A stretch of DNA of 64,000 nt from Desulfovibrio sp. UCD-KL4C (GTDB lineage Bacteria > Desulfobacterota > Desulfovibrionia > Desulfovibrionales > Desulfovibrionaceae): the NCBI RefSeq assembly GCF_006210265.1, contig NZ_VCNC01000002.1:434001-498000 (forward strand), given 5' to 3'. Shown here piece by piece: positions 1 to 64,000 of the stretch. The notes under the pieces were generated by a model, which saw only the letters and a program-made list of their open reading frames with translations, ran no database searches and was not told where the DNA came from. The position numbers and the translations under genes were made by a program. Numbering within the stretch: position 1 is the first letter of the stretch; each line of letters begins with the position of its first letter.

Positions 1-912
1 TTAAAAAATGCCTTTGTAGTAGGGATAGGACTTTTCCTTACTTTCATCGGACTTAACACTACTGGGATTGTATCAATAGGGGTTCCCGGGGCACCTATCC
101 ATCTCGGAGACATTTCAAATCCGGCTACACTTTTAGCCATCACCTGCTTTTTTCTCATGGCCATGCTAATGGCCAGAAAAGTAAACGGTGCAATCATTAT
201 TGGCATCATCGTGACAACAGTCGGAGCATTTTTCTTAGGAGTATCCACACCTCCAACATCATTTTTCAGCATGCCACCGTCACTTGAGCCGACATTCCTT
301 CAGCTTGATATCACCGGAACATTTACATGGGGGTTTATATCAGTCATTTTGACAGTTTTCATTTTAGATTTTCTGGACACAATGGGTACCCTCTATGCAG
401 TATCGCACCATGCAGGACTTCTTGATGAGAACGGAGACTTACCGGAAATCGAAAAACCACTTTTAGTTGATGCGATAACAACTGTACTTGCAGCTTTGCT
501 CGGCACAACCACAGCCGGAGTATTTGTTGAATCTGCTACAGGGATCGAGGCTGGAGGCAGAACAGGCTTAACCGCAGTTACAACCGCCCTGCTCTTTCTG
601 GCGGCCCTCTTTTTAGAACCAATTTTAACTACTATTCCGCCATGCGCATATGGACCAAGTTTAATTATTGTCGGCATGCTTATGATTGCTCCATGTAAAG
701 ATCTTGAAGTTGAAGATATGTCAGAACTTGTTCCGGCATTTTTGGTTATAGCTTTAATGAGCTTCACATATAATCTTGGAACAGGCATGACAGCCGGATT
801 CATCGCATATCCGTTCATGAAAACAGTCACTGGAAAAATTAATGAAATATCAGCTGGAATGTGGATGCTTTGCTTTCTGTCAGTCTTATTCTTTCTAACA
901 TGCCCACATTAA
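1..912 (+). CDS. NCS2/AzgA-type purine permease, 5' partial
   Basis: This is the C-terminal part, about 303 residues, of a multi-spanning inner-membrane purine permease. The reading frame is open from base 1, so the gene begins upstream of the window. The visible part is highly hydrophobic with several membrane segments and carries the FLDTMGTL motif (after about residue 122) and an ESATGIEAGGRTG loop, both typical of the AzgA guanine/hypoxanthine branch of the NCS2 family. The downstream neighbours Apt, MtnP and an MTA/SAH deaminase all handle adenine or its nucleosides, which fits purine uptake or salvage. Whether adenine, guanine or hypoxanthine is the substrate cannot be read from the sequence. 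Confidence 0.9.
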   Translation, partial: LKNAFVVGIGLFLTFIGLNTTGIVSIGVPGAPIHLGDISNPATLLAITCFFLMAMLMARKVNGAIIIGIIVTTVGAFFLGVSTPPTSFFSMPPSLEPTFLQLDITGTFTWGFISVILTVFILDFLDTMGTLYAVSHHAGLLDENGDLPEIEKPLLVDAITTVLAALLGTTTAGVFVESATGIEAGGRTGLTAVTTALLFLAALFLEPILTTIPPCAYGPSLIIVGMLMIAPCKDLEVEDMSELVPAFLVIALMSFTYNLGTGMTAGFIAYPFMKTVTGKINEISAGMWMLCFLSVLFFLTCPH

Positions 913-937
913 TTTTAAAATTTAGTGACTATATAAT
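909..937 (+). promoter_or_regulatory. possible promoter for apt
   Basis: A perfect TATAAT hexamer lies at 932-937 in the gap after the permease gene. The matching -35 region at 909-914 (TTAATT, 17-base spacer) is poor. If used, it would give a leader of about 100 bases before the apt start at 1043. Only the -10 element is convincing. Confidence 0.3.
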
Positions 938-1042
938 GGGATTTGATTGCTGATAAATGTTCAATTTCTACCTTTGACAACTTTTATGAAAGCATCTAAT
1001 TCCATTCCTCAAATATCAAATTCCACAGGATGGAGGAAGTTC

Positions 1043-1555
1043 ATGAATTTAAGGGAATATATCCGCGATGTGCCTAATTTCCCTAAAGAAGGCATCGTAT
1101 ACTTTGACATTACACCACTTTTGGCTGACCCAAAAGTTTTTCAATATACCATCGACATGATGGCTGAACGTTTCAGCGAATACAAAGCAGACAAAATAGC
1201 AGCGGCTGAAGCAAGAGGGTTTATTTTCGGTGCACCATTGGCCTATAAACTCGGGATCGGTTTTGTGCCTATCCGTAAACCCGGCAAACTCCCTTATGAC
1301 ACAATCTCAGTCAGTTATGACCTTGAATACGGCTCCGACAGCCTTTGCATGCACGTTGACGCTATTGCGAAAGATGAAGACGTGTTGCTCATAGATGACG
1401 TTCTGGCCACAGGTGGAACAGCAGAAGGCATGGTCAAGCTAGTCGAAAAAGCAGGCGGAAACGTCTCTGGAATCGGATTTCTAGTTGAACTTGGTTTTCT
1501 GGATGGTGCAGGCAGACTTAACGGCATTCCCAACTCTCATCTGCTAAAACTGTAA
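1043..1555 (+). CDS. apt: Adenine phosphoribosyltransferase
   Basis: Apt converts adenine and PRPP to AMP in the cytoplasm. The protein starts MNLREYIRDVPNFPKEGI, the usual Apt N-terminus, and has the PRPP-binding motif LLIDDVLATGGTAE at about residues 115-128 and the FRKPGKLP-like loop (PIRKPGKLP). Its 170 residues match the family. An upstream in-frame start at 947 would add 32 residues with no Apt similarity. The start at 1043 is preceded by GGAGG at 1032-1036, six bases away, so I chose it. It follows the permease gene and precedes MtnP, which releases adenine, so it probably recycles the adenine made from methylthioadenosine. Confidence 0.95.
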   Translation: MNLREYIRDVPNFPKEGIVYFDITPLLADPKVFQYTIDMMAERFSEYKADKIAAAEARGFIFGAPLAYKLGIGFVPIRKPGKLPYDTISVSYDLEYGSDSLCMHVDAIAKDEDVLLIDDVLATGGTAEGMVKLVEKAGGNVSGIGFLVELGFLDGAGRLNGIPNSHLLKL

Positions 1556-1568
1556 AAGACAATTATTT

Positions 1569-1611
1569 AAATCTCCTTTTTACATATCCTGCTGTAAAAA
1601 GGAGATTTTTT
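1569..1611 (+). terminator. Rho-independent terminator after apt
   Basis: The arms AAATCTCCTTTTTAC (1569-1583) and GTAAAAAGGAGATTT (1594-1608) are perfectly complementary around a 10-base loop, and the 3' arm runs into a T tract. It separates apt from mtnP, so mtnP probably has its own promoter or depends on read-through. Confidence 0.85.
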
Positions 1612-1654
1612 GATAATCACAAACTTAATTTTTTGTTAACAGGGAAGAAATAAA

Positions 1655-2404
1655 ATGGCAGTGATCGGAATAATCGGCGGCAGTGGACTTGATAATCCAG
1701 ATATTATTCAAAATGCTAAAGACTCCATTATTTCAAACAAATGGGGAAAACCTAGCTCTCCCATAAAATCCGGAACCATTTCTGGAACAGAGGTGCACAT
1801 CATTGGTCGTCATGGCAGAGAGCATACTATTCCGCCCACTTATGTAAATAACAGAGCAAATATTCAAGCACTGAAAGACCTAGGCTGTGACTACATTCTT
1901 GCAACTACAGCTGTAGGCTCATTACGTGAAGAAATTGACCGCGGGCATCTGGTTATCATTGATCAATTTATAGATTTCACCCGCAAACGTGATACTACAT
2001 TTTTTGAAACTTTTGAACCGCACGCCCCAGCTCATACTCCGATGGCTGAACCGTTTGATAATTTTCTTCGCGAAAAAATGATCCAATCCAGCCAGGATCT
2101 CGACATTACAGCTCATGAAAAAGGAACTGTTATTACCATTGAAGGACCAAGATTTTCAACACGTGCAGAATCTTATATGTACAGAGCATGGGGAGCGGAT
2201 ATTATAAACATGAGCACTGCGCCAGAAGCAATTTTAGCAAATGAAGCTGGAGTTCCTTATGCCGCGGTTGCTATGTCCACTGACTATGACTGCTGGAAGA
2301 CTGATGAGGATTCTGTCACATGGGATGACATTCTTAAGATTTTTCAGGAAAACGCCCAGAAAGTAACTTCAATGCTGATTAAAACTATTGAAAAACTGAG
2401 CTGA
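1655..2404 (+). CDS. mtnP: S-methyl-5'-thioadenosine phosphorylase
   Basis: The enzyme cleaves 5'-methylthioadenosine with phosphate to adenine and methylthioribose-1-phosphate. The sequence is a trimeric PNP/MTAP-family protein of 249 residues: phosphate-binding GGSGL at residues 8-12, GRHGREHTIPP near residue 50, and TEGPRFSTRAES-like motif (IEGPRFSTRAES) near 165. The C-terminal TDYDCW motif (about residue 209) carries the aspartate pair that family knowledge links to adenine rather than 6-oxopurine recognition, so MtnP is preferred over an inosine or methylthioinosine phosphorylase. A GGGAAG-type ribosome site precedes the ATG. The next gene is an MTA/SAH deaminase. Confidence 0.88.
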   Translation: MAVIGIIGGSGLDNPDIIQNAKDSIISNKWGKPSSPIKSGTISGTEVHIIGRHGREHTIPPTYVNNRANIQALKDLGCDYILATTAVGSLREEIDRGHLVIIDQFIDFTRKRDTTFFETFEPHAPAHTPMAEPFDNFLREKMIQSSQDLDITAHEKGTVITIEGPRFSTRAESYMYRAWGADIINMSTAPEAILANEAGVPYAAVAMSTDYDCWKTDEDSVTWDDILKIFQENAQKVTSMLIKTIEKLS

Positions 2405-2459
2405 TACGAATTCAGCCTAGTACTAGATGGCTTTGCCATAATTTAAGGAAATACAGAGT

Positions 2460-3788
2460 ATGGCTTCTCAAAAGTGTGACCTAATCATTTACGGTTCCAG
2501 CATTCTTACTCAGGATAACAATCGTTCCCAAATCAGCAACGGTGCAATCGCCGTTACCGGGAATAAAATTTCAGATGTTGGAACCAAAGCTGACATCGAC
2601 CTGAGATGGAACAGTCCTAAAACGCTGGACGCCGGGAATTCAATTCTAATGCCCGGAATGATCAATTCGCATACACATGTTCCAATGACTCTAATGCGAG
2701 GGGTTGCAGACGATCTCCCCTTGCTTACATGGCTGCATGACTATATCTTCCCCATTGAGTCTGGACTAAGTAAAGATCTGGTTGAACTTGGATCTCAGCT
2801 TGGCTGCGCAGAGATGATAGCAGGTGGAACAACAGCTTTTTTAGACGGCTATATGTACGAAGAAGCTGTCGGAAAAGCGGTTGATGAATCGGGTATTAAA
2901 GCAGTTTTAGGAGAAGGTTTTTTCGAATTTCCTTCCCCCTTCTTTAAAACGGCAAAGCAAGCATGGGAAACAATTGAAGAACTGCATGAGCATTTTTTTT
3001 CACACGACAGAATAACAACTTCAGTAACTCCACATGCGGTTTTTACAACTACTCCTGATCAATTGATTGAAAGTATGGAATTGGCGGAAAAACTTAATGT
3101 GTTGTGGCAGATTCACTGCGCCGAATCTAGAGCGGAAACAGAGCTTACTTTAAAAAAATTCAGTAAAAAACCTATTGAAATTTTACGCGACAACGGGTTG
3201 CTGACTCCCCGCACAAGAATTCATCATTGCGTTGATGTAACCGAGCAAGAAATCGAACTGATAAGCTCAAATAAAACAATGATATCTCACAACCCTCAGA
3301 GCAATCTTAAACTTGGATCAGGTATTTGCCCTCTGACCAAATTGATCAGTGCAGACATTACTGTTGGCCTCGGCACAGATGGGGCCGCCAGCAATAATGA
3401 TCTGAACATGTTTGAAGAAATGCGAACAGCTTCATTATTACAAAAAGGAATTCTTCAAGATCCTACAGCAATACCAGCCCAAATAGCTCTTGATCTAGCA
3501 ACTGTTAATGGGGCATTGTTTTTAGGATTAACCGATACAGGAACCCTTAAACCTGGAATGAGGGCGGATATTACAGCTATTGATATGGACAAATTGCACC
3601 TGAAACCAGTATACAATCCCCTTTCCCACATTGTATACTCTGCCACCGCTCAGGATGTGAAGCTCACAATCTGTGATGGAAAGATTCTTTATGAAAATGG
3701 AAAACATTTTTCATGTGATGTCGAAACAATCTCACATGAAGCTGAAAAGGCCGTAAAATGGGCCCTGAACAGGCTAAAAAAACAGTAG
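2460..3788 (+). CDS. mtaD: 5-methylthioadenosine/S-adenosylhomocysteine deaminase (amidohydrolase)
   Basis: This is a 442-residue cytosolic metal-dependent amidohydrolase of the SsnA/MtaD type. Metal ligands are visible: HTH at 71-73, the HCAE histidine near residue 218, and the GLGTDGAAS aspartate near 307. The VPMTLMRGVADDLPL stretch after the first motif and SHNPQSNLKLGSG before the catalytic aspartate are typical of the MTA/SAH deaminase group. It would deaminate MTA or SAH to the inosine derivative. The exact substrate is inferred from the family and from mtnP next door. A related guanine or chlorohydrolase activity cannot be excluded by eye. Confidence 0.82.
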   Translation: MASQKCDLIIYGSSILTQDNNRSQISNGAIAVTGNKISDVGTKADIDLRWNSPKTLDAGNSILMPGMINSHTHVPMTLMRGVADDLPLLTWLHDYIFPIESGLSKDLVELGSQLGCAEMIAGGTTAFLDGYMYEEAVGKAVDESGIKAVLGEGFFEFPSPFFKTAKQAWETIEELHEHFFSHDRITTSVTPHAVFTTTPDQLIESMELAEKLNVLWQIHCAESRAETELTLKKFSKKPIEILRDNGLLTPRTRIHHCVDVTEQEIELISSNKTMISHNPQSNLKLGSGICPLTKLISADITVGLGTDGAASNNDLNMFEEMRTASLLQKGILQDPTAIPAQIALDLATVNGALFLGLTDTGTLKPGMRADITAIDMDKLHLKPVYNPLSHIVYSATAQDVKLTICDGKILYENGKHFSCDVETISHEAEKAVKWALNRLKKQ

Positions 3789-3825
3789 CTAAAGACGATG
3801 CAGCCAATTTAAAGCAGTTTTTTAC

Positions 3826-3853
3826 TTGACAACATGGGGTAACACTGCATAGG
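3826..3853 (+). promoter_or_regulatory. possible promoter for the PxxKW protein gene
   Basis: A perfect TTGACA at 3826-3831 is followed 16 bases later by a weak CATAGG hexamer at 3848-3853. It sits in the 139-base gap after mtaD and would give a leader of about 70 bases. Confidence 0.35.
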
Positions 3854-3888
3854 GAATTGTGCTTTTCAATATAAATATTACATAAAAA

Positions 3889-3904
3889 CGCTTGTACGCA
3901 AGCG
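3889..3904 (+). promoter_or_regulatory. leader hairpin upstream of the PxxKW gene
   Basis: CGCTTG (3889-3894) and CAAGCG (3899-3904) form a perfect 6-bp stem around a TACG loop. It lies 10 bases before the CAGGAGGC ribosome site and has no T tract, so it is not a terminator. A role in mRNA stability or translation is a guess. Confidence 0.45.
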
Positions 3905-3927
3905 ACTTGCCAAACAGGAGGCGCTAC

Positions 3928-4218
3928 ATGTCTAAAAAGAATGCTAAAATTCACGCACTTGACGGTGCTGAAATGACTGCAGAAGGTCTATCTTTCAAAG
4001 GATCCATCTTGGAACCAGTCGTAGAACAGTGTGACGGGTGTGAACGTGCTATTGAATTTGACAGCAAAAAATACTGTCCTAGTTATGCTCAGCCAGCAAA
4101 AAAATGGAGTCACGGTGTATGTAACTTCGCAACTCATGCTCGCGCTGGAGTTGACAAAGAAGGTAAAGTCAAGGTTAACCCACTTAAAGCTTCTAAGCGT
4201 GCAGCACGCGGCCGGTAG
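3928..4218 (+). CDS. PxxKW family cysteine-rich protein
   Basis: This small protein of 96 residues has the PAKKW signature near residue 60, flanked by cysteines (CDGCERA, KKYCPSY, GVCNF). It ends in a basic Lys/Arg tail. The arrangement suggests a small metal-binding or nucleic-acid-binding protein, but no function is known to me. The start at 3928 is chosen because CAGGAGGC (3915-3922) precedes it at good spacing. An in-frame start at 3892 would run through the leader hairpin. It is probably a single-gene unit with its own promoter and terminator. Confidence 0.85.
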   Translation: MSKKNAKIHALDGAEMTAEGLSFKGSILEPVVEQCDGCERAIEFDSKKYCPSYAQPAKKWSHGVCNFATHARAGVDKEGKVKVNPLKASKRAARGR

Positions 4219-4317
4219 TAATCAGCCAGCTCTGCCTTTCTAGGCAAGTCATTAATCTTACCTACCTAAGAAGCAATCAAAAATTGTTTCTCACGATGGT
4301 ATATTCGTGTATTAAGG

Positions 4318-4344
4318 GAGCCGGACTCGTTCCGGCTCTTTTTA
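4318..4344 (+). terminator. Rho-independent terminator
   Basis: GAGCCGGA (4318-4325) pairs with TCCGGCTC (4331-4338), followed by a T run. It ends the PxxKW transcript about 100 bases after its stop codon. Confidence 0.85.
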
Positions 4345-4428
4345 TTAGCATGTCCGTATAGAAATTATCCGGACTTTTTCACTTTTTAATAATAACCGCA
4401 AATTCAGATTAAAAAACTGGAGAAACTA

Positions 4429-5649
4429 ATGCCAGGTCAACTTCTATCTAAAATCGATTCATTGAAAGATGATGCTCTTGAACTCCACACAAAATTGGTT
4501 TCAATTCCTGCAATAGGCCCTACAAACAACGGAAAAGGAGAAAAGGATAAAGCTGATTATCTCACCTCCTATCTCAAAGAGCACGGTTTTGACGAAGTTA
4601 AATCTTACAATTCCCCTGACGACAGGGTCGAATGCGGCTACAGGCCGAATCTTGTAACGATTATTCCCGGGCAGAACCGCTCCAAAACACTCTGGATTAT
4701 TTCGCACATGGACGTTGTTCCAGTCGGTGACTTAAGTCTTTGGAACACTGATCCGTTTACACTTACTCAGGACGGAGATGCAATATACGGACGCGGAACT
4801 GAAGATAACCATCAAGGTTTAGTAAGCTCCATAATTGCTGCACGCGCTTTAAAAGAATGCGGAGTCACTCCAGGGTGCAACGTCGGTTTAATCTTTGTTT
4901 CAGATGAAGAAACAGGAAGCACACACGGTCTTGATTTCATGCTTAAAGAACATGAAAATTTGTTTAACAAAAAAGATCTTTTCCTCGTTCCTGACTTCGG
5001 AGAACCTGATTCAAGCATGGTCGAAGTTTCAGAAAAAAGTACATTATGGCTGAAAATTACCGTAGAAGGTAAGCAGTGCCACGCATCTACACCTGAATAT
5101 GGTGTAAACTCACTTGTTGCCGCAGCTGCAATGATTGTTGAAATTCCCGAACTTCATTTCCAGTTTGATGATCAGGATGAACTTTTTTCACCTCCATTTT
5201 CCACTTTCACCCCTACAAAAAAAGAAGCAAACGTAGAAAATGTTAACACGATGCCTGGAAAAGACATTTTCTATATCGATTGCAGAGTACTACCTACATA
5301 CGACTTGAAAGATATTATCGAGCAAGTTGAAGGGATGGGTAATTATATTGCAGAAGAATTCGGAGTGAAAGTCACTGTTGAAACCGTTAACAGGCATCAA
5401 GCTGTACCACAGACTCCGGTCGACGCTGAAATTGTAGAAAAAACTATATTCGCAATCAAGGAAGTATATGGAGTCGATGCTGCTCCTCGCGGTATTGGCG
5501 GCGGAACGGTTGCTGCACATTTACGTGAACGCGGTTATCAGGCTGTAGTATGGTCAACCCTCCTAAATCAGGCACATCAGCCTAATGAAAAAGGATCTCT
5601 GGCCAACACCATCGGCGATGCAAAAGTTATGGCTCTCCTCCCCTTTTAA
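4429..5649 (+). CDS. M20-family metallopeptidase / amidohydrolase
   Basis: A 406-residue cytosolic di-zinc hydrolase of the ArgE/DapE/CPG2 group. Visible ligands are H93 and D95 in ISHMDVVP, D126 in GRGTEDNHQG, the catalytic E160-E161 pair in SDEETGS, D185 region in LVPDFGEPD, and the C-terminal histidine in NQAHQPNEK. A dimerisation domain lies between about residues 195 and 310. Possible substrates are dipeptides, N-acyl amino acids or succinyl-diaminopimelate. The sequence alone does not decide between them. A GGAG ribosome site precedes the ATG. It stands between a terminator and mnmG, and shares no obvious pathway with either. Confidence 0.85.
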   Translation: MPGQLLSKIDSLKDDALELHTKLVSIPAIGPTNNGKGEKDKADYLTSYLKEHGFDEVKSYNSPDDRVECGYRPNLVTIIPGQNRSKTLWIISHMDVVPVGDLSLWNTDPFTLTQDGDAIYGRGTEDNHQGLVSSIIAARALKECGVTPGCNVGLIFVSDEETGSTHGLDFMLKEHENLFNKKDLFLVPDFGEPDSSMVEVSEKSTLWLKITVEGKQCHASTPEYGVNSLVAAAAMIVEIPELHFQFDDQDELFSPPFSTFTPTKKEANVENVNTMPGKDIFYIDCRVLPTYDLKDIIEQVEGMGNYIAEEFGVKVTVETVNRHQAVPQTPVDAEIVEKTIFAIKEVYGVDAAPRGIGGGTVAAHLRERGYQAVVWSTLLNQAHQPNEKGSLANTIGDAKVMALLPF

Positions 5650-5674
5650 TTGCATTAAGCAGTAGAAAAACAGA

Positions 5675-7558
5675 ATGATTAGAAAACAGCCCACACCGGA
5701 TGTATTCGACCTTATAGTCGCAGGAGCCGGTCATGCCGGTTGTGAAGCAGCCATGGCAGCTTCCACTCTTGGCCTCAAAACTCTTTTGCTCACTATCAAC
5801 GTTGATAGAATCGGGCATTTATCCTGCAATCCGGCTATAGGCGGACTTGCGAAAGGGCATATGGTCAAAGAGATCGATGCCCTCGGCGGATACATGGGAC
5901 TATGGTCTGATAAAGCTGGTATTCAATTTCGCACACTGAACACACGCAAAGGTCCGGCTGTTAGAGCCAGCCGCGCCCAAATGGACCGCAATGAATACAT
6001 GCGGGTTGTTCAAAAAGATATTTTTGCACAAGAAAACTTATGGGTTAGACAAGATACAGCTGAAACCTTAATTATCGAAGATGGCAAGGCCAGCGGAGTC
6101 GTGACTAAAATCGGCGAAAGATTTAAATCAAAAGCTGTGTTGCTGACCACCGGAACTTTTTTGCAGGGACTTATTCACATAGGTCTTGAACATTTCAGCG
6201 GCGGAAGAATGGGTGATCCTGCCGCCGAAGGCATGTCCGCATCGCTTAGAAAGGCAGGTTTAACTCTTGGCCGGCTCAAAACAGGAACGACACCAAGACT
6301 GCTTAAGGATTCAATCGACTTTGACAAACTTGAAGTTCAATACGGAGATAACCCGCCGCTTCCATTCAGTTTCAGAACAGACAAGATCAATCTTGATCAG
6401 GTTCCCTGTCACATAACTTACACTAACGAGCAGACTCACGAAGCTATTCGCAGCGGTTTTGAAAGATCTCCCATGTTTACCGGAGTAATCAAAGGAACAG
6501 GAGCTCGTTACTGCCCTTCAATTGAAGATAAGGTTGCCAGATTTCCAGAAAAAGGAAGACATCAGATTTTCCTTGAACCGGAAGGACTTGAAAGTCCGGA
6601 AATTTATCCAAGCGGTATTCCAACCAGCTTGCCTTTGGATATACAAAAAAGAATGATTAATTCTATTGTAGGTCTTGAGCAGGCTCAAATTGTCAGACCC
6701 GGTTACGCAATTGAATACGATTTTGTCCCTCCTACACAACTGCTCCCTACGCTTGAAACAAAAACTCTTCCCGGACTGTTTCTAGCCGGTCAGATCAATG
6801 GAACATCCGGCTATGAAGAAGCTGCGGCTCAGGGAATTTGGGCTGCCATCAACGCATTTTGTTCACTGACAGACCGTCCTCCTTTCGTGCTTTCACGCGA
6901 TCAAGCCTACATTGCAGTACTTATTGATGATCTTGTCACAAAAGGTACTCAAGAGCCATACCGTATGTTCACCTCCCGTGCTGAATATAGACTTCTCCTT
7001 AGAGAAGGGAATGCTGACCAAAGACTTACCGCAATCGGCAGAGAACTTGGACTTGTTGGCGATGCACAATGGGAAATGTACAGTTCTAAAAAGAAAGGTC
7101 TTGACGATGCCATAAAAGGCTTAAACTCTATCCGCATAAAACCGGATACTGCAACATGCGAGATAATTAATAAGATCGGCGGCACCGCTCCCGGAAAATC
7201 AGTCCCCCTCGCAACATTACTTCGTCAGCCGGAACTAACTATTCATGACATAACAGAACTTTGGCCTGCTATAGAGAACTTCTCTGAGGAAATTCTTCTC
7301 GAAGCTGAAACACAGGTAAAATATGAAGGTTACCTTGTCAGACAGCAGGAGCTTGTTGATAAATTTCGCAAGAAAGAATCAATAACCATACCAAATGACA
7401 TAAATTATTCTGAAGTTGCAGGACTTACAAGAGAAGGTGTTGAAAAACTAACTGAAGTTCGTCCTTTAACACTTGGTCAAGCCAGTAGAATTTCAGGAAT
7501 AACTCCTGCAGCTATCTCTTCTATAGAAATTCACCTGAAAAAAATTGGAGCAATATAA
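5675..7558 (+). CDS. mnmG: tRNA uridine-5-carboxymethylaminomethyl(34) synthesis enzyme MnmG
   Basis: MnmG (GidA) is the FAD enzyme that, with the GTPase MnmE, modifies the wobble uridine of several tRNAs. The 627-residue protein has the FAD-binding GAGHAGCEAA motif at residues 17-26, the conserved CNPAIGG and GGRMGDPAAEG-type segments, the LAGQINGTSGYEEAAAQG motif near 370, and the GidA-associated helical C-terminus with EVAGLTREGVEKL. Full length. The ribosome site (AAGCAGTAG region) is weak. MnmE is not in the window. Confidence 0.96.
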   Translation: MIRKQPTPDVFDLIVAGAGHAGCEAAMAASTLGLKTLLLTINVDRIGHLSCNPAIGGLAKGHMVKEIDALGGYMGLWSDKAGIQFRTLNTRKGPAVRASRAQMDRNEYMRVVQKDIFAQENLWVRQDTAETLIIEDGKASGVVTKIGERFKSKAVLLTTGTFLQGLIHIGLEHFSGGRMGDPAAEGMSASLRKAGLTLGRLKTGTTPRLLKDSIDFDKLEVQYGDNPPLPFSFRTDKINLDQVPCHITYTNEQTHEAIRSGFERSPMFTGVIKGTGARYCPSIEDKVARFPEKGRHQIFLEPEGLESPEIYPSGIPTSLPLDIQKRMINSIVGLEQAQIVRPGYAIEYDFVPPTQLLPTLETKTLPGLFLAGQINGTSGYEEAAAQGIWAAINAFCSLTDRPPFVLSRDQAYIAVLIDDLVTKGTQEPYRMFTSRAEYRLLLREGNADQRLTAIGRELGLVGDAQWEMYSSKKKGLDDAIKGLNSIRIKPDTATCEIINKIGGTAPGKSVPLATLLRQPELTIHDITELWPAIENFSEEILLEAETQVKYEGYLVRQQELVDKFRKKESITIPNDINYSEVAGLTREGVEKLTEVRPLTLGQASRISGITPAAISSIEIHLKKIGAI

Positions 7559-7670
7559 AAGAGATTCAATCTTATACAGCCGGAAAAGGTGTTCCTGCCA
7601 CTTTTCAAATGTTTTAAAAAAAAGTATAAGTGATATATATCTCTAATCATCTTTAATCCAAAGGCCGAGA

Positions 7671-8711
7671 ATGCAAGCCGCAGTCGATCAGGAATATCTA
7701 TACAAAGTTCTTCGTGGGTTCGGAGAAACAGGTCTTCCGCAACAGACAATCAACATGCTCCTCTTTGTGGGACTTTGCATGGCTGTTCTTGCCGGAGCAG
7801 TTCTTTGGTATAATAATCAACAACTGAAAAAAAGACTCAATCCCGTTCCTCCAAACTGGTTAACTGGTCAAGAAAAAATATTCAAAGTTTTTGAGACAGC
7901 ACTGGTATACCGTTCTAAAATTGAACTAAGCTTTCATTCAAAATCAGAAAAAAGACAGACAATTCCATGTGCAATTGCTGATATTACGGATAAAATTCTG
8001 TTGGAAATGCCAAGTCGGGATGGAATCGGTAAATCATGGATAGGACGTCAAGTCGACGGTTTTTTTCATATTCCTACGAAACAAGCCGGTTTGGTTATTT
8101 TTTATAGATTTACTTCGGTTATTACCGACATTGATTCAAAAGGTTCGTCCTACACGTATATCCACCTTGGATATCCCGAATTTCTTGAACAGACTCAAAA
8201 GAGAGAATTTTTAAGAGTCTCCCCTCCTTCTAGATTTTATGACTATGTAAATATTATCCCCGACTCTACTCAAGGCATGAAGGCCGGACTTAAATTTATT
8301 ACTACAAATGGTGAATACTCCCCCGGATATATGGGAGGAAAAGACTCCAGCACCAATCTTATAGATATTTCTGGCGGCGGTGTATCTATAGAGATTACTC
8401 ACATGAGTTCCAAAAGAGCTATCAGCCTTAAGTTAGCAAAAGGACAAAGCTTTCTTTTACTTTTAGGAGTTGTAGACACCGGCAACAAAGGAATAATCCG
8501 TTACTTATTCACAACACGAATACGCCGTATTTTCATTGATCCTACTCAAGGCAAAGCTCAGGTTGGTCTTTCATTTGAAAATCAGTTTCTCGGGTTTGAT
8601 GAAATAACTCAAAAACCAAAATGGGCCACGCTTAAAAATAAAGGCAGCACCGAGATGGATGACTGGACTTACAATCTTTATCTAGAGCTATATAGAGAAG
8701 GTAATGAATAA
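7671..8711 (+). CDS. PilZ domain protein with N-terminal membrane anchor
   Basis: A 346-residue protein with one predicted membrane helix at about residues 25-43 (NMLLFVGLCMAVLAGAVLWY) followed by a cytosolic region. A PilZ-type c-di-GMP site is supported by REFLR (RxxxR) near residue 178 and by IDISGGGVSI near residue 231. The segment before it resembles the YcgR-N/flagellar-brake type fold by position only. The protein probably couples c-di-GMP to a membrane process such as motility or polysaccharide secretion. A GGDEF cyclase gene lies about 3.6 kb downstream. The partner is unknown. Confidence 0.8.
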   Translation: MQAAVDQEYLYKVLRGFGETGLPQQTINMLLFVGLCMAVLAGAVLWYNNQQLKKRLNPVPPNWLTGQEKIFKVFETALVYRSKIELSFHSKSEKRQTIPCAIADITDKILLEMPSRDGIGKSWIGRQVDGFFHIPTKQAGLVIFYRFTSVITDIDSKGSSYTYIHLGYPEFLEQTQKREFLRVSPPSRFYDYVNIIPDSTQGMKAGLKFITTNGEYSPGYMGGKDSSTNLIDISGGGVSIEITHMSSKRAISLKLAKGQSFLLLLGVVDTGNKGIIRYLFTTRIRRIFIDPTQGKAQVGLSFENQFLGFDEITQKPKWATLKNKGSTEMDDWTYNLYLELYREGNE

Positions 8712-8826
8712 TTGTAACAATTGCATATGATTGTTGACATAAACCCCACATAATAATTAGTTAAAGGAAGAAATACTTTTTAAAAACTTTAACTCTGTTT
8801 TTTAAACTGCAAACAGGAGAATTCAC

Positions 8827-9645
8827 TTGGACGACGGTTCTGAGGGTCGATTATGGGCCAAATTAATTAATATCTTTAGAAAAGCAGACTCACCTCTAGA
8901 AGAACATATTCTTGAAGCTCGAGAAGAAGGCGAAATAAAAAGCGAAGTTGTTTCGATGCTACTCAATGTTCTTGAACTCAAAGATACAACTGCAAGTGAA
9001 ATCATGATTCCCCGCACTGATATAATCGGCGCTGAAATTGGTGGAGGTCTCACTGAAGTTGCTGAGCAGATAATTGAGCACTGTCATTCCAGAATTCCTG
9101 TATATATGGACTCCAAAGATCATATTATCGGGATTGTTCACGCCAAAGACATTATTGCCCCGCTTTTAGCTTGCAAAAGAGATGAGTCACTGGAAAAGTT
9201 ATTACGCGAACCATACATTGTTTCCGAAAATATCCAGATAAAAAATCTTCTTAAAGAATTTCAATCAGGCAGAGTTCACATGGCTATATTGCAGGACGAA
9301 TATGGAGGTACATCCGGTCTTATAACGATGGAAGACATTCTGGAAGAAATTGTAGGTGATATCTCTGACGAGTATGACGCTGTGCGCCCCTCAGATTTTT
9401 ATGAACGCGATGATGGAAGTTTCATGATTTCCGGCAGAGTTTCTTTATATGAAGTCTCTGAAAAATTGCATCTTGAACTGGATTCAGAACACGTGGACTC
9501 CATTGGAGGATATCTGTCGGAATTAATGGGCAGAATCCCTAATGTAGGAGAATTTCTTGATTTAGCCGGATACAAATTTACAGTCCATGAAAGTGATCCA
9601 AAGCAAATTATATCTATTCTTGTTGAACCTCCAAAAGGCGCTTAG
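8827..9645 (+). CDS. CorC/HlyC-type CBS-pair protein
   Basis: A 272-residue cytosolic protein: an N-terminal segment, two CBS domains (about residues 55-180, with MIPRTDI and the HIIGIVHAKDI and YGGTSGLITMEDILEEIVGDI motifs) and a C-terminal CorC/HlyC transporter-associated domain. E. coli CorC-like proteins are linked to divalent-cation efflux and envelope homeostasis, and lie next to lnt there as well. The start is a TTG at 8827, set by AGGAG at 8815-8819. No ATG is better placed. The next gene, lnt, begins directly after the stop codon, so the two are co-transcribed. Confidence 0.88.
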   Translation: MDDGSEGRLWAKLINIFRKADSPLEEHILEAREEGEIKSEVVSMLLNVLELKDTTASEIMIPRTDIIGAEIGGGLTEVAEQIIEHCHSRIPVYMDSKDHIIGIVHAKDIIAPLLACKRDESLEKLLREPYIVSENIQIKNLLKEFQSGRVHMAILQDEYGGTSGLITMEDILEEIVGDISDEYDAVRPSDFYERDDGSFMISGRVSLYEVSEKLHLELDSEHVDSIGGYLSELMGRIPNVGEFLDLAGYKFTVHESDPKQIISILVEPPKGA

Positions 9646-11187
9646 ATGTATCTTATTCTCCCAATTCTAATTGCTACGTTTTGTGCTGGAATAGGGTATG
9701 CGAACCCTGTTTTACATTTCCCTGTCGCCGCTTTAGGATTCCCGCTGGCTCTTGAATTAATTGCTTTTTCCAATTGTTCACCGCATGAAGCTCTTAAAAG
9801 AGGCTGGATTACAGGAACTTTCGCCTGCCTTGCCTGCCTTTACTGGCTTGCCTATCCTATAGGAGTTTTCGGCAACATTTCATGGTTCCTCGCAGTTCCA
9901 TGCCCAATTCTTATGGCTATGGCAGTAGGTGCTTACTATGGATTTTACACATTCATATTAAACATTGCCTACCGCAAGCTACCTCCTCTATTTCTTTGTA
10001 TTTTCAGTGCCGTTTTATGGTCAACTATGGAGCTTGCGCAGGGACACTTTTTTACAGGTTTCCCATGGATGACATTTTCATCAGCATTTTCATATTGGCC
10101 TGAATCAATTCAAGGCGCAGCTTTTGTCGGAGCTTACGGACTTTCAGGTCTGCTAATTTCCGTCACAACCGGAATATTAATATGGAATAAATCCCACTTT
10201 GCAAAAGTATGGTCCGTAGGGATTCTGGTACTTCTTATTATACTGGGGATTCTTAGAACCGATCCGGAAACATTCTCAACTCTTCACAGTACCGGGAATG
10301 CAACTATAGGAATTGTTCAAGGAAACATTAATCAAGGCTTAAAATGGGACGCTAAATACCAGATTGCCACTCTGAAGAAGTATATAAAACTAAGCAAAAG
10401 CCTATCTGCAAAAGCGGACCTAATTATCTGGCCTGAAACAGCTATGCCCTTCCAGATACAAGATCCAAGCGAATTGCGGACTACACTTGTTAATTTTACA
10501 AAAGAATCAAATACCCGCCTCTTAACAGGTGCTCCCGGCTATATTCTGCATCCTAAAACCAGATCTTTTTCATTATACAACAGAGCGTTCCTAATTGATC
10601 CGCACAAAACGACTTTTGACTGGTATGACAAATCACATCTTGTCCCATTCGGTGAGTACATACCCCTAAAAAAATATTTGCCTATTGATAAATTAGTTCA
10701 AGGCGTTGGTGATTTTATTCCAGGGAATGACGCCAGCCCTCTTCTAAGCAGAAACCTTGCTATGGGGATACTCATCTGCTATGAAGGAATCTTCCCTGAA
10801 CTTGCTCAGGAAAGAGTTGAGAAAGGTGCAAACCTACTGATTAATATAAGCAATGACGCTTGGTACGGAAAAACTTCTGCACCGTATCAACATTTGGGGC
10901 TAGTATCTCTTAGAGCGGTAGAACAAGGGCGATACCTTATCAGGTGTACTAACACTGGAATTTCAGCGTGTATTGACCCGCTCGGCAACATTACTGACTC
11001 TACGAGTTTGTTTGTTAACGCAGCAGTACTGACAACTCCAAAACTGATCAAAGGAAAAACTTTTTTCAATGCAAACTATGAATTAATTACCTACGGACAG
11101 TTAGTCCTAACTTTTTTATTCATCATTTGGATTGCGATCACGCCAATCAACTCTACTAATAAAAAACGTAAAAGGATTATACAGTAA
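9646..11187 (+). CDS. lnt: Apolipoprotein N-acyltransferase
   Basis: Lnt adds the third acyl chain to lipoproteins at the periplasmic face of the inner membrane. The 513-residue protein has several N-terminal membrane helices, then a nitrilase-like periplasmic domain. The family catalytic triad is visible: Glu in IIWPETAMPF (about 265), Lys in YDKSHLVPFGEY (about 329) and Cys in ILICYEGIFPE (about 378). A final helix lies near the C-terminus. The ATG abuts the TAG of the CorC-like gene. Its presence confirms a Gram-negative envelope. Confidence 0.94.
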   Translation: MYLILPILIATFCAGIGYANPVLHFPVAALGFPLALELIAFSNCSPHEALKRGWITGTFACLACLYWLAYPIGVFGNISWFLAVPCPILMAMAVGAYYGFYTFILNIAYRKLPPLFLCIFSAVLWSTMELAQGHFFTGFPWMTFSSAFSYWPESIQGAAFVGAYGLSGLLISVTTGILIWNKSHFAKVWSVGILVLLIILGILRTDPETFSTLHSTGNATIGIVQGNINQGLKWDAKYQIATLKKYIKLSKSLSAKADLIIWPETAMPFQIQDPSELRTTLVNFTKESNTRLLTGAPGYILHPKTRSFSLYNRAFLIDPHKTTFDWYDKSHLVPFGEYIPLKKYLPIDKLVQGVGDFIPGNDASPLLSRNLAMGILICYEGIFPELAQERVEKGANLLINISNDAWYGKTSAPYQHLGLVSLRAVEQGRYLIRCTNTGISACIDPLGNITDSTSLFVNAAVLTTPKLIKGKTFFNANYELITYGQLVLTFLFIIWIAITPINSTNKKRKRIIQ

Positions 11188-11191
11188 GACC

Positions 11192-12299
11192 ATGCTTCAA
11201 TTTTCTGATTTAAAATCTATGGCAGTAAACTGCAACAATAAATTCTCCAGCCTTTGGGGGAGACTTTGACCACGCTCAGAGTAAAGAGCGACTTGAAGAA
11301 ATAGAGCACGACCTGAGCAGGCCTGGAGCTTGGGACAAACCTGATGATCTGACTCCTATTCTAAGAGAAAAAAGTATTCTCGAAGAAAAAGTATCTTCGT
11401 ACGAAAATCTTTCCTCAACCCACAGTGATGTAGCAGAATGGATGACTCTTGCTAGTGAAGATCCTGATCAGGAAATTCTGGAAGCTTTGTCAGAAAATCT
11501 TATAAAACTTTCTAATTTAATCGAGCAGACGGAACTTTCCACTCTTCTATCTGCTCCTGAAGATAAAAGCACTGCTATATTGGAAATTCATCCTGGAGCC
11601 GGAGGAACTGAAGCTCAGGACTGGGCTGAAATGCTTCTTAGAATGTACATGCGCTGGTGCGAAAAAAGGAATTGGGAAGTCAGCTACCTTGATCTTCAGC
11701 CTGGAGACGAGGCAGGAATTAAAAGTGTAACTCTTCAGGTCAAAGGACTTTACGCGTACGGATTTCTCAAAGGGGAAGCCGGAATTCATCGCCTCATACG
11801 CATATCTCCTTATGACTCGTCCGGCAGAAGGCATACATCTTTCGCTTCAGTTGATGTATACCCTGAAATTTCTCACGATATTGAAATTGAAGTTAAAGAC
11901 GAAGATATTCGTTTAGATGTTTTCCGTGCCAGCGGACCTGGCGGCCAGCATGTTAACAAAACGAACTCAGCTGTGCGCATTACACATCTGCCGACCAATA
12001 TCGTTGTCCAATGTCAGAATGAAAAATCTCAGCTAAAAAACAAAGAAACTGCAATGAAAGTTTTAAAATCCCGCCTTTACGAGCAAGAGCTTAAAAGGCA
12101 GGAAGAAAGTAAAAAAGCTGACTATTCCACCAAGGATTCAATTGCTTGGGGAAGTCAAATTAAAACTTATACCATGCAACCTTATAGACTGGTTAAGGAC
12201 CATCGTTGCGGTGCAGAAGACGGAAACGTTGAAGCTGTTCTAGACGGTGAACTTGATGATTTGGTCAGAAATTACCTGCTTCATGCATACGGCGGATAA
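11192..12299 (+). CDS. prfB: Peptide chain release factor 2, with programmed +1 frameshift
   Basis: RF2 terminates translation at UGA and UAA. The gene is split into two frames. A 25-codon first frame (ATG at 11192) ends at an in-frame TGA at 11267-11269, and the rest continues in the +1 frame from 11268 to the stop at 12299, giving about 368 residues. The GGQ motif (SGPGGQHVN) is present. The codon-recognition tripeptide appears as SPY (RISPYDSSGRR), where most RF2 proteins have SPF. The start lies 4 bases after the lnt stop. A GGDEF gene follows at once. Confidence 0.95.
11256..11270 (+). promoter_or_regulatory. RF2 programmed +1 frameshift site
   Basis: The recoding signal has the classical parts: an internal Shine-Dalgarno-like GGGGG (11256-11260), a 3-base spacer AGA, the slippery CTT codon (11264-11266), and TGA followed by C (11267-11270). 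Low RF2 lets the ribosome slip from CTT to TTT, which autoregulates RF2 synthesis (known for the family). Confidence 0.93.
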
Positions 12300-12300
12300 T

Positions 12301-13152
12301 ATGAACGCTGAATATATCGCAGAAAACGAAGCTGAACTTTTAGAGGAACTTCTTTCAGTAAGAGAACGGTTCTGCAATGAGACCAATGTATGCTTTGGGA
12401 AAAACTGCCTGGACGGACTTGCCGTACTCAGATTTTGCCCCGGCATGACGCTTAATGCTTGGAAAATTCTTGCAGAAACTCATGATCTTAATGACTGGAT
12501 GACAATTCCACTTGAAGAAAACAGTTTTCCGCACCTTAAGCACATCCAAAGTGTATTACAGACTCTTTCGTACAAAACGGAGCATGATCCGCTGACCGGC
12601 GTTTCAAATCGAAGAGCATTTGAAAAGACTTTAGATCAGGAAATTGAAAGGTCAAGCCGAGACAAGACTCCTGTGAGTTTGGCAATATTGGATCTTGATA
12701 ACTTCAAAGCTGTTAATGATACTTACGGACACCTCAAGGGAGATGAAGTATTAATTGATCTGGCTGACATGATATCCAGCAACTCTCGCAGATATGATCT
12801 CGTAGCCAGAATTGGAGGCGAGGAATTTGCGATTATTCTTTCAGGAGCAGGGCAGCATAAAGCTGGACAGTTAGTTGAACGCTTACTCGAAAAAACAAGA
12901 AAACTAACTTTTAAAAAAACTAACAGCACAGAAACTTTTTCTGTGACCTGCTCGGTCGGGATAGCAACCTACAAAGGTTTAATGAATTTGAAAATGCATG
13001 AATTCATTGAAAAAGCAGATAAAGCTCTTTATGAGGCTAAAAAAACGGGTAAAGATCGCATTTGCACTGCAGATATTTTAGATTTTGAATCGGTGACCAA
13101 AGAAACTCTTGTCCATGCCGACGAAAAGAAATTCTTATTCACTGGAAAATAA
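12301..13152 (+). CDS. GGDEF diguanylate cyclase
   Basis: A cytosolic protein of about 283 residues with no membrane segment. After an unassigned N-terminal region of about 90 residues comes a full GGDEF domain: DPLTGVSNRRAF, LDLDNFKAVNDTYGH, and the active-site GGEEF near residue 171. The RxxD inhibitory site is present as RRYD, five residues before GGEEF, so it is probably an active, product-inhibited c-di-GMP synthase. I chose the ATG at 12301, one base after the prfB stop. A start at 12247 would lie inside prfB. It is likely co-transcribed with prfB and the following ATPase gene. Confidence 0.9.
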   Translation: MNAEYIAENEAELLEELLSVRERFCNETNVCFGKNCLDGLAVLRFCPGMTLNAWKILAETHDLNDWMTIPLEENSFPHLKHIQSVLQTLSYKTEHDPLTGVSNRRAFEKTLDQEIERSSRDKTPVSLAILDLDNFKAVNDTYGHLKGDEVLIDLADMISSNSRRYDLVARIGGEEFAIILSGAGQHKAGQLVERLLEKTRKLTFKKTNSTETFSVTCSVGIATYKGLMNLKMHEFIEKADKALYEAKKTGKDRICTADILDFESVTKETLVHADEKKFLFTGK

Positions 13153-13167
13153 AGGGATAGGACTAAC

Positions 13168-13992
13168 ATGATCAACGCCAATAAGACATTAAGCATGGCA
13201 ATAATGAGTGGGAAAGGCGGAGTTGGAAAAACCAACCTATCTCTTAATATATCTTATGCTCTCAATGCCGGTGGAAACAGCCTCCTACTTATGGATTGCG
13301 ATTTAGGTTTGGCAAATCTTGATGTTCTCTTAGGGATTTCTCCTGAAAGCAACATGCAGGATCTGCTTCACAGCGGTACAAAACCCTCAGATATTGTTAT
13401 CCCTATTGAAAAAGACAAAAATTTTGATATTCTTCCAGCCGCTTCCGGAGTTCCTGAACTGGTTGAGATGGATGAGGATATGCAGGAAATACTTTTCGGC
13501 AAATTATCACAATTAGTAGGTCGGTATCAATATTTAGTTATGGATCTTGGAGCAGGAATAAACGGAACTGTTCTTTCTTTTGCTGCAATTACGCAGATGA
13601 GATTTATAGTGATAACACCTGAACCAACCTCTTTAACTGATAGTTATGCTCTGATTAAAGTTCTTCACACTCAACATAAAGTAAGTGATTTCAATGTTAT
13701 AGTGAACCAAGTTACTAACGAAAAAGAAGCTAGAGAGACTTTTGACAGACTAAATATGGCCTGTGAAAAATTTCTTAATATTAAGTTGAAAAATATAGGC
13801 TTTGTGCGCTATGATCCTTCAGTAACTGAAGCAGTTAGGAGACAGATACCCTTTATCAAATATGCTCCGAAATCCGAAGCAAGCCGTGATATTTTAAATA
13901 TCGCTGTCAAGATCCAAAAGATCAGGATGGAGAATATGGGTAAATTAGGTGACAGGCCAGTTATTAAAAAATTCCCGGCTCTATCAGCCTAA
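13168..13992 (+). CDS. FlhG/MinD-type ParA-family ATPase
   Basis: A 274-residue deviant Walker ATPase with SGKGGVGKT at residues 14-22, the MDCDLGLANLD switch I region near 46 and a VMDLGAGIN-type Walker B near 127. It resembles FlhG/YlxH (flagellar number control) and MinD. No FlhF or flagellar gene is adjacent, so the role is open. It ends in a short basic tail without an obvious MinD amphipathic helix. It follows the GGDEF gene by 15 bases, with a GGGATAGG ribosome site. Confidence 0.8.
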   Translation: MINANKTLSMAIMSGKGGVGKTNLSLNISYALNAGGNSLLLMDCDLGLANLDVLLGISPESNMQDLLHSGTKPSDIVIPIEKDKNFDILPAASGVPELVEMDEDMQEILFGKLSQLVGRYQYLVMDLGAGINGTVLSFAAITQMRFIVITPEPTSLTDSYALIKVLHTQHKVSDFNVIVNQVTNEKEARETFDRLNMACEKFLNIKLKNIGFVRYDPSVTEAVRRQIPFIKYAPKSEASRDILNIAVKIQKIRMENMGKLGDRPVIKKFPALSA

Positions 13993-14000
13993 TAAATGAC

Positions 14001-14030
14001 TTGACGAAAAGGACAACTTTTCGGCATAGT
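14001..14030 (+). promoter_or_regulatory. possible HU/IHF promoter with inverted repeat in the spacer
   Basis: TTGACG (14001-14006) and CATAGT (14025-14030) are spaced by 18 bases. A 7-bp inverted repeat, CGAAAAG (14005-14011) and CTTTTCG (14017-14023), fills the spacer. It could be an operator or a fortuitous hairpin. It has no T tract, so it is not a terminator. Confidence 0.4.
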
Positions 14031-14087
14031 TGTGATAATATTTTTTTTAAACTGCTTGTCACACTCAACACGACTTGGGAGAGGACA

Positions 14088-14363
14088 ATGAACAAAAGTG
14101 AATTGATCAAGAATCTAGCTGAAGAAAAAGGACTCCATGTAGACGAGTCCTCCGAAATTGTTGATGCATTTGTTGATGCTATCAAAGAAGCTCTAGTCCG
14201 TGGCGACAGAGTTGAAATTAGAGGCTTCGGAAGCTTCAAAATGAAAGAATATCAAGGCTATACCGGTAGAAATCCTAAAACCGGTTCTGTTGTAAGCGTT
14301 ACACCTAAAAAATTACCGTTCTTCCGTCCAGGTAAAGAGCTTAAAGAATTTTTAAACGGATAA
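14088..14363 (+). CDS. HU/IHF-family DNA-binding protein
   Basis: A 91-residue nucleoid protein starting MNKSELIKNLAE. It has the VEIRGFGSF core, the DNA-intercalating GRNPKTG arm and the FRPGKELKEFLN C-terminus. The wording is closer to IHF-beta or single-gene HU than to IHF-alpha, but I cannot separate them reliably. The start at 14088 is preceded by GGGAGAGGA. An in-frame start at 14001 would place the promoter-like region in the protein. Its stop codon overlaps the ATG of the following selenoprotein gene (TAATG), so the two are translationally coupled. Confidence 0.92.
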   Translation: MNKSELIKNLAEEKGLHVDESSEIVDAFVDAIKEALVRGDRVEIRGFGSFKMKEYQGYTGRNPKTGSVVSVTPKKLPFFRPGKELKEFLNG

Positions 14364-15253
14364 TGCGCCCATACATATTTGTACTTTTCATCCTTGCCAG
14401 TATCGGGTTTCCTTTTCAAGCTCATGCTGGCAAGGATGCAGTATTGTCTATTGCATACACTGCCAACACTTTCGGGACAGTTAATCCCTGTCCGTCATGA
14501 GGCGGGAAAACACTTGGTGGACTGGCCCGGCGGGCTGGTTATTTTCAAGATCTTCGAGACTCTAAGAGTCCCGAAAGTTTTCTTATTGGTGGTGCCTTCG
14601 AATTTTTACCGACATCCGGAGTTGCTATCCCAAAGAATAAACGGGATGCTCTCTCTAAATCTTTCCAATTCATGAATTATGATTTGGGTATCCTCAGTCC
14701 AGCTGAGGTTGATTTGTTGCAGGAATCACCAAGTGGTATTCCCAAAAACTGGATTAACAGTAAAAAAACTTCTGCAAAAATTTTAACATTAACTAACGGT
14801 AAAAAAGCCGGATTCATAATATTGCCTTACCTTGAAAAAGGATCTAATGAATTACCGAGTGAATTACTTACTGAATTAACAGCAGTTTTTAAGAAATACA
14901 AAAGTAAAACTGATATCCTTATCGGAATTAGCCCATGGGGATATTTTAGAGAAAAAACACTTCTTTCTTCACCGATTTATGCAGCGTTCCCTCTCGACAT
15001 TCTTCTTGGAAGCGGAGATGGACCTGGTATGACCGGAACTGTTAGTAATAATGGTAAAACATTATGGGTCCGCAGCTACCCTACAGGAAAAGCTGTAAAT
15101 AGAATTGATATCTTTCAATGGCCGTCTCGTGATGCTGATTTCAAGTGGACTTCTGGCCAGAATATTCGGTGGTTTCTACAAAGCCTACGCGATAACGTTC
15201 GTGAAGAACAAACTGTACTGAAGCTCATTGAAGGCATTTCGGACGATAAATAG
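14363..15253 (+). CDS. UshA-like selenoprotein (in-frame UGA read as selenocysteine)
   Basis: Read through one TGA at 14498-14500, the frame is open from 14363 to 15253 and gives a 296-residue protein. Residues 1-22 form a signal peptide (MRPYIFVLFILASIGFPFQAHA), so it is probably periplasmic. The TGA is codon 46 in a C-P-S-U redox-type motif followed by GGKTLGGLARR. Upstream, SIAYTANTFGTVNPC resembles the start of 5'-nucleotidase/UshA-like metallophosphatases, and the family is known to me as UshA-like (seleno)protein. A hairpin suited to a bacterial SECIS follows the UGA. Standard ORF callers see only 14672-15253. The catalytic role is unknown. It is followed by dapA after 20 bases. Confidence 0.85.
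14498..14540 (+). promoter_or_regulatory. UGA(Sec) codon and putative bacterial SECIS hairpin
   Basis: After the TGA (14498-14500), bases 14520-14528 and 14532-14540 can pair in nine steps: GC pairs at the top, three GU wobbles lower down, apical loop GGC at 14529-14531. The loop begins 29 bases after UGA, within the range known for SelB-dependent recoding in bacteria. The fold was drawn by eye. Confidence 0.65.
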
Positions 15254-15273
15254 GTGACCTTCAGGAGGCAACA

Positions 15274-16152
15274 ATGATTTTCCAAGGAGCATATACTGCT
15301 CTGATTACTCCGTTCAAGAACGGGGCAATTGATCAGGATGCGTATCGTGAACTGATCGAATGGCAGATTGAACAAGGTATCGACGGTTTGGTTCCATGTG
15401 GAACCACCGGTGAAGCTGCAACGATGACTCACGAAGAACAAGGTGAGGTTATAAGAATCTGTGTTGAGCAGGCCAAAGGACGTGTCCCGGTCATAGCTGG
15501 CGCGGGTTCAAACAATACCAAAGAAGCTGTAAACCTTACAATTCTTGCCAAACAAGCAGGAGCTGATGCTACCCTCCAGATCACTCCGTATTACAATAAA
15601 CCGACTCCTCAAGGACTAGTTGAACATTTCAGGGCTCTTTCTCATGATGCTTCAATGCCTTTTATTCTGTATAATGTACCAGGAAGAACAGGTCTTAATG
15701 CCCTGCCCGAAACAATAGCAAGAATAGTTAAAGAAGTTCCTGATGTGATTGGTGTAAAAGAAGCTACAGGCAACCTTGCTCAATGTTCAGACCTTATTGA
15801 ACAATGCCCTAAAGGATTCGTAGTTTTCTCAGGTGATGATTTTACGGTATTGCCATTGCTTGCCCTAGGTGGTCATGGTGCTATTTCCGTAGTGTCGAAT
15901 ATCGCTCCTAAAATGGTGGCAGACATGTGCGCAGCGTTTCGCGCTGGGGATACTGCAAAGGCTAAGGATATTCACTACAAACTACAGCCCTTAAACAGAG
16001 CTATGTTTCTTGAAACTAATCCTATCCCGGTCAAAACATCTCTTGGCATGATGGGGATGCTTGAAACTTCGTTTAGACTTCCTCTTGTACCGTTACTTGA
16101 TGAAAACGAACAAGAGCTTAAGAGAGTTCTTAAAAAAAGCGAAATTATCTAA
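15274..16152 (+). CDS. dapA: 4-hydroxy-tetrahydrodipicolinate synthase
   Basis: DapA condenses pyruvate with aspartate semialdehyde, the first step toward diaminopimelate and lysine. The 292-residue protein has the pyruvate-site threonines in PCGTTGEAATM (about 44-45), Tyr133 in ILYNVPGRTG and the Schiff-base lysine in IGVKEATGN (about 161). Full length, with CAGGAGGC before the ATG. It follows the selenoprotein gene closely and ends at a strong terminator shared with convergent trmFO. Confidence 0.96.
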   Translation: MIFQGAYTALITPFKNGAIDQDAYRELIEWQIEQGIDGLVPCGTTGEAATMTHEEQGEVIRICVEQAKGRVPVIAGAGSNNTKEAVNLTILAKQAGADATLQITPYYNKPTPQGLVEHFRALSHDASMPFILYNVPGRTGLNALPETIARIVKEVPDVIGVKEATGNLAQCSDLIEQCPKGFVVFSGDDFTVLPLLALGGHGAISVVSNIAPKMVADMCAAFRAGDTAKAKDIHYKLQPLNRAMFLETNPIPVKTSLGMMGMLETSFRLPLVPLLDENEQELKRVLKKSEII

Positions 16153-16173
16153 AAAATCGCTTGTTATCTTAAT

Positions 16174-16222
16174 AAAAAAAAGTCCCTGAATTGAGAACAT
16201 CTCAATTCAGGGACTTTTTTTT
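16174..16222. terminator. bidirectional terminator between dapA and trmFO
   Basis: A perfect 16-bp stem (16181-16196 with 16200-16215, loop ACA) is flanked by A7 on one side and T9 on the other, so it serves both converging genes. Confidence 0.93.
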
Positions 16223-16249
16223 TGACACTAACCAAAAACTAATATTCTA

Positions 16250-17569
16250 TTAAGATAAATTTTCTTTAAGCCAGCTTTCAAACAACTCAATAGCTCTTTT
16301 AGCATAAAGTTCTTTACGAACCTTTTTAGGAGCACGTTTATTTAATGCCGGCATTAATCCGAACTGCACATTTGATGGCTGAAAATTCTTCTTCTGCTCG
16401 CGCAAATGTCCAAGTAGAGCTCCCATAGAAGTCTCAAGAGGAGGAGCAGAAACAGTAAGCCCTTTTATCTGATTGGCTAACAGAAAGCCGACCCAAAGCC
16501 CGCAAGCGGCAGATTCAAGATACCCTTCAACTCCAGTAATCTGTCCGGCTAGATGAACACGGGGATAACTCTTAAGGGCAAGATTATTATCAAGCACCTC
16601 CGGCGCATTTACATATGTATTGCGATGAATACTCCCAAGTCTTAAAAATTCAACATCTTCAAGGCCTGGGATCATTTTAAAAATTCTTTTCTGCTCAGGA
16701 TATTTAAGCTTGGTCTGAAAACCGACTAGGTTGAATGAAGTTTTTTCTTTGTTTTCAGCCCGCAGTTGCACAACGGCATAGGCCATCTCTTCAGTACGAG
16801 GATCAATCAAACCGACAGGTTTAAGCGGTCCGAATGTCAAAGTTTTATCACCACGATCAGCCATTTCTTCTATAGGCAAACATCCTTCAAAATGGATTTC
16901 TTTTTCAAACTCACGCGGAACGACCCTTTCCCCCTTCTTAAGTTCATCTAGAAAGGCCGCATATTGTTCTTCTGTCATTGGACAATTCAAGTAATCATCA
17001 TCTTCCGGTTTGTAACGTGAACCGAAAAACGCAATATCCATATTAATGGAATCCTTACTTACTATAGGCGCAATTGCATCATAAAAATAAAGTCTTCCGC
17101 CGCCAATTTTTTCAATTAAACTTTCCGTTAACGGTTCGGAAGCCAGAGGACCTGCCGCAACAACAATTTTAGAAAATTCTGCAAGTTCAGGGGCATTAAT
17201 TGAAGTTATTTCTTTGCGAACAATAGTAATAAATTTTTCATCTTCAATCGCCTTGGTTACAAGATTTGAAAAGATTTCGCGGTCTACGGCAACAGCTGAT
17301 CCTGCGGGCACTCTGGCCTGCATAGCTGCTTTCATTATGACTGAATCTAAAGATTCCATTTCTTTTTTAAGTATGCCGACAGCGGTACTTAAATCACCTG
17401 AACGAAGTGAGTTTGAACAAACCAGTTCAGCCAAACTAGGAATATGATGAGCTTCGGAGTATTTATCCGGTTTCATTTCAAAAAGAACAACTGGAATTTC
17501 CGCTTTTGCAAGCTGCATTGCGCACTCACACCCGGCCAAACCACCACCGATTACTGCTATTTTTTCCAC
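16250..17569 (-). CDS. trmFO: Folate/FAD-dependent tRNA (uracil-54) methyltransferase
   Basis: TrmFO makes ribothymidine at position 54 of tRNA with methylenetetrahydrofolate and FADH2. The 439-residue protein begins with the FAD-binding GGGLAGCECA motif (residues 8-17). It carries PSLAELVCSNSLRS, PAGSAVAVDRE, the folate-site region GCLPIEEMADRG and LAGQITGVEGYLESAACG near 345. TrmFO and MnmG are paralogous; the lengths and these motifs separate the two here. Convergent with dapA. Confidence 0.95.
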   Translation of the reverse strand: MEKIAVIGGGLAGCECAMQLAKAEIPVVLFEMKPDKYSEAHHIPSLAELVCSNSLRSGDLSTAVGILKKEMESLDSVIMKAAMQARVPAGSAVAVDREIFSNLVTKAIEDEKFITIVRKEITSINAPELAEFSKIVVAAGPLASEPLTESLIEKIGGGRLYFYDAIAPIVSKDSINMDIAFFGSRYKPEDDDYLNCPMTEEQYAAFLDELKKGERVVPREFEKEIHFEGCLPIEEMADRGDKTLTFGPLKPVGLIDPRTEEMAYAVVQLRAENKEKTSFNLVGFQTKLKYPEQKRIFKMIPGLEDVEFLRLGSIHRNTYVNAPEVLDNNLALKSYPRVHLAGQITGVEGYLESAACGLWVGFLLANQIKGLTVSAPPLETSMGALLGHLREQKKNFQPSNVQFGLMPALNKRAPKKVRKELYAKRAIELFESWLKENLS

Positions 17570-17704
17570 GAAGTCTACTCCAAAGTCGATTGAATTTTTT
17601 AGATTTCTAAATTAGTACTATGCTGAAAACCATAGATATCTTATTAAGAAAAGAATTTAAGACTGGCAAACAAATTTCACAAGCACATGGACTAGATTTA
17701 ACTT

Positions 17705-18667
17705 ATGACTGCACCAATTTTAAAAATCAAGAATTTAACAACATCTTTTGCGACTCCTAACGGAATCATCAGGGCTGTGGATAATGCCAGTCTTGAATTA
17801 GGGCAAGGAGAAACTTTAGCAGTTGTAGGTGAATCAGGCTGTGGTAAGACAGTTTTATCCCTTTCAATAATGGGGCTTATACCAGATCCTCCAGGAAGAA
17901 TTACAGATGGACAGGTCATTTATAAAGATCAGGATTTAGTCCTGCTGACTGAAAAACAAATGCAAAAGATTCGTGGAAATCATCTTTCTATGATTTTTCA
18001 GGAACCTATGACATCGCTCAATCCGGTATTCAAAATAGGAGATCAGATAGGTGAAGCTCTGAGACTTCATAATGGACTTGATCAGTATGAAGCTGCACAA
18101 GCTGCTATAGAAGCTCTAGCTCTTGTAGGCATGCCAAATCCACAAACTAGGGTTAACAGCTTCCCCCATGAGTTAAGCGGAGGAATGCGGCAACGCGTAA
18201 TGATAGCAATGGCCCTTGCCTGTAGCCCTCAAATACTCATTGCCGACGAACCAACTACAGCTTTAGACGTAACTATTCAAGCGCAGATACTAAAACTACT
18301 TGATAACATGAAAAAGAAAATCAACGGTTCCGTAATGCTCATAACACATGACCTTGGTGTTGTAGCCAGAGTCGCTACCCGTGTTGCTGTCATGTATGCT
18401 GGACAATTAGTTGAATGCTCGAAAATTAATGATTTATTTAAAGAACCGCTTCATCCATATACTAAAGGACTCCTTGCGTCAGTACCAAAACTTGGCAGCC
18501 GCGCAGATCTCACGCCAATTCCGGGAAATGTACCGCCCTTGAATAACCTTCCGGCAGGGTGCAGATTTCACCCTAGATGCCAATATGCCTTTGATAAATG
18601 CAAAAAACTTCCACCACAATTGACGGTCAAAGAAGGAAGAGAAATTCGCTGCTGGCTGCATGCGTAA
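17705..18667 (+). CDS. Oligopeptide/dipeptide ABC transporter ATPase, OppD/DppD-like
   Basis: A 320-residue ABC ATPase with Walker A GESGCGKT (about 42-49), the LSGGMRQR signature, Walker B ILIADEPT, and the OppD/DppD C-terminal extension with cysteines (CRFHPRCQYAFDKC ... CW). The extension is typical of oligopeptide or nickel/peptide importers. No permease or substrate-binding protein is nearby, so the ATPase pair is orphaned here. There is no clear ribosome site before the ATG at 17705. The next gene overlaps it by 8 bases, indicating an operon. Confidence 0.88.
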   Translation: MTAPILKIKNLTTSFATPNGIIRAVDNASLELGQGETLAVVGESGCGKTVLSLSIMGLIPDPPGRITDGQVIYKDQDLVLLTEKQMQKIRGNHLSMIFQEPMTSLNPVFKIGDQIGEALRLHNGLDQYEAAQAAIEALALVGMPNPQTRVNSFPHELSGGMRQRVMIAMALACSPQILIADEPTTALDVTIQAQILKLLDNMKKKINGSVMLITHDLGVVARVATRVAVMYAGQLVECSKINDLFKEPLHPYTKGLLASVPKLGSRADLTPIPGNVPPLNNLPAGCRFHPRCQYAFDKCKKLPPQLTVKEGREIRCWLHA

Positions 18668-19640
18668 TTTTTATGGAATAAAAATGACATCAAATATTCT
18701 TGAAATAAAAAATATCAAACGACACTACCCCGTCAGCGGCGGAATACTTTCGTTATCAAAAGCGACTATTAAAGCAGTCAACGATATTTCACTTGTGGTA
18801 AAGAGCGGTGAAACGCTCGGACTTGTAGGGGAATCAGGATGCGGAAAATCGACCCTTGCACGATTGCTTACAGGCCTTGAAGCGCCAAATTCAGGATCTA
18901 TTTCTTTCAATGGTAAACCATTTCAAGATTGGGATTCTTCCAAAATAGGAACAATGATCCAGATGATTTTTCAGGATCCATACTCATCTCTTAACCCGAG
19001 ACAAAAAGTCGGAAATATTATTTCAGAAGGGATGAGAATACATAAAACAGGCTCACGAAAAGAAATTTTTACACGAGTTGAAGAGTTACTTGTACAGGTT
19101 GGAATGCGCCCAGAACATGCCAAAAGATATCCACATGAATTTTCAGGTGGCCAAAGACAACGCATTGCCATTGCACGAGCCATTGCAATGAACCCTGCCC
19201 TCATAATCTGTGACGAACCCGTTTCCGCACTCGATGTTTCTGTCCAGGCTCAAGTTCTTAATTTACTTAAAAAAATTCAAAAAGAATTCTCTCTCAGCTA
19301 TGTCTTCATTTCTCACGATTTATCGGTTGTAAGTCATATCAGTGACCGTGTTGCTGTAATGTATTTAGGCAAACTTATGGAAATTGCACCGACTGAAGAG
19401 CTTTACCACAATCCACTTCATCCATATACTCGGATCTTGCTTAGTGCAGTTCCGATTCCGGACCCGACCATTCAGACATCTGATATTGCAGTTACGGGTG
19501 ATATTCCAAGCCCCATTGCTCCACCCTCCGGTTGCCCTTTTCACACTCGCTGCCCGAAGGCTATGGATATATGCAAAAAGAATCAGCCTGTCCGTAATGT
19601 AATTACAAAAGACCACATGGTCTTCTGTAACTTATATTAA
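18660..19640 (+). CDS. Oligopeptide/dipeptide ABC transporter ATPase, OppF/DppF-like
   Basis: The partner ATPase, 326 residues from the ATG at 18660 or 318 from the in-frame ATG at 18684. The second start matches the family better, as similarity begins at NILEIKNIKRHY, but both are possible. Motifs: GESGCGKST near 60, FSGGQRQR, LIICDEPVSALDVS. The same cysteine-rich C-terminal extension is present (CPFHTRCPKAMDIC). It shares the operon with the OppD-like gene. Confidence 0.88.
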   Translation: MRNFYGIKMTSNILEIKNIKRHYPVSGGILSLSKATIKAVNDISLVVKSGETLGLVGESGCGKSTLARLLTGLEAPNSGSISFNGKPFQDWDSSKIGTMIQMIFQDPYSSLNPRQKVGNIISEGMRIHKTGSRKEIFTRVEELLVQVGMRPEHAKRYPHEFSGGQRQRIAIARAIAMNPALIICDEPVSALDVSVQAQVLNLLKKIQKEFSLSYVFISHDLSVVSHISDRVAVMYLGKLMEIAPTEELYHNPLHPYTRILLSAVPIPDPTIQTSDIAVTGDIPSPIAPPSGCPFHTRCPKAMDICKKNQPVRNVITKDHMVFCNLY

Positions 19641-19685
19641 TTTTTTATTATTTAACTATACACAAAAACAAAAAAGGAGACAGAT

Positions 19686-20240
19686 ATGATATCCAGAGAT
19701 GATGCATTTGAGCTGCTGAAGCTAAACACTCACGAAGAGAATCTTATTCACCATGCACTTGAGTCTGAAGCTGTCCTGAAAGCTATTGCGACTAAACTTG
19801 GTAAAAATCAGGATAAGTGGGCTCTTACCGGCCTTCTGCATGATCTTGATTACAGCAAAACATGTACAGATCCAGAAAATCACGGACTTATTTCCGCGCA
19901 AATCCTCGAAGAACATCTCCCGCCTGATTCAATCAAAGCAATCAGGGCACACAATTCAGAAATGAACGGAGTAAAGCCGGATACCGACCTTGATTTTGCT
20001 CTACGCTGCGGAGAGACAGTTACCGGACTCATACACGCTAATGCTCTGATACGCCCTGAAAAGATGAAAGGAATGACTCCTAAAAGCCTCGTAAAAAAGA
20101 TGAAAGCAAAAGCCTTTGCTGCAAGTGTTAACCGGGATATTATAAAAGAATGTGAACATATCGGTTTAGATCTGAAAGACTTTCTGGCTCTTTCGATAGC
20201 TGCAATTGAAGAAATAGCTCCAGAAGTTGGTATTGGATAA
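19686..20240 (+). CDS. HD domain (HDIG-type) protein
   Basis: A 184-residue cytosolic HD-domain protein. The HD pair is in LLHDLDYSK (about residues 56-64), with preceding NLIHHALES and following AHNSEM histidines that would complete the metal site. Such small stand-alone HDIG proteins are putative phosphohydrolases of unknown substrate. It starts after a GGAGA ribosome site, 45 bases after the ABC ATPase gene, and ends at a terminator facing a ModE-like gene. Confidence 0.8.
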   Translation: MISRDDAFELLKLNTHEENLIHHALESEAVLKAIATKLGKNQDKWALTGLLHDLDYSKTCTDPENHGLISAQILEEHLPPDSIKAIRAHNSEMNGVKPDTDLDFALRCGETVTGLIHANALIRPEKMKGMTPKSLVKKMKAKAFAASVNRDIIKECEHIGLDLKDFLALSIAAIEEIAPEVGIG

Positions 20241-20261
20241 CCTTTTTCAAAAATTTTAAAA

Positions 20262-20290
20262 AAAAAGGGGAAGCATAACAGCTTCCCCTT
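20262..20290. terminator. bidirectional terminator
   Basis: AAGGGGAAGC (20265-20274) pairs perfectly with GCTTCCCCTT (20281-20290) around ATAACA. The run of A on the left makes it a strong terminator for the minus-strand ModE-like gene. For the + strand the T tract is interrupted. Confidence 0.85.
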
Positions 20291-20317
20291 CTATTTTGAT
20301 ATGATCGTTTAGTTAAC

Positions 20318-20710
20318 TTACTCTTTCATTCTTCTTTCTTCATCTTCTTCAAAAGAAGCAATTCTCCATGGAAATGATTTCCGTGCAGTCATTACTGCAA
20401 AATTTTCAACTTCTTTTGTCCACTGGCGGTATTCTTCAAGAACACGTTCTCCAAGCGGCGTAAGGCTACATCCTCCACGCCCTCTAGTTTTAAGAACCAA
20501 TGAATCACCAAGAACTTCTTCAGTATTTTTGAGTCTTCCCCATGCAGCCCGATATGACATGCCAAGCTCTTTTGCAGCCTTGTTAAGTGATCCCAGCTCT
20601 TCAATTTTTTCAAGAAGCTGAGCCCGACCCAGACCAAACAGCATACCTTCATCCGTTTCCAGCCAAAGGTTCAGCCTTACTCTAGGGCAAAAATTATCAT
20701 TTCCTGACAT
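20318..20710 (-). CDS. ModE-like winged-helix regulator without molybdate domains
   Basis: A 130-residue protein matching the N-terminal LysR-type winged helix of ModE: LGRAQLLEKIEELGSLNKAAKELGMSYRAAW, then RGGCSLTPLGERVLEEYR. It lacks the C-terminal TOBE/molybdate-binding domains, so it may bind DNA without sensing molybdate or may use another ligand. It is divergent from the MATE gene across 196 bases and could regulate it (inference). AGGAGA precedes the start. Confidence 0.8.
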   Translation of the reverse strand: MSGNDNFCPRVRLNLWLETDEGMLFGLGRAQLLEKIEELGSLNKAAKELGMSYRAAWGRLKNTEEVLGDSLVLKTRGRGGCSLTPLGERVLEEYRQWTKEVENFAVMTARKSFPWRIASFEEDEERRMKE

Positions 20711-20906
20711 GTCGTCTCCTTCTAAAAATAATTCGATATCGCTTATATATTTTTTTTAACATAAAGTAACACGTCTGAAAACAACCCCTTGCTTTTCCAA
20801 AAACGATAACTAAGTTTATGGTCTTGACAAAATGAATACATCAATAATCTTATTAAAAAGTATATTTAATTTATAATATTATGACACAACGGAGCTTACT
20901 CATTCA

Positions 20907-22295
20907 ATGGACATGACCACTGCGGATATGACCAACTCTCCATATAAGACTATATGGAACCTTTCATGGCCTCAAATTCTGATGATGTTTTTTCATCTGA
21001 CAATAGGTCTTGTTGATGTATGGGTCGCCGGCAAACTAGGCCGCGATATTCAGGCATCGATGGGCATGGTCAGCCAATCACTTTTCTTTTTCCTAGTCAT
21101 CGGCATGGCAGTTGCTAACGGATCTGTTGCGGCAATAAGTCAATCGATAGGTGCCGGAAGAATACTCAGAGCTAAGCGATATGTAGGACTTTGCTTTCAA
21201 CTTGGCGCGGTATTGGGTTTGATTATTTTTATCATTGGGTTTCCGCTTAGAGACGGAATGCTGACCATACTGAGAGTTCCAGAGGAAATGCGCCATGTAA
21301 TGCAATATTTTATCAAAATATTTCTTTACTTGCTTCCCCTCTATTACCTTTTGGTCATTACTAATGCTATTTTCAGAGCTCAAAAGAAAGTTCTGCTACC
21401 ACTGTATAGCATGGTCATTGTAACTGTTCTTAATACGATCTTAGATCTTGGTCTCGGGCTCGGAATGTGGGGACTACCGGATTTAGGGTATCAGGGAATA
21501 GCTCTTTCGACTTTTTATTCTATTTCAATAGGCGCTTTGTTTAATGTTTTTATCTTATATAAATCAGGTGCACTACGCAAAAAATCTTTTGCTCCACTCA
21601 AATGGTCTCGCAAAGCTTTTCCCTATTTATTTAAAGTTGCATGGCCAAGCGGACTTATGCAACTTGTCTGGCATTCCGGATATCTGGTACTATATTCCAT
21701 AACAGCCAGTCTTTCAGCTGACAACGTTATAGCTCTTGCAGGTATGACAGCAGGAATTAAAATCGAATCGATAATTTTTCTTCCCGCGTTTGCCTTCAAC
21801 ATGACTGCTTCAATTATCATCGGGCATTACCTAGGAGATGGTAAACCTGATGAAGCAAAAAAGTTCGGTTACAGAATCCTCTTCCTAGGGATTATTTTTT
21901 TAAGCCTTACCGCCTTAGGATTATGGCAGTATATCAAGCCTTTAACAGCTATTATTGCCCCGGAAAAAGTTGTTCTGGATGAAGCTGTAAACTACTTATT
22001 CTACAATGTTCTAGCTATTCCGTTCACGCTTACCTCCATGATTATGGCTGGTGCGCTTAACGGAGCAGGAGCTACTTTATACAATTTATTTATTTTTTCT
22101 TTTACAATCTGGGGACTCAGACTACCGCTTGCATATTACCTTGGGCATCAAGTCATGCACTCTGCAACCGGTATCTGGATAGCAATGCTTATTTCCCAAA
22201 TTGTTCAAGCCTCAATAATGTTTTACGTTTTCTCACGCTGTGACTGGCAGAGATTCAGCATGACCAGCAATAAAAAAAGGATTAACCATGGATAA
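20907..22295 (+). CDS. MATE family efflux transporter
   Basis: A 462-residue inner-membrane protein with about 12 hydrophobic segments and the MATE pattern (NLSWPQILMMFFHLTIGLVDVW at the N-terminus, internal twofold repeat). It should export cationic drugs or metabolites using Na+ or H+. GGAG at 20891 lies 12 bases before the ATG at 20907; downstream ATGs at 20913 and 20928 are alternatives. The 3' end overlaps the next gene by 8 bases. Confidence 0.88.
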   Translation: MDMTTADMTNSPYKTIWNLSWPQILMMFFHLTIGLVDVWVAGKLGRDIQASMGMVSQSLFFFLVIGMAVANGSVAAISQSIGAGRILRAKRYVGLCFQLGAVLGLIIFIIGFPLRDGMLTILRVPEEMRHVMQYFIKIFLYLLPLYYLLVITNAIFRAQKKVLLPLYSMVIVTVLNTILDLGLGLGMWGLPDLGYQGIALSTFYSISIGALFNVFILYKSGALRKKSFAPLKWSRKAFPYLFKVAWPSGLMQLVWHSGYLVLYSITASLSADNVIALAGMTAGIKIESIIFLPAFAFNMTASIIIGHYLGDGKPDEAKKFGYRILFLGIIFLSLTALGLWQYIKPLTAIIAPEKVVLDEAVNYLFYNVLAIPFTLTSMIMAGALNGAGATLYNLFIFSFTIWGLRLPLAYYLGHQVMHSATGIWIAMLISQIVQASIMFYVFSRCDWQRFSMTSNKKRINHG

Positions 22296-23169
22296 TAAAT
22301 TCAACCCGATTACCCTCTGTTGCCAAGAAAAATTTGATAAAGTTCTAAAAGAATGTCCTCAGCTTACATCTGATTATACTTTCGCTAACATATGGGGGTG
22401 GACAGATTATTACGGCCTTGAACTTAACTGCTCAGACGACCTTGTGTGGATCAGGCAGACTAAACCGGAACTGATTCACTGGGCACCTCTCGGCAACTGG
22501 GATAACGTGGACTGGGAAAAGTGCGAATTGATGAACACACCCGGGACTAAGTTTACCCGTATTCCTGAAAAGCTGGCTATGCGCCTGCAAGATATATTCG
22601 GTGACAAAATTATACTGGACGAAAACCGTGACCACTTCGACTATGTATATTCAGTCGAAGAATTAATAGAACTTCGCGGCAAAAAATTTCATAAAAAAAA
22701 GAACTTACTCCGCCAATTTATTAAGAACTATAACTTCGAATATAGAGAAATTACTCCTGACTGCGTAGAAGAAGTACTTGAAATGCAATTTGACTGGTAT
22801 CGCTGGCAGGAAGAAAATAACAGCTCTGCTGCGCTTGTTGCTGAAAATGAAGCCATTTCAAAAGTTATGAAAGAAATGGACACCATAACACATCTCACAG
22901 GTGGAACTCTGCGTATTGATGGACGTATAATTGCCTACACGATAGCGGAACCATTAGGGGATGATACCATCGTCATCCATTTTGAAAAAGGAAACACCTA
23001 TTTTAAAGGTGTCTATCAGGCTATCAACCAGATGTTTCTCGAAAATTCAGCAGGTAACAAAACATTTGTTAACCGCGAACAAGATCTTGGTGAACCTGGC
23101 TTAAGAAAAGCCAAACTTTCATACCACCAAGTTGATTTTATGAAAAAATACGAAATTACCGTTCGCTAG
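22288..23169 (+). CDS. DUF2156 / LPG-synthase-C-like protein
   Basis: A 293-residue cytosolic protein of the DUF2156 family, which has a GNAT-like fold related to the C-terminal domain of lysyl-phosphatidylglycerol synthase. Seen: the N-terminal SDYTFANIWGWTDYYG block, KKFHKKKNLLRQFIKNY in the middle, and a C-terminal FVNREQDLGEPGLRKAKLSYHQ block. The substrate is unknown; an aminoacyl or acyl transfer is a family-based guess. Overlap with the MATE gene suggests co-expression. Confidence 0.8.
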   Translation: MDNKFNPITLCCQEKFDKVLKECPQLTSDYTFANIWGWTDYYGLELNCSDDLVWIRQTKPELIHWAPLGNWDNVDWEKCELMNTPGTKFTRIPEKLAMRLQDIFGDKIILDENRDHFDYVYSVEELIELRGKKFHKKKNLLRQFIKNYNFEYREITPDCVEEVLEMQFDWYRWQEENNSSAALVAENEAISKVMKEMDTITHLTGGTLRIDGRIIAYTIAEPLGDDTIVIHFEKGNTYFKGVYQAINQMFLENSAGNKTFVNREQDLGEPGLRKAKLSYHQVDFMKKYEITVR

Positions 23170-23215
23170 ATCTATAAATTACCGATTTTAATCGCAGCCT
23201 GACAAGGTGACTTAA

Positions 23216-24502
23216 ATGATTCTGACATCAACAGAACGCAAGAGATTCGTCGTTCTGGGTCTTGACGGACTCCCAGCATCTCTTGCTATTAAAATGGCTG
23301 CAAAGTTGCCCAATCTTAGTAAAATTGCGGGTAAAAACACGCCTCTGACAGCTGAAATTCCGGAACTTTCACCTGTAAACTGGACTTCTTTCTTCACTGC
23401 TGCAGGCCCTGAAAGTCATGGTATTTACGGGTTTACTAAATTAGATAGAAGCTCATATACGTTATCCATAAACAACTTCGACAACGTTTATGGGGATACT
23501 ATTTTCGATCAGATAGGTAAAAAAGGGTTCGTCAGCAAAGTGATAAACCTTCCCAATACCTATCCAGCTCCACCTCTACGGGGAATGCTTATTTCAGGTT
23601 TTGTGGCTGATTCACTTAAAAAGGCAGTTTACCCGCCATTTTTGCTGGGCCCGCTAAAGAGTTCAGGCTTTATATTAGAAGCTGACACTACCAAAGGTCT
23701 AATGGCCCCTGAGTATTTAATTGATCAAGTCTCCAAAACACTCGAATGCCGACTGAAGGCATTCGAAATGTTTTGGAATGATCTAGCATGGGATCTGTTT
23801 GTTATAGTTTTTACCGAAACAGACAGGCTCTTCCATTTCCTATACCCTGCTTTTGAAGATACAAATCACCCCTTACACTCCATTTGTATGGGATTCATGG
23901 TTAAATGGGACGCAGCAATCGGACGTGTTCTTGATAGATTCGAAGCTCTACCCAGCCCCAAAAAACTAATTTCATTTGCAGACCATGGGTTCACCTCACT
24001 TAAAACGGAGGTTGACCTCAATGCGTTCCTCCTTCAAAAAGGACTTCTTAGTTTTAGACATACTCCAGCAAACCAATGGGACTCAACTGCTATCAGCAAC
24101 GAAAGCAAAGCTTTCGCACTTGATCCCGGTAGAATATACATTCATACAGCCGAAAATTTTGCCCGTGGGCAAGTAAACAAGCTGGAGACGGAGTCTATTA
24201 CCAAAGCAATTGCTTCTGATCTAATGAAACTTGAATTTAACGGACAGCAAGTAATGGAATCCGTTCACACTGGAACACAGCTATACGGCAATAATGCAAT
24301 TGGTCATCCACCTGATTTAATTTGCACTGCAAAACCTGGGTTTGACCTCAAAGCCAAATTCGATCGCAATGATATTTACGGATTCTTCGGTAGGACAGGT
24401 ACGCATACCCGCAAGGACGCTTTTTTTTATAGTTCTGACGGAGAACAGGCCGAGTTGATGCGCGACACTGGGAAAATGATTTTAAACTGGTTTGAAATTT
24501 AG
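23216..24502 (+). CDS. Alkaline phosphatase superfamily phosphodiesterase/nucleotide pyrophosphatase
   Basis: A 428-residue member of the type I phosphodiesterase group. The first metal aspartate lies in VVLGLDGLP (residue about 16). The nucleophile Thr is in SPVNWTSFFTAAGPESHGIYGF, and later metal ligands appear in FTETDRLFH and SFADHGFTS. There is no signal peptide, so it is cytosolic. Substrate unknown. AAGGTGA precedes the ATG, and it follows the DUF2156 gene by 46 bases. Confidence 0.82.
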   Translation: MILTSTERKRFVVLGLDGLPASLAIKMAAKLPNLSKIAGKNTPLTAEIPELSPVNWTSFFTAAGPESHGIYGFTKLDRSSYTLSINNFDNVYGDTIFDQIGKKGFVSKVINLPNTYPAPPLRGMLISGFVADSLKKAVYPPFLLGPLKSSGFILEADTTKGLMAPEYLIDQVSKTLECRLKAFEMFWNDLAWDLFVIVFTETDRLFHFLYPAFEDTNHPLHSICMGFMVKWDAAIGRVLDRFEALPSPKKLISFADHGFTSLKTEVDLNAFLLQKGLLSFRHTPANQWDSTAISNESKAFALDPGRIYIHTAENFARGQVNKLETESITKAIASDLMKLEFNGQQVMESVHTGTQLYGNNAIGHPPDLICTAKPGFDLKAKFDRNDIYGFFGRTGTHTRKDAFFYSSDGEQAELMRDTGKMILNWFEI

Positions 24503-24604
24503 CGTATTAACCTGTTTATTTTATATATTTAATACTTTTCTTTAACACCCCTTTTACAAGGGTGCAGGGGCAACGGACCATGCCCGTCGGAGACACACAA
24601 ATAA

Positions 24605-26734
24605 ATGATTGATTTCAAAAAAGAACTGAACCCAGCACAATATGAAGCCGCGACAAATCCACATGGTCCTGTACTTGTTATTGCCGGAGCGGGCAGCGGA
24701 AAAACTAGAACCATTGTTTATAGACTTGCATGGCTTGTTGAACAAGGCATCCCGCCAGAATCTATACTACTGATGACTTTTACCCGTAAAGCTGCTCAGG
24801 AAATGTTGACTAGAACTGAGCTAATTCTAGGAAGACCTTTGACAGGAACCAACGGTGGAACGTTCCATTCTTTTGCTTTTTCCATTCTACGCCAAAATGC
24901 CGCTGAAATAGGTTTTCCAAACGGTTTTACACTTATGGACCGTGGTGATTGCGAAGATGTCATACGAGAAGTAAAAACTAATTTCGGATTCGGACAGAAA
25001 GACCGCTCTTACCCCAAAAAAGCGACTCTCCTTGATCTAGTCACCAAATCCAGAAATAAAGAAGTCTCCATCGATTTTCTGCTGAATTCAGAAGCATTCC
25101 ATCTAGCTTGCTACGGTGATGAAATGCAACAGATTGCTAAAGGTTATACCATCTACAAAAAGCAACATGGTTTAATGGATTATGACGATCTTCTTTTTTA
25201 CCTTGAAGAACTGCTGGCAAAAGACGAATTCTTAAGGAATTCGTTGCGTAGCCGCTTCCAATATATAATGGTGGACGAATATCAGGACACCAACCTCGTA
25301 CAGGCTCGCATTGTACAACATCTAGCAGGTAAAGAAGGCAATGTAATGGCTGTTGGTGATGATGCTCAGTCCATTTATTCATTCAGAGGAGCAGACGTAA
25401 CTAATATCCTAAAATTCCCTGATATTTTTGACAATGTAAAAGTTGTTCGCCTTGAACAAAACTACCGCTCAACTCAGCCTATACTTGATATTACCAATGC
25501 AATTCTGGACGGCGCGGCCAATAAATTTGACAAGAAACTGTTCACCGAAAAGACATGGGGTAAAAAGCCCCAGTTAATGATTCCCCTAAGTGACTTCAGT
25601 CAATCTACAAGGATTCTGGACCGCATTATAGAGTTACAAAAAAGACACGGACCGGAAGAAGTGGCCGTACTTTTCAGAGCAGGATACCAAAGTTATGGGC
25701 TGGAAGTTGCGCTTAAAAGACTAGGCGTAAGTTATAAAAAGTATGGCGGGCTAAAATTTAACGAAGCCGCACATATTAAAGATGTATTGTCATTTTTAAG
25801 GCTTATCGAAAATCCGGCGGATATTATCGCATGGCAACGCTGTCTTGGGCACATCAAAGGAGTCGGCCCTAAAACCGCCCAAAAAATTGCAAATACAGTT
25901 ATTTCAGGCGATATTAAATCTATTGAAAAATTCACAAAGAAATACACTTTGCTGAAGGATATTCTGTCTGACATTGATGGATTAAGGGAAAAAAGATCAT
26001 CCCCTTCTACCTCACTTGAAGTTATTATACCTCTTTATACGCCTATACTTGTTGCGGCTTACCCAGACGATTATCCCAGACGAGAAGCTGGTCTTGATCA
26101 ACTTTTACAAATCGCAAACAATTACACCAATCTTGACAATTTCCTTGCAGATATGTGTCTTGATCCTGATCAGCATCAAGAAGAAAAAACGCAAGAAAAT
26201 CTCATAACTCTTTCTACCATTCACTCGGCAAAAGGGCTTGAGTGGAAAGCTGTAATAATTATCGATCTGGTTGAAGACAGATTCCCTTCTAGGAAATCAA
26301 TGCACAAACCCCTTGAGTATGAAGAAGAACGCAGATTGCTGTACGTCGCCTGCACTAGAGCAAAAGAAGAACTGATTCTTTCTGCTCCGGCTTCACTTTA
26401 CCGCAAGAACTCTGACTTTAATGAGCCTGCAGCCCCAAGTCCTTTTATCCGTGAACTTGATAATTACTTATTTGATGAATTGCATGAATCGTATTCCGGC
26501 GGAATGAACAAACAAAAAGTTGCGGCTGTTCCGTCTTTTGAAACAGCACCAAATCATGCAACATCCTCATCTGAACCGATAAAAATAAAAAATCCTCAGA
26601 AATTAGGGCATTGCAAACATAAAATTTTCGGACGTGGCAAAATTATAGAAAAAGTTGATCCCAATAAGCTTAAAATCAATTTTCCAGGATTTGGTGTTAA
26701 GGTAATTGTAGAAGACTTTGTTGAGCTTTTGTAG
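24605..26734 (+). CDS. UvrD/Rep/PcrA-type ATP-dependent DNA helicase
   Basis: A 709-residue superfamily 1A 3'-5' helicase. Motifs in order: AGAGSGKTRT (Walker A, about residue 29), TFTRKAAQEM (Ia), VDEYQDTN (Walker B), GDDAQSIYSFRGA (III), QNYRST (IV), TIHSAKGLEWKAV (V) and EERRLLYVACTRAKEEL (VI). The C-terminus (about 640-709) is a small extra domain with GHCKHKIFGRGKI, as seen in PcrA/UvrD proteins. Role: repair or replication restart. thiL begins 9 bases after. Confidence 0.92.
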   Translation: MIDFKKELNPAQYEAATNPHGPVLVIAGAGSGKTRTIVYRLAWLVEQGIPPESILLMTFTRKAAQEMLTRTELILGRPLTGTNGGTFHSFAFSILRQNAAEIGFPNGFTLMDRGDCEDVIREVKTNFGFGQKDRSYPKKATLLDLVTKSRNKEVSIDFLLNSEAFHLACYGDEMQQIAKGYTIYKKQHGLMDYDDLLFYLEELLAKDEFLRNSLRSRFQYIMVDEYQDTNLVQARIVQHLAGKEGNVMAVGDDAQSIYSFRGADVTNILKFPDIFDNVKVVRLEQNYRSTQPILDITNAILDGAANKFDKKLFTEKTWGKKPQLMIPLSDFSQSTRILDRIIELQKRHGPEEVAVLFRAGYQSYGLEVALKRLGVSYKKYGGLKFNEAAHIKDVLSFLRLIENPADIIAWQRCLGHIKGVGPKTAQKIANTVISGDIKSIEKFTKKYTLLKDILSDIDGLREKRSSPSTSLEVIIPLYTPILVAAYPDDYPRREAGLDQLLQIANNYTNLDNFLADMCLDPDQHQEEKTQENLITLSTIHSAKGLEWKAVIIIDLVEDRFPSRKSMHKPLEYEEERRLLYVACTRAKEELILSAPASLYRKNSDFNEPAAPSPFIRELDNYLFDELHESYSGGMNKQKVAAVPSFETAPNHATSSSEPIKIKNPQKLGHCKHKIFGRGKIIEKVDPNKLKINFPGFGVKVIVEDFVELL

Positions 26735-26743
26735 GTCAAAAAA

Positions 26744-27742
26744 ATGAAAAATTTAAACTCCGAACAAGACTTTCTAGCAATTATCGACAAATACTTTCCA
26801 CCTGTAAACGGACATGTAACTTTAGGACGTGGAGACGATTGCTCCATTTTGCAAACTAACGGTAAACTTTGCATAAGCAAGGATCTCTTTCTAGAAGATG
26901 TCCATTTCCGTCGTTCTTACTTCTCACCAGCAGACATCGGTTACAAAGCTCTTGCTGTAAATATAAGCGATATTGCTGCAATGGGAGGAGTTCCTGAAGG
27001 ATTTGCCTTAGGCCTCATTATACCTCCTGAACTAGATGAAAATTATTGGGACACACTCCTAAAAGAAATGGCAAAGCTGGCAAACAGTCACGGGCTTATT
27101 CTTGCCGGAGGCGATCTATGCAAAGGTCCATCACTAGGTATATCCGTTACTGTATGGGGTTCTCCTTATCAGGACCAAAAACTTTCATCAAAATCTAAAG
27201 GTAATTTTTTAACCCGTGGCAATGCTGAACCTGGTGATGTCCTTTTCATACATGGCTCACTGGGCCTTGCACGCACGGGGATGCAACTTCTTGAACGAAA
27301 CGACATAATAATCGCCGACAAAAGCCCTGCAAGCATACAGGCTCATTTACGGCCAAATATAAAAATTGAAGTCGGCACCGCTCTTTCAACTTATCCTGCC
27401 GTAAAGGGTTTAATGGATTTATCTGATGGGCTAGCTTGTGACCTGCCTCGCTTTATCGATTGCTGCGAAACAGCATTTGGAGCTGAAATTTCTTTAACTG
27501 GAAAAATTCTGCATGATGAAGTTATAAATTTTGCTGAGTCAGAAGGTATATTGCCGGAAGAACAAGCTTTCTTAGGTGGAGAAGATTACGCCCTATTCGG
27601 AGCTGCGTCGGCTGATAAGTTTCAAGAAATAGCGGAGAACATCGCAGGAATACTCCCTATAGGCGTGCTAACGGAAAAGGCTGAAATTTTACTGAACGGT
27701 AAAAAATATTGCCAAAAAGGATTTGACCATTTTTCTGATTAA
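26744..27742 (+). CDS. thiL: Thiamine-monophosphate kinase
   Basis: ThiL phosphorylates thiamine phosphate to thiamine diphosphate. The 332-residue protein has the family blocks GRGDDCSIL, SKDLFLEDVHFRR, NISDIAAMGGVPEGF, LAGGDLCKGP and the C-terminal LGGEDYALFG. Length is normal. No thiamine riboswitch was seen upstream, and it shares a transcript with the helicase gene. Confidence 0.93.
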   Translation: MKNLNSEQDFLAIIDKYFPPVNGHVTLGRGDDCSILQTNGKLCISKDLFLEDVHFRRSYFSPADIGYKALAVNISDIAAMGGVPEGFALGLIIPPELDENYWDTLLKEMAKLANSHGLILAGGDLCKGPSLGISVTVWGSPYQDQKLSSKSKGNFLTRGNAEPGDVLFIHGSLGLARTGMQLLERNDIIIADKSPASIQAHLRPNIKIEVGTALSTYPAVKGLMDLSDGLACDLPRFIDCCETAFGAEISLTGKILHDEVINFAESEGILPEEQAFLGGEDYALFGAASADKFQEIAENIAGILPIGVLTEKAEILLNGKKYCQKGFDHFSD

Positions 27743-27866
27743 CTGTTATTTTTATAAAAATTCGACAGATATTTTGTTCTTCTAATCTCTTATCAATTAA
27801 ATATTTAGGTAAATTTTAAATACATTTTAAATAATTCAAGAAACCAAGGAGTTGTGAGGACCGAAT

Positions 27867-28253
27867 ATGGATACTGAACTGAAAATAATCGGCTTTATAA
27901 AATCTGGTTTTAAAGAAAGAAAAGAAACACCTAAGCAGGGAACCGAAGGCGGAATTGAAGCCGTTATTCAAATTAAAGAAGAATTTTCTGAAGCAATGGA
28001 CGGGCTAAAACCTGGCATGAAAATTGTGTTGCTTACATGGCTGCATGAAGCAGGCAGAGATTATCTGAAAGTTCATCCGCGTGGGATTAAATCAAATCCG
28101 AAACGTGGAGTTTTCTCTACGCGCTCCCCTGATCGCCCAAATCCAATAGGCCTTCACCCTGTAACCATCAGCAGTATAAATGGACTTGAAATCAAAGTTC
28201 ATCCGCTTGAAGCAATTGATGGAACGCCTCTGCTGGACATAAAAATTTCATAA
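27867..28253 (+). CDS. TsaA/TrmO-type tRNA t6A37 N6-methyltransferase
   Basis: A 128-residue protein with the TsaA-like beta-barrel: the IGFIKSGF start, the FSTRSPDRPNPIGLHPV signature near residue 85, and DGTPLLDIK at the end. TrmO methylates t6A37 of tRNA-Thr in E. coli, whereas short TsaA proteins like this one are less well characterised. It lacks the C-terminal extension of E. coli TrmO. A CAAGGAG ribosome site lies upstream of the ATG. Confidence 0.78.
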   Translation: MDTELKIIGFIKSGFKERKETPKQGTEGGIEAVIQIKEEFSEAMDGLKPGMKIVLLTWLHEAGRDYLKVHPRGIKSNPKRGVFSTRSPDRPNPIGLHPVTISSINGLEIKVHPLEAIDGTPLLDIKIS

Positions 28254-28275
28254 AAAAACTACACACTGCTCTTCC

Positions 28276-28301
28276 CGCGGGGCCTATTGACCGACCCCGC
28301 G
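28276..28301 (-). terminator. GC-rich hairpin downstream of infA and trmO-like gene
   Basis: CGCGGGG (28276-28282) pairs with CCCCGCG (28295-28301). On the minus strand an outer CACAC/GTGTG pairing and a T7 run follow after a bulge, so it could end infA transcription. It is not a textbook terminator. Confidence 0.4.
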
Positions 28302-28312
28302 TGTGGAAAGAA

Positions 28313-28359
28313 TTTAGCGTGATATTAACCGCTAAAACCTACCAAATAAAATTTAGCGG
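28313..28359 (-). promoter_or_regulatory. alternative hairpins at the 3' end of infA
   Basis: Three copies of the heptamer TTTAGCG or its complement (28313-28319, 28330-28336, 28352-28358) allow two mutually exclusive hairpins. One of them includes the infA stop codon (28353-28355). Function unknown. Confidence 0.4.
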
Positions 28360-28571
28360 GGACGATAAGTAATTCTGCCACGAGTCAAGTCATATGGAGA
28401 AAGTTCAACTGTGACTTTATCACCGGGCATAACTCTGATACGAAATTTACGCATCTTTCCAGAAATATGTGCCAAAACGACGTGACCATTTTCAAGCTCG
28501 ACTTTAAACATAGCATTAGGGAGAGCTTCCTCAACGGTTCCATTAACTGCAATTCCTTCTTCTTTTGCCAA
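28353..28571 (-). CDS. infA: Translation initiation factor IF-1
   Basis: IF-1 is the essential 72-residue OB-fold factor bound at the ribosomal A site during initiation. The sequence [20 protein letters not shown] and the [22 protein letters not shown] core are typical. The start codon is TTG at 28569-28571; no ATG is available in the right place. The ribosome site GAGAG is modest. A terminator for the upstream RRM gene lies just before it, so infA is probably transcribed separately. Confidence 0.95.
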
Positions 28572-28604
28572 AATAATCTCTCGATTTTTAAAAATTGAAT
28601 TAGA

Positions 28605-28638
28605 AAAGCCTGCTAACGCTTAAGCGACAGCAGGCTTT
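28605..28638 (-). terminator. terminator of the RRM protein gene
   Basis: AAAGCCTGCT (28605-28614) pairs with AGCAGGCTTT (28629-28638), and the loop contains a further GCTTAAGC palindrome. On the minus strand it is followed by T residues. Confidence 0.8.
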
Positions 28639-28754
28639 ATTTGATATTCCCGATATCGGAAATTTATAACAAGACTGTCTTTAGGTATAATTTGAATTGA
28701 TGAAACGCTAAAATCTCATCAGCCCAAAGGGGCTCTATACCAAATCGGAACGAA

Positions 28755-29021
28755 TTACCAGCGTTTTGGACGCTCTTCCCGTGGGCGGGCTTCATTTACT
28801 TTAAGGTTACGTCCACCAAAATCTACTCCATCAAGAGATTCAATCGCTTTCAATGCGCCCTGATCCTCCATTTCAACGAAACCAAAACCACGAGGACGGC
28901 CTGTTTCACGATCAGTAATCAACTTAACAGAAATAACTTCACCAAACTCTTCAAAAGCAACTTTGACATCTTCTTCGGAAGAACTCCAAGGAAGATTACC
29001 CACGTAAATGTTTTTAGACAT
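28755..29021 (-). CDS. RRM-type RNA-binding protein
   Basis: An 88-residue single RRM protein with RNP2 IYVGNLPW (residues 5-12) and RNP1 RGFGFVEM (about 44-51), followed by a short Arg/Pro-rich tail. Such small RRM proteins occur in cyanobacteria and deltaproteobacteria and are often cold-induced (family knowledge). It is likely monocistronic. An ATTATA box lies upstream on this strand (29106-29111), but without a convincing -35. Confidence 0.9.
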   Translation of the reverse strand: MSKNIYVGNLPWSSSEEDVKVAFEEFGEVISVKLITDRETGRPRGFGFVEMEDQGALKAIESLDGVDFGGRNLKVNEARPREERPKRW

Positions 29022-29235
29022 CTCTCAAAACTCCATAAAACGTTGCATCTTTAAACACTAGACCAGACAGCCTTCCCGATTCAGTATGCTCGATCCGACC
29101 CACTGATTATAGTCTTTGGAACCTACCAAGACATGAAATCAATTCAACTAAATACCTATAAAAACAATCTATGATATTATGCTGAAATCTGGCATCCTCA
29201 TTATGCCCTTATACCATCCTAGCAAAAAAAGCAAT

Positions 29236-29280
29236 AGCCCACATAAAAAAGACGACCAAGTCATCCTTTTCATGTGGGCT
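29236..29280 (-). terminator. terminator after ilvC
   Basis: AGCCCACAT (29236-29244) and ATGTGGGCT (29272-29280) form a perfect outer stem with a mostly paired inner part. The minus strand continues into a T run. It ends the ilvBNC transcript. Confidence 0.88.
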
Positions 29281-29300
29281 AAATATAATAATCTAAAAAA

Positions 29301-30296
29301 CTAAGCTATTTTTTTAAGCCAGCTCATCATCTTACGAAGATCAGCACCGACTGTTTCAACCTGATGTTCTGCGTTAATACGACGCATTGCGTTCAAATGA
29401 GCTTTTCCAGACATATTTTCTACGATGAATTCTTTAGCGAACTCACCCTGCTGAATTTCAGAAAGGATTTTCTTCATTTCTTTACGGCTTTCAGCGTTGA
29501 TAACTCTTGGCCCACGAGTTAAATCGCCATATTCAGCGGTATCACTGATTGAATAACGCATGTTGGATAGACCACCTTCATAAATAAGGTCGACGGTCAA
29601 TTTAAGTTCATGCAGACATTCAAAATATGCCATTTCAGGCTGGTATCCAGCTTCAACCAGAGTGTCAAAACCGGCTTTGATAAGTTCACTTACACCACCG
29701 CAAAGAACAGCCTGTTCACCGAAAAGGTCAGTTTCTGTTTCTTCACGGAAACTTGTTTCGATAACACCGGAACGTGTAGCGCCGATACCTTTTGCATAAG
29801 CAAGAGCGAGATCGAGAGCTTTACCGGAAACATTCTGATGAACTGCAACCAAAGAAGGAACTGCTCCGCCTTCAGTGAAAGTACGACGAACAAGATGACC
29901 TGGTCCCTTTGGAGCAATCATGATTACATCATTATCTGCATTAGGAACAATCTGGTCAAAGTGAATATTGAAACCATGACCGAAAGCAAGAATATCACCA
30001 GACTTAAGGTTTGGAAGAATATCACTTTTGTAAACTGCAGCCTGAACCTGATCAGGTAGAAGAATCATGATGATATCTGCAGCGGCTGCAGCTTCTGCTG
30101 CGCTTACAGGCTCGAAGCCGTGTTCTTTAGCGAGGTCGTAGTTACGGCCTCCGGGACGCTGTCCAACAACAACCTTAACACCAGAATCGCGTAGATTTTG
30201 AGCGTGAGCATGACCCTGGCTACCATAACCGATGATAGCTACGGTTTTGTCTTTCAAAAGTCCCAAATCTGCATCTTTTTCATAATAAACTTTCAT
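29301..30296 (-). CDS. ilvC: Ketol-acid reductoisomerase, class I
   Basis: IlvC converts acetolactate or acetohydroxybutyrate to the dihydroxy acid with NADPH and Mg2+. From the ATG at 30296 the protein has 331 residues, the class I length. It shows [17 protein letters not shown] for NADPH and the C-terminal [16 protein letters not shown] metal-site block. An upstream in-frame start at 30329 would add 11 residues, but AGGAG lies right before the inner ATG. It follows ilvB and ilvN. Confidence 0.95.
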
Positions 30297-30346
30297 TATT
30301 TTCTCCTGATTTTCACTTTCATCGGACACGAAAACATTATATTTTT

Positions 30347-30380
30347 CCGACAGATTAAAATATTAATTAAAATTTGTCGG
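30347..30380 (-). promoter_or_regulatory. hairpin in the ilvN-ilvC gap
   Basis: CCGACAGATT (30347-30356) and AATTTGTCGG (30371-30380) can pair with one mismatch. On the minus strand a short AAAAATA stretch follows rather than T. It may tune ilvC expression or protect mRNA. Confidence 0.4.
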
Positions 30381-30416
30381 GAGGCTTTCAATGCCGAAAA
30401 TTTGATTGAAATTTGA

Positions 30417-30899
30417 TTAGTTTTGCAATGCTCGTTTCATTGCAACAGTACCTGTGCGGGCAATTTCCTTAATACCGAATCTAGCCAGCAAATTGATCAA
30501 AGCCTCAATTTTACCATGGTCACCAGTAACTTCAATGGTCAACTCGTCAATGCTGACATCAATTACTTTACACCTAAAAATATCTACAATACGTAGAATT
30601 TCAGCTCGCTTAGCATCTTCAGCATTAATCTTAATAATAACCATTTCTCTCTCAACAGCTTTAAGCTCTGTGAGATCGACAACCTTAATAACCGTAACCA
30701 ATTTTCGCAGCTGTTTAACAATCTGCTCAATAATCTGTTCATCACCTATAGTCGTTATGGTCATCAGCGATACGCCCTCTTCCAAAGTAGGAGCAACATT
30801 AAGGGATTCAATATTGAACCCGCGTCCGCTGAACAAACCTACAACTCTGGAAAGAACCCCGGGCTCATTTTCAACCATGACGGATAGAGTATGTCTCAT
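30417..30899 (-). CDS. ilvN: Acetolactate synthase small (regulatory) subunit
   Basis: The regulatory subunit gives valine feedback control to acetolactate synthase. The 160-residue protein starts with an ACT domain (MRHTLSVMVENEPGVLSRVVGLFSGRGFNIESL) and has the C-terminal IlvH/IlvN domain. GGAGG precedes the ATG. It begins 12 bases after the ilvB stop codon. Confidence 0.93.
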   Translation of the reverse strand: MRHTLSVMVENEPGVLSRVVGLFSGRGFNIESLNVAPTLEEGVSLMTITTIGDEQIIEQIVKQLRKLVTVIKVVDLTELKAVEREMVIIKINAEDAKRAEILRIVDIFRCKVIDVSIDELTIEVTGDHGKIEALINLLARFGIKEIARTGTVAMKRALQN

Positions 30900-30911
30900 T
30901 ATTCCATCCTC

Positions 30912-32603
30912 CTAAACGAGTAACATGTCGGATAAAGATGCCCCGGCAGGAACCATAGGATAAACATTCTCCTCTGGATCAACCCGAACATCGATAATAC
31001 AGACCTTAGGGAGGGCAAAAGCCTCCGTAAGTACCGGTGTGACATCTTTCTCTTCGGTTACTCTAAACCCGACAGCTCCGTAAGCTTCAGCTAATTTTAC
31101 AAAATCAGGCTGAGCATCCATACAGGTTTCACAATAATTACGTTTATAAAATAATTCCTGCCACTGACGAACCATACCAAGATAACCGTTATTTAAAATA
31201 ACAATCTTTACCGGAAGATTATTGCAGACAGCCGTCATCAATTCCTGAATATTCATCTGAATAGAACCGTCACCGGCAATATTCACAACAAGCCTGTCAG
31301 GAAAAGCCATTTGAGCCCCGATGGCAGCAGGAAGTCCATACCCCATCGTACCCAAACCGCCTGATGAAAGAAAAGATTTTGACTTTTTAAATTTATAGAA
31401 CTGAGCAGCCCACATCTGATTCTGACCGACCTCAGTAGCTATAATCGCGTCCCCGTTGCTGATTTCGTAAACTTTTTCAACAACATATTGAGGCTTAATA
31501 AACTTACTACCTTTATTATAGCGTAAAGGATGAACCTCAGACCATTGCTTAACTTGCTGTACCCATACAGCATGAGAATCTTCGGAATAATTTTGTTCGA
31601 GAGTCGGCTCAATTACATCTTTCAAGGCAGATAATGCACTTTTGCAATCGGCAACAAGAGGCACATGGACAGCTACATTCTTTTGAATTGAAGTAGGATC
31701 AATATCAATATGAACGAGAGTAGCTTTAGCAGCAAAGGTATCTACTTTTCCAGTCACACGGTCATCGAACCTCGCTCCGATTGCCAGAACGAGGTCCGCA
31801 TTATTTATGGCCATGTTTGCGGCATAGGTGCCATGCATTCCAAGCATCCCAAGCCATAATGGATCATTGCCGGGAAAGGCTCCAAGCCCCATGAGAGTGG
31901 CAGTCACCGGAATATTCAGGTTCTTGGCAAGCCAAGTAAGTTCTTCTTCAGCACCTGCACTAACAACCCCGCCGCCAGCATAAATGACAGGCCTTTCGGC
32001 ATTCGCAATAAGCTCGGCAACTTTTTTAATCTGCCGGATATGAGGCGACAGATTAGGTTGATAACTTCGCAGAGACACATCTTCAGGCCAGATAAATTCC
32101 GTCTTGGCTTGCATAAGATCTTTCGGCAGATCAACAACTACAGGCCCCGGCCTTCCTGAACGAGCAAGATAAAAAGCCTGCCTTACGGTATAGGCTAATT
32201 CGTTAATATCTTTGACCAGATAGTTATGCTTAGTACATGGTCGTGTAATTCCGACAATATCAACTTCCTGGAAAGCATCATTACCTATTAAAGGCGTCGG
32301 AACCTGTCCTGTAAAAATAACTACTGGAATTGAATCCATATATGCAGTTGCAATACCGGTAACAGCGTTTGTTGCTCCTGGACCTGATGTAACCAGACTT
32401 ACGCCAACGTTACCTGTTGCCCTGGCATAACCATCAGCAGAATGGACTGCCCCTTGTTCGTGCCTAACCAATATGTGCTTAAAAGGATAATTGGGAAGTT
32501 GATCATATATATCGATTATCGCGCCGCCGGGATAACCGAAAACAACTTCAACTCCCTCTTTTCTCAGACATTCAAGAAATATCTGAGCTCCGGTGAGCTC
32601 CAT
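30912..32603 (-). CDS. ilvB: Acetolactate synthase large (catalytic) subunit
   Basis: This thiamine-diphosphate enzyme makes acetolactate from two pyruvates, the first common step of branched-chain amino acid synthesis. Its 563 residues include the catalytic Glu in [18 protein letters not shown] (about 48), the FAD-binding middle domain and the ThDP motif [12 protein letters not shown] ... NN near residue 440. It forms an operon with ilvN and ilvC. No leader-peptide attenuator was seen upstream; the YdcH-like gene sits there instead. Confidence 0.95.
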
Positions 32604-32615
32604 GGCTTCTCCCTA

Positions 32616-32834
32616 TTATTTGTATTTTTCAAGTAACAAATGCAACTTTGTTTTACCAGCCAACTTTTTCTTTTTAAGTTCTTTTAGTTCAAGAATTTCA
32701 GTTTCGTTTAGGAAGCCCTTTTTCTCAAATTTATCAATAATCTTTTTTAGCTCTTTATGCTGATCCCAAAGCCCGCTAATTTCCGCATCCTGACCAATTA
32801 GGGTTTTAATCAAATCGATGTCTTTAGCTTCCAT
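32616..32834 (-). CDS. YdcH/DUF465-family small coiled-coil protein
   Basis: A 72-residue, lysine- and glutamate-rich helical protein with the DUF465 pattern (LKKIIDKFEKKGFLNETEILELKELKKKKLAGKTKLHLLL). Function unknown. The ATG at 32834 follows AAGGAG. A longer in-frame start at 32861 has no such site. It lies 12 bases upstream of ilvB and is probably in the same transcript. Confidence 0.8.
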   Translation of the reverse strand: MEAKDIDLIKTLIGQDAEISGLWDQHKELKKIIDKFEKKGFLNETEILELKELKKKKLAGKTKLHLLLEKYK

Positions 32835-32935
32835 TTGAAACTCCTTTGCAGAGGTTTGCATTTCAGACGTCAGTGAAAAATTCCACCTGACGTGCTACAA
32901 CTTAGAACAAATACCAAAGCTCTATCACTCGAAAT

Positions 32936-33439
32936 TTATTTGGCTTTTTTGAAAAACTTAAGTTTAGCTTCAATCGCTTCAACTTTTTCAAGTTCAGGAT
33001 TACTGATTTCAAGAGTCTTTAAATGAGATTCAAGAACAGCTTTAAGCTCAACTTCAAACCTTGTTCTCTGTCGTTTAAGCTCGTTAATATCTTCATGAAT
33101 CTGAGCCAATCGATTATGGGCCTGCTGCAAAATTACTTCTGCTCTTGAATGGGCTTCGTTTATTATAAGCTCAGCTTCCTTTCTGGCAGTTGTTTTGAGG
33201 TCATCAATCATTCTTTGAGTTGTCATCAAAGTATCACGAAGAGTTTCTTCGCGCTGCCGAAACTCACCAATAGAAGTGTCACGCCGCTCAATCTTTTTCA
33301 CGAGTTGCTTTTTGTCATCGGCAATTATCCCAAGAACATCCGCAAGCTCACTCATAAGCTGATCTACTTCACTTTTCGAATACCCGAAAAGAGATTTAGA
33401 AAACTTTTTATTGAGCAAATCAATCTTTGAAAGGGTCAT
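32936..33439 (-). CDS. DivIVA-domain coiled-coil protein
   Basis: A 167-residue protein with the DivIVA N-terminal fold (KIDLLNKKFSKSLFGYSKSEVDQLMSELADVL) and a long coiled coil over most of the remaining length. DivIVA proteins recognise curved membrane in cell division or polar growth. In Gram-negative sulfate reducers the partner is not established. It directly follows YggT, itself linked to division loci in other bacteria. Confidence 0.87.
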   Translation of the reverse strand: MTLSKIDLLNKKFSKSLFGYSKSEVDQLMSELADVLGIIADDKKQLVKKIERRDTSIGEFRQREETLRDTLMTTQRMIDDLKTTARKEAELIINEAHSRAEVILQQAHNRLAQIHEDINELKRQRTRFEVELKAVLESHLKTLEISNPELEKVEAIEAKLKFFKKAK

Positions 33440-33455
33440 CAGTTACCTCCAGAAA

Positions 33456-33752
33456 CTACATTCCGAGTCCATATGCCAATCTTGTAAGATTGCCCACCAA
33501 GACAATATCAAGCATCTGAATAACTAGAAGAACCACAATGGGTGACAGATCAATCCCGCTGATATTAAGAAATGGGAGATACTGTCTGACCTTTGCAAAC
33601 ACAGGTTCAGTTACTCCGCGCAGAAAACGCACAACGGGATTGTAGGGATCTGGGTTCACCCAGGTGATAAGGGCAGAAATAATAACCACCCACATATAAA
33701 GATTAAGAACTATCGAAAGGACCTTAGCTACGGCAAGAATCACATAATCCAT
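33456..33752 (-). CDS. YggT family membrane protein
   Basis: A 98-residue protein with two hydrophobic segments (about 8-30 and 66-90) separated by the family motif SALITWVNPDPYNPVVRFLRGVTEPV. YggT proteins are small inner-membrane proteins implicated in osmotic stress or division in some bacteria; function is uncertain. It forms a unit with the DivIVA gene, 16 bases downstream. Confidence 0.88.
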   Translation of the reverse strand: MDYVILAVAKVLSIVLNLYMWVVIISALITWVNPDPYNPVVRFLRGVTEPVFAKVRQYLPFLNISGIDLSPIVVLLVIQMLDIVLVGNLTRLAYGLGM

Positions 33753-33825
33753 TTATTGTACTCCTAACAAACATAGAACGAAAAATTATTATATAGTTCC
33801 GTTCTTGATTACAAATTGTCACAGC

Positions 33826-33856
33826 AAGCCCTAAGAATCAACACTTTTTAGGGCTT
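33826..33856. terminator. hairpin between the HAD gene and yggT
   Basis: AAGCCCTAA (33826-33834) pairs perfectly with TTAGGGCTT (33848-33856). Neither side has a clean T tract, so termination is uncertain, but it sits where the upstream minus-strand cluster ends. Confidence 0.45.
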
Positions 33857-33919
33857 AATAACAAAATGTATTTATTATTTAAATTAGAATTCATTTACTC
33901 GAACTGATTTCTACTTGGA

Positions 33920-34594
33920 TCAAACATTCTTTTTTGATTTTTCAAGTGAATTTTTAAGAACCCAATAATCTGAAATATACAAAGAAGCATTCAGTTTAGG
34001 ACTGCAAAATGACCAAAATTCTACACCAGCCCTAGAAGCACAAGTTTCATCAACCCATGTATCTCCGATATACACGACATCTTTAGCTTTCATCCCCCAC
34101 TTATCTAAAATATAGTATACTCCATCAGGATGCGGCTTTGAATTAGGTAAAAGAGTAGATGTAACAGTAGGTGAAAAAAATTCATCAATATCTAAATTTT
34201 GCAAAACTGTAGATAGCGAATCAGTTCTATTCGTATTTACGGCCATACGGATATTATTATCTCTGAGCCATACAAGAAGTTCGCGAAGTCCGTCTTGTAT
34301 GTTTATATAAGACAAGGCTTCTTCCAGCTCTGGCAATTCTCTGAGTTCAAGGGCTTCCTGATAATTTTCTTCAGGCAGAATATGCTTTAACGATTCAAAA
34401 ACAGTATGAGCAAAAACATATTGCTCTTCGTCCTTATCCATAGCAGAAAGACCGAACCTACTCTTAAACCAGTTATAATACCACATATTAGACTCGAATG
34501 AACTAATCAGAACACCGTCACAATCAAAAATAACTCCCTTAATTTTTTTAATAACGTCGGGTGGAGTTATGTCGCTTAAATGTATCCCCTGCAT
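33920..34594 (-). CDS. HAD-family phosphatase (phosphoglycolate phosphatase-like)
   Basis: A 224-residue HAD hydrolase with the nucleophile motif FDCDGVL (D24, D26), motif II NTNRTDS, the lysine in NSKPHPDG and motif IV GDTWVDE. A helical cap lies between motifs I and II. Substrate unknown. It follows the 264-residue unknown gene by 17 bases and is likely co-transcribed with it. Confidence 0.85.
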   Translation of the reverse strand: MQGIHLSDITPPDVIKKIKGVIFDCDGVLISSFESNMWYYNWFKSRFGLSAMDKDEEQYVFAHTVFESLKHILPEENYQEALELRELPELEEALSYINIQDGLRELLVWLRDNNIRMAVNTNRTDSLSTVLQNLDIDEFFSPTVTSTLLPNSKPHPDGVYYILDKWGMKAKDVVYIGDTWVDETCASRAGVEFWSFCSPKLNASLYISDYWVLKNSLEKSKKNV

Positions 34595-34611
34595 GTATAA
34601 ATCCTCATTTA

Positions 34612-35406
34612 TTATTCATCAGGAGCTGCTAAAACTATAAGGAGTTCACGATCAAGCCACGGCTTTTCATCGGGTACACCTGAAAGTCCTAAAAGCTTCC
34701 AGACTTTATCTCTTACAACTGTTGCTTTCTCAGGCAAAACATCTTCACTTTCATAAAAATCAAGTTCCAAATCTCGCCAGAATGAAACGGCATCGATATC
34801 ACTTGTAACCAGTGCTGAATTTTCAGGTAAAAACTCAGCCATACTTTCGAGAACTTTCTGCCAAGGCAAAACTACCCTTGAACCGGTCTGAACCGGGGCA
34901 TTCGAAATTAAACCGCCAAGAGTTCTAATTTGATGATCAGTCGCATCATCTTCATCAAGCCCTAAGCTTTCACCAAATCCAGCCCACTTATCATTCAAGT
35001 TGTGCTCAATTTTAGCAAGCTCAAGATGTTTCTCTTCGTAAACGTATACCAAAGCCAATATTAATTGATTCTGAATAAGGTGAGTATCCGGTTCCTTGTC
35101 AGCAGGAGTTTCGCGAATAAGATTATTCAGCTCATTTTCAATTGCGGAAGACCTTTCACCGAATTGATCTTTTTCGTTGGAAACAGATGTAGACAGCATT
35201 TTCAACATTTTGCCGAGACTTTCACCGTAACTGACAAAATCCACTATCATTTTATGACAAACGTCAGCTGCAACTGGAAGATTCTCAGGTCTGAATGCAA
35301 GAATACCATTTTTCTGCGTCCTATCCACTCCAGGATCAAAAAGCAGCGCACCTTCAACCTTTTTAGTGATCAACTCTTCGTGCAACTGCGGGAAGTATAT
35401 CAACAT
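34612..35406 (-). CDS. Conserved-looking protein of unknown function
   Basis: A 264-residue, acidic, mostly helical cytosolic protein that I do not recognise. There is no signal peptide, membrane segment or clear catalytic motif. The middle (about 70-150) has coiled-coil character. Its codon use resembles its neighbours and it sits between a cysteine-rich unknown gene and a HAD phosphatase gene on the same strand, so it is probably a real gene. Confidence 0.7.
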   Translation of the reverse strand: MLIYFPQLHEELITKKVEGALLFDPGVDRTQKNGILAFRPENLPVAADVCHKMIVDFVSYGESLGKMLKMLSTSVSNEKDQFGERSSAIENELNNLIRETPADKEPDTHLIQNQLILALVYVYEEKHLELAKIEHNLNDKWAGFGESLGLDEDDATDHQIRTLGGLISNAPVQTGSRVVLPWQKVLESMAEFLPENSALVTSDIDAVSFWRDLELDFYESEDVLPEKATVVRDKVWKLLGLSGVPDEKPWLDRELLIVLAAPDE

Positions 35407-35473
35407 GTCAATTCTCCATAGGTTAAAGATGAAGCTTTAAAAAATTAAAACATAGGTTAAATTTTATTTAACC

Positions 35474-35854
35474 CTAAGATGAAATTTTTCCATCTAAATT
35501 CATGAAGTTATGACAAACACCTTCACAGTAAGGAAGTTCCAACAAACAGATATCTTCAAAACCATCAGAACACAAAGGGTATGTATCCTCCCCTTTAAAG
35601 GCAGCCTTATAGCATCCCCCCGTTGAGGCACGGTGTTCGGCAATTCTTACATTCCATAATTCTGCAGCAACTTCTGCACTCAACTTAAATATCTCGGCTT
35701 GCCGCAATAATTTATCATACTCATCCTCAAGCCCGGAAAGTACCTTGCATCGCCATTTATTATTGTAACCGGGGTTCAATAACTCATCATAAAGACATCT
35801 GCCTTTTTTATAAAAACGGCACAAATACCCCGGCATTCTGGAAATAATGGCCAA
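35474..35854 (-). CDS. Cysteine-rich protein of unknown function
   Basis: A 126-residue protein with eight cysteines: two near the N-terminus (YLCRFYKKGRC), then WRC, GGC and a C-terminal cluster (PLCSDGFEDIC, PYCEGVC). The spacing suggests a metal or Fe-S site, but I cannot place it in a family. The start is a TTG (35852-35854) preceded by AGGAG. It heads the minus-strand cluster with the 264-residue protein and the HAD phosphatase, divergent from tatA. Confidence 0.68.
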   Translation of the reverse strand: MAIISRMPGYLCRFYKKGRCLYDELLNPGYNNKWRCKVLSGLEDEYDKLLRQAEIFKLSAEVAAELWNVRIAEHRASTGGCYKAAFKGEDTYPLCSDGFEDICLLELPYCEGVCHNFMNLDGKISS

Positions 35855-35990
35855 AAGAAACTCCTGAGCAATAATTTAATTTCAGCATAATATACTATCA
35901 TGCTTCTCTAAAATACTATTTACCCATTTCAACTTTGTAAAGTCTAATAAAGACTGTTTTTACAAGAGCTTTCAATACTAAAAGTCATTC

Positions 35991-36019
35991 TTGACCTTAC
36001 TGCTTAGCACGTGTAAATG
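35991..36019 (+). promoter_or_regulatory. probable tatA promoter
   Basis: TTGACC (35991-35996) and TAAATG (36014-36019) are spaced by exactly 17 bases, about 30 bases upstream of the tatA start. Confidence 0.55.
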
Positions 36020-36048
36020 TTCAATACCGTCTAGCATTGGAGGAAAAA

Positions 36049-36234
36049 ATGTTTGGATTAGGAATAACAGAAATTCTTTTGATTTTGGGTATTATTATCC
36101 TGATATTCGGTGCCAAAAAACTTCCTGAGGTGGGAAGTGGGCTAGGCCGTGCAATTCAAAATTTCAAAAAGGCCAGTAGTGAGTCTGAAGAAATTGACGT
36201 GACTCCGTCAAAAGACAAGGACAAGGACGCCTAA
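36049..36234 (+). CDS. tatA: Twin-arginine translocase subunit TatA/TatE
   Basis: TatA forms the pore-like part of the Tat pathway for folded proteins. The 61-residue protein has the membrane helix (about residues 3-21), the FGAKKLPE hinge, [12 protein letters not shown] amphipathic helix and an acidic/lysine tail. The ATG at 36049 is chosen because the apparent TTG start at 36037 lies within the GGAGGA ribosome site. It stands alone; tatB and tatC are not in the window. Confidence 0.93.
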
Positions 36235-36259
36235 CAGCAACCTTTGATCTGCCTGAAAG

Positions 36260-36297
36260 AACCCTTGATTACCTAGTGTGATCAGGGGTTTTTATTT
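36260..36297 (+). terminator. tatA terminator overlapping the end of the convergent gene
   Basis: AACCCTTGAT (36260-36269 and one base more) pairs with ATCAGGGGTT (36281-36290) apart from one wobble, followed by a long T run. The stem lies over the last codons of the convergent CDP-alcohol transferase gene. Confidence 0.8.
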
Positions 36298-36889
36298 TTT
36301 CAGCATAAAACATATCAACTCCCTGCTTTACGTACACAAATCCAGAAATACCCGTGAGCAAACCGGTTATCCACTCTATACCACGTTGGACATTAACCAT
36401 ATCCAGTGCAAAAGAAAGTCTGCTTAAAATTAAAAAAATCAGCAATAATTGTAAGGCTGTTGTTAATTTGCTGATTATCAACGGATTAATCTTTTTCTGA
36501 ACATCAATTCCGGCAAATTTCAAAAAAAACAATCCTCCGACGATTACTACGTCTCGACAGATGACAAGCATTGCCAGCCAAAATGAAATGACACCTCCAG
36601 TTGCCAAGCAGATAAAAGACGTACCGATGAGAATTTTGTCCGCAAGTGGATCAAGCATTGCGCCGAGTGATGTTCTCTGATTTAGGATTCGCGCCAAAAA
36701 GCCATCGAGTCCATCTGAAAACCCTGCCAACAAAAAAATGGACCATGCCCACACAAAATCGTGACCGAGATATGCAAATGCAAAACACGGGGTCAGCAGT
36801 ATCCTAAAACAAGTTATTAGATTAGGTACGCTCCTGCAGTCTTGCCACTTCACACTTTTACCTGTCTTATTTATCGCTGCTAAGACCAT
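36269..36889 (-). CDS. CDP-alcohol phosphatidyltransferase (PgsA-like)
   Basis: An inner-membrane enzyme of about 206 residues with the complete family motif DGFLAR-x8-G-x3-D-x3-D (DGFLARILNQRTSLGAML then DPLAD) and four to six hydrophobic segments. It probably makes phosphatidylglycerophosphate or a related lipid from CDP-diacylglycerol. The start is ambiguous: ATG at 36889 (used) or at 36928, both inside the 3' end of the upstream gene, so translation is coupled. It forms a unit with the two exported unknowns upstream. Confidence 0.82.
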   Translation of the reverse strand: MVLAAINKTGKSVKWQDCRSVPNLITCFRILLTPCFAFAYLGHDFVWAWSIFLLAGFSDGLDGFLARILNQRTSLGAMLDPLADKILIGTSFICLATGGVISFWLAMLVICRDVVIVGGLFFLKFAGIDVQKKINPLIISKLTTALQLLLIFLILSRLSFALDMVNVQRGIEWITGLLTGISGFVYVKQGVDMFYAEKIKTPDHTR

Positions 36890-37820
36890 CAATGTTAAAT
36901 GATAATCCGCGTGAAGGTAGATAGTCATTCAGATAACTTTTCAAAACCCACTGATCAGAAACCTCAAGAGACCAACTTGCAGAGACAGCCGTCGGCTTCA
37001 TTTCTACATCTAGCAATTTAACTTCCTGCACAGCAGAATCCCACGACTTTAGCATTCTATCGAATTCCTGAACACCGTCAGGATTAAACCATCCATTAAC
37101 AACTAAAACAACCTTAGGATTCATAGTGCTTTGAACATTTTCAGAACTAAAATATTTAGCCCACAAACTTTTCCAGACAGTTTCAACAGTACGACCGGAT
37201 GCATCCCATTTGCCATGAGAGGAAATAAGATCACCGCTCCACCTTTTCTTTGAAACTTGAGTGATACTTAATTTAGGAGTAGATGATTCTGTTGAAATGA
37301 CTTTCTGTACACCGTATAAAACCATAAGCTGCTGCAGATCTGCATCAAACTCGGCCTGATCCGTTTCACTAAGCTTAAATTTACCGTTTGAAACTAAAAT
37401 ATTTGCTTTAACGTTTGTTTTGATGTCTGAGAAAAACCCCATTCGTTTTAATACAGCTCTAAGCTCGCTCCGGTTGGCATTAACGTCGATACGGACCGCA
37501 ACACCATCCTCTTGAAATTTTACGTCCATGTCACGATACCCTGTTATGAACTCCTCGTAATGCTTAGTAAACATATCTTTTAATGCGCTACCGCGCTCAG
37601 CAGACAATGAGCCGGGAATCATACGCACAGATTCAGACATAAGAGCCTGAGCAAAAGCCTGTGAAACCGCTTCTGCACGCATATCTTTGCTGGAAACATC
37701 TTCTTCCAAGGGCTTAAAAATTTGAACATTAACGGCAAAAGCAGGAAGAGATGAAGCCATTATAAACATCAACATAGACAAAACAAAAAAACTTTTTTTA
37801 AGATATTCTGAAAAGATCAA
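36867..37820 (-). CDS. Exported protein, DUF2066-like
   Basis: A 317-residue protein with a signal peptide (hydrophobic residues 9-28, ending SLPAFA). The next region, KDMRAEAVSQAFAQALMSESVRMI, resembles the start of DUF2066 proteins; this is a tentative match by eye. No catalytic motif was seen. The start is TTG at 37818-37820, with CGGAG seven bases upstream. It overlaps the phosphatidyltransferase gene by 23 bases. Confidence 0.65.
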   Translation of the reverse strand: MIFSEYLKKSFFVLSMLMFIMASSLPAFAVNVQIFKPLEEDVSSKDMRAEAVSQAFAQALMSESVRMIPGSLSAERGSALKDMFTKHYEEFITGYRDMDVKFQEDGVAVRIDVNANRSELRAVLKRMGFFSDIKTNVKANILVSNGKFKLSETDQAEFDADLQQLMVLYGVQKVISTESSTPKLSITQVSKKRWSGDLISSHGKWDASGRTVETVWKSLWAKYFSSENVQSTMNPKVVLVVNGWFNPDGVQEFDRMLKSWDSAVQEVKLLDVEMKPTAVSASWSLEVSDQWVLKSYLNDYLPSRGLSFNIDGLSSDK

Positions 37821-37844
37821 GTGAATACTCCGATCTAAAAATTA

Positions 37845-38873
37845 TTATTGCAAAGCAGGGGCTAAATCTTCATCAACTATTGGTTCTTCCTGTAATTCAG
37901 AATCGATTGCAGGAGATTTTGTTTGAGCTGAAACAGTGCCAACATCATATGCTCCGGCACTCTCTGTATCATTTTCTATAACATCGTTTACTGGCCTATC
38001 CATAACTATCACCACAGCACAATTCTCAACAACAGACTTCCTTTTGAGAGCCGCCCTAAATTTAGCTGAATCATCAAGTGATAAGATAAGGTTTCCGCGA
38101 ACAGCTCCTTGAGTGCTAACAGGCTTTACAATAAGAGGATAGTTCCCTACCCGTTCCCTGTAACTCCCTAAAGAAGAATCAAATACATACGAAACCAGAC
38201 CATTCTTCAAAACAGAGTCTCTGCTGACTTTAAAAGGTCCGTATATTCCAATCCCCTTACCGTCATAAATTACCGGCAACAGCATAGGAATTAAATTAAG
38301 CCCTCTGGCGTCGACGACAATTCCGCTAAATGAAGCGGGCTCTACACTGCTTTCGCCTGTCACATCAGGTTCAATATCCCCACTTCTACCCCCAGATAAA
38401 GTCGGTGCAATGCCGGAAAGAAAGGGTAATGTAGGTGGAATAATTGCTAAAGCAAGATCACCGACGATATTCAAGGAAGCTGTAACCTTGACTTTCCCGT
38501 CCGGAATATCTTCTGTACGCAAAAGTGAATTCTGAACAATTCCACGAAGCGTTGTAGCAGTTTTAATATCGCCATTAAATGCTTGTGCTACAGTTTCTGA
38601 ACTACTTAAGGGCAATCCAAGAATTGAATCCAGCAATTTTTTACGAGCTTTAACGCCACTTTCCCTGACAGCAATAGCTTTCGTCCTCATTGAATCAAGA
38701 GTATCCTGCATAGGAAGAATTTCCGCTGAAGCAGAAATTAGCCCATTTCCCCAGTTGATGGAACTATCTGAAGTTTCAACAACATATCCATGATCATTAG
38801 AAATCCCATCTGCATAAAGAGCTGCCGGAGCGAGAAGCAAAAAAAGAAAAGCTAAAAATGAATATAATCTCAT
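37845..38873 (-). CDS. Exported protein of unknown function, LPP20/FlgT-like N-terminus
   Basis: A 342-residue protein with a clear signal peptide (MRLYSFLAFLFLLLAPAALYA). Its first mature region, in which a short beta-type stretch is followed by a helix rich in Ala, Arg and Lys (TKAIAVRESGVKARKKLLDSI), is reminiscent of LPP20/FlgT-type periplasmic proteins. The C-terminus is acidic and low in complexity. I would not assign a function. It lies 24 bases upstream of the DUF2066-like gene and both are probably periplasmic. Confidence 0.65.
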   Translation of the reverse strand: MRLYSFLAFLFLLLAPAALYADGISNDHGYVVETSDSSINWGNGLISASAEILPMQDTLDSMRTKAIAVRESGVKARKKLLDSILGLPLSSSETVAQAFNGDIKTATTLRGIVQNSLLRTEDIPDGKVKVTASLNIVGDLALAIIPPTLPFLSGIAPTLSGGRSGDIEPDVTGESSVEPASFSGIVVDARGLNLIPMLLPVIYDGKGIGIYGPFKVSRDSVLKNGLVSYVFDSSLGSYRERVGNYPLIVKPVSTQGAVRGNLILSLDDSAKFRAALKRKSVVENCAVVIVMDRPVNDVIENDTESAGAYDVGTVSAQTKSPAIDSELQEEPIVDEDLAPALQ

Positions 38874-38927
38874 AATTCTTCCAATTTAAATTTTACGGAT
38901 CAATCGTTTCAGCCGTGCATACAGAAC

Positions 38928-39857
38928 TTACCCTTCCGCATTACTTTCCGCAAGCCACGCGGCTGCAAACTCAACAATCTTGCCGGAATCATCGGGAGAG
39001 AACCAGTTAATATCCTTTTCTCTATTAAACCAGGTTAACTGCCGTTTTGCATAAGCTCTAGTGTTCTTCGCCCACAAAAGTCTAGCTTCATCAAGATCAA
39101 TATCACCTTTTATAAATGCAAGCAGTTCACTGCATCCGATTCCAGTCCACCCCGGTCCATTTTCATCAGGACAAATTTCCCATGCTCTGCGGGCTTCATA
39201 CACTGCTCCGTTTGCAATCATCTGATCGATTCGGAAGTTAAGCAAAGGAGTCAAAGTATCAAGATCAGCTTTTATCCCAATCTTAAGAAAACGGTACGGT
39301 GAAGGTGGAACATCCCGATTATGCCACCACGTAAAATTTTTACCGGTCCCCTCATAAACTTCGATTGCACGGGAATTGCGTTGTTTATTATTAGGATGTG
39401 TACGCTTGGCATATTCCGGATCAACTTTTTGAAGTTCCTCAAACAAAGCTGCAGAGCCTTCTTCTTCAACTCTTCTGCGGACTCTCATCCGAACTTCTTC
39501 AGGAATATCAGGAATAGGAGCAAGCCCTGAAGTAAGAGCTCTTAGATAAAGACCTGTACCTCCAACAAGTATCGGCAATTCGCCAACAGCCTGCTCAATT
39601 TTTTCATGAGCAAGTTCAACAAAATCTGCCACTGTAATCACATCTGTAGTCGGCATAAACCCGTAAAGTTCATGCGGGCAAACAGCTCTTTCGACAGGAC
39701 TGGGCTGAGCGGTAATAACAGGAAAATCTTTATAAACCTGCCGTGAATCAAAGTTAATAATACGCGCAGGAAAACGTTTTGCCATGCCTAAAGATGTTGC
39801 GGTCTTACCTGCTCCTGTCGGTCCCAAGATACAGACAACGGATTTACGATTATCCAT
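38928..39857 (-). CDS. miaA: tRNA dimethylallyltransferase
   Basis: MiaA transfers dimethylallyl to A37 of UNN-decoding tRNAs. The 309-residue protein begins with the P-loop GPTGAGKT (residues 12-19) and has DSRQVYKDFPVITAQP, LVGGTGLYLRAL and the C-terminal TRAYAKRQLTWFNR motif. It starts 3 bases after coaD's stop and belongs to the rsmD-coaD-miaA cluster. Confidence 0.95.
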   Translation of the reverse strand: MDNRKSVVCILGPTGAGKTATSLGMAKRFPARIINFDSRQVYKDFPVITAQPSPVERAVCPHELYGFMPTTDVITVADFVELAHEKIEQAVGELPILVGGTGLYLRALTSGLAPIPDIPEEVRMRVRRRVEEEGSAALFEELQKVDPEYAKRTHPNNKQRNSRAIEVYEGTGKNFTWWHNRDVPPSPYRFLKIGIKADLDTLTPLLNFRIDQMIANGAVYEARRAWEICPDENGPGWTGIGCSELLAFIKGDIDLDEARLLWAKNTRAYAKRQLTWFNREKDINWFSPDDSGKIVEFAAAWLAESNAEG

Positions 39858-39860
39858 AAC

Positions 39861-40364
39861 TTACTTACCGGATGGGGCAAGCCTTTCCAAGACTTCTTCA
39901 TAAATTTGTTTTGGAATCAATCCTTTAATATCTCCGCCATTTACAGCAACATCTTTTATAATAGTAGAGCTGAGATACATCCATTTATAATCAGTCATAA
40001 GAAAAACCGTCTGGACATCATTATCAAGCCGCCTGTTCATCAGAGCCATCTGGAATTCATACTCAAAATCAGAAACAGCACGTAAGCCGCGCATAATGAC
40101 ATTTGCCGGACTTTTTTGCACATAATGCACAAGTAACCCGTCAAAAGACTGCACTTCAACACGAGGTTCATTGGCAAAAATTCTTGAGACCATATCCACA
40201 CGTTCATCAAGCGAGAAACAGCAATTTTTTGAAGTACTTCCGGCAACTGCAACAATAATTTTATGAAATGTTTTAAGCCCTCTCGTTACAAGACTGAAGT
40301 GCCCACGAGTAAATGGATCAAATGTTCCGGGGAAAACTGCGGTAAGTTGTTTTATTTCTGCCAT
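39861..40364 (-). CDS. coaD: Phosphopantetheine adenylyltransferase
   Basis: CoaD makes dephospho-CoA from 4'-phosphopantetheine and ATP. The 167-residue protein has the nucleotidyltransferase motif FPGTFDPFTRGH near the N-terminus, MRGLRAVSDFEYEFQMALMNRRLD and the YLSSTIIKDVAVNGGDI motif. Full length. It overlaps the 3' end of rsmD by 13 bases, a common rsmD-coaD pairing. Confidence 0.95.
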   Translation of the reverse strand: MAEIKQLTAVFPGTFDPFTRGHFSLVTRGLKTFHKIIVAVAGSTSKNCCFSLDERVDMVSRIFANEPRVEVQSFDGLLVHYVQKSPANVIMRGLRAVSDFEYEFQMALMNRRLDNDVQTVFLMTDYKWMYLSSTIIKDVAVNGGDIKGLIPKQIYEEVLERLAPSGK

Positions 40365-40912
40365 AATAATATCCTCGTCTGGCCATAGAGCTTGTTAGAG
40401 AGAAGATTAAGCTCATCGATTAATACTGAATGCGGCGGCTCAACTTGAGCCTCAACCTCTGCAAGAACAAATCCTCCGTCAGCCAGCCATCCGTTTTCCA
40501 AGGCAGAATCAAGAGCTTTAGGCAACAAATCATAACCATAAGGAGGATCTATAAAAATTAAATCAAAAGGTTTTTCCGGAGGTCTTGAAAGCACATTAAA
40601 CAAATCCGCCGTTAAAACTTTATACTCAGGCGTAGGTACACCCAAATCTTTTAAATTGGTTTTAATCAGAGCTGCAGCTCGTCCATTTTTCTCAATAAAA
40701 AAAGAAAACTCACCTCCGCGGCTGAGTGCTTCTATAGCTAGGCTTCCACTCCCGGCAAACATATCCGCAGCACGCAAACCATCCCACTCAATACCGCGAG
40801 ATTCCAGCATTGAAAAAACAGCCTGCCTGACTTTTGATGTAGCAGGACGATACCCGGGACCACTGGCGGTTTTAATAATTCTTCCGCCGTATTTACCGCT
40901 TACTAATCTCAT
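40352..40912 (-). CDS. rsmD: 16S rRNA (guanine(966)-N2)-methyltransferase
   Basis: RsmD methylates G966 of 16S rRNA. The 186-residue protein starts MRLVSGKYGGRIIKT, has the SAM motif AADMFAGSGSLAIEALSRGG and the catalytic FIDPPYG. Normal length. It lies directly downstream of the beta-CASP nuclease gene and overlaps coaD. Confidence 0.93.
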   Translation of the reverse strand: MRLVSGKYGGRIIKTASGPGYRPATSKVRQAVFSMLESRGIEWDGLRAADMFAGSGSLAIEALSRGGEFSFFIEKNGRAAALIKTNLKDLGVPTPEYKVLTADLFNVLSRPPEKPFDLIFIDPPYGYDLLPKALDSALENGWLADGGFVLAEVEAQVEPPHSVLIDELNLLSNKLYGQTRILLWQK

Positions 40913-40916
40913 TATT

Positions 40917-42521
40917 CTATAATTCCGATATCAGTTCAATGACCTGACGGTTAATTTCAAGTAACTTATCCCTAAGTTCAGTCTGACCAAGAAATGTCTG
41001 AGACTTAACTTTATCAAGTCTTCCTCTGAACTCTCCAAACAATTTTTCTGAATCCTTTAATAAGAATTCCCAGTCAATTTCCTGAATAGCCTGCCCTTTA
41101 ATAATCGGTTCCATTTCGCCGCGCGGAGTTAGTACCAATTCTTCACGATACTCCGCAATATGAACCTCATAGCCAAGTTCTTTAGTAATTCTGCCTGAAA
41201 GGATTTTCTGACTTTTTATTTCACCATGAGTCAGAATTATTTTCATGGACGGTTTATCAAAATGTTTAAGCCAGTCAATCATTTCATCCTGTCCAGCATG
41301 TCCTGAAAAACCGTTAATGGTGAAAATTTTAGCTTCAACTTTAAGTTTTTCACCGAAAATAGTGATATCTTCAGCACCGTTTACTACTCTGCGCCCTGGT
41401 GTTCCAACTCCTTGGTATCCGACAAAAACAATGCTTGCACCTTTTTTCCAGATATTATGCCGCAAGTGATGCTTAATACGCCCAGCATTAGCCATGCCAC
41501 TTGCAGAAATTATAATAGCTGGTCCAGAAGTATTGTTAATGGACCGTGAAGATTCTGTATCAAGAGTAAATTTTAAATTCGGCAACGAAAGAGGATTTTC
41601 CCCATTATGGAGCAATTCATTGGTATCAAGGTCAAAATATTCTGGATGCCCCCTAAAAATTTCAGTTGCCTTGATTGCAAGAGGACTATCAAGATAAACA
41701 GGCATGTCTTCAGGAAGTTTGCCAGCTTTATAGAGTAAAAAAAGTGAATAAATAAGCTGCTGAGAACGCTCAACAGCAAACGCAGGGATAACCACTTTCT
41801 CTTTGTTGGAATAACTCCATGCAATAGCCTCGGCAAGCTCATCTAAACTGTTTGAAGAATCCTTGTGATTACGATCACCATAAGTTGATTCCATCAAAAG
41901 GTAGTCAGCTTTTTCAACAATGGATGGATTGCGTACAATCAATTGATCTTTATGACCAAGATCACCGGAGAAAACAACTTTTGTAGTATCGCCATTCTCT
42001 TTTACCCAAAGCTCAATAAACGCAGAACCAAGAATATGTCCGGCATCTTTGTAATTGACGGTAAGCCCTTCAGCAGGCTCAAAAGAAGATCCATACTGAA
42101 TGGCTCTCATCAGCGGAGTTGTTGCTATGGCATCTTTCTGCTCATAGATAGGACTTATCGGAGAAAGACCTTTACGAAGTCTCTTTCTATTTGTCCACTC
42201 GGCTTCCATTTCTTGAATATGAGCACTGTCGAGGAGCATAATATCCAGAAGATCACGTGTAGGCTGAGTCATATAAATAGGTCCAGTGAACCCCGCCCTG
42301 ACAGCCGCAGGCAAAAGTCCTGTATGATCAATATGAGCATGAGTAATAAGTATAAAATCAAGTTCCTTAACTCTGTAATCACTTATTCCTCGGTTGCGCT
42401 TTTCAATTTCCGCATTACCTTGATGTAACCCGCAATCGACTGCAAATCTGGCATTTTCAGTCTCAATAATGTAGCAGGAACCGGTAACAGTTTTAGCTGC
42501 CCCCATAAAAGTAATCTTCAT
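40917..42521 (-). CDS. MBL-fold, beta-CASP metallohydrolase (RNA-specificity domain)
   Basis: A 534-residue zinc-dependent nuclease-like protein. The metallo-beta-lactamase motif is ITHAHIDHTG (about residues 58-67). FSGDLGH, the beta-CASP domain, the SGMANAGRIKHHL block and a C-terminal FSGHAGQ and LTHGE follow. It belongs to the YSH1/CPSF-73-like bacterial RNases of unknown targets. GGAGG precedes the ATG. It heads the rsmD-coaD-miaA cluster, divergent from the LOG gene. Confidence 0.88.
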   Translation of the reverse strand: MKITFMGAAKTVTGSCYIIETENARFAVDCGLHQGNAEIEKRNRGISDYRVKELDFILITHAHIDHTGLLPAAVRAGFTGPIYMTQPTRDLLDIMLLDSAHIQEMEAEWTNRKRLRKGLSPISPIYEQKDAIATTPLMRAIQYGSSFEPAEGLTVNYKDAGHILGSAFIELWVKENGDTTKVVFSGDLGHKDQLIVRNPSIVEKADYLLMESTYGDRNHKDSSNSLDELAEAIAWSYSNKEKVVIPAFAVERSQQLIYSLFLLYKAGKLPEDMPVYLDSPLAIKATEIFRGHPEYFDLDTNELLHNGENPLSLPNLKFTLDTESSRSINNTSGPAIIISASGMANAGRIKHHLRHNIWKKGASIVFVGYQGVGTPGRRVVNGAEDITIFGEKLKVEAKIFTINGFSGHAGQDEMIDWLKHFDKPSMKIILTHGEIKSQKILSGRITKELGYEVHIAEYREELVLTPRGEMEPIIKGQAIQEIDWEFLLKDSEKLFGEFRGRLDKVKSQTFLGQTELRDKLLEINRQVIELISEL

Positions 42522-42682
42522 AAATCCTCCAGTATGATCACACTGTTAATTTCACCTTTTATACTATCATTATCGTTCTTTTTTTGGTAGTTCGAATGCA
42601 CTGCTACATGCACCAATATTGGATTTCAGGCAATAGTTAGCAACTATCTGATCATATTTTATAACATAGCAACGAGGTCAAA

Positions 42683-43339
42683 ATGCATAAATCAAAGCAA
42701 TATGTTATCGACGATCTCTCCATGCAGGAATCTTGGAGACTGTTTAAAATAATGGCTGAACTGGTCGACGGATTCGATACGATGAGTGATATCGGTCCAG
42801 CAGTATCAATATTCGGCTCAGCACGCGTACCAAGTGACCATCCCCTTTATGCACAAACAGAGCATCTTGCAAAGCTTCTTTGTAAATCAGGATATTCAGT
42901 TATAACAGGTGGTGGACCGGGTCTTATGGAAGCGGGAAACAAAGGTTGTTTTGAAGCTGGTGGAGAATCAATAGGTCTGCATATTCACCTTCCATTTGAG
43001 CAACAATCAAATCCATATCTGTCTCTAAAAAGTGATTATAACTATTTTTTTATCCGTAAGGTAATGTTTATCAAATATGCTCTTGCCTACATTGCCATGC
43101 CCGGCGGTTACGGAACTCTTGATGAATTAAGTGAAGCTCTGGTGCTTATTCAGACAAAACGGATTAAACCTTTCCCGATTATTCTTATGGGGACTAAATT
43201 CTGGGGAGGACTTATTGAATGGTTCAAAACAAGTTTAGTTGCTGATGGATTCTGTAGTGAAGAAAACCTTGATCTTTTCATAGTGACCGACTCACCGGAA
43301 GAAGCTGTTGCACATATCAAGAAACATGTAATAATTTAG
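42683..43339 (+). CDS. LOG-family protein (TIGR00730-type nucleotide 5'-monophosphate phosphoribohydrolase)
   Basis: A 218-residue Rossmann-like protein with the family motifs SIFGSARVPSDHPLY, GGGPGLMEAGNKG and PGGYGTLDE (about residues 137-145). LOG-type enzymes release free base from nucleotide monophosphates; other members bind (p)ppGpp (PpnN) or DNA precursors, so the substrate is open. GAGGTC precedes the ATG. Confidence 0.88.
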   Translation: MHKSKQYVIDDLSMQESWRLFKIMAELVDGFDTMSDIGPAVSIFGSARVPSDHPLYAQTEHLAKLLCKSGYSVITGGGPGLMEAGNKGCFEAGGESIGLHIHLPFEQQSNPYLSLKSDYNYFFIRKVMFIKYALAYIAMPGGYGTLDELSEALVLIQTKRIKPFPIILMGTKFWGGLIEWFKTSLVADGFCSEENLDLFIVTDSPEEAVAHIKKHVII

Positions 43340-43365
43340 CAAATCGCTAATTTAATTAGCAAATC

Positions 43366-44250
43366 ATGGAAACAAAAAATCAGAAAAAGGCATATCTGTA
43401 CGGACTAGCCGCAGTATTAATCTGGTCTACTGTTGCTTCTGCTTTTAAAATTGCGCTTTCATATATGGAACCGCTACAACTGCTTTTTTATGCAGTGAGC
43501 TTTTCCACATTGACCCTGTTGATTATTCTGATTGTTCAAAAAAAAATCGGGCAGATTGCACAAATGAGTTTATCAACCATACTCAAAAGTGCCCTGCCCG
43601 GAATATTAAATCCCTTCCTTTACTATATAGTTCTCTTCAAAGCCTACTCCCTTCTGCCTGCGCAAGAGGCACAACCGCTCAACTACACTTGGGCGATAAC
43701 CTTGTCGTTACTCTCTATTCCATTATTAGGACAAAAATTATGCGCACGCGAGCTTTTAGCCATATTCACAAGTTATCTTGGCGTTGTCGTAATCTCCACA
43801 CATGGCAACCTGTTAAACATCCAGTTCAGCAACGGCTTCGGTGTTTTTTTAGCCCTGTTTAGTACCGTACTATGGGCTTTATACTGGATTTATAATACCA
43901 AAAGTAAAATTGATCCATTAATTGAACTTTTCCTAAACTTCTGTCTGGGGTTACCGTTAGTCGCGATTGTAATGCTTATTTTTGCAGGACCGCCACCTAT
44001 TGAACTCCCTGCCGTGCTTTCGGCTGCCTATGTAGGACTTTTTGAAATGGGAATTACGTTTGCACTATGGCTTAAGGCTCTAAAACTTACTGAAAAGACC
44101 GCCAGAATAAGTAATCTAATATTCCTATCTCCTTTTATCTCTCTCATACTTATCCATTTTATTTTAGGGGAAGAAATCTTACCATCTACTTTTGTCGGAC
44201 TTCTTTTCATCGTTGGCGGGAACATCATCCAGCAAACCGACAAAAAATAA
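43366..44250 (+). CDS. EamA/DMT-family transporter
   Basis: A 294-residue inner-membrane protein with about 10 hydrophobic segments and the two EamA repeats (YGLAAVLIWSTVASAFKIAL at the N-terminus, VFLALFSTVLWALYWIYN in the middle). Substrate unknown. There is no clear ribosome site before the ATG, 26 bases after the LOG gene, so the start is a little uncertain. Confidence 0.85.
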   Translation: METKNQKKAYLYGLAAVLIWSTVASAFKIALSYMEPLQLLFYAVSFSTLTLLIILIVQKKIGQIAQMSLSTILKSALPGILNPFLYYIVLFKAYSLLPAQEAQPLNYTWAITLSLLSIPLLGQKLCARELLAIFTSYLGVVVISTHGNLLNIQFSNGFGVFLALFSTVLWALYWIYNTKSKIDPLIELFLNFCLGLPLVAIVMLIFAGPPPIELPAVLSAAYVGLFEMGITFALWLKALKLTEKTARISNLIFLSPFISLILIHFILGEEILPSTFVGLLFIVGGNIIQQTDKK

Positions 44251-44305
44251 TTCAATAATCTATACAGTTATTTTTTTTAAAACGAAAAGTATAAAAGCTT
44301 TAAAC

Positions 44306-44345
44306 GCACGAAAGGCCGGGATGGAGGGGTCCCGACCTTACGTGC
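44306..44345 (+). promoter_or_regulatory. long hairpin with GGAGGGG loop
   Basis: GCACG pairs with CGTGC, AAGG with CCTT and CGGGA with TCCCG, separated by two single mismatches (14 paired bases). The apical loop, TGGAGGGG (44322-44329), contains GGA. No T tract follows, so it is not a terminator. It could be a small RNA or a leader element. Confidence 0.5.
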
Positions 44346-44365
44346 TTAAGGAGTGATGATAAGAA

Positions 44366-44479
44366 ATGAAGACTGTATATTTAACTGAGCTTTGGACAAT
44401 CAACTTGGGGGGTGAAGTTTGTCTCACTCAGGTTGCTTTACATACAGCATCAAGCGTGCCAAAAAAAATCCCCTTTTAA
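44366..44479 (+). CDS. possible small protein, 37 residues
   Basis: ATG at 44366 opens a 37-codon frame (starts MKTVYLTELWTINLGGEV, ends PKKIPF) with AAGGAG at 44348-44353, 12 bases upstream. It has no known similarity to me, and the long spacing makes translation uncertain. Confidence 0.3.
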   Translation: MKTVYLTELWTINLGGEVCLTQVALHTASSVPKKIPF

Positions 44480-44757
44480 TTAAACATGTTATACAAATAA
44501 AAAATCATGTGCACACAATTTGCACACAATAATTGCACTTTTGTGCAAAAACTTTCATCCAGGGCTGCACAAGCGTTCAGTTTCTCACCTTATTTAAAGC
44601 TTCACTTTTGCGACATATAAGTTAATATTGCGATATTTACTATATTTAATCCTAATTATGTACTATCTAAAAACCTTCAAGAATATTTAAGCGGTTGAAC
44701 GGCTATTCAAAATCTTAAAACAATAAAAAACACTCTTTACGAACGATCAGGAGAAAA

Positions 44758-44985
44758 ATGCACAAATTACTTTCAGAAGTTTACTTACACCCAGAAATTA
44801 TAGAGCAAATCGAAACAGCATGTACAAAACTGGATGTCAGCAAAAACTTATTTTTTAATATCCTTCTAAAGGAGCTATTTGCAAAGGCAACCCCTGAAGA
44901 TTTATTTTACAACAGGGTCAAAGTTACTGATTTAAACAATCCAATCGACAACGTATTAAAGGAAGCAGATAGAATCACTCAATAA
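44758..44985 (+). CDS. Small protein of unknown function
   Basis: A 75-residue, probably helical, soluble protein beginning MHKLLSEVYLHPEIIEQIE. It has no recognised motif. A good CAGGAG ribosome site lies 5 bases before the ATG, and a strong terminator follows 41 bases after the stop. It therefore looks like a complete single-gene unit. A ribbon-helix-helix or DUF-type regulatory protein is possible but not supported. Confidence 0.65.
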   Translation: MHKLLSEVYLHPEIIEQIETACTKLDVSKNLFFNILLKELFAKATPEDLFYNRVKVTDLNNPIDNVLKEADRITQ

Positions 44986-45026
44986 ATACTCATTCATTAA
45001 AATCACAATTCTTCGCTTACTTTAAT

Positions 45027-45051
45027 GCAGCAGTTCTCTGCTGCTTTTTTT
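45027..45051 (+). terminator. Rho-independent terminator
   Basis: GCAGCAG (45027-45033) pairs with CTGCTGC (45038-45044) around TTCT, followed by T7. It ends the 75-residue protein gene. Confidence 0.9.
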
Positions 45052-45149
45052 ATATCCAGCACCATACATTGCTTACTAAATCACATGATATATAGACGAA
45101 TCCGAGATCATACTTGTCTTACCGGAAGACCATTATATTTAAGAGGTAA

Positions 45150-45424
45150 AGACGCTTTTAAAAATTATAGAAATAGAGTAAACCCGTGGCGAATAGTAAC
45201 GCTAATGGCGCTTTGGTTATCTTTGGTATTGTCCCTAGATACGCTGGAACTGGCTCGGGTATATTCACAGGCTGAAAAACCCCGGCAAGATTAATTTGGA
45301 ACTGATTGAAGTCCAGACAGGCAGTTACCTTGACGAAGATAATATTATCCATTTTCACGATGTTTATGGGCGCAAAGGGAAAAATAAAAATTTAAGTAAA
45401 ATCAAAAAAAAGCGAAGTATTTAA
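45150..45424 (+). pseudogene. decayed 3' fragment of manC (mannose-1-phosphate guanylyltransferase / mannose-6-phosphate isomerase)
   Basis: In the frame of 45263 the translation [20 protein letters not shown] continues [17 protein letters not shown] to a TAA at 45422-45424. This is the typical C-terminus of the ManC/AlgA isomerase domain. Upstream the frame is broken by stop codons (a TAG at 45236, others before), and only faint similarity (VNPWR) can be recognised in another frame. The rest of the gene is missing. It once supplied GDP-mannose for the polysaccharide locus (inference). Confidence 0.75.
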
Positions 45425-45636
45425 CACTTATCACATTCGTGGAATTACCAAAGATTATTTCTACAAAGAATAGATCAAAATGATCCTAGCAAAGACATCC
45501 TTATAAAATAATACTGCTCCTTGAGGAAATAAATTCGTAAAAATTAAAGTCTGGTTAATTTTGAAGTTAGATTCACCATAGGAAATATAAATTCAATAAC
45601 ATATGAAATTATCCTTTCAAAATAGGAGCTTATCAT
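45425..45636. other. AT-rich gap upstream of the wecG-like gene
   Basis: No gene, terminator or convincing promoter was seen in this stretch apart from AT-rich boxes. It presumably holds the promoter of the + strand polysaccharide genes. Confidence 0.4.
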
Positions 45637-46359
45637 TTGTCTCTCTATCGTTCCATGCACCTTATTCAAGATAAAGAAGAAAAGAACCTTTTTCTAAAGT
45701 CACTTCGAGAGGTGAAAAAACCTACAGTTATTTCCTTTTTAAACGCACATGGTATTACTATGGCGCAGAAAAAGAATAATTTTTCAAACAACCTTCAAGA
45801 AGCTGATTATCTACTGCGTGATGGTGTAGGTATGGCATTTTTATTGCGAATACTTGGCAAATCCCCCGGCTTAAATATGAATGGAACAGATTTAATCCCT
45901 GAAATAATTAAACTTTTTTGCAACAAAAAAATTGCCTTATGCGGAACACAAGATCCTTGGCTGTCAAGATCAGCAATTATAATTAAAGAAACCATGGGAG
46001 CTTCCATCGTAACATGTATAGATGGATTTCAGGATGAATCCATATACTTAGAAGAGTTAAAACACACGGAACCAGACCTCGTAGTGCTAGCGATGGGCAT
46101 GCCTCGGCAAGAAGAAATTTCCAGTAATTTAGCGTTGTCTTTGGATTTCCCTGTAGTGCTTATTAACGGAGGAGCTATTCTGGATTTTATGTCTAACCGC
46201 TTTACTCGCGCACCTCTTTTTTGGCGTAAAATAAGACTGGAGTGGCTCTACCGTTTTTCCCAAGAACCGCGTCGTCTTTTCAGACGCTATTTCCTCGGTG
46301 GTTTTTCATTTCTTTTTCTCACGCTGAAAATAATGATTCAGGAAAGGATAAATAAGTGA
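45637..46359 (+). CDS. WecG/TagA/CpsF-family glycosyltransferase
   Basis: A 240-residue GT26-family transferase with NAHGITMAQKN-like start (NAHGITMAQKK), ADYLLRDGVGM, the LAMGMPRQEE motif and the C-terminal RAPLFWRKIRLEWLYRFSQEPRRLFRRY block. The family transfers ManNAcA or ManNAc to lipid-linked GlcNAc in surface polysaccharide assembly. The start is TTG at 45637, eight bases after AGGAG. The next gene overlaps it by 4 bases (GTGA). Confidence 0.88.
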   Translation: MSLYRSMHLIQDKEEKNLFLKSLREVKKPTVISFLNAHGITMAQKKNNFSNNLQEADYLLRDGVGMAFLLRILGKSPGLNMNGTDLIPEIIKLFCNKKIALCGTQDPWLSRSAIIIKETMGASIVTCIDGFQDESIYLEELKHTEPDLVVLAMGMPRQEEISSNLALSLDFPVVLINGGAILDFMSNRFTRAPLFWRKIRLEWLYRFSQEPRRLFRRYFLGGFSFLFLTLKIMIQERINK

Positions 46360-47504
46360 TCACAGTTATTCATATCGTTCGGCAATTTGCCCCTTCTGTC
46401 GGAGGATTGGAAGATGCTGTAATGAACCTATGCCAGCACTTGAATCAAAAAGACAATTTACGAATCATAGTCGTGACGCTAGATCAACTTTTTTCAGATC
46501 CTGAAAAAATTCTTTCAAAAAAAGATGTTGTCAATGGAATCGAAATAATACGACTCCCGTTCTGGGGTTCAAACCGATACCCTCTTGCTCCTTCAGTTTT
46601 TTCCATGATCAAAGATGCAGACCTTATCCATGTTCATGGGATCGATTTCTTTTTTGATTTTTTAGCATTGACAAAACCACTACACGGTAAACCGCTTATA
46701 GCCTCAACGCACGGCGGTTTTTTTCACACCAAGTTCGCTGCTACGCTCAAAAAAATATATTTTCAAACCGTAACAAGGTTATCCTGTTTAGCCTATGAAG
46801 TACTCTGCGCTTCCAGTGAAAATGATGCCGAGACATTCAGTAAAATTGCAAAACGTAAAACCGAAATTCTGGAAAATGGTGTTAATACCGAGAAATGGGC
46901 TAATGCTAGCAGTATGAAACCAAAGCGTACAATGATATTTATTGGCAGATGGTCTACGAACAAGCAGGTTCCGATTCTAATCGAACTAATGAGTCACCTT
47001 TTGAAGGAAAACAAAGAATGGCGCCTTATTATAGCAGGAATTCCATCCTATGAAACAAGCGAAAGCCTCCAACGATATTCTCGGGAATATGGAGTTGAAG
47101 ACGCAATCAAAATCTATGAAAAGCCGAAGGACCAAAAGCTCAAAGAACTTATCAGGGAAGCAAGTTACATTACCTCTGCCTCTGCTTATGAAGGGTTTGG
47201 TCTTTCGATTGTAGAAGGGTTATCTGCCGGATTGATCCCATTGTTATCACCATTGCCACCTTTCAAAAAAATTCTGGAGAAGCTTGGCGTTGGAGTAGAA
47301 ATTGACCTACAGCATCTTATTCAATCGGCAAAAAAAATAAATACCAATCATCTAATAAAAACAACTTCCCACCAAATTCAGCGAGACAAATGCATCTCTC
47401 TTGCTCAGCACTATGCATGGCCTGATACGGCCGAACGATTTTACAATGTATATCAAACTGTTCTTAGAACGATTAAATCCAGTAATAAAAAAAACTGTTC
47501 TTAG
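46356..47504 (+). CDS. Family 4 glycosyltransferase
   Basis: A 382-residue GT-B enzyme. The N-terminal domain starts with VIHIVRQFAPSVGGLEDAV, and the C-terminal donor domain has FIGRWSTNKQV and the SASAYEGFGLSIVEGLSAG motif with the EX7E-type glutamates. Donor sugar unknown. The start is a GTG overlapping the wecG-like stop codon, so the two are coupled. Confidence 0.88.
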   Translation: MITVIHIVRQFAPSVGGLEDAVMNLCQHLNQKDNLRIIVVTLDQLFSDPEKILSKKDVVNGIEIIRLPFWGSNRYPLAPSVFSMIKDADLIHVHGIDFFFDFLALTKPLHGKPLIASTHGGFFHTKFAATLKKIYFQTVTRLSCLAYEVLCASSENDAETFSKIAKRKTEILENGVNTEKWANASSMKPKRTMIFIGRWSTNKQVPILIELMSHLLKENKEWRLIIAGIPSYETSESLQRYSREYGVEDAIKIYEKPKDQKLKELIREASYITSASAYEGFGLSIVEGLSAGLIPLLSPLPPFKKILEKLGVGVEIDLQHLIQSAKKINTNHLIKTTSHQIQRDKCISLAQHYAWPDTAERFYNVYQTVLRTIKSSNKKNCS

Positions 47505-47859
47505 ATTACTATCAATACTTTAAAAAGATCATGCGTCTTTGGTAGATAGGTATAGATAGTCTGCAATAATATCCACAATATTGTATCAAAACCAAATAGA
47601 ATCAATTGCGACTTGTTAACAAAATCAAGATTTAACTCTGTACAATCCACCAGATCCGCAATTCTATAACGAAGGTAGTATCATGTTTTATGGTCCTCAA
47701 GACTGGGACTTGACGCTGTCGTAACTAGCGTCTTAATAAAGTTCTGATATTTAAATTGAATTTACACAAAACTATGAAGATCATCTATGTTGTGCTAATA
47801 ATTTTAATTTATTTATCAAAAAAAATAGTAATTTAAACACATTAAGAGTAATAATATAC
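47505..47859. other. 355-base AT-rich gap
   Basis: No clear gene was seen. A 13-codon ORF with a possible ribosome site starts at 47683, and a weak hairpin (GACGCT at 47712-47717 with AGCGTC at 47727-47732) follows. Neither is convincing. Confidence 0.5.
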
Positions 47860-49425
47860 ATGTTAGCAATCAGTAATAACTACAAACCATTTAAAGCCAA
47901 TTTACGGTCTTTGCTTTCATTTTTATTTGTTGTGTGGCTAATCTATATTTATTCAATCCCTCTCTTTGAAATGCGTATACTTTGGCTTCGAGAAGGCATT
48001 TCACCTTCTATATTTTTTTTCTTCTTTGCAATTTGCTGGGCCATCCATAATTTCCGAAGTGAGCCTTCTAGTACATTATCACCTGTAATAGGTTACGTCT
48101 TCTTAGCAGAAGGAATATCTTGCATGATTTTAGGGACGATTCTTGCTAACTTCTGGATATCTCAATTATCATTTATAATTTCTCTTTATGGTCTATTTAT
48201 TACTTTTAAAGGATGGAATCATGGCAAAAAATTAGTTTTGCCACTTGGACTTATGGCGTTATCTGTTCCAATTCCACTAACAGTAATGCAGTTTATAATG
48301 AATAAATTGCAATTGCTATGCGTCCATTTTACTGTAATCTTCTTCAATATCGCTGGAATAGCCACTTATCATGATTCTTCAATTTTTGATCTTGGTTCTA
48401 TTTCTTTCAGTCAAAATGATATCCATGCGTTATTTGGAGGCTTAATTCCATATATCTGTATATCTTATATTCTCATATTCTCCCGACGACAAACTCTAGG
48501 CAAAAAAGTTTTTTTACTTAGCGCAATAATCCCTATAATAATTGTGATTAGTAGTATCTTTTTATTTATTTTAGAATTTCTAGCAAACAAATTTAATTAT
48601 ATTGTCTCACCTGCAAACATAATAGAAGAAGCAAGTTTTAATGTTTTTTTTATTAGTATAACAGTTTTTATTTTCTTACTTTTCACGACTGATAAAGATC
48701 TCACAAAATTTTCGCTAATTGCCTTTATCGGAAAAATAAAAATTCTTCCCCAAAAATCATTGCAGAGCCACATAGGTCTATCTGTTTTTTCATCCATAAT
48801 AATTACACTCCTTTTAACAGTAGCCAGCTTTGCGCCAGCAACAATTAAATCAATAGTTGAGCGTAATACTCCTTTTCATCTTGATTTTTCGCACTTCCCA
48901 GATAGACTTGGTTCTTGGACTTGCACACGATCACAGTTGACAAATACAGAACTAAAATCACTTAATCTTACCGACTATTTGCTTTTAAACTGTAACCGAC
49001 CTAACGGGAGCACTGTCGGTTTATACGTAGCCTATTATGCAGCTCAAATACAAGGATCATCTATACACTCCCCCAAAACATGCTTGCAAGGAGCTGGTTG
49101 GGCAACTGTATCTCACAAGGTACTAACTATTAACCTTAAGAATGGCCACTCGCTCAAAATAAATAGAGATGTACTTCGATCAGTAAATAATAAAATGTTA
49201 GTATACTACTGGTTTAAGCAAGGAGATATAAATGTCACATCACGCTTCAGCGAAAAAATCACATTATTGAGAAATGTTGTTATGTCAGGACGAGCTGACG
49301 GAAGTTTAATACGTATAACTGCGCCTATTCCAATTCCAACAACCCCAGAAGCAGAAAAGAACTTAGATAACGATTTTATAGATCTACTTAATGCTGCATA
49401 TCCATCTCTTACTAAATACATATAA
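47860..49425 (+). CDS. Exosortase-like/EpsI fusion lacking exosortase catalytic residues
   Basis: A 521-residue membrane protein. Residues about 15-280 form several helices with the layout of an exosortase: HDSSIFDLGS at 171-180 matches the segment before the active site. However, the expected C-S-G is replaced by QNDIHALF (186-192), with His189 at the Cys position, the usual arginine in the following helix is Phe234, and the histidine is Ser259. Residues about 340-500 form an EpsI domain with HSPKTC (403-408), LVYYWF and the ADGSLIRI end. Sorting activity is therefore unlikely, though the EpsI part looks intact. There is no strong ribosome site. It lies between a GT4 and a flippase gene. Confidence 0.78.
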   Translation: MLAISNNYKPFKANLRSLLSFLFVVWLIYIYSIPLFEMRILWLREGISPSIFFFFFAICWAIHNFRSEPSSTLSPVIGYVFLAEGISCMILGTILANFWISQLSFIISLYGLFITFKGWNHGKKLVLPLGLMALSVPIPLTVMQFIMNKLQLLCVHFTVIFFNIAGIATYHDSSIFDLGSISFSQNDIHALFGGLIPYICISYILIFSRRQTLGKKVFLLSAIIPIIIVISSIFLFILEFLANKFNYIVSPANIIEEASFNVFFISITVFIFLLFTTDKDLTKFSLIAFIGKIKILPQKSLQSHIGLSVFSSIIITLLLTVASFAPATIKSIVERNTPFHLDFSHFPDRLGSWTCTRSQLTNTELKSLNLTDYLLLNCNRPNGSTVGLYVAYYAAQIQGSSIHSPKTCLQGAGWATVSHKVLTINLKNGHSLKINRDVLRSVNNKMLVYYWFKQGDINVTSRFSEKITLLRNVVMSGRADGSLIRITAPIPIPTTPEAEKNLDNDFIDLLNAAYPSLTKYI

Positions 49426-49482
49426 TTGTGCCGTTAATCATTTGTACATTAATAAAAGTTTCGCAATAGGTAGATAGTTTAT

Positions 49483-50928
49483 ATGAGCATCCAAAAAAAA
49501 ATGTCCATTGCAACTTTGTGGGCGATTGTTGAGAGGGGGGGGCAGCAAGCAATTTCATTTTTAGTTTTTCTTGTTATAGCTCGTTTCGTCGGACCAGAAG
49601 AATATGGGATGGCTATGCTTTGCTTTATATACCTTTCAGCGACCAACTTACTATTATCAAGCTTAGCTGAAAGTATTGTTGTATTTCAAATTAAAGATCG
49701 TGAAAGACTTTCTATGCTATTTGGGTTCACGATGATCACAGGAATTATACTTAGCGTTTTATGTTTCACCTTTTCAGAATTCGCTGCAAAAGTTTTAGGC
49801 GATATCCGAATAGGGTCATTATTACGTTATTTGTCACTTGTTCCAATTTTAATAGCTACCATTTCAGTACCACAATTAATAGTTCTACGAGAATTAGATT
49901 TTAAAATATATGCTATACGTTCTCTCTGTGCATCAATTGGAAGTGGTGTAATTGGAATTACTCTGGCTTACTATGGCGCAGGAGCTTATGCATTAATTTT
50001 TCAGCAAATTGTTCTGTACTTTATCGCAAATATTGTCCTGTGGGCTTTTATTGATTGGCGTCCTCAATGGATTTTCAATAGAAAACTTCTTATTGATACG
50101 ATTAAGCCAGGCTTTAATTTGATGGGATCAAACTTTGTAAGCGTGTGTGAGGAACAAGTCCCGCGTGTAATTATTGCCTCAATTTTAGACACTATTAGTG
50201 TTGGATTTTATACATTTGCATATCGTATGACCGCAGCCTTAAAAGATATTCTTATTATGCCGTCAATTTCTACTCTATATCCTGCACTTGCTAAGCTTAA
50301 TAATGATATTAACCGACAAAAAGAACTCATTGGTCATATGATTTTTTTAATTGGATTCATTGTAGTCCCCACTCTTAGTTTTGCAAGTATAACAGCGCCA
50401 ATATATATTACTTTATTCTTTAGCGATAAATGGAGTGGCTCAACTCAACTATTACAGCTACTTCTTATAATGGGTTGTTTAAGTCCATTTATTAATATTG
50501 TTCGCGTCATTTGTAGATCTCATAATTGTGTTGGCGCCTTTTTTAAACTTCAATCAATCCTTGTTGCCACCCTTCTTATTTGTCTCTTATTTTTAACGCC
50601 TTATGGACTTACTACAGTAGGATATGGGATGCTATTTTTTACAGCTATAACTATCCCTATATATTTTATTTTTCTAAGCAAATACTTAAAGTTTTCATTG
50701 TGGGAACAAATACATAACATCTTCGCGTCTTCAATTGCCACAATTGGAATGCTTTTAACAGTCAAAGTATCCATAACAATATTAGACCCAATCTTTACAT
50801 GGCTTTCTTTATTTGTAATAATTTTAATTGGGATCATATCATTTATTTTTTTCAATTTATTATTACAAAGAAAACGCTTATTTAGCGTTTATAAATTTGT
50901 CTCAAGCTTAACAACCAGTAAGCAATAA
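49483..50928 (+). CDS. Wzx-type polysaccharide flippase
   Basis: A 481-residue membrane protein with about 12-14 hydrophobic segments and the polysaccharide-transporter pattern (ARFVGPEEYGMAMLCFIYLS near 30-50). It should flip lipid-linked repeat units across the inner membrane. A run of eight G lies in codons 17-20 (VERGGQQ). AT-rich codon use. It sits between the exosortase-like and GH5 genes. Confidence 0.85.
   Translation: MSIQKKMSIATLWAIVERGGQQAISFLVFLVIARFVGPEEYGMAMLCFIYLSATNLLLSSLAESIVVFQIKDRERLSMLFGFTMITGIILSVLCFTFSEFAAKVLGDIRIGSLLRYLSLVPILIATISVPQLIVLRELDFKIYAIRSLCASIGSGVIGITLAYYGAGAYALIFQQIVLYFIANIVLWAFIDWRPQWIFNRKLLIDTIKPGFNLMGSNFVSVCEEQVPRVIIASILDTISVGFYTFAYRMTAALKDILIMPSISTLYPALAKLNNDINRQKELIGHMIFLIGFIVVPTLSFASITAPIYITLFFSDKWSGSTQLLQLLLIMGCLSPFINIVRVICRSHNCVGAFFKLQSILVATLLICLLFLTPYGLTTVGYGMLFFTAITIPIYFIFLSKYLKFSLWEQIHNIFASSIATIGMLLTVKVSITILDPIFTWLSLFVIILIGIISFIFFNLLLQRKRLFSVYKFVSSLTTSKQ
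49535..49542 (+). repeat. homopolymeric G8 tract in the flippase gene
   Basis: Eight consecutive G fall 52-59 bases inside the flippase reading frame. A one-base change would truncate the protein to a short peptide. The frame is intact here. Confidence 0.85.
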
Positions 50929-50971
50929 ATAATATGAGTAGACCGGATACGACGCACTAAAAGGAGTGGAT

Positions 50972-52057
50972 ATGAAAATTAAACGGAACTCAATATTATT
51001 CAAAACATACATAAATTGTAAAAATTTAAGATTTCGTTATATAGCTTTAGCGATTTTATTCATGGTACTTGCCTGTCCAGTATTAAACCTTTGTAATGCT
51101 AGAGTTGCTTTTGCTTATGACGGCCCATTATTAAAGGGTTTTAATCTTGCTGGTGCAGAATTTGGTTCAAAAATACTTCCGGGAAAAGAAGGCACTAATT
51201 ATTTCTGGCCAAAAGCTGCAGATGTGAAAATGTATGCATCAGCTGGAGCTACAATACTTAGAATACCTTTCAAATGGGAACGAATGCAACCCACTCTTTA
51301 TCTTCCTTTAGAAAAATCAGAATTAAACCATTTGGATACAATCATCAGAGAAGCCAAGAAAGAAAATGTACTTATCATACTTGATCCTCATAATTATGGG
51401 AATTACAGAGGTAACATTATTGGTAGCATGAAAACTCCTACGGATGCTTTTTTAAACTTTTGGAAAAGACTTGCAACATACTATAAGAACACTCCTCAAG
51501 TTGTCTTCGGTCTTATGAACGAACCACATAGCCACTCAGCCAAAGATTGGGCTTATATTGTCCAAAAATGTATATGGTCAATTAGAGGAACAGGCGCTAA
51601 ACAACTTATCCTTGTACCAGGTACTCGATGGAGTGGCGCACATAGTTGGCTTAGTGGTAATAAGTCAAACGCCGACGCGCTGAAAAATATCTTTGACCCC
51701 GAAAACAACTTCATGTTTGAAGTCCATCAATATTTAGATAAAAGATCTTCTGGAACAGAATCATTATGCGTCAATGAAAATATTGGAATCAAACGGCTAG
51801 AAGGTATTACAAAATGGCTTAGAAAGAATAAGCAGAAAGCTTTTCTTGGAGAATTTGGTATAGCAAATAATCAACTTTGTCTGAATTCAATGGACAACAT
51901 GCTAAAATACATTGAAAAGAACAGTGATGCTTGGGGAGGATGGACATATTGGGCGGGCTCAAAATACTTCGGTAAATACATGTTTAACATTTATCCAGCG
52001 GATAGTAGTGTTTTCCCTCAATTCAAAATTTTACAAAAATACATGAAGAACAAGTGA
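50972..52057 (+). CDS. Secreted GH5 family glycoside hydrolase
   Basis: A 361-residue enzyme with an N-terminal hydrophobic signal or anchor (about 23-50, IALAILFMVLACPVLNLCNA), so probably exported. The GH5 barrel is seen in ILRIPFKWERMQP, the acid/base Glu in GLMNEPHSH and the nucleophile Glu in FLGEFGIAN. It may trim or degrade the locus polysaccharide, in the way that polysaccharide-locus hydrolases do. The ATG at 50972 is preceded by AAGGAG. A GTG at 50966 is unlikely. Confidence 0.87.
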   Translation: MKIKRNSILFKTYINCKNLRFRYIALAILFMVLACPVLNLCNARVAFAYDGPLLKGFNLAGAEFGSKILPGKEGTNYFWPKAADVKMYASAGATILRIPFKWERMQPTLYLPLEKSELNHLDTIIREAKKENVLIILDPHNYGNYRGNIIGSMKTPTDAFLNFWKRLATYYKNTPQVVFGLMNEPHSHSAKDWAYIVQKCIWSIRGTGAKQLILVPGTRWSGAHSWLSGNKSNADALKNIFDPENNFMFEVHQYLDKRSSGTESLCVNENIGIKRLEGITKWLRKNKQKAFLGEFGIANNQLCLNSMDNMLKYIEKNSDAWGGWTYWAGSKYFGKYMFNIYPADSSVFPQFKILQKYMKNK

Positions 52058-52064
52058 GCTTTAC

Positions 52065-53246
52065 ATGCCTAGTAGATATCTTTTTCGCAGACTGGTCATT
52101 TTGCTTGCAGTCTTTTCTTTTTTTATTCTGTGTTTTATTCACACAAACTTACATCCGATTACTAATAAAAACATCATATTATATGAAGGATCAATCTTTA
52201 CATTTCTAGCATTTTTTTTCGTCATTAAAGGAAGAGCTGCTCCACTCATCCTTTTTTTAGTTTTACTCTCATATTTTGCATGTCTTTGGCTTGTGCGTGG
52301 GCATATGAACCTTCAAGACTTTAGAAATATTATTATAATTTTATTTTTCTATTATTTCGGGAACTCAACAAAAGATACATCTGTTTTACGTAGAGTCTTC
52401 AAAACAGCAACAATAGTTATTCTAATTGTAGGATTACTTGAGTACTTCTTAACTGATAGCTACTTAAAATATATTAATATACGTGATTTTTATATGTTTA
52501 GAGGAGGCATGTCGCACCTTTCAGACTATTTAGATCAAAATGTATTTACTAGTGCAATACGCCCAGATGGGCGACATATCATGCCTTTTCTTGGTAATTT
52601 AAGAGTTTCATCTATTTTTCTTGAGCCAATCTCAATGGGCAATTTTACCGTTATCTTAACCATTTGGGGTATTATTCAGTGTGACGATAATATCAAAAAA
52701 GGTCTAATTCCTTTGGTTTTTGCGTTCATTTTCTTAATTGGATGTGACTCTAGATTTGCTTTAGTAATGAGTGGTATTATTATTGCTGTTCGTTTTGTTC
52801 CGATTTTGCAAAATAAAATTATTTTGATGCTTTTACCAATTGCGGTATCTATAACATTAATGACGCAGGCTTATTTATTTAATATATTTAAACGCTCTGA
52901 TGACTTCCAAGGACGGCTTACAGTTTCTGGCCAATCTCTTCTCGATATGAACTTTCTTGAAATGATTGGTATGAGTGCAAATAGAAATTTAGGTGATATG
53001 GGTATTGCATACTCAATTGAGCACTATGGTATTTTTCTTTGTATCTTTTTATGGGGTTTATTCATCAGCATTCCAACGCCAAACATACAATCAAAGAGAA
53101 TGAAAGCAATGGTAGCTTTTTATATCATGGGGATTCTGGCAGTAAGTGGGACTTCAGTCTACAGCTTAAAGACATCATCTATTTTATGGTTTATGGTTGG
53201 ATCTCTTACAGTGCATGCAAGTTCCCTTCAAAGTGAATCGGTATAG
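52065..53246 (+). CDS. O-antigen ligase/Wzy polymerase-like membrane protein
   Basis: A 393-residue protein with about 10 membrane segments and a large hydrophilic loop (about 135-200), the layout of the Wzy/WaaL superfamily. No diagnostic motif was seen, so this is a topology and context call: it is the only polymerase-like gene in the locus. It starts 7 bases after the GH5 gene stop. Confidence 0.7.
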   Translation: MPSRYLFRRLVILLAVFSFFILCFIHTNLHPITNKNIILYEGSIFTFLAFFFVIKGRAAPLILFLVLLSYFACLWLVRGHMNLQDFRNIIIILFFYYFGNSTKDTSVLRRVFKTATIVILIVGLLEYFLTDSYLKYINIRDFYMFRGGMSHLSDYLDQNVFTSAIRPDGRHIMPFLGNLRVSSIFLEPISMGNFTVILTIWGIIQCDDNIKKGLIPLVFAFIFLIGCDSRFALVMSGIIIAVRFVPILQNKIILMLLPIAVSITLMTQAYLFNIFKRSDDFQGRLTVSGQSLLDMNFLEMIGMSANRNLGDMGIAYSIEHYGIFLCIFLWGLFISIPTPNIQSKRMKAMVAFYIMGILAVSGTSVYSLKTSSILWFMVGSLTVHASSLQSESV

Positions 53247-53368
53247 CTTTCTGTTCATGGAAATTTCTTTACAAAAATATTCAAATTCTACTTTGCAACA
53301 CTATTAATTTTCTGGGAATTTCCTCTCTTACCGCCCCACCCTATACAGCTGTCACGACTTGAGAGATC

Positions 53369-54379
53369 TCATGCTTTTTTATAAAGTAACACATGTTTAC
53401 TAGCAATAGCGTCCCACTCTCGAGCAATCAGGGATTCTTTTAATACCCTAATGTTAGGAACCTTAGCTCTTTTCCCTATAAGTATATCCTTTACAAGCTC
53501 TCCAGCTTCCTCAAAAGTATTGCAATGCCATGTTGCCTGAGTCCACCAACTTGGAGTATTTGTACCGTGCTTAGTTATAAGCGAAAGGTTATGCTTAAGA
53601 CACGCCAAAGCAGAACCACGCTTATCTCCGACTCCAGTGGGAAAAGGTAAAAGCGCTATACTCGATTTGAGCAATTCGATGGAAACAGCCTCAGCATCCA
53701 TATTAAAAAGACACTGAATATTATAGAGTTGTGAATTTCGTTGGATAGATTTAGTCAATTCTCCTTCTGGATCGACCAGCGCTCCCATTAAAAGACACTC
53801 ACAATCAATACCCTGTTCGCGAAGATAGGCAACAGTTTGAAGATAGAATTCTATCCCTTTATTTTGGGCAATCTGTCCAAAATATACAAGTCTCGGTCTC
53901 TGTACTACGGAGTCCGCCTTGAGTGAGACATCGATATTATTACCAATAGGAATAATATTGTAAGCACTCTTTTTCCAAGGAAATATTTTCTGAAAAACAT
54001 TTCGTTCGTGTTCATTTGTAAAAATGATATTACTGGTCAGCAAGCTAGCCGGAAGAAAATAATACTTTCGAACGATATGAAATTGTTCATATTCATGAAG
54101 TGTGATGAACGCCTTAGATGGAGACATTAAAAGTGGAAGTAAGGCCGGTGCTAAAGATTTCCCCATGCCCAATGTTGGGTACTGTAAATGAAAAATACAA
54201 TCTTTATCACTTTCGTAGCGGAGCCGTATCCGTTTTATAAAACTGAACGACCACGTAGTTGTTTTTTCGACAACTGTTTCGAATCCCATTCGCGAGACAG
54301 CTGCAGCCAACTTATTCGCATAATCAACGACACCACATAACGAATTTGGTTCTGCGGTAACAAGATAAACAACTTTCAC
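53369..54379 (-). CDS. GT4-type glycosyltransferase
   Basis: A 336-residue GT-B protein. The start, KVVYLVTAEPNSLCGVVDYANKLA, is typical of the acceptor domain, and LVYFGQIAQNKGIEFYLQTV marks the donor domain. The conserved C-terminal glutamate motif is weak, so it may be a divergent transferase. The start is GTG, 2 bases after the pyruvyltransferase stop (TAG), so the two are coupled. It is the last gene of the minus-strand half, convergent with the Wzy-like gene. Confidence 0.78.
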   Translation of the reverse strand: MKVVYLVTAEPNSLCGVVDYANKLAAAVSRMGFETVVEKTTTWSFSFIKRIRLRYESDKDCIFHLQYPTLGMGKSLAPALLPLLMSPSKAFITLHEYEQFHIVRKYYFLPASLLTSNIIFTNEHERNVFQKIFPWKKSAYNIIPIGNNIDVSLKADSVVQRPRLVYFGQIAQNKGIEFYLQTVAYLREQGIDCECLLMGALVDPEGELTKSIQRNSQLYNIQCLFNMDAEAVSIELLKSSIALLPFPTGVGDKRGSALACLKHNLSLITKHGTNTPSWWTQATWHCNTFEEAGELVKDILIGKRAKVPNIRVLKESLIAREWDAIASKHVLLYKKA

Positions 54380-54381
54380 TG

Positions 54382-55719
54382 CTAGGATTCACCTTGCGCT
54401 GCCGCTGCCAGAATAAACTCAAAGTTCTTATATGACAGTGCCATGATGCTTGGAAGATTGTTTTCGACGCACTGTTTAATCTCTACATTTTCATCCAAAA
54501 AACGTAGAATCATTTTTTCTAGCGCATCAGATTCAAGTATTTCCTGCGGAGACAGTAATAACCAGTTGGGAAGATTAAAATGACGAAAAAGGCCTTGAAA
54601 TTTATCTTGATATGTAATTGCTGCAACTGGCCTTCCCATACCAAGGCTCCCGATAGCAAGATGCATTCGAGCAGTGATGACTCCGTCAACTTGACCAACA
54701 GCAGCCTTTAGTTCAGAAGCTGTATAATTCTTTTCTACGGTCAGGATATTATCACCCACCCCTCTTTTAGTTAGTTCTGCTGCAAGCGGAAGCAGACAAT
54801 CATTATCACCGACATCTTTACGAAAATCATGTGGAAGAAAGAACCATCGTACAGATCTGCTACTAGAAACAGCTTCGATAGCTCGGGCTGCCGCATCTAT
54901 AAGATTTTGAACTTGCTTAGAAGATCCTTTTTTAAAAAGCATGGGGTGAATATTGAATACGATAGCCAATGCATTTTCTGCGTGAGCTTTCTCAACCCAT
55001 TCTTTTACCTCATCTGCTAATTTACTTTTCAATTTGGGTTCAAGGTAAAATGCTGCATCTGCTACAAGTTGTGTTTTATGATCGCAAAAAGCTTCAAATC
55101 GGTCGAGAGAAACAGAGTCTCTCAAATTAATTTTTACGGCAGGATTTGCCAGCTCGAAAACTTGTTTTAACAAAAGACTAGGCGTTTTATTAAAACTAAA
55201 ACCAAGAATTACAGACCGTGCTCCTAAGCGGGAGGCAATATCTGCAAACATAATTGCATGAAGAGGAAGATATGAATTGTAGTAACCATCCATAACATCT
55301 GCCCCGACAACGACTAAAGCATCTGGTGATAAAGCTTTCAACTCTTGGAGAATCCTTGAGGGAGAGAAAGCATGCTTCCAAATCTCAAGCGGTATTAATC
55401 CTTTTTTTTGTGCTTCCTTGCTGGCCTCGTTAGATCCAGTTACAATATTGATTTGAGCATGTGGATTGTTCTTAGTAACCAAGTTGAGTAATGCATCGAT
55501 CATGGCATCATCCCCCCTTGAACCTGTAAGAGTATACGGATCAGAAGGTATTATGAGAAAAACATTATTTTGAGTACTTTGCGGAGCTATTGGCATAGAT
55601 GAAATAAGACTTTGCCAAGATCGAATAGTTGGTTTCCAGATAAAGTGTCGTTTTACCGTCCGAAGAAATGGAAAAAGGCTTAATATCCCTTTTCTGAGGG
55701 GATTTTCAAAATTTATCAT
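54382..55719 (-). CDS. Polysaccharide pyruvyl transferase family protein
   Basis: A 445-residue protein with the CsaB-type family pattern: IPSDPYTLTGSRGDDAMIDALL near the N-terminus, then LVVVGADVMDG, and a C-terminal VDGVITARMHLAIGSLGMGRPVAAI. Members add pyruvate ketals from PEP to polysaccharide sugars. The sugar target is unknown. It is followed by the GT4 gene and separated from the AAA ATPase gene by 152 bases. Confidence 0.85.
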   Translation of the reverse strand: MINFENPLRKGILSLFPFLRTVKRHFIWKPTIRSWQSLISSMPIAPQSTQNNVFLIIPSDPYTLTGSRGDDAMIDALLNLVTKNNPHAQINIVTGSNEASKEAQKKGLIPLEIWKHAFSPSRILQELKALSPDALVVVGADVMDGYYNSYLPLHAIMFADIASRLGARSVILGFSFNKTPSLLLKQVFELANPAVKINLRDSVSLDRFEAFCDHKTQLVADAAFYLEPKLKSKLADEVKEWVEKAHAENALAIVFNIHPMLFKKGSSKQVQNLIDAAARAIEAVSSSRSVRWFFLPHDFRKDVGDNDCLLPLAAELTKRGVGDNILTVEKNYTASELKAAVGQVDGVITARMHLAIGSLGMGRPVAAITYQDKFQGLFRHFNLPNWLLLSPQEILESDALEKMILRFLDENVEIKQCVENNLPSIMALSYKNFEFILAAAAQGES

Positions 55720-55871
55720 GATTGTTACTCATATTTTAATGTAGCCATTTTTTTACACCCTGCGCGACTTGACTGATTGCATTTTACGCGACATCATTAT
55801 CGTGCGTAACATACTTACTTTAAAGAGAATATGCTGATTTACATAAGTTTTTTTGAGGGGTATTATCTGTT

Positions 55872-56855
55872 TTACTTCGATTGGGTGATCCGCTTTATGG
55901 TCTTAATAATCCTTATTAATGTACGTTTCACTATATCCTGTGATTTTTCAAGGCTTGCAACACGCCTCTGTAGATCTTCAATATATTCAGCCGTAACATC
56001 ACTGTCATAAGTATCCACGGTTGAAGGCAAAATGAGAAGCCCTTCCTCTATTCGTTCCTTTGAAAAATTTTCAACGACTTCTCCAGTAATAGGCTTAATA
56101 TCATCCGCAAAACCGTAAATAAGTGCACCTTCACATATAACATTAATATTGCGTGGCACACCATGGGAATATTCATAAACTTTTTTTACAGCTTCATCTG
56201 TAAAAATTGTAGAAGGATCTTCAACACCGCCTTGACGCAACCGATAATAAATATACTCGCTTACTTCCTGTTCTCTAAGTCGGCCTAGATGAGCGCTGAC
56301 TACGATTCTCTGTACTATTTGACTATAGCGAGCACGTCTAAGTCTCGATCGAAAACCGGATTGTCCGACCATCAAAATAGAAATCAGATTTTCCTTACCA
56401 GCCTGAAGGTTTGAAATCATACGAACTTGTTCTAAAGCTTCATCACTAAGAGTCTGAGCTTCATCAAGCACCAATAAAACTTTCTTTTCTTCCGCAGTAT
56501 AAATATTCAATAAAAATTGCTGCAATGCAGCCATGCATGACGCAGGAGTTGGATTTTCAGGAATAGGCCCTTCAAGCTCTCCTAAAATCATTTCAACAAT
56601 AGACTCGCCGGCAACAGCAGTATTAAAAACAACACCGACAATCGTATCGTCACTCATGTCAACAACAAGTTTATAAATGATAGAGGTTTTACCGGTACCG
56701 GCATCACCTGTAAGTAAAATAAGGCTGTCACCATTCATAAGACCATACTCAATATGAGTAATAGCCTGCTGATGCCAAGGGCTTAAATAAAAGAAATCAG
56801 GATCAGGAAGTATATTAAAGGGCTTTTCTTTCAACCCGTAAAATTCACGATACAT
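55872..56855 (-). CDS. AAA ATPase of the exosortase/PEP-CTERM exopolysaccharide system (ExeA-like)
   Basis: A 327-residue AAA protein that begins MYREFYGLKEKPFNILPDPDF, the usual start of the GspA/ExeA-like ATPase group (PEP-CTERM system ATPase). Walker A is GDAGTGKT (about 47-54), Walker B KVLLVLDEAQ. A C-terminal coiled-coil follows. Its role in the system is unproven. It follows the tyrosine autokinase gene by 11 bases. Confidence 0.85.
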   Translation of the reverse strand: MYREFYGLKEKPFNILPDPDFFYLSPWHQQAITHIEYGLMNGDSLILLTGDAGTGKTSIIYKLVVDMSDDTIVGVVFNTAVAGESIVEMILGELEGPIPENPTPASCMAALQQFLLNIYTAEEKKVLLVLDEAQTLSDEALEQVRMISNLQAGKENLISILMVGQSGFRSRLRRARYSQIVQRIVVSAHLGRLREQEVSEYIYYRLRQGGVEDPSTIFTDEAVKKVYEYSHGVPRNINVICEGALIYGFADDIKPITGEVVENFSKERIEEGLLILPSTVDTYDSDVTAEYIEDLQRRVASLEKSQDIVKRTLIRIIKTIKRITQSK

Positions 56856-56866
56856 ATAGACGACAC

Positions 56867-57778
56867 CTACTTAACATCAAGACTTTCTTTATATGTTTTA
56901 TTCAAAACAACGCCAACAATGTTACGCCCTTCTAAAAGCTTCATGGCCTTTTGAACATTTTCACGTGAAGTTTTACCCGCTTCTACAACAAAGATGATCC
57001 CGTCAACATAGCTCGAAAAGACAAGAGCATCCGGCGCATTTAATAAATCAGGGCAATCAAAAATTACATATCGATCAGGATACCTTTCTTTCATTTCAAT
57101 AATTAAATCCTGAAGCTTAGGTGAACCGAGAATTTCAGTTGAACCTCTTATAGGATCACCGGCAGGAAGAAATGACAACTTATTAATCCCCGGTTTTATT
57201 AAGAGATCAGGAACGGGAATATCGTGTAAAAGATAATCTGTCAGTCCACTATCGACTTCAATTCCAAGATATTTATGAATTGAAGGATCTCTCATATCTG
57301 TATCGACTAAAAGAGCGAACTGATCAACTTCACGCGCTAAGCTAATCGCAAGATTAATAGAAGTGATGGTTTTACCTTCACCTGGCATAGCGCTGGTAAC
57401 CATAAGAACATTATATCCTTTCTTCTTAGTCCTATGCAAAATCTGAGTCCTAAGAAGATTATAAATATCAGTAAACACAGGACTGCTGTTTTTTGTTAAA
57501 ATTCTATTTTTAGCAAGATTAAGTTCATCAAGAACAAGATCATCTTTAAAAAAAGAGCTGGGAACCATACACGAGGTTCCATCCTTTTCGTTATTTTTAG
57601 TAACATTACAATATGGTCCGACACAAGTTTTGGCATCAGGCACTTGTTTACGCACCGTGATTGATTCTTCCACTTCAAAAGGTTCTACATGAGAATCTCC
57701 CTTTGAAATCCAACTCTTCTCTTCTTCAATTCTTTTATTGCGTTTGGCTTTCTCAACAGCTTTGAGCAACTTGCTCAT
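56867..57778 (-). CDS. XrtA-associated tyrosine autokinase (CpsD/BY-kinase)
   Basis: A 303-residue cytosolic kinase with Walker A SAMPGEGKT (about 130-138), Walker A' LVDTDMRDPS and Walker B VIFDCPDLL. The BY-kinase normally partners the Wzz-like protein encoded next to it and controls chain length. The C-terminus lacks the usual tyrosine cluster, with only one Tyr in the last nine residues (NKTYKESLDVK). Confidence 0.86.
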   Translation of the reverse strand: MSKLLKAVEKAKRNKRIEEEKSWISKGDSHVEPFEVEESITVRKQVPDAKTCVGPYCNVTKNNEKDGTSCMVPSSFFKDDLVLDELNLAKNRILTKNSSPVFTDIYNLLRTQILHRTKKKGYNVLMVTSAMPGEGKTITSINLAISLAREVDQFALLVDTDMRDPSIHKYLGIEVDSGLTDYLLHDIPVPDLLIKPGINKLSFLPAGDPIRGSTEILGSPKLQDLIIEMKERYPDRYVIFDCPDLLNAPDALVFSSYVDGIIFVVEAGKTSRENVQKAMKLLEGRNIVGVVLNKTYKESLDVK

Positions 57779-57796
57779 GATAACTCCATATAATTA

Positions 57797-59545
57797 TTAA
57801 AAGTTCAAAACAATCTTGCGAAATAATTTTACTCCAATGATATCAAGTGGCATATAAAGAAAATGAACCGCCACCAGAGCAATTACAATTGCAAAAAATA
57901 TAGACACAATTATGAACCGTTTTCTATGGATAGTTGTTTTAGCTTCATCGGGACTTTCCCAATATGGAACCACTGCAAGAATCGGTAATTTAACAATTTC
58001 TGACAGCTCATCAGACCGTCGGATAGAACGGTCCATAAACTCGAAAAGAGATCCAACACCAATACCGACACCAAAAGCAATAATAAAACCAACTAAAACC
58101 AACAGGATTCTATTTGGGCGTATTGGTTTTTCAGGAACAATAGGAGGATCAATTAGAGTAAACTTTTCCGCAAGCTGACTTTGCTCAAGGCCTTTTGCCT
58201 CACGTGCAGACATTAATCTTGAATTAGTTTCTTGATATTTGGCTTGAGCATTATTATAATCTCGTAAAAGGATTTTATAGCCCTGTTCAACCTGAGGCGT
58301 ATCAGTCACCCTTTGTTGATATTCTAAATATTTTTTTCCTAAACCAGCATAAACTCTTTCAGCTTCTGCAATCTCAAGTTTAGTTGAAGTTACTTGAGTT
58401 TGAATTTGAATAAAACCAGGGTTATCCGGAACTGTCGGTGAGGGTTCAAAGTGATCTTCCTGAGAGGATTCCTTAAGCCGTTCCTTAAGAGCGTCAATCT
58501 GCCTTTTAAGCACAATAACATCAGGATACTTATCAGAATATTTTTTACTCAGAACATTTAGTTCCAGTTCTTTATCTTTAATTTCACGCTGAATATAATC
58601 TAAATTATCGACTACATTCACTTTCTTATCAAGCAAAGCAATTTGTCTTTTGAGAGAAATCACATCAGGGTAACGCTCAGAATATTTGGAAGTAAGAGTA
58701 ATATATTCCCTACGAAGTTTCTCAAGCTCTTCTTTAGAAGTTGCGAAACGTATACCTTCATTAGATATAACCCTTAAATTAGGGTCCATAGTGGATAACT
58801 GGCCTTCCAGATAAACCTTACGATTTTTAAGTGAAGAAATCTGCTGCAGAACCTTATCCATATCATTTTGCAGTCGCTCCATGCTGTTCATATTGTGAAC
58901 GAGCAACTCAGGCAATTCATTTACATGACTTTCTTTGAATTTAGCAATTTTAGATTCCAATTCAATAATTTCAGAACGTAGTTCTGTGAGCTGATGTTCA
59001 AGAAAATTAAAAGTGGATTTTGCCTTATCTTCACGTTCTTTAAGATTTTCTTTTAAAAAAAGTGAGGTAAGAATATTCGCAACCTGAGCAACTTTCTGAG
59101 GCCTCCGCCCTTCATACGCCAAGCTAAAAGCAATAGTCGCACTTGAAGGGCGACCAGAATATTGATTTCTTACTTCTGCAGTAATAGGTTCAAACTTAAT
59201 ATCTTCCCGCATTTTAAAAATGATTTCTTCCGTGGTATATTTACCAACCAAATCTGGATATAAATTAAATTTTTTGATAATATTAAGTAAATTTCCATTA
59301 CTCAAAACAACTTGAGCAATTGATTGCAAGCGCTCGTCTACAAAGCCTGTTACTGTTGTCTGTACCAAGTCTTGAGGAATAGCCTGATCCTCAATAAGGA
59401 TTGTGGCCGTTGATTTATATACTGGTGGCAAAATAAATGCCATGAAAACAATCAGCGAAAAAACAACAATGGCAGGAGTCAGAAACTGTGTCTTCCTACG
59501 CCTTAATACCTCTAAATAATATGCAACATCTAAACTTTGGTGCAT
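57797..59545 (-). CDS. XrtA-system polysaccharide chain-length determinant (Wzz/GNVR-type)
   Basis: A 582-residue inner-membrane co-polymerase. The N-terminal membrane helix (about 20-40) and a C-terminal one (about 550-570) flank a large periplasmic coiled-coil region. It contains the GNVR-like PEKPIRPNR motif near 465. The segment KYSxxYPDVIxLKRQI occurs twice (58625-58700 and 58490-58560 on the genome), an internal duplication in the coiled coil. It precedes the autokinase gene. Confidence 0.85.
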   Translation of the reverse strand: MHQSLDVAYYLEVLRRRKTQFLTPAIVVFSLIVFMAFILPPVYKSTATILIEDQAIPQDLVQTTVTGFVDERLQSIAQVVLSNGNLLNIIKKFNLYPDLVGKYTTEEIIFKMREDIKFEPITAEVRNQYSGRPSSATIAFSLAYEGRRPQKVAQVANILTSLFLKENLKEREDKAKSTFNFLEHQLTELRSEIIELESKIAKFKESHVNELPELLVHNMNSMERLQNDMDKVLQQISSLKNRKVYLEGQLSTMDPNLRVISNEGIRFATSKEELEKLRREYITLTSKYSERYPDVISLKRQIALLDKKVNVVDNLDYIQREIKDKELELNVLSKKYSDKYPDVIVLKRQIDALKERLKESSQEDHFEPSPTVPDNPGFIQIQTQVTSTKLEIAEAERVYAGLGKKYLEYQQRVTDTPQVEQGYKILLRDYNNAQAKYQETNSRLMSAREAKGLEQSQLAEKFTLIDPPIVPEKPIRPNRILLVLVGFIIAFGVGIGVGSLFEFMDRSIRRSDELSEIVKLPILAVVPYWESPDEAKTTIHRKRFIIVSIFFAIVIALVAVHFLYMPLDIIGVKLFRKIVLNF

Positions 59546-59560
59546 TCTAACTATAACCTC

Positions 59561-61222
59561 TTAATTTATCTCTGTAGGAAAAGAATATGAAAGCCCCACC
59601 CAAGTCTTAAACCTTTCATTTGCTACGCTTGAAACTTTGTTTTTATCTATTTTATAACTAAGCCCACAAGTCGCTTGCCAATCTTCTTTAAACTTCCAAG
59701 TAAAAACAGATTGAGTAAAAAAACCAGACGAACTATACTTTTTCCCATCCTGAATTCCATCAGATTCTATCTGCCAGACACTGTTCACCAGAGAATAATT
59801 TAAATAATCTGAAAATCTATAAAGATAAAATAGGTCTGCTTGGCTTATGACTTCATTTTCACCAGAACCTCCGGGCCTAATTCCCTGTGTAAGGGATGGA
59901 ATAATTTCAAAGGTAGGCTTTATATAACTTAACTCAGCTTTGAACTGGTACTTATAATTTACATCTTCAGGATTATTCGAATAATTAGATATAGTTACAC
60001 CAGGCCCTCCTTTAAAAGAGAGTTTAAGGTGTTCTGTGAATTTATGGTCAATACCTAAAACATTCTGAAACGTAACCTGATTACCAATCATATCGTCAAT
60101 TTCACGGCTATAATATGTATATGTACTAATAGCTCCGAGAAAGAGCGTAGTACGTTCATTATCTAAGGCATGCCCCCATACTACGTTAAAAACATTACTT
60201 AAATAATCTGAATCATACTTTCGTTCGTAATCAGTCTTATCGACAGTCAACAATATATTAATGTTATCTTTTTCAGTTACTCTCCAGTTCAGTTGTGGAG
60301 TAATTGCAGTTGTAAGAATAATTGACGGGTCTAGAGTAACTCCTCCTGCAGCATACGTATTCTGATCAAGATTATGGAAGCGAGTATGCACAACATCAAA
60401 TGAAGCATCTAATTTAGGTGAAAAATTGTGTTTACCGACAAGATTAATGTTGTAGTCATACCTATTCAATTCTTCATGATCAAAATAATTGCGATAAATT
60501 AAATCTCCACGAAGCTTAACTAAAGAATCCTCACCAATAACATTCAAAGTTAGAGCTGGCTTTATTTCTGTTACTAAATCACTAATATTCGCATAATCGA
60601 TATTACTATCATAAGTTTCGCGAACCGATATAGCCGTATTTGCTTTAACCAACGTTCCCGACAGTCCTACAGCCCTTTTAGGAGTTGTATAAAAACTAGT
60701 ATCTTGAGTCGTCCTTTGCAGTTTTGCTGCAACATTACCCTTCGGTAAAAGGGATACAGAAGAAAATGCTAGAGGTTTTGCATGAAAAGATTCGGAGTCT
60801 GTGCCTTTATTATCTACGGAAGAGTCATTTTTTTGTCGCACACTTGATTTTTTTTGACCTTCGTCGGAAGCATTCGCCTGTGCTACTTGTAAATGTTGTT
60901 TTACGTTATTTGTTGATTTTTTACTGACTATATTTTTATTGAAAGCCACTCTATAAACAGGACCGTCATCCACAATATAATCTAAGGGTTCAGCGTGTAG
61001 CACAACATGAGAAACAGGTTGTTTACGATTAGCAATATAATCAGAAGAAGAACTAGCTCTAATTTCAGGAGGATGAATAGTCAACATTCTGACAGACCCA
61101 AAAGGTTCATCCTGTTCAGCAAGCACACCATATACTGGTATCAGCAAAACACTGATAACCAGTATGCGCACAACTCGACAAACAAAATTGACCATCTCGA
61201 CCCCTGTAAAAAAATAGTCCAT
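59561..61222 (-). CDS. PEP-CTERM system-associated outer-membrane protein (beta-barrel, TIGR03016-like)
   Basis: An approximately 553-residue exported protein with a signal peptide (VCRVVRILVISVLLIPVYGVLA). After a low-complexity segment of about 120 residues comes a long region of alternating polar and aromatic residues ending in SYSF..EIN, typical of an outer-membrane barrel. It probably exports or anchors the polysaccharide. Possible starts are 61222 (ATG after GAGGTGG) and 61195 (ATG after AGGGG). The longer one is listed. Confidence 0.78.
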   Translation of the reverse strand: MDYFFTGVEMVNFVCRVVRILVISVLLIPVYGVLAEQDEPFGSVRMLTIHPPEIRASSSSDYIANRKQPVSHVVLHAEPLDYIVDDGPVYRVAFNKNIVSKKSTNNVKQHLQVAQANASDEGQKKSSVRQKNDSSVDNKGTDSESFHAKPLAFSSVSLLPKGNVAAKLQRTTQDTSFYTTPKRAVGLSGTLVKANTAISVRETYDSNIDYANISDLVTEIKPALTLNVIGEDSLVKLRGDLIYRNYFDHEELNRYDYNINLVGKHNFSPKLDASFDVVHTRFHNLDQNTYAAGGVTLDPSIILTTAITPQLNWRVTEKDNINILLTVDKTDYERKYDSDYLSNVFNVVWGHALDNERTTLFLGAISTYTYYSREIDDMIGNQVTFQNVLGIDHKFTEHLKLSFKGGPGVTISNYSNNPEDVNYKYQFKAELSYIKPTFEIIPSLTQGIRPGGSGENEVISQADLFYLYRFSDYLNYSLVNSVWQIESDGIQDGKKYSSSGFFTQSVFTWKFKEDWQATCGLSYKIDKNKVSSVANERFKTWVGLSYSFPTEIN

Positions 61223-61246
61223 CAAATTCCACCTCGAAGATGATGG

Positions 61247-61822
61247 CTAAGGTACAATAACTGTGTCCCCTGGCTTCAATAGAACATTCTGAGCAAGATT
61301 TGATCCATCAGCAAATTCATCATAATCAAAATTAACAGATTTTTGTGTCCCGTCAGGAAGTCTACTGACAACTTTAATACTTCCAGACGCAGCAAAAGGA
61401 CTTAATCCTCCTGACATGGCCAAAGCCTGAACAACGGAAAGCTTCTGTCCTAAAACCAAAACTTTTGGATTATTTACTTTCCCCATGACATAAACTTTAG
61501 GACTTTCAACCTTCCGAAGAATAACTGTAACCGGAGCATTTGGAACATACTCAACGATATGCTTTTCAATTTCCTGACGAAGCTCATCGACAGTTAGCCC
61601 GCCAGCTTTGAGGTCACCAGCAAGAGGAAAAGAAACACCACCATCAGGACGAACAACAACTTCGCGAACAAGTTCTTTATCTCCCCATACAGAAATTTCT
61701 ATAATATCCTCAGGCCCCAGCCGATAACCACTTTTAGATATAATTTGAGCAAAAGAATTACTACTTATCATAGCAAAAAAAACGGCAAGCAAAATGAGAA
61801 ATAAAAATTTTAAGTTTTTCAC
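61247..61822 (-). CDS. Polysaccharide export protein (Wza/EpsA-like)
   Basis: A 191-residue periplasmic/outer-membrane protein with a signal peptide (about 1-25) and the polysaccharide export domain (YRLGPEDIIEISVWGD ... VRPDGGVSFPLAGDL) followed by one SLBB repeat (VYVMGKVNNPKVLVLGQKLSVVQAL). It is short compared with E. coli Wza, as in exosortase-linked loci. No lipobox is obvious. Confidence 0.87.
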   Translation of the reverse strand: MKNLKFLFLILLAVFFAMISSNSFAQIISKSGYRLGPEDIIEISVWGDKELVREVVVRPDGGVSFPLAGDLKAGGLTVDELRQEIEKHIVEYVPNAPVTVILRKVESPKVYVMGKVNNPKVLVLGQKLSVVQALAMSGGLSPFAASGSIKVVSRLPDGTQKSVNFDYDEFADGSNLAQNVLLKPGDTVIVP

Positions 61823-61858
61823 GTATACCCCTATAACAATTAAATTATTTTAAATATT

Positions 61859-62377
61859 CTAAATATAAGTATTTTTTTTAAGATAATCCATGACAATTGC
61901 TACCGACTCTTCAAGGCTTTCATGATCAGTATGAACAACTCTTTCTGGCTTTACAGGAAGTTCATATGGATCTGAAATTCCGGTAAAATTCTTAATAATC
62001 CCTTTTTCAGCTTTTCGGTATAATCCCTTTGGATCTCTTTTTTTCAAAACATCCAAATGGCAATCGACAAAAACTTCGATATAATCTTCTATCAACTGAC
62101 GATTTTGCTCTCTGACTTCTGCATAGGGGGAAATCATAGCAACAATTGAGATAACACCGTGTTTATTAAGTAGCTTTGAAACAAAGCCAACCCTTTTAAC
62201 ATTAATATCACGATGTTCTTTTGAAAATGTAAGATCCTGAGCAAAATTATTTCTGATTATATCACCGTCAAGTAATTCAACTGCAAGATTACACTTTACA
62301 ATTTCTTCATACACCCGTGACGAAATTGAGGATTTCCCCGCACCTGAAAGACCTGTAAACCAGAGAGTAAAACTCAC
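61859..62377 (-). CDS. cysC: Adenylyl-sulfate kinase
   Basis: The enzyme phosphorylates APS to PAPS. The 172-residue protein has Walker A GLSGAGKSS (residues 9-17), LDGDIIRNNF, the FVDCHLDVLKKRDPKGLYRKA motif, and ends in a normal APS kinase C-terminus. The start is GTG at 62377, 15 bases after the glycosyltransferase stop. In an EPS operon it may supply PAPS for sulfation, but no sulfotransferase gene is in the window. Confidence 0.9.
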   Translation of the reverse strand: MSFTLWFTGLSGAGKSSISSRVYEEIVKCNLAVELLDGDIIRNNFAQDLTFSKEHRDINVKRVGFVSKLLNKHGVISIVAMISPYAEVREQNRQLIEDYIEVFVDCHLDVLKKRDPKGLYRKAEKGIIKNFTGISDPYELPVKPERVVHTDHESLEESVAIVMDYLKKNTYI

Positions 62378-62391
62378 TTAAGCCTCACCGG

Positions 62392-63783
62392 CTATTGCCG
62401 CCATGCAAAATTAAAAATTGTCTTAGCAATAATTTCCAAATCCAAAAAGACAGACCAATTTTGTAAATATTCTATATCATATGATATTCTTTTATTCATA
62501 TCTTCATCAGTATGAATTTCACCTTTGTAACCGTTTATCTGCGCGAGACCTGTAATCCCAGGCTTAGAAATATGACGCAGCATATATCCAGGAACAAATT
62601 TTCTGTATTCCTCATTCATTTTTACAGCATGAGGCCTCGGTCCAACTACTGACATAGTTCCTTTCAGCACATTCAAAAACTGCGGCAATTCATCAAGGCT
62701 ATTCTTACGTAGAAATGATCCAAAACGTGTAATACGTGCGTCATTTCTCGTTGCTGGAACAAAATCATACCCATCTTCAAGCACTTTCATTGTTCTGAAC
62801 TTATAAATTTGAAAAGGCTCCCCTTCAAGGCCATAACGCCATTGCTTAAAAAAGACAGGTCCCTTTGAAGTAAGCTTTAACCCAATGGCAATCAGCAGCA
62901 TAACCGGCATGGTTGCAATCAAAATCCCCCCCCCCAGTATCAAGTCTTCACACCTTTTAAGAACTCCGCTGACACCGGCAAAAGGTGAAGATCTCAAAAC
63001 AATTGCGGCTTGACCAGCAACACGAGCAACATCACCACCCATTAAATGCTTAAACAACGACATATCAGGGAAAAAAAAGACTTGTGCAGTAGAGTCTTCA
63101 AGACCGTGCAATAGCTCATTTAAAAGAGGTTCTTCCCCCATTGGTAAAGCCAAATACACAAGCTGAATATTATTGTTTTTAACGTATCTAGGGAGTTCTT
63201 CGATACTTCCAAGGCAAAAAGAAGATCCTTCGTAATGACTGTCATCAGTGTCAAAAAAACCCTCAACGCGTATTCCAGCCCAAGGATTATCTGAAACCCA
63301 ATCTGCCAGTGATGCGCCTATTTTACCTGTTCCGGCAATAACAACACTAGTACTGCCGCCATTATCTAAAAGCCATTTAAAGAAAATTTTTTTTACCAAG
63401 ACACGTTCCAAACACATTACTGTCGGCCATATGAACAGCCAAAGCAGTATGACACGTCGTGAATACAGGCTAGAAACTTTAAATAAATAACCAAGCATAA
63501 GCATGGTTGAAAAAACAAAAAAGACACCGATAATTATTCGGTTGCACTCAGAAATAATATCTGAACTGGCCCAGTCTTTATAGACTCCAACCATCTGGAA
63601 ATTTGATAAAATCAATACAATAGTTGTAACAATAAGCAAAGCCATTTGAGGAGATTTTTCGGCAAAAGGCTCAGGCCAAAAAGAAAAATATAGAACAAGC
63701 AGAACACCGACACCAAACGTGGCATCTAAAATTCTATGAACAGGCTTCAACATCGCAGCAGGAACTCTGAATTTTCTATCCAC
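62392..63783 (-). CDS. XrtA/PEP-CTERM-system priming glycosyltransferase (TIGR03013-like)
   Basis: A 463-residue inner-membrane undecaprenyl-phosphate sugar-phosphate transferase. Four N-terminal helices, a Rossmann-like middle domain (VVIAGTGKIGASLADW) and the C-terminal bacterial sugar transferase domain (KGPVFFKQWRYG ... YKFRTMKV) are seen. It initiates repeat-unit synthesis. The start is GTG at 63783, four bases after AGGAGG. A TTG at 63801 would include the ribosome site. The coding strand has ten consecutive G near codon 283. Confidence 0.87.
   Translation of the reverse strand: MDRKFRVPAAMLKPVHRILDATFGVGVLLVLYFSFWPEPFAEKSPQMALLIVTTIVLILSNFQMVGVYKDWASSDIISECNRIIIGVFFVFSTMLMLGYLFKVSSLYSRRVILLWLFIWPTVMCLERVLVKKIFFKWLLDNGGSTSVVIAGTGKIGASLADWVSDNPWAGIRVEGFFDTDDSHYEGSSFCLGSIEELPRYVKNNNIQLVYLALPMGEEPLLNELLHGLEDSTAQVFFFPDMSLFKHLMGGDVARVAGQAAIVLRSSPFAGVSGVLKRCEDLILGGGILIATMPVMLLIAIGLKLTSKGPVFFKQWRYGLEGEPFQIYKFRTMKVLEDGYDFVPATRNDARITRFGSFLRKNSLDELPQFLNVLKGTMSVVGPRPHAVKMNEEYRKFVPGYMLRHISKPGITGLAQINGYKGEIHTDEDMNKRISYDIEYLQNWSVFLDLEIIAKTIFNFAWRQ
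62926..62935 (-). repeat. homopolymeric G10 tract in the priming glycosyltransferase gene
   Basis: Ten consecutive G on the coding strand encode part of LILGGGIL, near codon 283 of 463, before the catalytic domain. A change of one base would truncate the enzyme. Confidence 0.9.
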
Positions 63784-63881
63784 ATTTCCTCCTGAATACA
63801 AAAATTGACTCGTTAAAAGTTTTAATTGGAATTATTTGACCCGAACATACTGTTTTTTTATGAAAATCATATTATTTTTAA

Positions 63882-63916
63882 CAAAAAAAGGGAAGATCGT
63901 TTGTAACGGTCTTCCC
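63882..63916 (-). terminator. terminator of the gene beyond the right edge
   Basis: GGGAAGA (63890-63896) pairs with TCTTCCC (63910-63916), with further pairing of CGTT with AACG inside. On the minus strand it is followed by a run of seven T. Confidence 0.8.
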
Positions 63917-63942
63917 CTACATAATACAATTAAGATAATTAG

Positions 63943-64000
63943 CTATAATCTTACAAGAAGACTCTTAACTTGTTGCTTTTCAGGAAAATTATCCTGAGTT
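63943..64000 (-). CDS. possible C-terminal end of a minus-strand gene
   Basis: Reading on the minus strand from the right edge, one frame is open for 18 codons (TQDNFPEKQQVKSLLVRL) to a TAG at 63943-63945, followed by a terminator. This is consistent with the last codons of a gene that starts outside the window. Too little is visible to name it. Confidence 0.4.
   Translation of the reverse strand, partial: TQDNFPEKQQVKSLLVRL

What the first reader, a model, noticed from the sequence alone, without database searches (positions are those of the whole stretch)
14363..15253. Hidden UshA-like selenoprotein: in-frame UGA read as Sec, fused frame not called by ORF finders
Two frame-2 pieces either side of a TGA at 14498-14500 read as one 296-residue protein. 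It starts at an ATG overlapping the HU/IHF stop codon, has a signal peptide and ends just before dapA. The UGA lies in a C-P-S-U motif, as in redox-active selenoproteins, and a hairpin of nine pairs with a small apical loop begins 20 bases after the UGA. Desulfovibrio-type bacteria are known to use selenocysteine. An intact signal peptide upstream and family-like sequence downstream make a sequencing error or a pseudogene less likely. The catalytic role of Sec in this phosphatase-like protein is unknown.
Basis: partly seen in the sequence, partly recalled or inferred. Interest (0 to 1): 0.8.

Follow-up and report, generated by a model that had tools for sequence, protein, structure and literature searches.

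The report
UshA-like selenoprotein in a sulfate reducer
A bacterial gene that software reads as broken by a stop signal most likely encodes one exported protein with the rare amino acid selenocysteine; its family is already catalogued but has no known function, and it looks like an emptied phosphatase fold put to a new chemical use.

Summary
Window 14363-15253 (+) is one 296-residue frame with a single in-frame TGA (14498-14500) in a C-P-S-U motif. Evidence for selenocysteine is strong. In 58 related genomes, 42 of 45 above-cut-off places carry one TGA, and each of 25 no-stop copies examined has Cys there. Both sides of the UGA are under purifying selection. The genome has selA, selB, tRNA-Sec, and UGA-bearing selD and formate dehydrogenase. 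A 9-pair hairpin fits the published bacterial SECIS model; its 5-pair core is intact in 81 of 86 UGA copies but 7 of 25 Cys copies.

It is not a new family: NCBIfam NF049981, 'UshA-like (seleno)protein family 2', matches at 310.8 bits (cut-off 140), and a 2026 review lists it. The passages I saw give no function.

My reading: an exported protein on the 5'-nucleotidase metallophosphatase fold that lost its metal ligands (93 of 110 members keep none of eight, none keeps over two) and uses Sec as a redox nucleophile. Sec or Cys is invariant, while the partner Cys is missing in 3 of 111 copies.

The parts
14363..15253 (+). UshA-like selenoprotein gene, family 2 (296 residues, Sec at codon 46)
   Evidence: Read-through; NF049981 310.8 bits over cut-off 140; homologues with TGA in 34 genera
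14498..14500 (+). Sec UGA codon in C-P-S-U
   Evidence: Column is U in 86 and C in 25 of 111 copies; sel machinery in the genome
14520..14540 (+). Putative bacterial SECIS hairpin: 9 pairs, loop GGC at 14529-14531, loop 28 nt after the UGA
   Evidence: consensus hairpin found unprompted in 28 aligned sequences; 5-pair core in 81 of 86 UGA vs 7 of 25 Cys copies
14363..14431 (+). Probable Sec-pathway signal peptide (to about residue 23, A-H-A|G-K)
   Evidence: by eye from the sequence; no predictor run
14489..14491 (+). Cys43, the partner Cys of the CxxU motif
   Evidence: Cys in 108 of 111 copies
14088..14363 (+). Upstream HU/IHF-family gene, stop overlaps the Sec gene's ATG
   Evidence: Pfam PF00216 108.7 bits; TAATG overlap; HU upstream in 17 of 17 own-genus loci and in 0 of 28 others
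15274..16152 (+). dapA, downstream neighbour
   Evidence: Pfam DHDPS 327.9 bits; DapA found in 37 of 45 fetched homologue loci
13168..13992 (+). MinD/ParA-type ATPase gene, upstream neighbour
   Evidence: found in 39 of 45 fetched homologue loci

Best explanation
The gene encodes one exported protein of 296 residues in which UGA codon 46 is read as selenocysteine by the cell's SelA/SelB/SelC/SelD machinery, guided by the hairpin just downstream. The protein keeps only the N-terminal, calcineurin-like domain of 5'-nucleotidases, without the metal-binding residues. After signal-peptide removal the selenol at Sec46 sits in the loop that follows the first strand, next to where the metals would be in UshA, and acts there as a redox nucleophile, usually paired with Cys43 as a selenenyl-sulfide. 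Shown: the frame, the family, the conserved UGA, Cys at the same column in no-stop copies, the conserved hairpin, the sel genes, the fold prediction, the loss of ligand letters. Inferred: export, the pocket location of Sec46, the redox chemistry, the substrate (unknown).
For: NF049981 310.8 bits. One TGA in 42 of 45 above-cut-off places in 58 genomes. 25 of 25 no-stop copies have Cys at the column. dN/dS 0.04-0.19 before and 0.12-0.29 after the UGA in five pairs. selA, selB, tRNA-Sec and a UGA-bearing selD and FdhA in the genome. Hairpin fits the bSECIS model of PMC13188914; core kept in 81 of 86 UGA vs 7 of 25 Cys copies. Sec and Cys exchanged at least 5 times on the tree. G023, with Cys, has no selB over cut-off and no strong tRNA-Sec. 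AlphaFold model pLDDT 90.5; best Foldseek matches CD73, UshA and other 5'-nucleotidases, E 9e-14. Ligand letters: 93 of 110 members keep none of eight. The mature window protein has two Cys-type residues only, C43 and U46.
Against: No protein or Se measurement exists here. Whole-region fold energy does not separate UGA from Cys copies (one-sided p 0.16), and pair covariation is nearly nil because the stem hardly varies (53 of 500 shuffles reach it). The kinship-aware hairpin test has only 5 pairs (3.8 agree, p 0.125). Seven Cys copies keep the core; two UGA copies (L040, L043) lack it altogether and L021 has 3 of 5 pairs. Three members keep Sec without Cys43, which a CxxU couple does not predict. 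The UshA alignment behind the ligand count is weak (hhalign probability 7.9%). Three Cys-only genomes (G492-494) have selB and tRNA-Sec, so Cys does not always mean lost machinery.
Confidence: 0.6

Rival explanations
1. Sec46 works alone: a single selenol, in the emptied metal pocket, without a required partner Cys (peroxidase-like, persulfide-handling or small-thiol chemistry).
For: The Sec/Cys column is invariant in 111 of 111 copies while Cys43 is missing in L027, L100 (one genus) and L048, two losses on the tree. Among 23 UGA-bearing relatives outside the family, L073 and L075 also lack a Cys at U-2 or U-3.
Against: Cys43 is kept in 108 of 111 copies, so it matters in most. A partner Cys could lie elsewhere in those three.
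Confidence: 0.22
2. Sec46 and Cys43 bind a metal (a new site replacing the lost dinuclear one) rather than doing redox chemistry.
For: The former ligand loops keep family-specific residues: G38, E80, S190, G193, G216, G218 in 104-110 of 110 members.
Against: No conserved His or Asp cluster replaces the lost ligands in the near-invariant columns; Sec is rarely selected as a plain metal ligand outside molybdenum, tungsten and nickel enzymes (general knowledge).
Confidence: 0.1
3. A working metallophosphatase or nucleotidase that happens to carry Sec.
For: The fold matches 5'-nucleotidases; the conserved GG-x-A-R-R stretch resembles venom 5'-nucleotidase (E 0.00085).
Against: No member keeps more than two of eight ligand or catalytic letters; the C-terminal substrate domain is absent (296 residues against 516-552 for the solved relatives).
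Confidence: 0.05
4. UGA is an ordinary stop: a pseudogene, sequencing error, or two separate genes.
For: Standard ORF calling splits the frame.
Against: The TGA is at the same column in 86 copies of 34 genera, with purifying selection on both sides. The internal ATG at 14672 has no clear ribosome site by eye.
Confidence: 0.02

Closest known systems
NCBIfam NF049981, UshA-like (seleno)protein family 2 (CxxU; listed in PMC13188914, passages seen)
   Same: Match across profile positions 1-261 of 262 at 310.8 bits; CxxU motif; Sec position
   Different: Nothing essential: the window gene is a member. The table passage seen gives no function.
NCBIfam NF041198, UshA-like PCGU (family 1; COG0737 UshA-like CxU of PMC2398784, passages seen)
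   Same: N-terminal 82 residues match weakly (40.8 bits)
   Different: Cut-off 275 not met; CxU instead of CxxU; 519 positions instead of 262
UshA / CD73 5'-nucleotidases
   Same: Fold of the N-terminal domain (Foldseek E 9e-14 to CD73; UshA 1hp1 E 1.7e-11)
   Different: Metal ligands and C-terminal domain lost; Sec site gained
Bacterial SECIS elements (model of PMC13188914, Fig. 2 legend, passage seen)
   Same: 3-nt loop starting GG, 9-pair stem, 28 nt from UGA to loop
   Different: Not tested for SelB binding

Membership tests
NF049981 UshA-like (seleno)protein family 2 | Score over the curated cut-off of 140 bits | tested here: met
   310.8 bits
NF049981 UshA-like (seleno)protein family 2 | CxxU (or CxxC) motif | tested here: met
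   C-P-S-U at 43-46
NF041198 UshA-like PCGU (family 1) | Score over the curated cut-off of 275 bits | tested here: not met
   40.8 bits; 0 of 58 relatives over cut-off
Bacterial selenoprotein | In-frame UGA aligned with Cys in homologues | tested here: met
   86 UGA and 25 Cys copies at the same column
Bacterial selenoprotein | selA, selB, selC, selD in the genome | tested here: met
Bacterial selenoprotein | bSECIS hairpin: loop 3-9 nt, stem 4-16 pairs, G in first two loop positions, 16-37 nt from UGA | tested here: met
   model passage; coordinates
Bacterial selenoprotein | Selenium present in the protein | not testable with these tools
   needs mass spectrometry or 75Se labelling
5'-nucleotidase / metallophosphatase (COG0737) | Calcineurin-like N-terminal fold | tested here: met
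   AlphaFold model and Foldseek
5'-nucleotidase / metallophosphatase (COG0737) | Dinuclear-metal ligands (UshA D41, H43, D84, N116, H217, H252, Q254; names recalled) and catalytic H117 | tested here: not met
   None kept in the window protein; 93 of 110 members keep none, 12 one, 5 two; the alignment to UshA is weak
5'-nucleotidase / metallophosphatase (COG0737) | C-terminal substrate-binding domain | tested here: not met
   Protein ends after the N-terminal domain (296 residues)

The most novel reading that the evidence does not exclude
An abandoned metallophosphatase pocket has been rebuilt as a selenol active site in which Sec acts without an obligatory partner Cys: the Sec/Cys column is absolute, the partner Cys has been lost at least twice, the metals are gone, and Sec and Cys have swapped at least five times. 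One genus carries tandem Cys and Sec copies, which suggests two division-of-labour forms of the same enzyme.
Probability: 0.25. Interest if true: 0.7.

Novelty: new member of a known kind. Interest (0 to 1): 0.4.

Why it matters
If the reading is right, a widespread exported selenoprotein of sulfate-reducing bacteria is systematically split by plain ORF callers. It would also show that a phosphatase fold can lose its metals and be reused for selenium chemistry, and it gives natural Sec/Cys pairs, some side by side in one genome, to test what selenium adds.

Tried and rejected
Rejected: pseudogene or sequencing error (TGA in 34 genera, purifying selection on both sides). Rejected: ordinary phosphatase (ligand letters gone). 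Rejected as evidence: whole-region RNA energy, which does not separate UGA from Cys copies (p 0.16); pair covariation, nearly nil. In one search the energy z-scores of most Cys rows used a window shifted by 9 nt and the residue tally of Cys rows read the wrong column; both were redone. One search took the wrong Arg pair in L030; one search supersedes its counts. One search placed H252 and Q254 one column off and named Q254 as H254; redid the count, which changed 96 members without any ligand letter to 93. Two parts of the work led nowhere: gene neighbourhoods did not reveal a substrate, and the plasmid collection gave no match.

Sampling: the 111 copies are not a random sample. 45 are the loci behind (44 full copies plus the broken copy L049), 5 come, 31 from 17 loci fetched because one search showed no-stop places, and 30 from genomes picked as divergent, so Cys copies are over-represented. 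The listings were cut by the tool. The tree used 96 of the 111: 14 own-genus rows and L049 were dropped, 85 used 110 (L049 dropped).

Full report
What is there. Window 14363-15253 (+) reads as one 296-residue protein with a single in-frame TGA at codon 46. The ATG overlaps the stop of an HU/IHF-family gene (TAATG; Pfam), and dapA starts 20 bases after the stop. Standard ORF calling keeps only a 193-aa 3' fragment.

Known family. NCBIfam NF049981 'UshA-like (seleno)protein family 2' matches residues 28-289 at 310.8 bits, over twice its cut-off of 140; Pfam gives nothing. The 2026 review PMC13188914 lists this family with CxxU and the source 'GenBank annotated' (passages seen). NF049981 occurs in one paper of the held library. 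An older relative, UshA-like CxU, was counted in 2008 as 76 Sec and 92 Cys sequences in ocean data (PMC2398784, passages). Searches for a function gave none in the listings and passages I saw; no paper was read whole.

Is the UGA selenocysteine? In 58 related genomes, 43 have a match over the cut-off, in 45 places; 42 of these places have exactly one TGA inside, two have none, and the 45th is the downstream half of a broken copy whose upstream half has the TGA. Across the 111 copies I examined, 86 have TGA (34 genera) and 25 have Cys at the same column (7 genera). In five close pairs dN/dS is 0.04-0.19 before the UGA and 0.12-0.29 after it (computed). The window's genome has selA (598.7 bits), selB (382.6), tRNA-Sec (78.7) and selD (329.2), and both selD and a formate dehydrogenase alpha subunit carry an in-frame TGA. 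Among the 58 relatives, selB passes its cut-off in 54; strong tRNA-Sec matches (75 bits or more) are missing in G022, G023 and G048. G023, which has Cys, lacks both; its genus mate G583 (Cys) also shows neither but is only 74% complete. The genus of G492-494 has Cys although selB and tRNA-Sec are present, so loss of the machinery is not required. On a 96-row tree the Sec/Cys label needs 7 changes, at least 5 of them forced by well-supported branches.

The hairpin. It has 9 pairs (14520-14528 with 14532-14540), a GGC loop, and 28 nt between UGA and loop, inside the published model: loop 3-9, stem 4-16, a G in the first two loop positions, spacing 16-37 (PMC13188914 Fig. 2 legend). RNAalifold on 28 of the sequences found this hairpin and no other. 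Its core lies on the codons for A-R-R-A and is fixed by synonymous choice: the first Arg codon is CGG in 83 of 86 UGA copies and 13 of 25 Cys copies; the 5-pair core is whole in 81 of 86 and 7 of 25 (Fisher p 5e-11, not corrected for kinship). In eight window genes CGG makes 9 of 104 Arg codons, and two of those 9 are these. Against this: the kinship-aware comparison has 5 pairs only, of which 3.8 on average agree, with p 0.125; in a few of its random pairings one pair goes the other way. Whole-region energy does not separate the groups, although UGA copies of the first set are on average more stable than synonymous shuffles (mean z -0.67, 32 of 43 below zero; control windows -0.20, 74 of 126). 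Covariation is nearly nil. L040 and L043 lack this stem; other rule-obeying hairpins there are not better than chance (131 and 56 of 500 shuffles).

What the protein is. AlphaFold with 44 aligned sequences gives pLDDT 90.5. Foldseek's best PDB matches are CD73, UshA and other 5'-nucleotidases (E from 9e-14), 14-18% identity, over the N-terminal domain. The second substrate domain is absent. A profile alignment with E. coli UshA (weak: probability 7.9%, E 0.0044) sets the ligand positions opposite N35, F37, A78/F79, P113, A114, P191, G218 and G220. Over 110 members, 93 keep none of the eight expected letters, 12 keep one and 5 keep two (ligand names recalled). Other residues in the same loops are near-invariant: G38, E80, S190, G193, G216, G218 (104-110 of 110), besides R56, R57, E197, R237 and G242. 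The pocket therefore seems rebuilt rather than decayed. That is inference; no coordinates were available to measure distances.

Mechanism. The mature window protein has two Cys-type residues, C43 and U46. The simplest reading is a periplasmic selenol-thiol couple. But three members (L027, L100, L048; two losses on the tree) keep Sec without C43, and two of 23 UGA-bearing relatives outside the family (L073, L075) lack a Cys at U-2 or U-3. Sec, not the couple, is the constant element. I give 0.6 to a redox selenol on a metal-free phosphatase fold with Cys43 as usual partner, and 0.22 to a partner-free selenol.

Context. A MinD/ParA-type ATPase gene lies nearby in 39 of 45 fetched loci and DapA in 37 of 45; HU is upstream only in the window's genus (17 of 17, against 0 of 28 others). 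By eye, a dapF-like gene stands between the Sec gene and dapA or follows it in 14 of 24 loci printed. These are housekeeping neighbours and do not point to a substrate.

Verdict. A real selenoprotein gene and a new member of a curated but uncharacterised family. The additions here are the synonymous-codon evidence for the SECIS, the lost metal site, the dispensable partner Cys, and the tandem Cys/Sec pairs (14 loci in 13 genomes of one genus).

Noticed in passing
window 11264-11270: The release factor 2 gene upstream (ORF 11442-12299 lacks its N-terminus) has CTTTGAC preceded by GGGGGAG, the known RF2 frameshift site (motif recalled), so two UGA recodings lie 3.2 kb apart.
   Followed up: partly
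L080-L093 (14 loci, 13 genomes of genus g293): Tandem duplicates: a Cys copy directly followed by a Sec copy.
   Followed up: partly
L056-L079: Outside the order, 153 of 395 genomes of the phylum sample match NF049981 but only 6 pass its cut-off; of 24 sub-cut-off loci read, 23 have an in-frame TGA, 21 of them with Cys two or three residues before it. Much of this UshA-like Sec diversity is below both family cut-offs.
   Followed up: partly
L130:6764-7909, L131:6806-8056, L134:7094-8269: In three relatives from other lineages the next gene is a CCG-domain/4Fe-4S protein of the HdrD/GlpC type.
   Followed up: partly
L049 (G025): A second family-2 copy with TGA whose frame is broken downstream; described only.
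   Followed up: no
window 26807-27268: Weak selD-like match (30.7 bits, under the cut-off of 125), probably another member of that kinase-like superfamily.
   Followed up: no
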